From: JAHJDO01 sp030671985 [NCBI: bacterium]
Lineage (GTDB): Bacteria; JAHJDO01
Direction of reading: 5' to 3'
NCBI GenBank assembly: GCA_030671985.1
Contig: DAOVHI010000029.1
Location: forward strand, 1-12,746
DNA length: 12,746 nt
The notes beneath the pieces are model-generated. The model saw only the letters and a list, made by a program, of their open reading frames with translations, did not search any database and was not told the origin of the DNA. Of this stretch, positions 1 to 12,746 are shown one piece after another. Position numbers and translations under genes: made by a program. Position 1 is the first letter of the stretch; every line of letters starts with the position of its first letter.

Positions 1-1
1 G

Positions 2-484
2 GGTTACGGCAGGAGTTATATACCGCCTTCTCAAAGCATAAGAGATCATATTGCTAAAATGAAACTGATCCCAATTAAAGAGATCATTAAAGGAAATAGG
101 ATTGTTTTATGTGAAGACTCAATTGTAAGGGGCACACAGCTTAAAAGCTATACTATCCAGAAGTTGTGGGAAAGCGGAGCAAAAGAGATTCATGTCAGGG
201 TTGCATGTCCGCCTTTATTGTTTCCTTCCAAATTTGATTATTCTACAAAGAAAAAAGAAGAACTGGTTGCCATACGCACAATAAGAGCTCTGGAAGGCAA
301 AGATATCAAAGACATGAGTGAATACATTGATTCCAATTCGAAAAAACACAAAAAAATGGTAGACAGCATTGCTAAAGAATTAGACGTTACCACATTAAAG
401 TATCAAACACTTGAAGACATGGTAAAAGCGATAGGACTGCCCAAGGAAAAACTTTGTCTTTATGTATGGACTGGAAAGGTGTAA
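2..484 (+). CDS. purF: Amidophosphoribosyltransferase, C-terminal part (5' end outside window)
   Basis: PurF makes 5-phosphoribosylamine from PRPP and glutamine, the first committed step of purine synthesis. The reading frame is open from base 2, so only the last 160 residues are present. They include the end of the PRPP-transferase domain, with the PRPP-binding motif [10 protein letters not shown] encoded at about 110-139, then the stretch VACPPLLF and the C-terminal [12 protein letters not shown] 59 is internal, because conserved PurF sequence ([19 protein letters not shown]) precedes it. Two positions that are usually Fe-S cysteines in Bacillus-type PurF are Ser (codon 227-229) and Val (codon 464-466) here; one Cys of the terminal CxxC pair remains (455-457). 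The TAA stop shares its last base with the ATG of the next gene, indicating translational coupling. The identification is secure. Loss of the cluster is an inference from alignment by eye. Confidence 0.93.
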
Positions 485-2001
485 TGAATAAAAAAATAGG
501 TTTTGATAACGAAAAGTATCTGAAAGAACAGACTAAGGCTATTCTTGAGAGGGTTGAGAGATCCGACAATAAACTGTATCTTGAGTTTGGCGGAAAACTT
601 GTTTTTGACTTTCATGCTTCAAGAGTTCTGCCGGGCTTTGATCCTAATGTAAAGATACGGCTCTTACAGCAGCTAAAGGATAAGGCAGATATATTGCTAT
701 GTATTTATGCCGGTGATATTGAAAGAAAAAAAATAAGAGCTGATTTCGGGATTACATACGACGTTGCGGTGCTTAAACTGATTGATGATTTAAAGGATTG
801 GGGTATTGATATATTGGCAGTTGTAATAACACGTTTTGAAGACCAGCCGGCAACCAGAATATTTAAAAACAAATTAAAGCGTAGAAACATAAGGGTTTAT
901 ACTCACGCATTTACAAAGGGATATCCTACAGATGTGAATTTAATTGTAAGTGATGAAGGTTATGGAGTAAACGAATATATTGAGACCAACAAACCTCTTG
1001 TTGTAGTTACCGGACCAGGACCAGGCAGCGGGAAATTAGCTACATGTCTTTCTCAATTGTATCATGATTATAAGAGAGGGATGAAAAACGGATATGCGAA
1101 ATTCGAAACATTTCCTGTGTGGAATCTACCGCTTAAGCATCCGGTAAATTCGGCTTATGAAGCAGCAACAGCGGATTTAAAGGATTTTAACATGATAGAT
1201 TCTTTTCATATTGAAGCATACAAAAAGGTTGCTGTGAATTATAACAGGGATGTAGAGGTGTTTCCTGTGCTTAAGAGAATACTGGAGAAGATAACAGGAT
1301 CTGAGTCAATATATAAGTCGCCTACTGATATGGGTGTAAACAGAGCCGGTTTTGGAATTATAGATGATAAAATAGTAAAACACTCTGCGAAACAAGAAAT
1401 AATAAGAAGATATTTTAGATGTGCCTGCGAATATGTAATGGGACTTGTGGATAAGGAAACAGTGCAAAGAGTGGAGCTTATTATGGAAGATCTTAATCTT
1501 AAACAGAAGGATAGGCTGGTGGTCGTGCCGGCACGAAAAGCTATTGAAGACGCTCAGCAAAGAGGAGAGGGTAATGAAGGAATCTTTTGCGGAGCGGCCA
1601 TAGAACTAAAGGACGGCTCAATTACTACGGGAAAAAATTCTTCTCTTATGCATGCAACATCAAGTCTTATTCTGAACGCTGTAAAAGAACTGGCGGAAAT
1701 CCCTGATAAGATACATCTTCTATCTCCGAACATAATAGATTCTATAGGTAATCTTAAAAAAAATATTTTAAACACGAAAGCTGTGAGTCTAAATTTGGAA
1801 GAGACCTTAATCGCTCTTTCCATAAGCGCAACCACAAATCCAACCGCTCAACTTGCTATGGAAAAGCTGAAGGAACTTAAGGGCTGCGAAGTGCATATGA
1901 CGCATATCCCAACTCCCGGCGACGAAGTAGGATTAAGAAAATTGGGGGTTAATACTACCAGCGATCCCAATTTTTCCACAAAGACGCTTTTTGTCGAATA
2001 A
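484..2001 (+). CDS. DUF1846 / UPF0371 family protein
   Basis: This 505-residue protein matches the UPF0371/DUF1846 family nearly end to end; family members are about 500 residues. The N-terminal stretch ([14 protein letters not shown], then [20 protein letters not shown]) is characteristic. A glycine-rich, P-loop-like motif, GPGPGSGK, lies at residues 177-184, followed by [15 protein letters not shown]. The family has structures but, to my knowledge, no settled biochemical function, so none is assigned. The frame stays open upstream to ATG 454, but ATG 484 is preferred: it overlaps the purF stop by one base, has GGAAAGG at 474-480 upstream, and begins with the family-typical MNKKIGFD. The gene sits inside a purine operon between purF and purS, which suggests but does not prove a role linked to nucleotides. 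The protein looks cytosolic, with no signal peptide or membrane segment. Confidence 0.93.
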
Positions 2002-2018
2002 AACCCTATAAAATTAGT

Positions 2019-2023
2019 GGAGG
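2019..2023 (+). promoter_or_regulatory. purS ribosome binding site
   Basis: A perfect GGAGG lies 4 nt before ATG 2028. It is the strongest Shine-Dalgarno sequence in the left operon, in the only gap (26 nt) between operon genes. This suggests purS is translated independently rather than by coupling to the DUF1846 gene. Confidence 0.75.
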
Positions 2024-2027
2024 TATA

Positions 2028-2282
2028 ATGCTAAAAGCAAAAGTATATGTAAATCTAAAGAACACTGTAGTTGATCCGCAGGGTTTGGCGACGAAGAATG
2101 CGTTAAAGTCGCTTAATTATGAGCGGGAGATAGAAGAGGTTCGAGTTGGTAAGCTAATAGATATTAGGTTAGATATGTCTGATAGAAAAAAAGCAGAACA
2201 AATGATTGACGAAATGTGCAAAAAGCTTCTTTCTAACCCTACTATTGAAGACTATAGCTTTACTTTAGAAGAAGTAGAATAA
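2028..2282 (+). CDS. purS: Phosphoribosylformylglycinamidine synthase subunit PurS
   Basis: PurS is the small structural subunit that bridges PurQ (glutaminase) and small-type PurL (synthetase) in the FGAM synthetase complex. At 84 residues the gene has the usual family length. It shows the family N-terminus (KAKVYVNLKNTVVDPQG) and the central block LGIATKNALKSL-like region (ATKNALKSLNY), followed by VRVGKLIDI and a C-terminal MCKKLLSNPTIEDYSF. The order purS-purQ-purL is the classic arrangement in bacteria with the three-subunit enzyme. The start ATG 2028 is well supported by GGAGG 4 nt upstream. The purQ start follows 17 nt after the stop (or 8 nt, if the upstream ATG is used). No anomalies seen. 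Confidence 0.95.
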   Translation: MLKAKVYVNLKNTVVDPQGLATKNALKSLNYEREIEEVRVGKLIDIRLDMSDRKKAEQMIDEMCKKLLSNPTIEDYSFTLEEVE

Positions 2283-2285
2283 CAT

Positions 2286-2302
2286 AAGGAATGGAATTCT
2301 TG
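2286..2302 (+). promoter_or_regulatory. purQ ribosome binding site and TTG start
   Basis: AAGGA at 2286-2290 abuts ATG 2291 with zero spacing, which is unfavourable. It lies 9 nt before TTG 2300, which is a normal spacing. TTG is therefore the preferred purQ start. The resulting N-terminus ([14 protein letters not shown]) also matches the family better. Confidence 0.6.
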
Positions 2303-2962
2303 AGATTTGGAGTCGTTGTATTCCCCGGTTCTAACTGTGATCACGATTGCTTTTACGTTTTAAACAACGTGCTGAAGCAAGATGTCAAGTATATCTGGCA
2401 TAAAGAGATAGAAGTAAGAGATGTGGATTGTATTGTTCTTCCCGGTGGATTTAGTTATGGAGATTATTTGAGAACAGGTGCAATCGCGCGGTTTTCTCCA
2501 ATAATGCAAGGTGTTATTGATTTTGCTAATAAAGGCGGACTGGTTATTGGTATTTGCAATGGTTTTCAAATCCTCTTGGAGGCAGGTCTCTTGCCCGGAG
2601 CAATGTTGCGCAATAAAAATGTACACTTTATTTGTAAACATGTTCATATAAAGCTACTAAATAAGAACACTCCATTTACAAATTTGTACAAAAAAGACGA
2701 AGTTCTGAAAATACCAATTGCTCACAATGAAGGTAATTACTATATTGACGAAAAGGGGTTGAAAACCCTCAAGGAGAACAATCAGATAGTATTTCAGTAT
2801 TGCGCCAATCCTAATGGAGCAGCGGATAACATAGCAGGCATTATAAACAAAGAAGGAAATGTGCTTGGCATGATGCCCCATCCGGAAAGAAGTTCCGAAA
2901 AAGAACTCGGCTCACAAGACGGGTTATTTATATTTAAGTCAATAGTTGAGTGGGTGAAATAA
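2300..2962 (+). CDS. purQ: Phosphoribosylformylglycinamidine synthase, glutaminase subunit PurQ
   Basis: PurQ is the class I glutamine amidotransferase that supplies ammonia to PurL for conversion of FGAR to FGAM. With a TTG start at 2300 the protein has 220 residues, the usual size. The catalytic triad is visible: the nucleophile Cys86 in GICNGFQIL, and His194 and Glu196 in PHPERSSE. The oxyanion-type motif [19 protein letters not shown] and the conserved FICKHVHIK block are also present. An ATG at 2291 would add three residues, but its Shine-Dalgarno has no spacer, so TTG is preferred. The stop is one base from the purL ATG, so the two are probably translationally coupled. The product acts in the cytosol with PurS and PurL. 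The protein appears intact. Confidence 0.94.
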
Positions 2963-2963
2963 T

Positions 2964-5177
2964 ATGATTACTTCCGAAACGTATAGATCTTTAGGATTAA
3001 CTGATAAAGAATATCAGAAGATATTGAGTCTACTGAAGAGAGAGCCTACCGTTACCGAGCTTGCAATGTTTGCTGCGGAATGGTCAGAGCATTGCGGTTA
3101 TGTAAGCTCCCGCAATCTGCTTAAAATTCTGCCTAAAACAGGAAAATACAAAACTCTGATAGGTGAGGATTCCGGAGGGATATTTGTTGATGACATTGCC
3201 ATTATTTTTAAGATGGAAAGCCATAATCATCCTTCGCAGGTCGAGCCCAAACAAGGGGCTGCTACAGGAGTGGGTGGAATCATTAGAGATATATTTACTG
3301 CCGGCGCAAGACCTATTGCAAGCTTGAATTCTCTGAGGTTTGGATCTCTTTCAGAACCATATAACAAATATCTTCTTCAGGGAGTAGTGGACGGCATACA
3401 GTTTTATGGAAACTGTTTGGGAGTACCTACAATTGGAGGAGAAATATATTTTGACGAGAGTTACAACGGGAATTGTCTTGTTAACGCAATGAGTATTGGA
3501 ATAGCAAAAAAGAATGAGCTGGCAAAAGCATGCGCTTTCGGAGAAGGCAACTCCATTATGTATGTTGGAGCCAGTACAGGAAGAGATGGTATTGGAGGGT
3601 GCAGTGTTCTTGCTTCTCATGAATTCAGTGAGGGAGACGCAAAGAGACCGACTGTTCAAATTGGAGATCCATTTATGGAAAAATGCCTGATTGAAGCAAC
3701 ATTAGAGATTCTTTCTACAGGCTATGTTTTGGGAATTAAGGATATGGGCGCAGCAGGTCTTACATGCGCAGTCAGTGAAATGGCATCGGATGGAGAATCT
3801 GGTATTGATATGGAACTATGCAATATTCCGCTCAGAGAAAAGCATATGGAACCATGGGAAATAATGGTGTCTGAGTCACAGGCAAGAATGCTTGTGTGCG
3901 TTAAAGCAGGAAAAGAAAAGGCAATTAAGAATATATTTTCTAAGTGGGATTTAAACGCAGTAACTATTGGCAAAGTTATAAAAGACAAGATGGTTCGCAT
4001 TTGGGATAATGGCAAAATATTAGTTGAGGTGAAAGCGGATATATTAACAAAAGCTCCTATTTATGATATGCCGTATAAAAAACCTGAGTATATGAAAAAA
4101 ATAAATAATTTAGATATAGATGTTGTTCATGAACCATCGGATTACAATATTGTTTTACTCAATCTTCTTAAAAGTCCATCCATTGCGAGTAAGGAATGGG
4201 TGTATGAACAATATGATCACATGATCCAGCTAAATACCGTTGTCTTACCCGGTTCAGATGCCGCTGTAATTAGATTGAAGGGAACGAATAAAGCTATTGC
4301 GGCTACCACCGACTGCAATAGCCGTTATTGTTATTTAAACCCTTATAGAGGCGCTCAAATTGCAGTTGCAGAAGCAGCAAGAAACCTGGTTTGTTCCGGA
4401 GCTGAGCCGGCATCTGTTACTGATTGTCTTAATTTTGGAAATCCTAAAAAACCGGATAGATATTGGCAGTTTAAAAATTGCGTACAGGGTATTACGGATG
4501 CCTGCGAATTTTTTGATGTTTCAGTAGCGAGCGGGAATGTGTCCTTTTATAATGAGAATCCGGCGGGAGCCGTTTATCCTACTCCTGCAATCGGAATGAT
4601 AGGCATTATAGATGATATAAATAAAGTCTGTACTCAATATTTTAAAAATGAAGATGACTTGATTATTCTCCTTGGAATTTCACTGGAAGAACTAGGAGGA
4701 AGCGAGTACCTGAAGCTAGTTCACGAATTGGTCAGAGGAGATGCTCCTGAGCTTGATTTAAAAATGGAAAGGGCTGTTCAGCTTACAACGCTCGAAGCAA
4801 TCAGGGATGGGCTTGTCAATTCTGCTCATGATCTCTCAGAAGGAGGACTTGCAGTTGGTTTGGCAGAATGCTGTATGTCAAACAAAGAGAAGCTGATAGG
4901 AGCTGTAGTAGATAATTTGAATTTTGACATTAGAACGGATGCCTTACTATTTGGAGAATCTCAGTCAAGGATCATACTCAGCTGTGCAGAGAAATCCCTC
5001 AATCAAATTAAGAAAATTGCTAAGAAACACAAAACAAGTTTACAGGTAATTGGCAGCACGGGCGGAAACAGGTTTATTGTTTCAAATAATGATAACAAGT
5101 TAATAGACCTGTCATTAGAGAAATTGCAAGACACATGGTCCAATGCACTGAGGAGAGATATTGATAGCAGTAATTGA
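2964..5177 (+). CDS. purL: Phosphoribosylformylglycinamidine synthase, synthetase subunit PurL (small type)
   Basis: PurL catalyses ATP-dependent conversion of FGAR to FGAM using ammonia from PurQ. At 737 residues this is the small, Bacillus-like form that needs PurS and PurQ as separate subunits; both lie just upstream. Visible signatures are WSEHCGY (catalytic His at about residue 43), the nucleotide/metal loop GEDSGGIFVDD, and ESHNHPSQVEPKQGAATGVGG (two segments, residues about 85-105). The second AIRS-like half has AATTDCNSRYC, NFGNPKKP and HDLSEGGLAVGLAECC. The start ATG lies one nucleotide after the purQ stop; its own Shine-Dalgarno is weak, consistent with coupling. The last 17 bases overlap hisH. 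The protein looks complete and functional. Confidence 0.96.
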   Translation: MITSETYRSLGLTDKEYQKILSLLKREPTVTELAMFAAEWSEHCGYVSSRNLLKILPKTGKYKTLIGEDSGGIFVDDIAIIFKMESHNHPSQVEPKQGAATGVGGIIRDIFTAGARPIASLNSLRFGSLSEPYNKYLLQGVVDGIQFYGNCLGVPTIGGEIYFDESYNGNCLVNAMSIGIAKKNELAKACAFGEGNSIMYVGASTGRDGIGGCSVLASHEFSEGDAKRPTVQIGDPFMEKCLIEATLEILSTGYVLGIKDMGAAGLTCAVSEMASDGESGIDMELCNIPLREKHMEPWEIMVSESQARMLVCVKAGKEKAIKNIFSKWDLNAVTIGKVIKDKMVRIWDNGKILVEVKADILTKAPIYDMPYKKPEYMKKINNLDIDVVHEPSDYNIVLLNLLKSPSIASKEWVYEQYDHMIQLNTVVLPGSDAAVIRLKGTNKAIAATTDCNSRYCYLNPYRGAQIAVAEAARNLVCSGAEPASVTDCLNFGNPKKPDRYWQFKNCVQGITDACEFFDVSVASGNVSFYNENPAGAVYPTPAIGMIGIIDDINKVCTQYFKNEDDLIILLGISLEELGGSEYLKLVHELVRGDAPELDLKMERAVQLTTLEAIRDGLVNSAHDLSEGGLAVGLAECCMSNKEKLIGAVVDNLNFDIRTDALLFGESQSRIILSCAEKSLNQIKKIAKKHKTSLQVIGSTGGNRFIVSNNDNKLIDLSLEKLQDTWSNALRRDIDSSN
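5151..5155 (+). promoter_or_regulatory. hisH ribosome binding site inside purL
   Basis: AGGAG lies 5 nt before TTG 5161, within the purL coding end. It decides the hisH start: the TTG gives [11 protein letters not shown], exactly the family N-terminus, and no ATG is available nearby in that frame. Confidence 0.7.
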
Positions 5178-5772
5178 TTATGGATTGGGCAATCTGAGAA
5201 GCGTAAGCAAGGCTGTAGAAAAACTAGGTGTAGAAGTAGATGTTACGGATAGTCCTGAGAGAATAGAAAAAGCAAACGGTATAATACTTCCCGGAGTAGG
5301 CGCATTTCATGTCGGCATGCAAAATCTCAAGAGATTAAATCTTCTTTCTGTTCTTCATGAGACAATATCAAAAGGAACCCCCTTTTTGGGTATCTGCTTG
5401 GGATTTCAGATATTGTTCAGTCAAAGCGAAGAACACGGAATTTGTAATGGTATGGACATAATCAATGGTAAAGTAAAGAGGTTTACTCACGATTTAAAAA
5501 TACCTCATATGGGCTGGAATCAAGTGAAATTCAAAACTCAAAATTCGAAATCCAAAATTTTTAACGAGGTTTCTGATAACTCCTATTTTTATTTTGTTCA
5601 TTCATATTATGCTGAGCCTGAAGATCAAAATGTTATAATAGCCAAAACAGAATACGGACATGAGTTTACATCGGCCATAAATAAAGGCAATGTCTGGGGG
5701 GTACAGTTTCATCCTGAGAAGAGCGGAGATATTGGACTTAATGTTTTGAGGAGTTTTTTATCATTATGTTAG
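5161..5772 (+). CDS. hisH: Imidazole glycerol phosphate synthase, glutaminase subunit HisH
   Basis: HisH hydrolyses glutamine and channels ammonia to HisF for synthesis of imidazole glycerol phosphate and AICAR. The 203-residue length is typical. The N-terminus [11 protein letters not shown], the nucleophile Cys79 in GICLGFQ, and His184/Glu186 in QFHPEKSGD are all present, as are HMGWNQV and FYFVHSYY. It starts at TTG 5161 inside purL (17-nt overlap) with AGGAG 5 nt upstream. Its end overlaps hisF by 7 nt (ATGTTAG), so all three genes are probably coupled. Odd feature: residues about 124-134, between the conserved HMGWNQV and [10 protein letters not shown] blocks, are encoded by four tandem copies of a 7-bp unit (5531-5558). 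This makes the loop slightly longer than usual without touching the active site. Confidence 0.95.
5531..5558 (+). repeat. Tandem heptamer repeat (about 4 x TCAAAAT) inside hisH
   Basis: The 28 bases read as four successive 7-mers: TCAAAAC, TCAAAAT, TCGAAAT, CCAAAAT. The unit is not a multiple of three, so each copy is read in a different phase and the peptide ([10 protein letters not shown]) is not itself repetitive. It falls in a variable surface loop. A two-copy version (GAAAACT, CAAAACT) occurs at 6164-6177 in hisF. Confidence 0.6.
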
Positions 5773-6527
5773 CAAAAAGAATAATTCCGTGTTTAGATGT
5801 AAAGGACGGAAGAGTTGTTAAGGGTATAAATTTTCTGAATCTCGTGGATGCCGGAGATCCTGTAGAAGTAGCATCAATTTATTCAAGAGAAAATGCCGAT
5901 GAATTGGTTTTTTTAGATATTACTGCAAGTGTAGAAAAACGCAGTACAATTCTTGATGTAGTAAAGAAAACCGCGGAACAGGTTTTTATTCCTCTCACGG
6001 TTGGAGGAGGTATCAGAAGCATAGAGGATATAAGGCTGCTGCTTAAGTCCGGAGCAGATAAAGTTTCATTGAATACGGCAGCCATAGAGAATAAAAACTT
6101 GATCAGGAAAGCATCCGAACAATTTGGCAGTCAGTGTATCGTCGTGGCGATAGATGCCAAGAGGAAAACTCAAAACTTAGAGTGGGAGGTCTATACTTAT
6201 GGCGGAAGAAAGTCCGTTGGACTGGATGTAATAGAATGGGCAGAAGAAGTTATGGAATTAGGCGCAGGGGAGATTCTGCTTACCAGTATGGATGCCGACG
6301 GTACAAAGGATGGGTATGATATAGCGCTGACCAGAGCGGTTTCAGAGACAGTGAATATTTCGGTAATCGCTTCAGGGGGAGCAGGTGCTCCCGAGCATCT
6401 TTGCCGGGTTTTAACGGATGGAAAAGCTGATGCTGTTCTTGCGGCATCTATTTTCCATTACGGTGAATACTCAATTAAAGAAACAAAAAAATATCTGAAG
6501 GAAAGAGGCATAGCGGTTAGAATATAA
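5766..6527 (+). CDS. hisF: Imidazole glycerol phosphate synthase, cyclase subunit HisF
   Basis: HisF is the (beta/alpha)8 barrel that condenses PRFAR with ammonia from HisH and cleaves it to imidazole glycerol phosphate plus AICAR. The 253 residues equal the usual family length. The two catalytic aspartates fall at the canonical positions: Asp11 ([14 protein letters not shown]) and Asp130 (VVAIDAKR). The phosphate-binding loops LTVGGGIRS and [11 protein letters not shown] are present, as is [18 protein letters not shown]. The ATG lies inside the hisH end (7-nt overlap), with GAGGAG at 5748-5753, 12 nt upstream, which is a little far. After KR at residue 133 the loop KTQNLEW is encoded by two heptamers like those in hisH. 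The gene ends 11 bp inside the oppositely oriented transporter gene. No terminator lies between them. Confidence 0.96.
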
Positions 6528-7470
6528 TAATTACCAAAAAAGCAGGGATTGTAATTATAGAAAGTAAGGTTGTTGAATAAATAGCGGATGCTGCAAACTT
6601 TTCGTCTCCTCCATATTGCTTTATAACAACAGAGGTTGCAATTGCAACCGGCATAATAGCTATTACGCTTGCGATTTTTTTACTTATAATCGGCATATTT
6701 AGAAAACTAATTAGTGCGAGAATGCATGCCGGTATCACCACTAATCTCAATACGTTAATTAATATTACATTTTTATCCTTAAATACGTTGAGGTAATGAA
6801 TATCCGCAAGCACAAAACCAGCTATAAGCATTGCAATTGGAATAGTTGTTTGCCCCAGAGCGCTTAATAATCGCATGAACACTAAACCTAAATCCGCAAC
6901 TGGTTTTGGGAACTGTGGGTGGAATCCGCTTAAGACCATTCCTAAAACGATTGCAATAAGCGGCATATTGACTATTTTTTTAAGAGAGGATATCTCAAGC
7001 TTGTGAGCAGTAACTATATAAATTCCTAGTGTCCACTGAACGAGAATCGTTCCAAGGTTACATAGTGCCAGCAGGACGACTCCCTTTTCTCCGAATAAAA
7101 CCAAAACAATCGGTAAAGGCAGAAAAGAGTAATTGTTTATCATGCAAGCGTATAAAAACGCGCTCTTCCTGGGTTTTGGTATTTTCCCGATTCTTGCTCC
7201 AATAATTCCAATAATATAGCCTACAACTACTATCAGAGCGCCGATAACTATAAGAACCAGATTTTCTCTTATCAGGCTCCAATTGCATTTTTTCAACATT
7301 GCAGAGAAGAGTAATGCCGGCCAAGCAATATTCATTAAGATACCTGAAAGAGACTTTGAGCCTTCGTTAGAAATTATATTAAGTCTCTTTGCAAATACAC
7401 CGATAAATATGAGGAGAAATACGTAGATTATCTCAATCCAAATCGACCAGAAAGTTTGTAAATATTGCAT
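6517..7470 (-). CDS. AEC-family (auxin efflux carrier / malate permease-like) membrane transporter
   Basis: This 317-residue, very hydrophobic inner-membrane protein has about ten predicted transmembrane segments in two halves, as in the AEC family (Pfam Mem_trans), whose bacterial members are annotated as malate or organic-anion permeases. Signatures are the N-terminal [20 protein letters not shown] and [17 protein letters not shown], the midpoint [21 protein letters not shown], and the second-half motif [17 protein letters not shown] charged cytoplasmic loop (residues about 92-103, [12 protein letters not shown]) follows the third segment. The substrate cannot be deduced. It is the last gene of a four-gene operon: its ATG lies 3 nt after the stop of the PII-like gene and has no strong Shine-Dalgarno of its own, suggesting coupling. 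Its 3' end overlaps hisF by 11 bp, tail to tail. Confidence 0.85.
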
Positions 7471-7473
7471 ATT

Positions 7474-7815
7474 TTATGTGAGATTCTCTTTGGATTTCAC
7501 AATTTCATTAACAGGCACGGTAAACATTATTCCTATGCTCGGTTCTGTAAAATCAATTCCTTCTTCTTTTAGAATCTTCTCTAGTTTGGAAAGAAATTTA
7601 TCTCCATCAATCAGGGCAAATATTGTTTTTGACGGCGTTTTTTCCTCTCCCATAAGCTGTCTCAATCCGGCGAATATCGGTACTTCATATGCCAAAAACT
7701 GACCTAAGCCCATACTGTCTATAATTGTCGCTCCACTAACTCCGAGTTCCACGAGAATGGACAGAACATCCTCTAAATGCTTTTCCTTATTTAAAACAAT
7801 AAATAAAAGTTTCAT
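7474..7815 (-). CDS. PII-like small signalling protein
   Basis: This 113-residue protein begins MKLLFIVLNKEKHLEDVLSI and is predicted to be beta-alpha-beta-beta-alpha-beta, the ferredoxin-like fold of PII and PII-like proteins. The C-terminal stretch IGIMFTVPVNEI resembles the strand and C-loop of PII (KIFVYPVEEV-type). The classical T-loop (with its YRG region) and the B-loop GDGKIF motif are absent, so it is PII-like rather than GlnB/GlnK. Such proteins usually sit beside a transporter and bind a nucleotide or other small ligand; the ligand here is unknown. Start: ATG 7815 has GGAGGG 8 nt upstream; TTG 7818 would add one Met and is less likely. It lies between an antiporter and an AEC carrier in one operon, consistent with gating one of them. 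Moderately sure of the fold, unsure of the ligand. Confidence 0.7.
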   Translation of the reverse strand: MKLLFIVLNKEKHLEDVLSILVELGVSGATIIDSMGLGQFLAYEVPIFAGLRQLMGEEKTPSKTIFALIDGDKFLSKLEKILKEEGIDFTEPSIGIMFTVPVNEIVKSKENLT

Positions 7816-7823
7816 CAATCATT

Positions 7824-7829
7824 CCCTCC
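7824..7829 (-). promoter_or_regulatory. Ribosome binding site of the PII-like gene
   Basis: GGAGGG on the minus strand, 8 nt before ATG 7815. It is much stronger than the Shine-Dalgarno sequences of the two membrane-protein genes of the operon, so the soluble signalling protein may be made in excess over the transporters. Confidence 0.7.
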
Positions 7830-7837
7830 ATAAAGTC

Positions 7838-9046
7838 TTAATAGCGACTTGTTTTTTTCTTACCTATTTCTCCTGCCTTTGAGATTGCGAATTTTGTTGT
7901 TATCGGACCTATTATTTCAAAGAAAATTGTAGTGGCGGCAATTGTATTTATAACGAGAATTGAAAGATGGGCGCCCGTTTCTCCCAAACCACCAAATTCT
8001 TTTGTAGCCAGAATAGCAAGTCCTATTGCAACGCCTGCCTGAGGAAGCAGCCCAAGTCCTAGATATCTTCTGATAACTGGTTTTGCCTTTGCCGTTACAG
8101 CTCCCAAATATGCTCCTCCCATTTTTCCGACGGATCTGGAAAGAATATAAATTAATCCTACCAGTCCCATAGCAGGAAGAAGCTTTATCTGAAGATGAGC
8201 GCCTGCTATGACAAAAAAGACTATAAATATAGAGGTGGTAATGAGATTAACTGATTCATAAGCTCTACGGTTCGCGAACAGAAAAATATTTGTAAACACT
8301 ACTGCTAAACTCATATTTGCTAAGATAAGAGAAAGATTGAAGTGATTTGATAAACCGGTACATATTAAAATCCCCCCCAGAGATACAGCTAATATCTCTG
8401 TCTTTCTATGTAGCTTTCTTAAAAAATATCCAAAAATAATTCCCATTAATCCGCCTAAAAGAATTGAGCCCAATATTTCAATTACAGGACCCTTTATAAT
8501 TCCGACAAATGATACGGAATTCCCTGTCAAAAACATCTTCGCAAAAGCGGCAGCAAACGCATAGATCACAACAGCTACACCATCGTCTAAACCAACAATT
8601 GCGTATATTGTATTCGTTAGGTTTCCTTTTGATTTATATTCTTGTAAGACTGCAACGGTTCCCGCCGGAGCTGTAGCCGCTGCCAGAGCTCCAAATATCA
8701 GTGCAATATGAAACTGACGAGTTAAAAGATAGGTGCCCAGCGTTACAAGCAAAACTGCGCCAAGTGATTCTCCTAAAAGAATTGTTAAAATCCCTTTGCC
8801 TAATTTGCGTAATATGCCAATACGCATCTCACTACCAATTATAAAAGCGACAATTCCCAGAGCAAAATCACTAAAAATACTTATTCGATCTAGGACATTT
8901 AAACTAAAGATATTAAAGACAGAATTCCCTAATAGAAGTCCTGCAAGAAGATATCCCACTACCGAAGGAAGCTTGATCAGCCTGGCAAGCTTTCCTCCAA
9001 TAAAACCACAAATCAGAGCCAATCCTATAAAAAACAATATGTCCAT
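7838..9046 (-). CDS. CPA2-type cation:proton antiporter (Na+/H+ exchanger family), membrane domain only
   Basis: This 402-residue polytopic protein has about 12 predicted membrane helices and belongs to the monovalent cation:proton antiporter-2 (Kef/NapA-like) superfamily. Typical landmarks are the N-terminal GGKLARLIKLPSVVGYLLAGLLLG, seen here in two parts at residues about 18-40, then FALGIVAFIIGSEM, then AAATAPAGTVAVLQEYKSKG. Next comes an LDD motif with Asp154-Asp155, at the place of the acidic pair that binds the ion in CPA2 exchangers. The C-terminal half has GLLPQAGVAIGLAIL. It stops after the membrane domain with a short Lys-rich tail and has no RCK/TrkA-N domain, so regulation may come from partner proteins. 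It is preceded by an EIIA gene (6-nt gap) and followed by the PII-like gene (22-nt gap). The ion specificity (Na+ or K+) cannot be read from the sequence. Confidence 0.9.
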   Translation of the reverse strand: MDILFFIGLALICGFIGGKLARLIKLPSVVGYLLAGLLLGNSVFNIFSLNVLDRISIFSDFALGIVAFIIGSEMRIGILRKLGKGILTILLGESLGAVLLVTLGTYLLTRQFHIALIFGALAAATAPAGTVAVLQEYKSKGNLTNTIYAIVGLDDGVAVVIYAFAAAFAKMFLTGNSVSFVGIIKGPVIEILGSILLGGLMGIIFGYFLRKLHRKTEILAVSLGGILICTGLSNHFNLSLILANMSLAVVFTNIFLFANRRAYESVNLITTSIFIVFFVIAGAHLQIKLLPAMGLVGLIYILSRSVGKMGGAYLGAVTAKAKPVIRRYLGLGLLPQAGVAIGLAILATKEFGGLGETGAHLSILVINTIAATTIFFEIIGPITTKFAISKAGEIGKKKTSRY

Positions 9047-9052
9047 ACTAAA

Positions 9053-9508
9053 TCAGTTCTCAATTTCTCTTATGACATTCATTATCTCGCCTGCATTCTG
9101 CGCTTCCAAAAGCTGATGTCTGAAGGATTCTTTTTTTAATAGTCTGGTGAGGTACGCTAAAACCTGAAGATATTTGTTGATGTCCTTTTTCGGAGTACCC
9201 ATTAAAAAAACCAGTTTTGCAGGTTTGTTATCCGGTGAATTAAAATCAATGCCTTGTGATGACCTTCCAAACGCAATAATAATATTATCGACAGCATTTG
9301 TTCTTGCATGCGGGATTGCTATCTCATTGCCTATTCCCGTAGCGCCTAATTTCTCCCGCTCAAAAACATCCTTTAAAAACATATCAAAATCCGTAACATC
9401 TTCAGATTCCTTTAATAACTCGGCCAGTTCTCTTATTACGTCATCCTTTGTTATGTTTTCTAAGGTTAAACAAATCATTTTTTCTGAGATATGGTCTGAT
9501 ATTCTCAT
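9053..9508 (-). CDS. Stand-alone PTS EIIA domain protein (Fru/Mtl/Ntr type)
   Basis: This 151-residue protein is a complete EIIA domain of the fructose/mannitol/nitrogen family. The phosphorylatable histidine is His67 in the hallmark stretch IGNEIAIPHART; preceding REKLGATGIG and following LVFLMGTPKKD also match. In sugar PTS this domain takes phosphate from HPr and passes it to EIIB, but no EIIB or EIIC gene is in the window. Single-domain relatives (EIIA-Ntr) act as regulators; E. coli PtsN controls K+ transport through TrkA and KdpD. Being first in an operon with a cation antiporter suggests a comparable regulatory job, which is an inference. The start ATG 9508 has GGGAG 9 nt upstream. EI and HPr must come from elsewhere in the genome. 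Confidence 0.9.
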   Translation of the reverse strand: MRISDHISEKMICLTLENITKDDVIRELAELLKESEDVTDFDMFLKDVFEREKLGATGIGNEIAIPHARTNAVDNIIIAFGRSSQGIDFNSPDNKPAKLVFLMGTPKKDINKYLQVLAYLTRLLKKESFRHQLLEAQNAGEIMNVIREIEN

Positions 9509-9541
9509 ATTTAAGATCTCCCTCTTGATTTAAAAATTCCA

Positions 9542-9558
9542 TGTACCGGCTTGGTACA
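9542..9558. promoter_or_regulatory. Perfect 6-bp inverted repeat in the predicted EIIA operon leader
   Basis: TGTACC - GGCTT - GGTACA: two perfect 6-bp arms with a 5-nt spacer, lying between the predicted transcription start (about 9592) and the EIIA start codon (9508). It could be an operator or a small mRNA hairpin. It may equally be an accident within the transposase remnant. Confidence 0.35.
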
Positions 9559-9598
9559 CAAGCAACACCTTTTGTTCAAGATTTCCATTGCAATTGGT

Positions 9599-9627
9599 AA
9601 TATATTCCATAGGAGTTAAATAATCAA
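9599..9627 (-). promoter_or_regulatory. Putative sigma70 promoter of the EIIA-antiporter-PII-AEC operon
   Basis: On the minus strand TTGATT (9627-9622) is followed by exactly 17 nt and then TATATT (9604-9599). That is 4 of 6 and 5 of 6 matches to the sigma70 consensus with optimal spacing. Transcription would begin near 9592, leaving a leader of roughly 85 nt with an inverted repeat and a GGGAG Shine-Dalgarno. The promoter lies inside the transposase remnant. No better candidate was seen between 9509 and 9709. Confidence 0.5.
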
Positions 9628-9648
9628 GTGTTTGATGATGGTAAAAGA

Positions 9649-9698
9649 ATAGGGCTCACAAAATTCAGAGTGTCTCACCCGAAAGATATAAGCCCTAT
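9649..9698. repeat. 50-bp segment bounded by a perfect 8-bp inverted repeat
   Basis: ATAGGGCT at 9649-9656 and AGCCCTAT at 9691-9698 are perfect reverse complements around a 34-nt interior. The left arm coincides with the point where the transposase remnant loses homology. It also sits just downstream of the Cys-rich gene, so it could be a mobile-element end, a miniature element, or a long-loop transcription terminator. The loop is long for a classical Rho-independent terminator. Confidence 0.45.
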
Positions 9699-9709
9699 CA
9701 ATTAAAAAA

Positions 9710-10183
9710 CTATTTCTTCTTTTTTCGTTTAATCTTTCCTGTCATCTTTCTAGTCTTAGATGTCATCTTATTCATGAATGTTTCAGGTCCTTCACTAGCA
9801 AGTTCCTTCAGCAGTTTTCCTCTTCTGCCTAAGGATCCAGAGGTAGTTTCAACCTTTTTACATCCCTTTATTGCGTTCTCGCATTTGATTATACAAGCTT
9901 CAGCATCTGCTATTACAGCCTTATCTTCATCAATTTTAGCGATAGCTATCTTTTTTTTGCATTCTTTAATACATGTCTTAGCTTCATCCATAATGAGCTG
10001 AATCTCTGCCTTCATGCTGCCGCTCAAATCTTCCATAGATGTACCACAAGATGTTAGGCTTTTACAACAGTCAGCCAATACCTTATCCCCTTTAGCTTCC
10101 ATTTCCCCGGCAAAAACCACTGATGTAGATGCCATAAGAACAACGGCTAATAAACTCGCAAAAACGATACTTGTCAATTTCAT
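9710..10183 (-). CDS. Exported Cys-rich helical protein with Lys-rich tail, unknown function
   Basis: I do not recognise this 157-residue protein. Residues 1-25 are a clear Sec signal peptide: MKLT, a hydrophobic core (SIVFASLLAVVLM), and a likely cleavage after VFA. The mature part is predicted to be helical and carries eight cysteines, at 39, 40, 46, 71, 75, 97, 101 and 108, including two CxxxC pairs (TCIKEC and ACIIKC) spaced as on one helix face. The last 20 or so residues are strongly basic, ending KIKRKKKK. CxxxC-bearing helical bundles occur in metal-storage proteins such as Csp, but no homology is claimed; disulfides are an alternative. Start: ATG 10183 has GAGGGGG 8 nt upstream; GTG 10192 directly abuts that purine run and is unlikely. 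The gene is single, with its own strong promoter, divergent from the LOG gene. Confidence 0.8.
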   Translation of the reverse strand: MKLTSIVFASLLAVVLMASTSVVFAGEMEAKGDKVLADCCKSLTSCGTSMEDLSGSMKAEIQLIMDEAKTCIKECKKKIAIAKIDEDKAVIADAEACIIKCENAIKGCKKVETTSGSLGRRGKLLKELASEGPETFMNKMTSKTRKMTGKIKRKKKK

Positions 10184-10191
10184 ACATTTCA

Positions 10192-10198
10192 CCCCCTC
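10192..10198 (-). promoter_or_regulatory. Ribosome binding site of the Cys-rich exported protein
   Basis: GAGGGGG on the minus strand lies 8 nt from ATG 10183 but directly against GTG 10192. It selects the ATG and hence a standard signal peptide beginning MKLTS. Confidence 0.7.
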
Positions 10199-10229
10199 TC
10201 TTTAATGGCGTTCTTGTAATCCTTCGATA

Positions 10230-10258
10230 AGTATATGGTTCGTCAGATGCTTTGTCAA
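10230..10258 (-). promoter_or_regulatory. Near-consensus sigma70 promoter for the Cys-rich exported protein
   Basis: On the minus strand TTGACA (10258-10253, perfect -35) is followed by 17 nt and TATACT (10235-10230, 5 of 6 -10). The predicted start near 10223 leaves a leader of about 40 nt to ATG 10183. It is the best promoter match seen in the window and implies strong expression of the Cys-rich protein. Confidence 0.8.
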
Positions 10259-10265
10259 TAGAGCT

Positions 10266-10294
10266 TTGATTTTATTAGCGCAATGTGATACCTT
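10266..10294 (+). promoter_or_regulatory. Possible extended -10 promoter for the LOG-family gene
   Basis: TTGATT at 10266-10271, 17 nt, then TACCTT at 10289-10294 preceded by TGA (extended -10, TGN). The hexamers are individually poor, so this is tentative. It would start transcription just upstream of the LOG start codon at 10323, with the Cys-rich gene's promoter back to back with it. Confidence 0.3.
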
Positions 10295-10322
10295 AAAAAA
10301 AGAGGCAAAAAAGGCGATTATT

Positions 10323-10979
10323 ATGCATTTAGAAGATTTTAAATCTGATGATACATGGCGCGTTTTCAGGATAATGGCGGAGTTTATAGAGGGATTTGAG
10401 ATATTATCCAGAGCGGGTAAAGCCGTAAGCATTTTTGGTTCTTCAAGAACAAAATCCGGTGACAAATATTATAAAATGGCTGAAGAGCTGGCAGGAATGC
10501 TTGTGAAAGAAGGGTACGCTATTATTAGCGGCGGCGGGTCAGGTATAATGGAAGCTGCTAACAAAGGAGCATTTAATGCAGGCGGGGAATCAATAGGATT
10601 AAATATTGAAATACCTCGGGAACAAAAACCAAACAAGTTTATCAAAACTCTTCTTAACTTTAGGTATTTCTTTTGCAGAAAGGTAATGTTTGTTAAATAT
10701 GCTTCTGCATATGTTGTATTTCCCGGCGGTTATGGAACAATGGACGAGTTCTTTGAGGCAATTACGTTAATACAAACCAAAAGAATCAATTCTTTCCCTG
10801 TAATTTTGGTAGGAGCAGAATATTGGAAAGAGTTGGTTGGCTGGATTAACGTAGAACTTATTAACCGAAAGTATATTTCTAAAAAGGATAAGAATCTTTT
10901 CAGTGTTGCAGACACTTCTCAGGAAGCGATAGAGGTTATAAGAGATTTTTACAAAAAAAACACATACGCTCCCGTCTGA
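10323..10979 (+). CDS. LOG-family (TIGR00730) Rossmann-fold nucleotide-binding protein
   Basis: This 218-residue protein belongs to the LOG / former 'lysine decarboxylase' family, some members of which hydrolyse nucleoside 5'-monophosphates to free base and ribose 5-phosphate. Visible motifs are the first strand and loop VSIFGSSRT (residues 35-43), GGGSGIMEAANKGA (70-83), and the family signature PGGYGTMDEFFEAITLIQT (134-152), preceded by RKVMFVKYASAYVVF. The N-terminal helix DDTWRVFRIMAEFIEGFE matches the bacterial subgroup. ATG 10323 is preferred over TTG 10266: it has AAGGCG 7 nt upstream and gives the usual short N-terminus. The substrate is unknown, and the family is often misannotated as lysine decarboxylase. 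The 3' end overlaps uvrC and contains an A8 run at 10953-10960 that could permit frameshifting into it. Confidence 0.9.
   Translation: MHLEDFKSDDTWRVFRIMAEFIEGFEILSRAGKAVSIFGSSRTKSGDKYYKMAEELAGMLVKEGYAIISGGGSGIMEAANKGAFNAGGESIGLNIEIPREQKPNKFIKTLLNFRYFFCRKVMFVKYASAYVVFPGGYGTMDEFFEAITLIQTKRINSFPVILVGAEYWKELVGWINVELINRKYISKKDKNLFSVADTSQEAIEVIRDFYKKNTYAPV
10931..10935 (+). promoter_or_regulatory. Shine-Dalgarno-like AGAGG before the suspected ATT start of uvrC
   Basis: AGAGG within the LOG coding end lies 9 nt before ATT 10945, a normal spacing. It supports initiation at that unusual codon but is short and could occur by chance. Confidence 0.35.
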
Positions 10980-12570
10980 TTGCGGAGCTTATATTTTTAA
11001 AGATAAAAACGGGAAGGTCATATACGTAGGTAAAGCTGCCTCGCTCAAATCTCGTGTTGGATCATACTTTCAAGCATCCCCGGTTCGTTCAATAAAGAAT
11101 AAGTTATTAATCAAAGAGATCGCAGATATAGATTACATTGCAACAAAATCTTCTGTAGAAGCCCTAAATTTAGAAATGAACTTAATAAAAAAATACAAAC
11201 CAAAATTTAACATCAGGTTAAAAGATGACAAGAAATATCCTTACATAAAGATAAGTAAATACGAGGAGTTTCCAAGAATTTGTCTAACAAGGGACATTGC
11301 GGACAAAAAAGCAGTCTACTATGGGCCTTATACTGACGTTATAGGGCTAAAGAAAACCCTGCGTCTTATCAGAAACCTGTTTCCAATTAGAAATTGCAAT
11401 AAGAAATTGGACTCTCATAAATTAGAGCAGCCGTGTCTTAATTATCATATAAAACAATGCAGCGGTCCGTGTGCAGGCAAAATTACAAGAGAGCAATATC
11501 ATAGGCTGGTCAACAGTGTAGAAATGTTTTTGGAAGGCAGAATGAAAGAGGTTCTTCGTTCTCTAAAGAAACAGATGAAGTTGGCCGGAAAGAATCAGCA
11601 GTATGAATTGGCAGCAAAGCTCAGAGAAAAAGCAGAAAATATCGAAAAAATCACAGAGAAACAAAAAGTGAATTTAATTTCTACCAAAGATGAGGATTAC
11701 ATCGGAATAGCAAAAAGCGGCAAAAAAACTATTCACATATGTGTGCTTATGGTTAGAAAAGGAAAATTAATTGAGCAAGAGAGCTTCTTGCTGGAACCTA
11801 ATGATATATTTTCTGACACAGAGATACTGGAATCTTTTATCAAACAATTCTATTCTAAAACCAGTTTTATCCCTGTAGCAATAAATGTTCCTTTTGATAT
11901 TAAGGATAAGTGTATTATAGAGGATTGGTTGCAAGAGAAGATTGGACATAAAGTAGCCGTACATGTTCCAAAAAGAGGAACTAAATTTGAGCTTCTGAAT
12001 ATGGCTGGCAAGAACGCAAGATTAAAATTAGAATCAAGTTCCGCAGATAAAAATAAGCCTGACAACGTATTGAAGTCCCTGAAGAGTATCGTTAAAAGCC
12101 ACACTATTCCACACATAATTGAGGGGTTTGATGTGTCTAATGTAAGCGGCAAAGAAGCTGTGGGCGCGATGGTTAGTTTTAAAGAGGGTGAGCCGGATAA
12201 GAATAACTGGAGAAAGTTTAAGATAAAACAAACACGCGGTATAGATGATTATGCTATGATGCAGGAAATAGTTCGCAGAAGATATTCTCGTCTATTGCGG
12301 GAAGGCGGTCAAATGCCGGATTTAATTTTAATAGACGGCGGCAGAGGTCATTTATCATCAGCCTCAAATGAAATTGATAAATTAGGAATAGATAATGTTT
12401 GTATTATAGCTCTGGCAAAAGCGGAAGAGCATATTTTCGTAAGAGGTAAATCAAATCCCATAATTTTGTCAAGGAATTCAAAACCTCTGCAATTGTTACA
12501 ACGCATTCGCGACGAAGCCCATAGATTCGCACATAGTTATCATAAGAAGTTAAGAAACAAAATTCGTTAG
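10945..12570 (+). CDS. uvrC: Excinuclease ABC subunit C, non-canonical start, lacking the C-terminal HhH domain
   Basis: UvrC makes both incisions in nucleotide excision repair after UvrA/UvrB damage recognition. Numbering from ATT 10945 gives 541 residues. Domains: GIY-YIG nuclease ([19 protein letters not shown] at 25-31, Glu77 in [13 protein letters not shown]); four cysteines at 151, 164, 172 and 176 ([14 protein letters not shown]) that bind an Fe-S cluster in UvrC; the UVR/UvrB-binding segment at about 198-235; and the RNase H-like nuclease with Asp396 (FDVSN), Asp464 ([11 protein letters not shown]) and His526 (RDEAHRFA). No ATG, GTG or TTG exists in frame between the upstream stop (10939-10941) and ATG 11176. 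Starting at 11176 would delete the GIY-YIG domain. The protein ends at HKKLRNKIR, where the tandem HhH DNA-binding domain normally follows, so it is roughly 60 residues short. It overlaps LOG by 35 bp. Confidence 0.88.
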
Positions 12571-12746
12571 TCTCCCGATTTTCTCAATAACTACTTCCAC
12601 TTTGTCGCCGCGTTTCATGGGACCTATTCCTGAAGGAGTGCCTGTGGCTATTATATCTCCCGGGAAAAGGGTCATGACTTTTGAGATAAAACTTACAAGT
12701 TTTTCAACATTAAAAATCAGGTTGCTTGTGTTGGATGATTGTTTTA
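12550..12746 (-). CDS. Fumarylacetoacetate hydrolase (FAH) family protein, C-terminal part (5' end outside window)
   Basis: A minus-strand frame is open from the window edge to TAA (12552-12550), giving 64 complete codons. The translation contains [40 protein letters not shown] and [18 protein letters not shown]. These are the characteristic C-terminal blocks of FAH-superfamily enzymes (COG0179: acylpyruvate hydrolases, 2-hydroxyhepta-2,4-diene-1,7-dioate isomerases, oxaloacetate tautomerase-like proteins). The metal-binding region lies outside the window, so the reaction cannot be specified. The C-terminus has normal family length. The last 21 bp overlap uvrC on the other strand in codon register, with no intergenic space or terminator between the two. 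Confidence 0.88.

Follow-up and report, generated by a model that had tools for sequence, protein, structure and literature searches.

In E. coli, an antiporter is known to stand under the direct control of the PTS: unphosphorylated PtsN (EIIA-Ntr) binds and inhibits the K+/H+ antiporter YcgO, a CPA1 protein whose RCK and CorC domains are the docking site (PMC11808508). In cyanobacteria, the PII-like protein SbtB controls the bicarbonate carrier SbtA, its T-loop entering a cleft of the carrier; the source also names GlnK-AmtB (PMC8352866). GlnK-AmtB is the canonical PII control of an ammonium channel. The stretch of DNA analysed here, 12,746 nucleotides at its full length and called the window in what follows, carries on its minus strand four ORFs for an EIIA, a cation/proton antiporter, a PII-like protein and an AEC-family carrier (Table 1). 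It shares with the E. coli pair a same-family EIIA and a cation/proton antiporter, but the EIIA and antiporter genes are linked here, the window's antiporter has neither RCK nor CorC domain by Pfam, and the PII-like partner is not mentioned in the text on PtsN-YcgO (0 occurrences of PII; PMC11808508). With SbtB-SbtA, the likeness is a PII-like gene adjoining the gene of an elevator-type carrier, whereas the carrier is a different one, SbtB has AMP and cAMP as ligands, and no EIIA is described (PMC8352866). Each half of the combination has a precedent, and our literature search found no description of EIIA, antiporter and PII-like protein together.

Table 1. Features of the locus, in positions of the window.
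Feature	Position	Strand	Evidence
EIIA, fructose/nitrogen type, 151 aa	9053..9508	-	Pfam PTS_EIIA_2, 126.5 bits
CPA2-type cation/proton antiporter, 402 aa, without RCK domain	7838..9046	-	Na_H_Exchanger, 111 bits
PII-like signalling protein, 113 aa from ATG	7474..7815	-	Pfam P-II, 24.2 bits
AEC-family carrier, 317 aa, addition in the window's genus only	6517..7470	-	Mem_trans, 101.8 bits
EIIA His67 codon, phosphorylation site	9308..9310	-	sequence and alignment
Antiporter Asp154-Asp155 codons, ion-site DD motif	8582..8587	-	DD in 43/60 linked antiporters
Antiporter Lys308 codon	8123..8125	-	Lys in 47/60 linked antiporters
PII-like ribosome binding site GGAGGG	7824..7829	-	sequence
PII-like Pro46-Ile47-Phe48 codons, conserved motif at T-loop position	7672..7680	-	75-sequence alignment

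The original prediction had described four genes separated by 3-22 nt, with an EIIA phosphorylatable at His67, an antiporter lacking its own RCK domain, a PII-like gene with a strong ribosome binding site and, behind it, an organic-anion-type carrier, and all of this was borne out. The gaps are of 6 nt between EIIA and antiporter, 22 nt between antiporter and PII-like gene and 3 nt between the latter and the AEC gene, a spacing from which we infer a single transcript; a promoter scan did no better than shuffled sequence (11 found against a shuffle mean of 11.4) and a terminator scan of the locus gave nothing usable. The PII-like start is the ATG at 7815, with GGAGGG 8 nt ahead of it, the program-called ORF beginning at a TTG at 7818.

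The recurrence of this linkage was followed with a profile of the PII-like protein, which had matches in 71 of 385 genomes. From the 84 places listed, 74 were taken together with a further one (L017) as a set of 75 neighbourhoods, the ten left out having E values of 1.2e-7 or worse; family counts refer to 66 genomes and 46 families, since five of the 71 genomes had only left-out places, and L017 carries no family label. Within 1.5 kb and on the same strand, an antiporter gene was found at 50 of these 75 places, an EIIA gene at 49 and both at 38, and the three genes come together at one place in 23 of the 46 families. As a control, 40 canonical PII genes, drawn from the 51 places that scored at least 61 bits when 50 of the 71 genomes were searched, and all from genomes that also hold a PII-like gene, had an antiporter or EIIA neighbour in no case (0/40). 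In the clade of the window's own PII-like protein, linkage rises to 30/30 for the antiporter and 25/30 for EIIA. Moreover, 11 of the 75 neighbourhoods, spread over 6 families, encode a fusion of EIIA and PII-like protein, with an antiporter gene in range of nine of them. Gene order varies between places, mostly with operon-like spacing kept, and at four places the PII-like gene adjoins an Mrp antiporter operon, three of these also having an EIIA; in one of the Mrp cases (L067) the EIIA ORF was called overlong and overlaps the PII-like gene, and the order was read as PII, EIIA, MnhE. EIIA, antiporter and PII-like protein are thus a module recurring far beyond the window's genus, so that the refuting condition set by the original prediction, an absence of recurrence outside near-identical strains, does not apply to these three. 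EIIA is a somewhat variable member of the module: of the genus's five genomes, one (G004, L020) has the antiporter without an adjoining EIIA.

The four-part system as originally proposed was not supported by this comparison. The window's carrier is a member of the AEC family (Mem_trans cut-off 25.7 bits). An AEC gene adjoins the PII-like gene at only 4 of the 75 places, none of them outside the window's genus, a count from which distant AEC carriers could be missing because the profile was grown from the window's AEC alone; in the fifth genome of the genus (L018) a Fe-alcohol dehydrogenase gene follows in its stead. The AEC carrier was accordingly rejected as a core part and is a genus-level addition to a three-gene module, probably co-transcribed in that genus, where it may share the regulators.

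With regard to the PII-like protein, P-II is the only Pfam family matched by the window's member at 0.1, just below the cut-off of 25 bits, and is matched at 0.01 by 40 of the 75 relatives. The 75-row profile retrieves PII structures from the PDB sequences (best E 4.7e-5), and, with single sequence and profile alike, the nearest proteins of solved structure are canonical PIIs. An AlphaFold2 model built from four rows reached a mean pLDDT of 53.9, and because of this low confidence the fold search made with it lends weak support to the trimeric ferredoxin-like fold of the PII superfamily: PII proteins were most of its top 50, none reaching E 0.001. PotN of Lentilactobacillus hilgardii (PDB 7o4x) ranked second among the PDB matches of the single sequence, with a non-significant E of 0.034, and fourth in that low-confidence fold search; it belongs to a polyamine ABC transporter operon and is not known to be accompanied by an EIIA. 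A PstA/DarA-type c-di-AMP receptor was considered and rejected, PstA chains reaching only E 0.36 when PDB sequences were searched with the profile and no such Pfam family occurring among the matches of the 75 members, and SbtB was absent from the PDB sequence matches of both the window protein and the profile.

GlnK, a PII-type protein encoded beside its membrane target AmtB, offers a parallel to a PII-like gene adjoining an antiporter gene, but the proteins themselves differ. In a tree of the 75 PII-like proteins and 35 of the 40 control genes, one branch with support 100/99 sets the two groups apart. At the positions aligned with Tyr51 and the B-loop Lys90 of canonical nitrogen PII (GlnB/GlnK), the window protein has Gln and Ile; among the 75, Tyr is outside the six commonest residues at the former, as is Lys at the latter, where Arg occurs in five. 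The PII-like proteins are relatives of nitrogen PII which, at these aligned positions, are without the uridylylated Tyr and, in most cases, without the phosphate-binding Lys. Their own PIF motif is well kept (68 of the 75 have the Pro, 69 the Phe). The window's gene is not its genome's ordinary PII, which is a canonical P-II gene (104.8 bits) on another contig (C137).

The window's EIIA scores above the cut-offs of both Pfam PTS_EIIA_2 and the NCBIfam model for fruA IIA (121.2 bits), and of the PDB sequences a nitrogen regulatory IIA (2a0j) matches it best. His67 lies within IPHAR, and the phosphorylatable His is present in 47 of 48 aligned EIIAs, a count leaving out a 59-aa fragment in L017; a single row, that of L097, which is truncated by a contig end, shows a gap. 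The sole exception has Asn (L095) and comes from a genome (G222) with no EI or HPr match. EI was found in 41 of 44 genomes that have a linked EIIA but in 13 of 22 that lack one (Fisher p = 0.0015, uncorrected for genome kinship), and HPr in 40 of 44 against 13 of 22, the sampled genomes again being mutually related. In the window's genus, both are present in three genomes (G002, G003, G004), whereas neither turned up in G001 or in the assembly of the window itself (G000). Since an EIIC of PF02378 occurs in only 3 of the 71 genomes, this PTS looks regulatory. As for the antiporter, its Na_H_Exchanger match, above the cut-off, covers residues 9-387 of 402 and leaves no second Pfam domain at 0.001; TIGR00932, the NCBIfam model for CPA2, gives 45.1 bits against a cut-off of 238, which makes the assignment to this subfamily less certain than that to the superfamily. 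At the same threshold, Pfam found no RCK, TrkA, CBS or Usp domain in any of 60 linked antiporters, nor RCK or CorC docking domains in these or the window's own.

We give a probability of roughly 60% to the reading that EIIA, through PTS phosphorylation, and the PII-like protein, through a ligand, jointly gate the antiporter as one post-translational control unit. Such a unit would act on Na+(K+)/H+ antiport. EIIA would receive its phosphate from the regulatory PTS (EI-HPr), so that its state would report PEP and energy supply, and the PII-like protein would bind a small ligand other than that of nitrogen PII. Both, fused in some lineages, might contact the cytoplasmic face of the antiporter and gate a protein without a regulatory domain of its own; by analogy with PtsN-YcgO, unphosphorylated EIIA would be the inhibiting form, and, as in SbtB-SbtA, the PII-like T-loop could insert into the antiporter. 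Joint gating is favoured by what was directly observed, that is, linkage against an empty control, fusions, reshuffled gene order, linkage to Mrp operons, the retention of His, its agreement with the presence of EI and HPr, the rarity of PF02378 EIIC and the RCK-less antiporters. Weighing against it are the two assemblies of the genus in which EI and HPr were not found, the EIIA-less place in that genus, the PII-like genes of the set that adjoin ClC, ATP synthase or MlaE genes and, for direct binding, a mismatch of symmetry, PII proteins being trimers and CPA2 antiporters dimers.

An alternative that we regard as unlikely is that EIIA and the PII-like protein chiefly regulate one another along with some general target (an enzyme or transcription), the antiporter being merely one co-transcribed effector. 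The six places with EIIA and PII-like protein but no antiporter in range, and the 13 PII-like genes with neither partner, would fit it, and the 13 also speak against joint gating; yet an antiporter of either type (CPA2 or Mrp) is in range at 54 of the 75 places, 12 of them without EIIA, it is never missing in the window's PII-like clade, and the same partners have been taken by two antiporter types. Those 12 places, themselves awkward for joint gating, also tell against control of the antiporter by EIIA alone in the manner of PtsN-YcgO (precedent in PMC11808508), with the PII-like protein serving otherwise, for example in sensing for the AEC carrier whose gene follows so closely. The narrow distribution of that carrier and the joining of PII-like protein to EIIA in fusions make this still less probable. 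A last reading, in which the four genes have no joint function and are neighbours by chance or through an operon peculiar to the genus, holds for the AEC gene as regards recurrence, but it is contradicted for the other three by their recurrence over 46 families, by the control, by the reshuffled order and by the very existence of fusions, and we hold it to be highly improbable.

Joint gating by PTS state and ligand, as originally predicted, has therefore gained support for the three-part module and lost its anion-carrier part. It is about an even bet whether a widespread and so far undescribed PII subfamily and a regulatory EIIA make up a two-input plug-in regulator, present as one fused protein in some lineages, that has been moved between the unrelated CPA2 and Mrp types of Na+/H+ antiporter; if so, it would tie the sodium/proton cycle to PEP supply and a second metabolite. 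Little is understood of the way in which bacteria adjust sodium/proton exchange to their energy supply, and an antiporter with two small signalling genes across many families suggests an undescribed switch between ion balance and energy state. The module also suggests that direct PTS-antiporter control is common in bacteria mostly without a main-family PTS sugar permease, and it offers a likely target for a PII-like family scarcely recognised by Pfam. Thanks to the fusions that occur in nature, two genes would suffice to test the hypothesis.

In the window, four genes are read on the minus strand towards hisF in the order EIIA, antiporter, PII-like and AEC, with intergenic gaps of 6, 22 and 3 nt. 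The coordinates originally proposed for these genes proved correct, both the His67 of EIIA and the ribosome binding site of the PII-like gene were present as claimed, and the lack of an RCK domain in the antiporter was borne out by Pfam at a threshold of 0.001; the gene cluster as first observed is confirmed. The assembly (152 contigs, 1,253,468 bases in total) also holds a canonical P-II gene, of the ordinary nitrogen type, on another contig (G000:C137, 104.8 bits), so the PII-like protein of the window is an additional and divergent representative of the superfamily.

Positions of the genes and features of the window and of other loci (L) of PII-like genes
Sequence	Positions	Feature	Remarks
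Window	9053-9508	EIIA gene, minus strand	PTS_EIIA_2
Window	7838-9046	Antiporter gene, minus strand	Na_H_Exchanger
Window	7474-7815	PII-like gene, minus strand	Pfam P-II 24.2 bits, cut-off 25
Window	6517-7470	AEC gene, minus strand	Mem_trans
Window	6517-6527	Overlap of the 3' ends of AEC and hisF	11 bp
Window	454-2001	DUF1846 protein gene	565.5 bits; set in a run of purine and histidine biosynthesis genes
Window	9710-10192	160-aa ORF	Signal-like start, Lys-rich end; without a hit in Pfam and NCBIfam
L073	297-2120	ClC chloride carrier gene	With CBS domains
L075	2716-4524	ClC chloride carrier gene	With CBS domains
L078	2719-4575	ClC chloride carrier gene	With CBS domains
L063	67-2019	ATP synthase I and A chain genes	
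L096	269-2387	ATP synthase I and A chain genes	
L069	4998-6172	MlaE permease gene	
L072	5006-6200	MlaE permease gene	

A single-sequence search with the PII-like protein retrieved 12 genomes out of 78, namely that of the window, four congeners and seven of distant lineages; their neighbourhoods already contained EIIA and antiporter genes plus one fusion of EIIA and PII-like protein. A 13-row profile then matched in 71 of 385 genomes, and 75 loci were examined, 74 fetched from 84 profile places together with a Candidatus Aerophobetes record (L017). Linkage, defined as occurrence at most 1500 bp away on the same strand and scored with neighbour profiles built from the proteins of the window, was found for the antiporter at 50 loci, for EIIA at 49 (11 of them as a fusion) and for both at 38; of the 46 labelled families, 31 show a linked antiporter, 30 a linked EIIA and 23 the two together at a single locus. 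When Mrp gene clusters are counted, 62 of the 75 PII-like genes are linked to EIIA and/or an antiporter. Around 40 canonical PII places the same range contained no gene for an antiporter, EIIA or Mrp, this control set comprising 40 of the 51 places with at least 61 bits in 50 genomes that also hold a PII-like gene; the profiles were grown from linked genes, and very distant antiporters could escape in both sets alike. EIIA, antiporter and PII-like protein constitute a three-part module spanning dozens of families. The original reading suggested that PTS phosphorylation and a small ligand jointly control ion and anion flux through four genes, known then from one genus; its core gains support as a three-gene module, and the AEC carrier, linked at 4 of 75 loci, was dropped from it.

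The commonest gene orders were EIIA>NHE>PII (12 loci, NHE being the antiporter), NHE>PII (10), EIIA>PII>NHE>NHE (9), NHE>fusion (8) and NHE>NHE>EIIA>PII (4), among others, with gaps mostly below 50 nt or overlapping and never above 224 nt. Without some shared function, it would be difficult to account for a linkage that persists despite reshuffled order. Mrp antiporters belong to a sequence family unrelated to CPA2 with a similar job, and at four loci (L023, L060, L061 and L067) the Mrp genes MnhE, MnhF and MnhG adjoin the PII-like gene, with EIIA present at three.

A tree of 111 columns, with long branches and a bootstrap not fully converged, parted the 75 PII-like proteins from 35 canonical PIIs by one branch (support 100/99). 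The window's protein falls in a clade of 30 (100/98), where the antiporter is in range in 30 cases and EIIA in 25, versus 20 and 24 of the 45 proteins outside it, which include all 13 unlinked ones. Of the 11 fusions, L109 sits apart on a long branch; the other ten form one group (99/96) and, with the four Mrp-linked proteins, make up a set of 14 (93/97). At the T-loop position, Pro46 is kept in 68 and Phe48 in 69 of the 75 proteins; the canonical PII residues Tyr51 and Lys90 have no conserved counterparts at the aligned positions. A poor AlphaFold2 model of the PII-like protein matched mostly PII folds, none significantly.

The window's antiporter carries Asp154-Asp155 and Lys308, which correspond to ion-site residues of NapA and NhaA; among 60 linked antiporters, the DD pair occurs in 43 and the Lys in 47. 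At a Pfam threshold of 0.001, 52 of the 60 matched Na_H_Exchanger and none an RCK, TrkA, CBS or Usp domain, so any regulation would have to come from separate proteins. At nine loci (L077, L079, L088, L089, L092, L095, L098, L102 and L105) the EIIA and PII-like genes are followed by a pair of neighbouring antiporter-like genes; one member's ion site reads KD at seven, and GD and SD at the remaining two, while its partner has a motif other than DD at eight of nine. Judging from these motifs, the pairs are possible heterodimers with one inactive half.

Of 48 aligned EIIAs, 47 keep the phosphorylated His, all ten fusions that extend to the site among them; the lone exception, an Asn at L095, comes from a genome (86% complete) in which EI and HPr were both sought without a match. 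Among the 71 genomes, 57 have EI and 56 HPr (55 above the cut-off), and PF02378, the sole EIIC family sought, occurs in three. A linked EIIA goes with EI in 41 of 44 genomes, and genomes lacking such an EIIA have EI in 13 of 22 cases (Fisher p = 0.0015, kinship ignored); for HPr the counts are 40 of 44 and 13 of 22, again ignoring kinship. Neither was found in the window's assembly or in its congener G001, which we assume to reflect missing contigs; the other three congeners have both, adjoining.

The best reading is that antiport is probably under dual post-translational control by EIIA and the PII-like protein, with contact, sign of control and ligand all inferred. Counted against it are the 13 unlinked PII-like genes, the 12 loci with antiporter without EIIA, and L020, from the window's own genus, with no linked EIIA, as well as the mismatch in symmetry between trimeric PII and a dimeric antiporter. 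In Subdoligranulum variabile (OY725837.1) the PII-like gene lies 35 bp before the antiporter gene, with no EIIA in the stretch; Acetoanaerobium noterae (NZ_CP154629.1) has a PII-like gene that is not linked. Each half of dual control has a known parallel: in E. coli unphosphorylated PtsN is reported to bind and inhibit YcgO (PMC11808508), the T-loop of SbtB is described as inserting in the SbtA cleft (PMC8352866), and SbtA, NapA and PIN carriers reportedly share a crossover elevator topology (PMC9477730). YcgO has RCK and CorC domains, which the module's antiporters lack by Pfam; EIIA-type and PII-like-type control would here be combined on one antiporter devoid of them. In their accessible parts, a 2026 review of the nitrogen-related PTS names YcgO as PtsN target and never mentions PII (PMC13104625), and a 2023 review of transporter regulation covers SbtB-SbtA and EIIA-Glc and no such module (PMC10710835). 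Searches of titles and abstracts, where subscription journals are thinly covered and an earlier notice is possible, found no description of the module, nor, with the same coverage, any work on PII, EIIA, Na+/H+ antiporter and fusion together; PII with Mrp antiporter returned one genome paper, whose title and abstract do not describe the module.

Other neighbours also occur. ClC genes lie a few genes from the EIIA/PII-like pair at three loci, ATP synthase genes near the PII-like gene at two with no antiporter or EIIA in range, and an MlaE gene directly after it at two more, suggesting that the family may have other targets.
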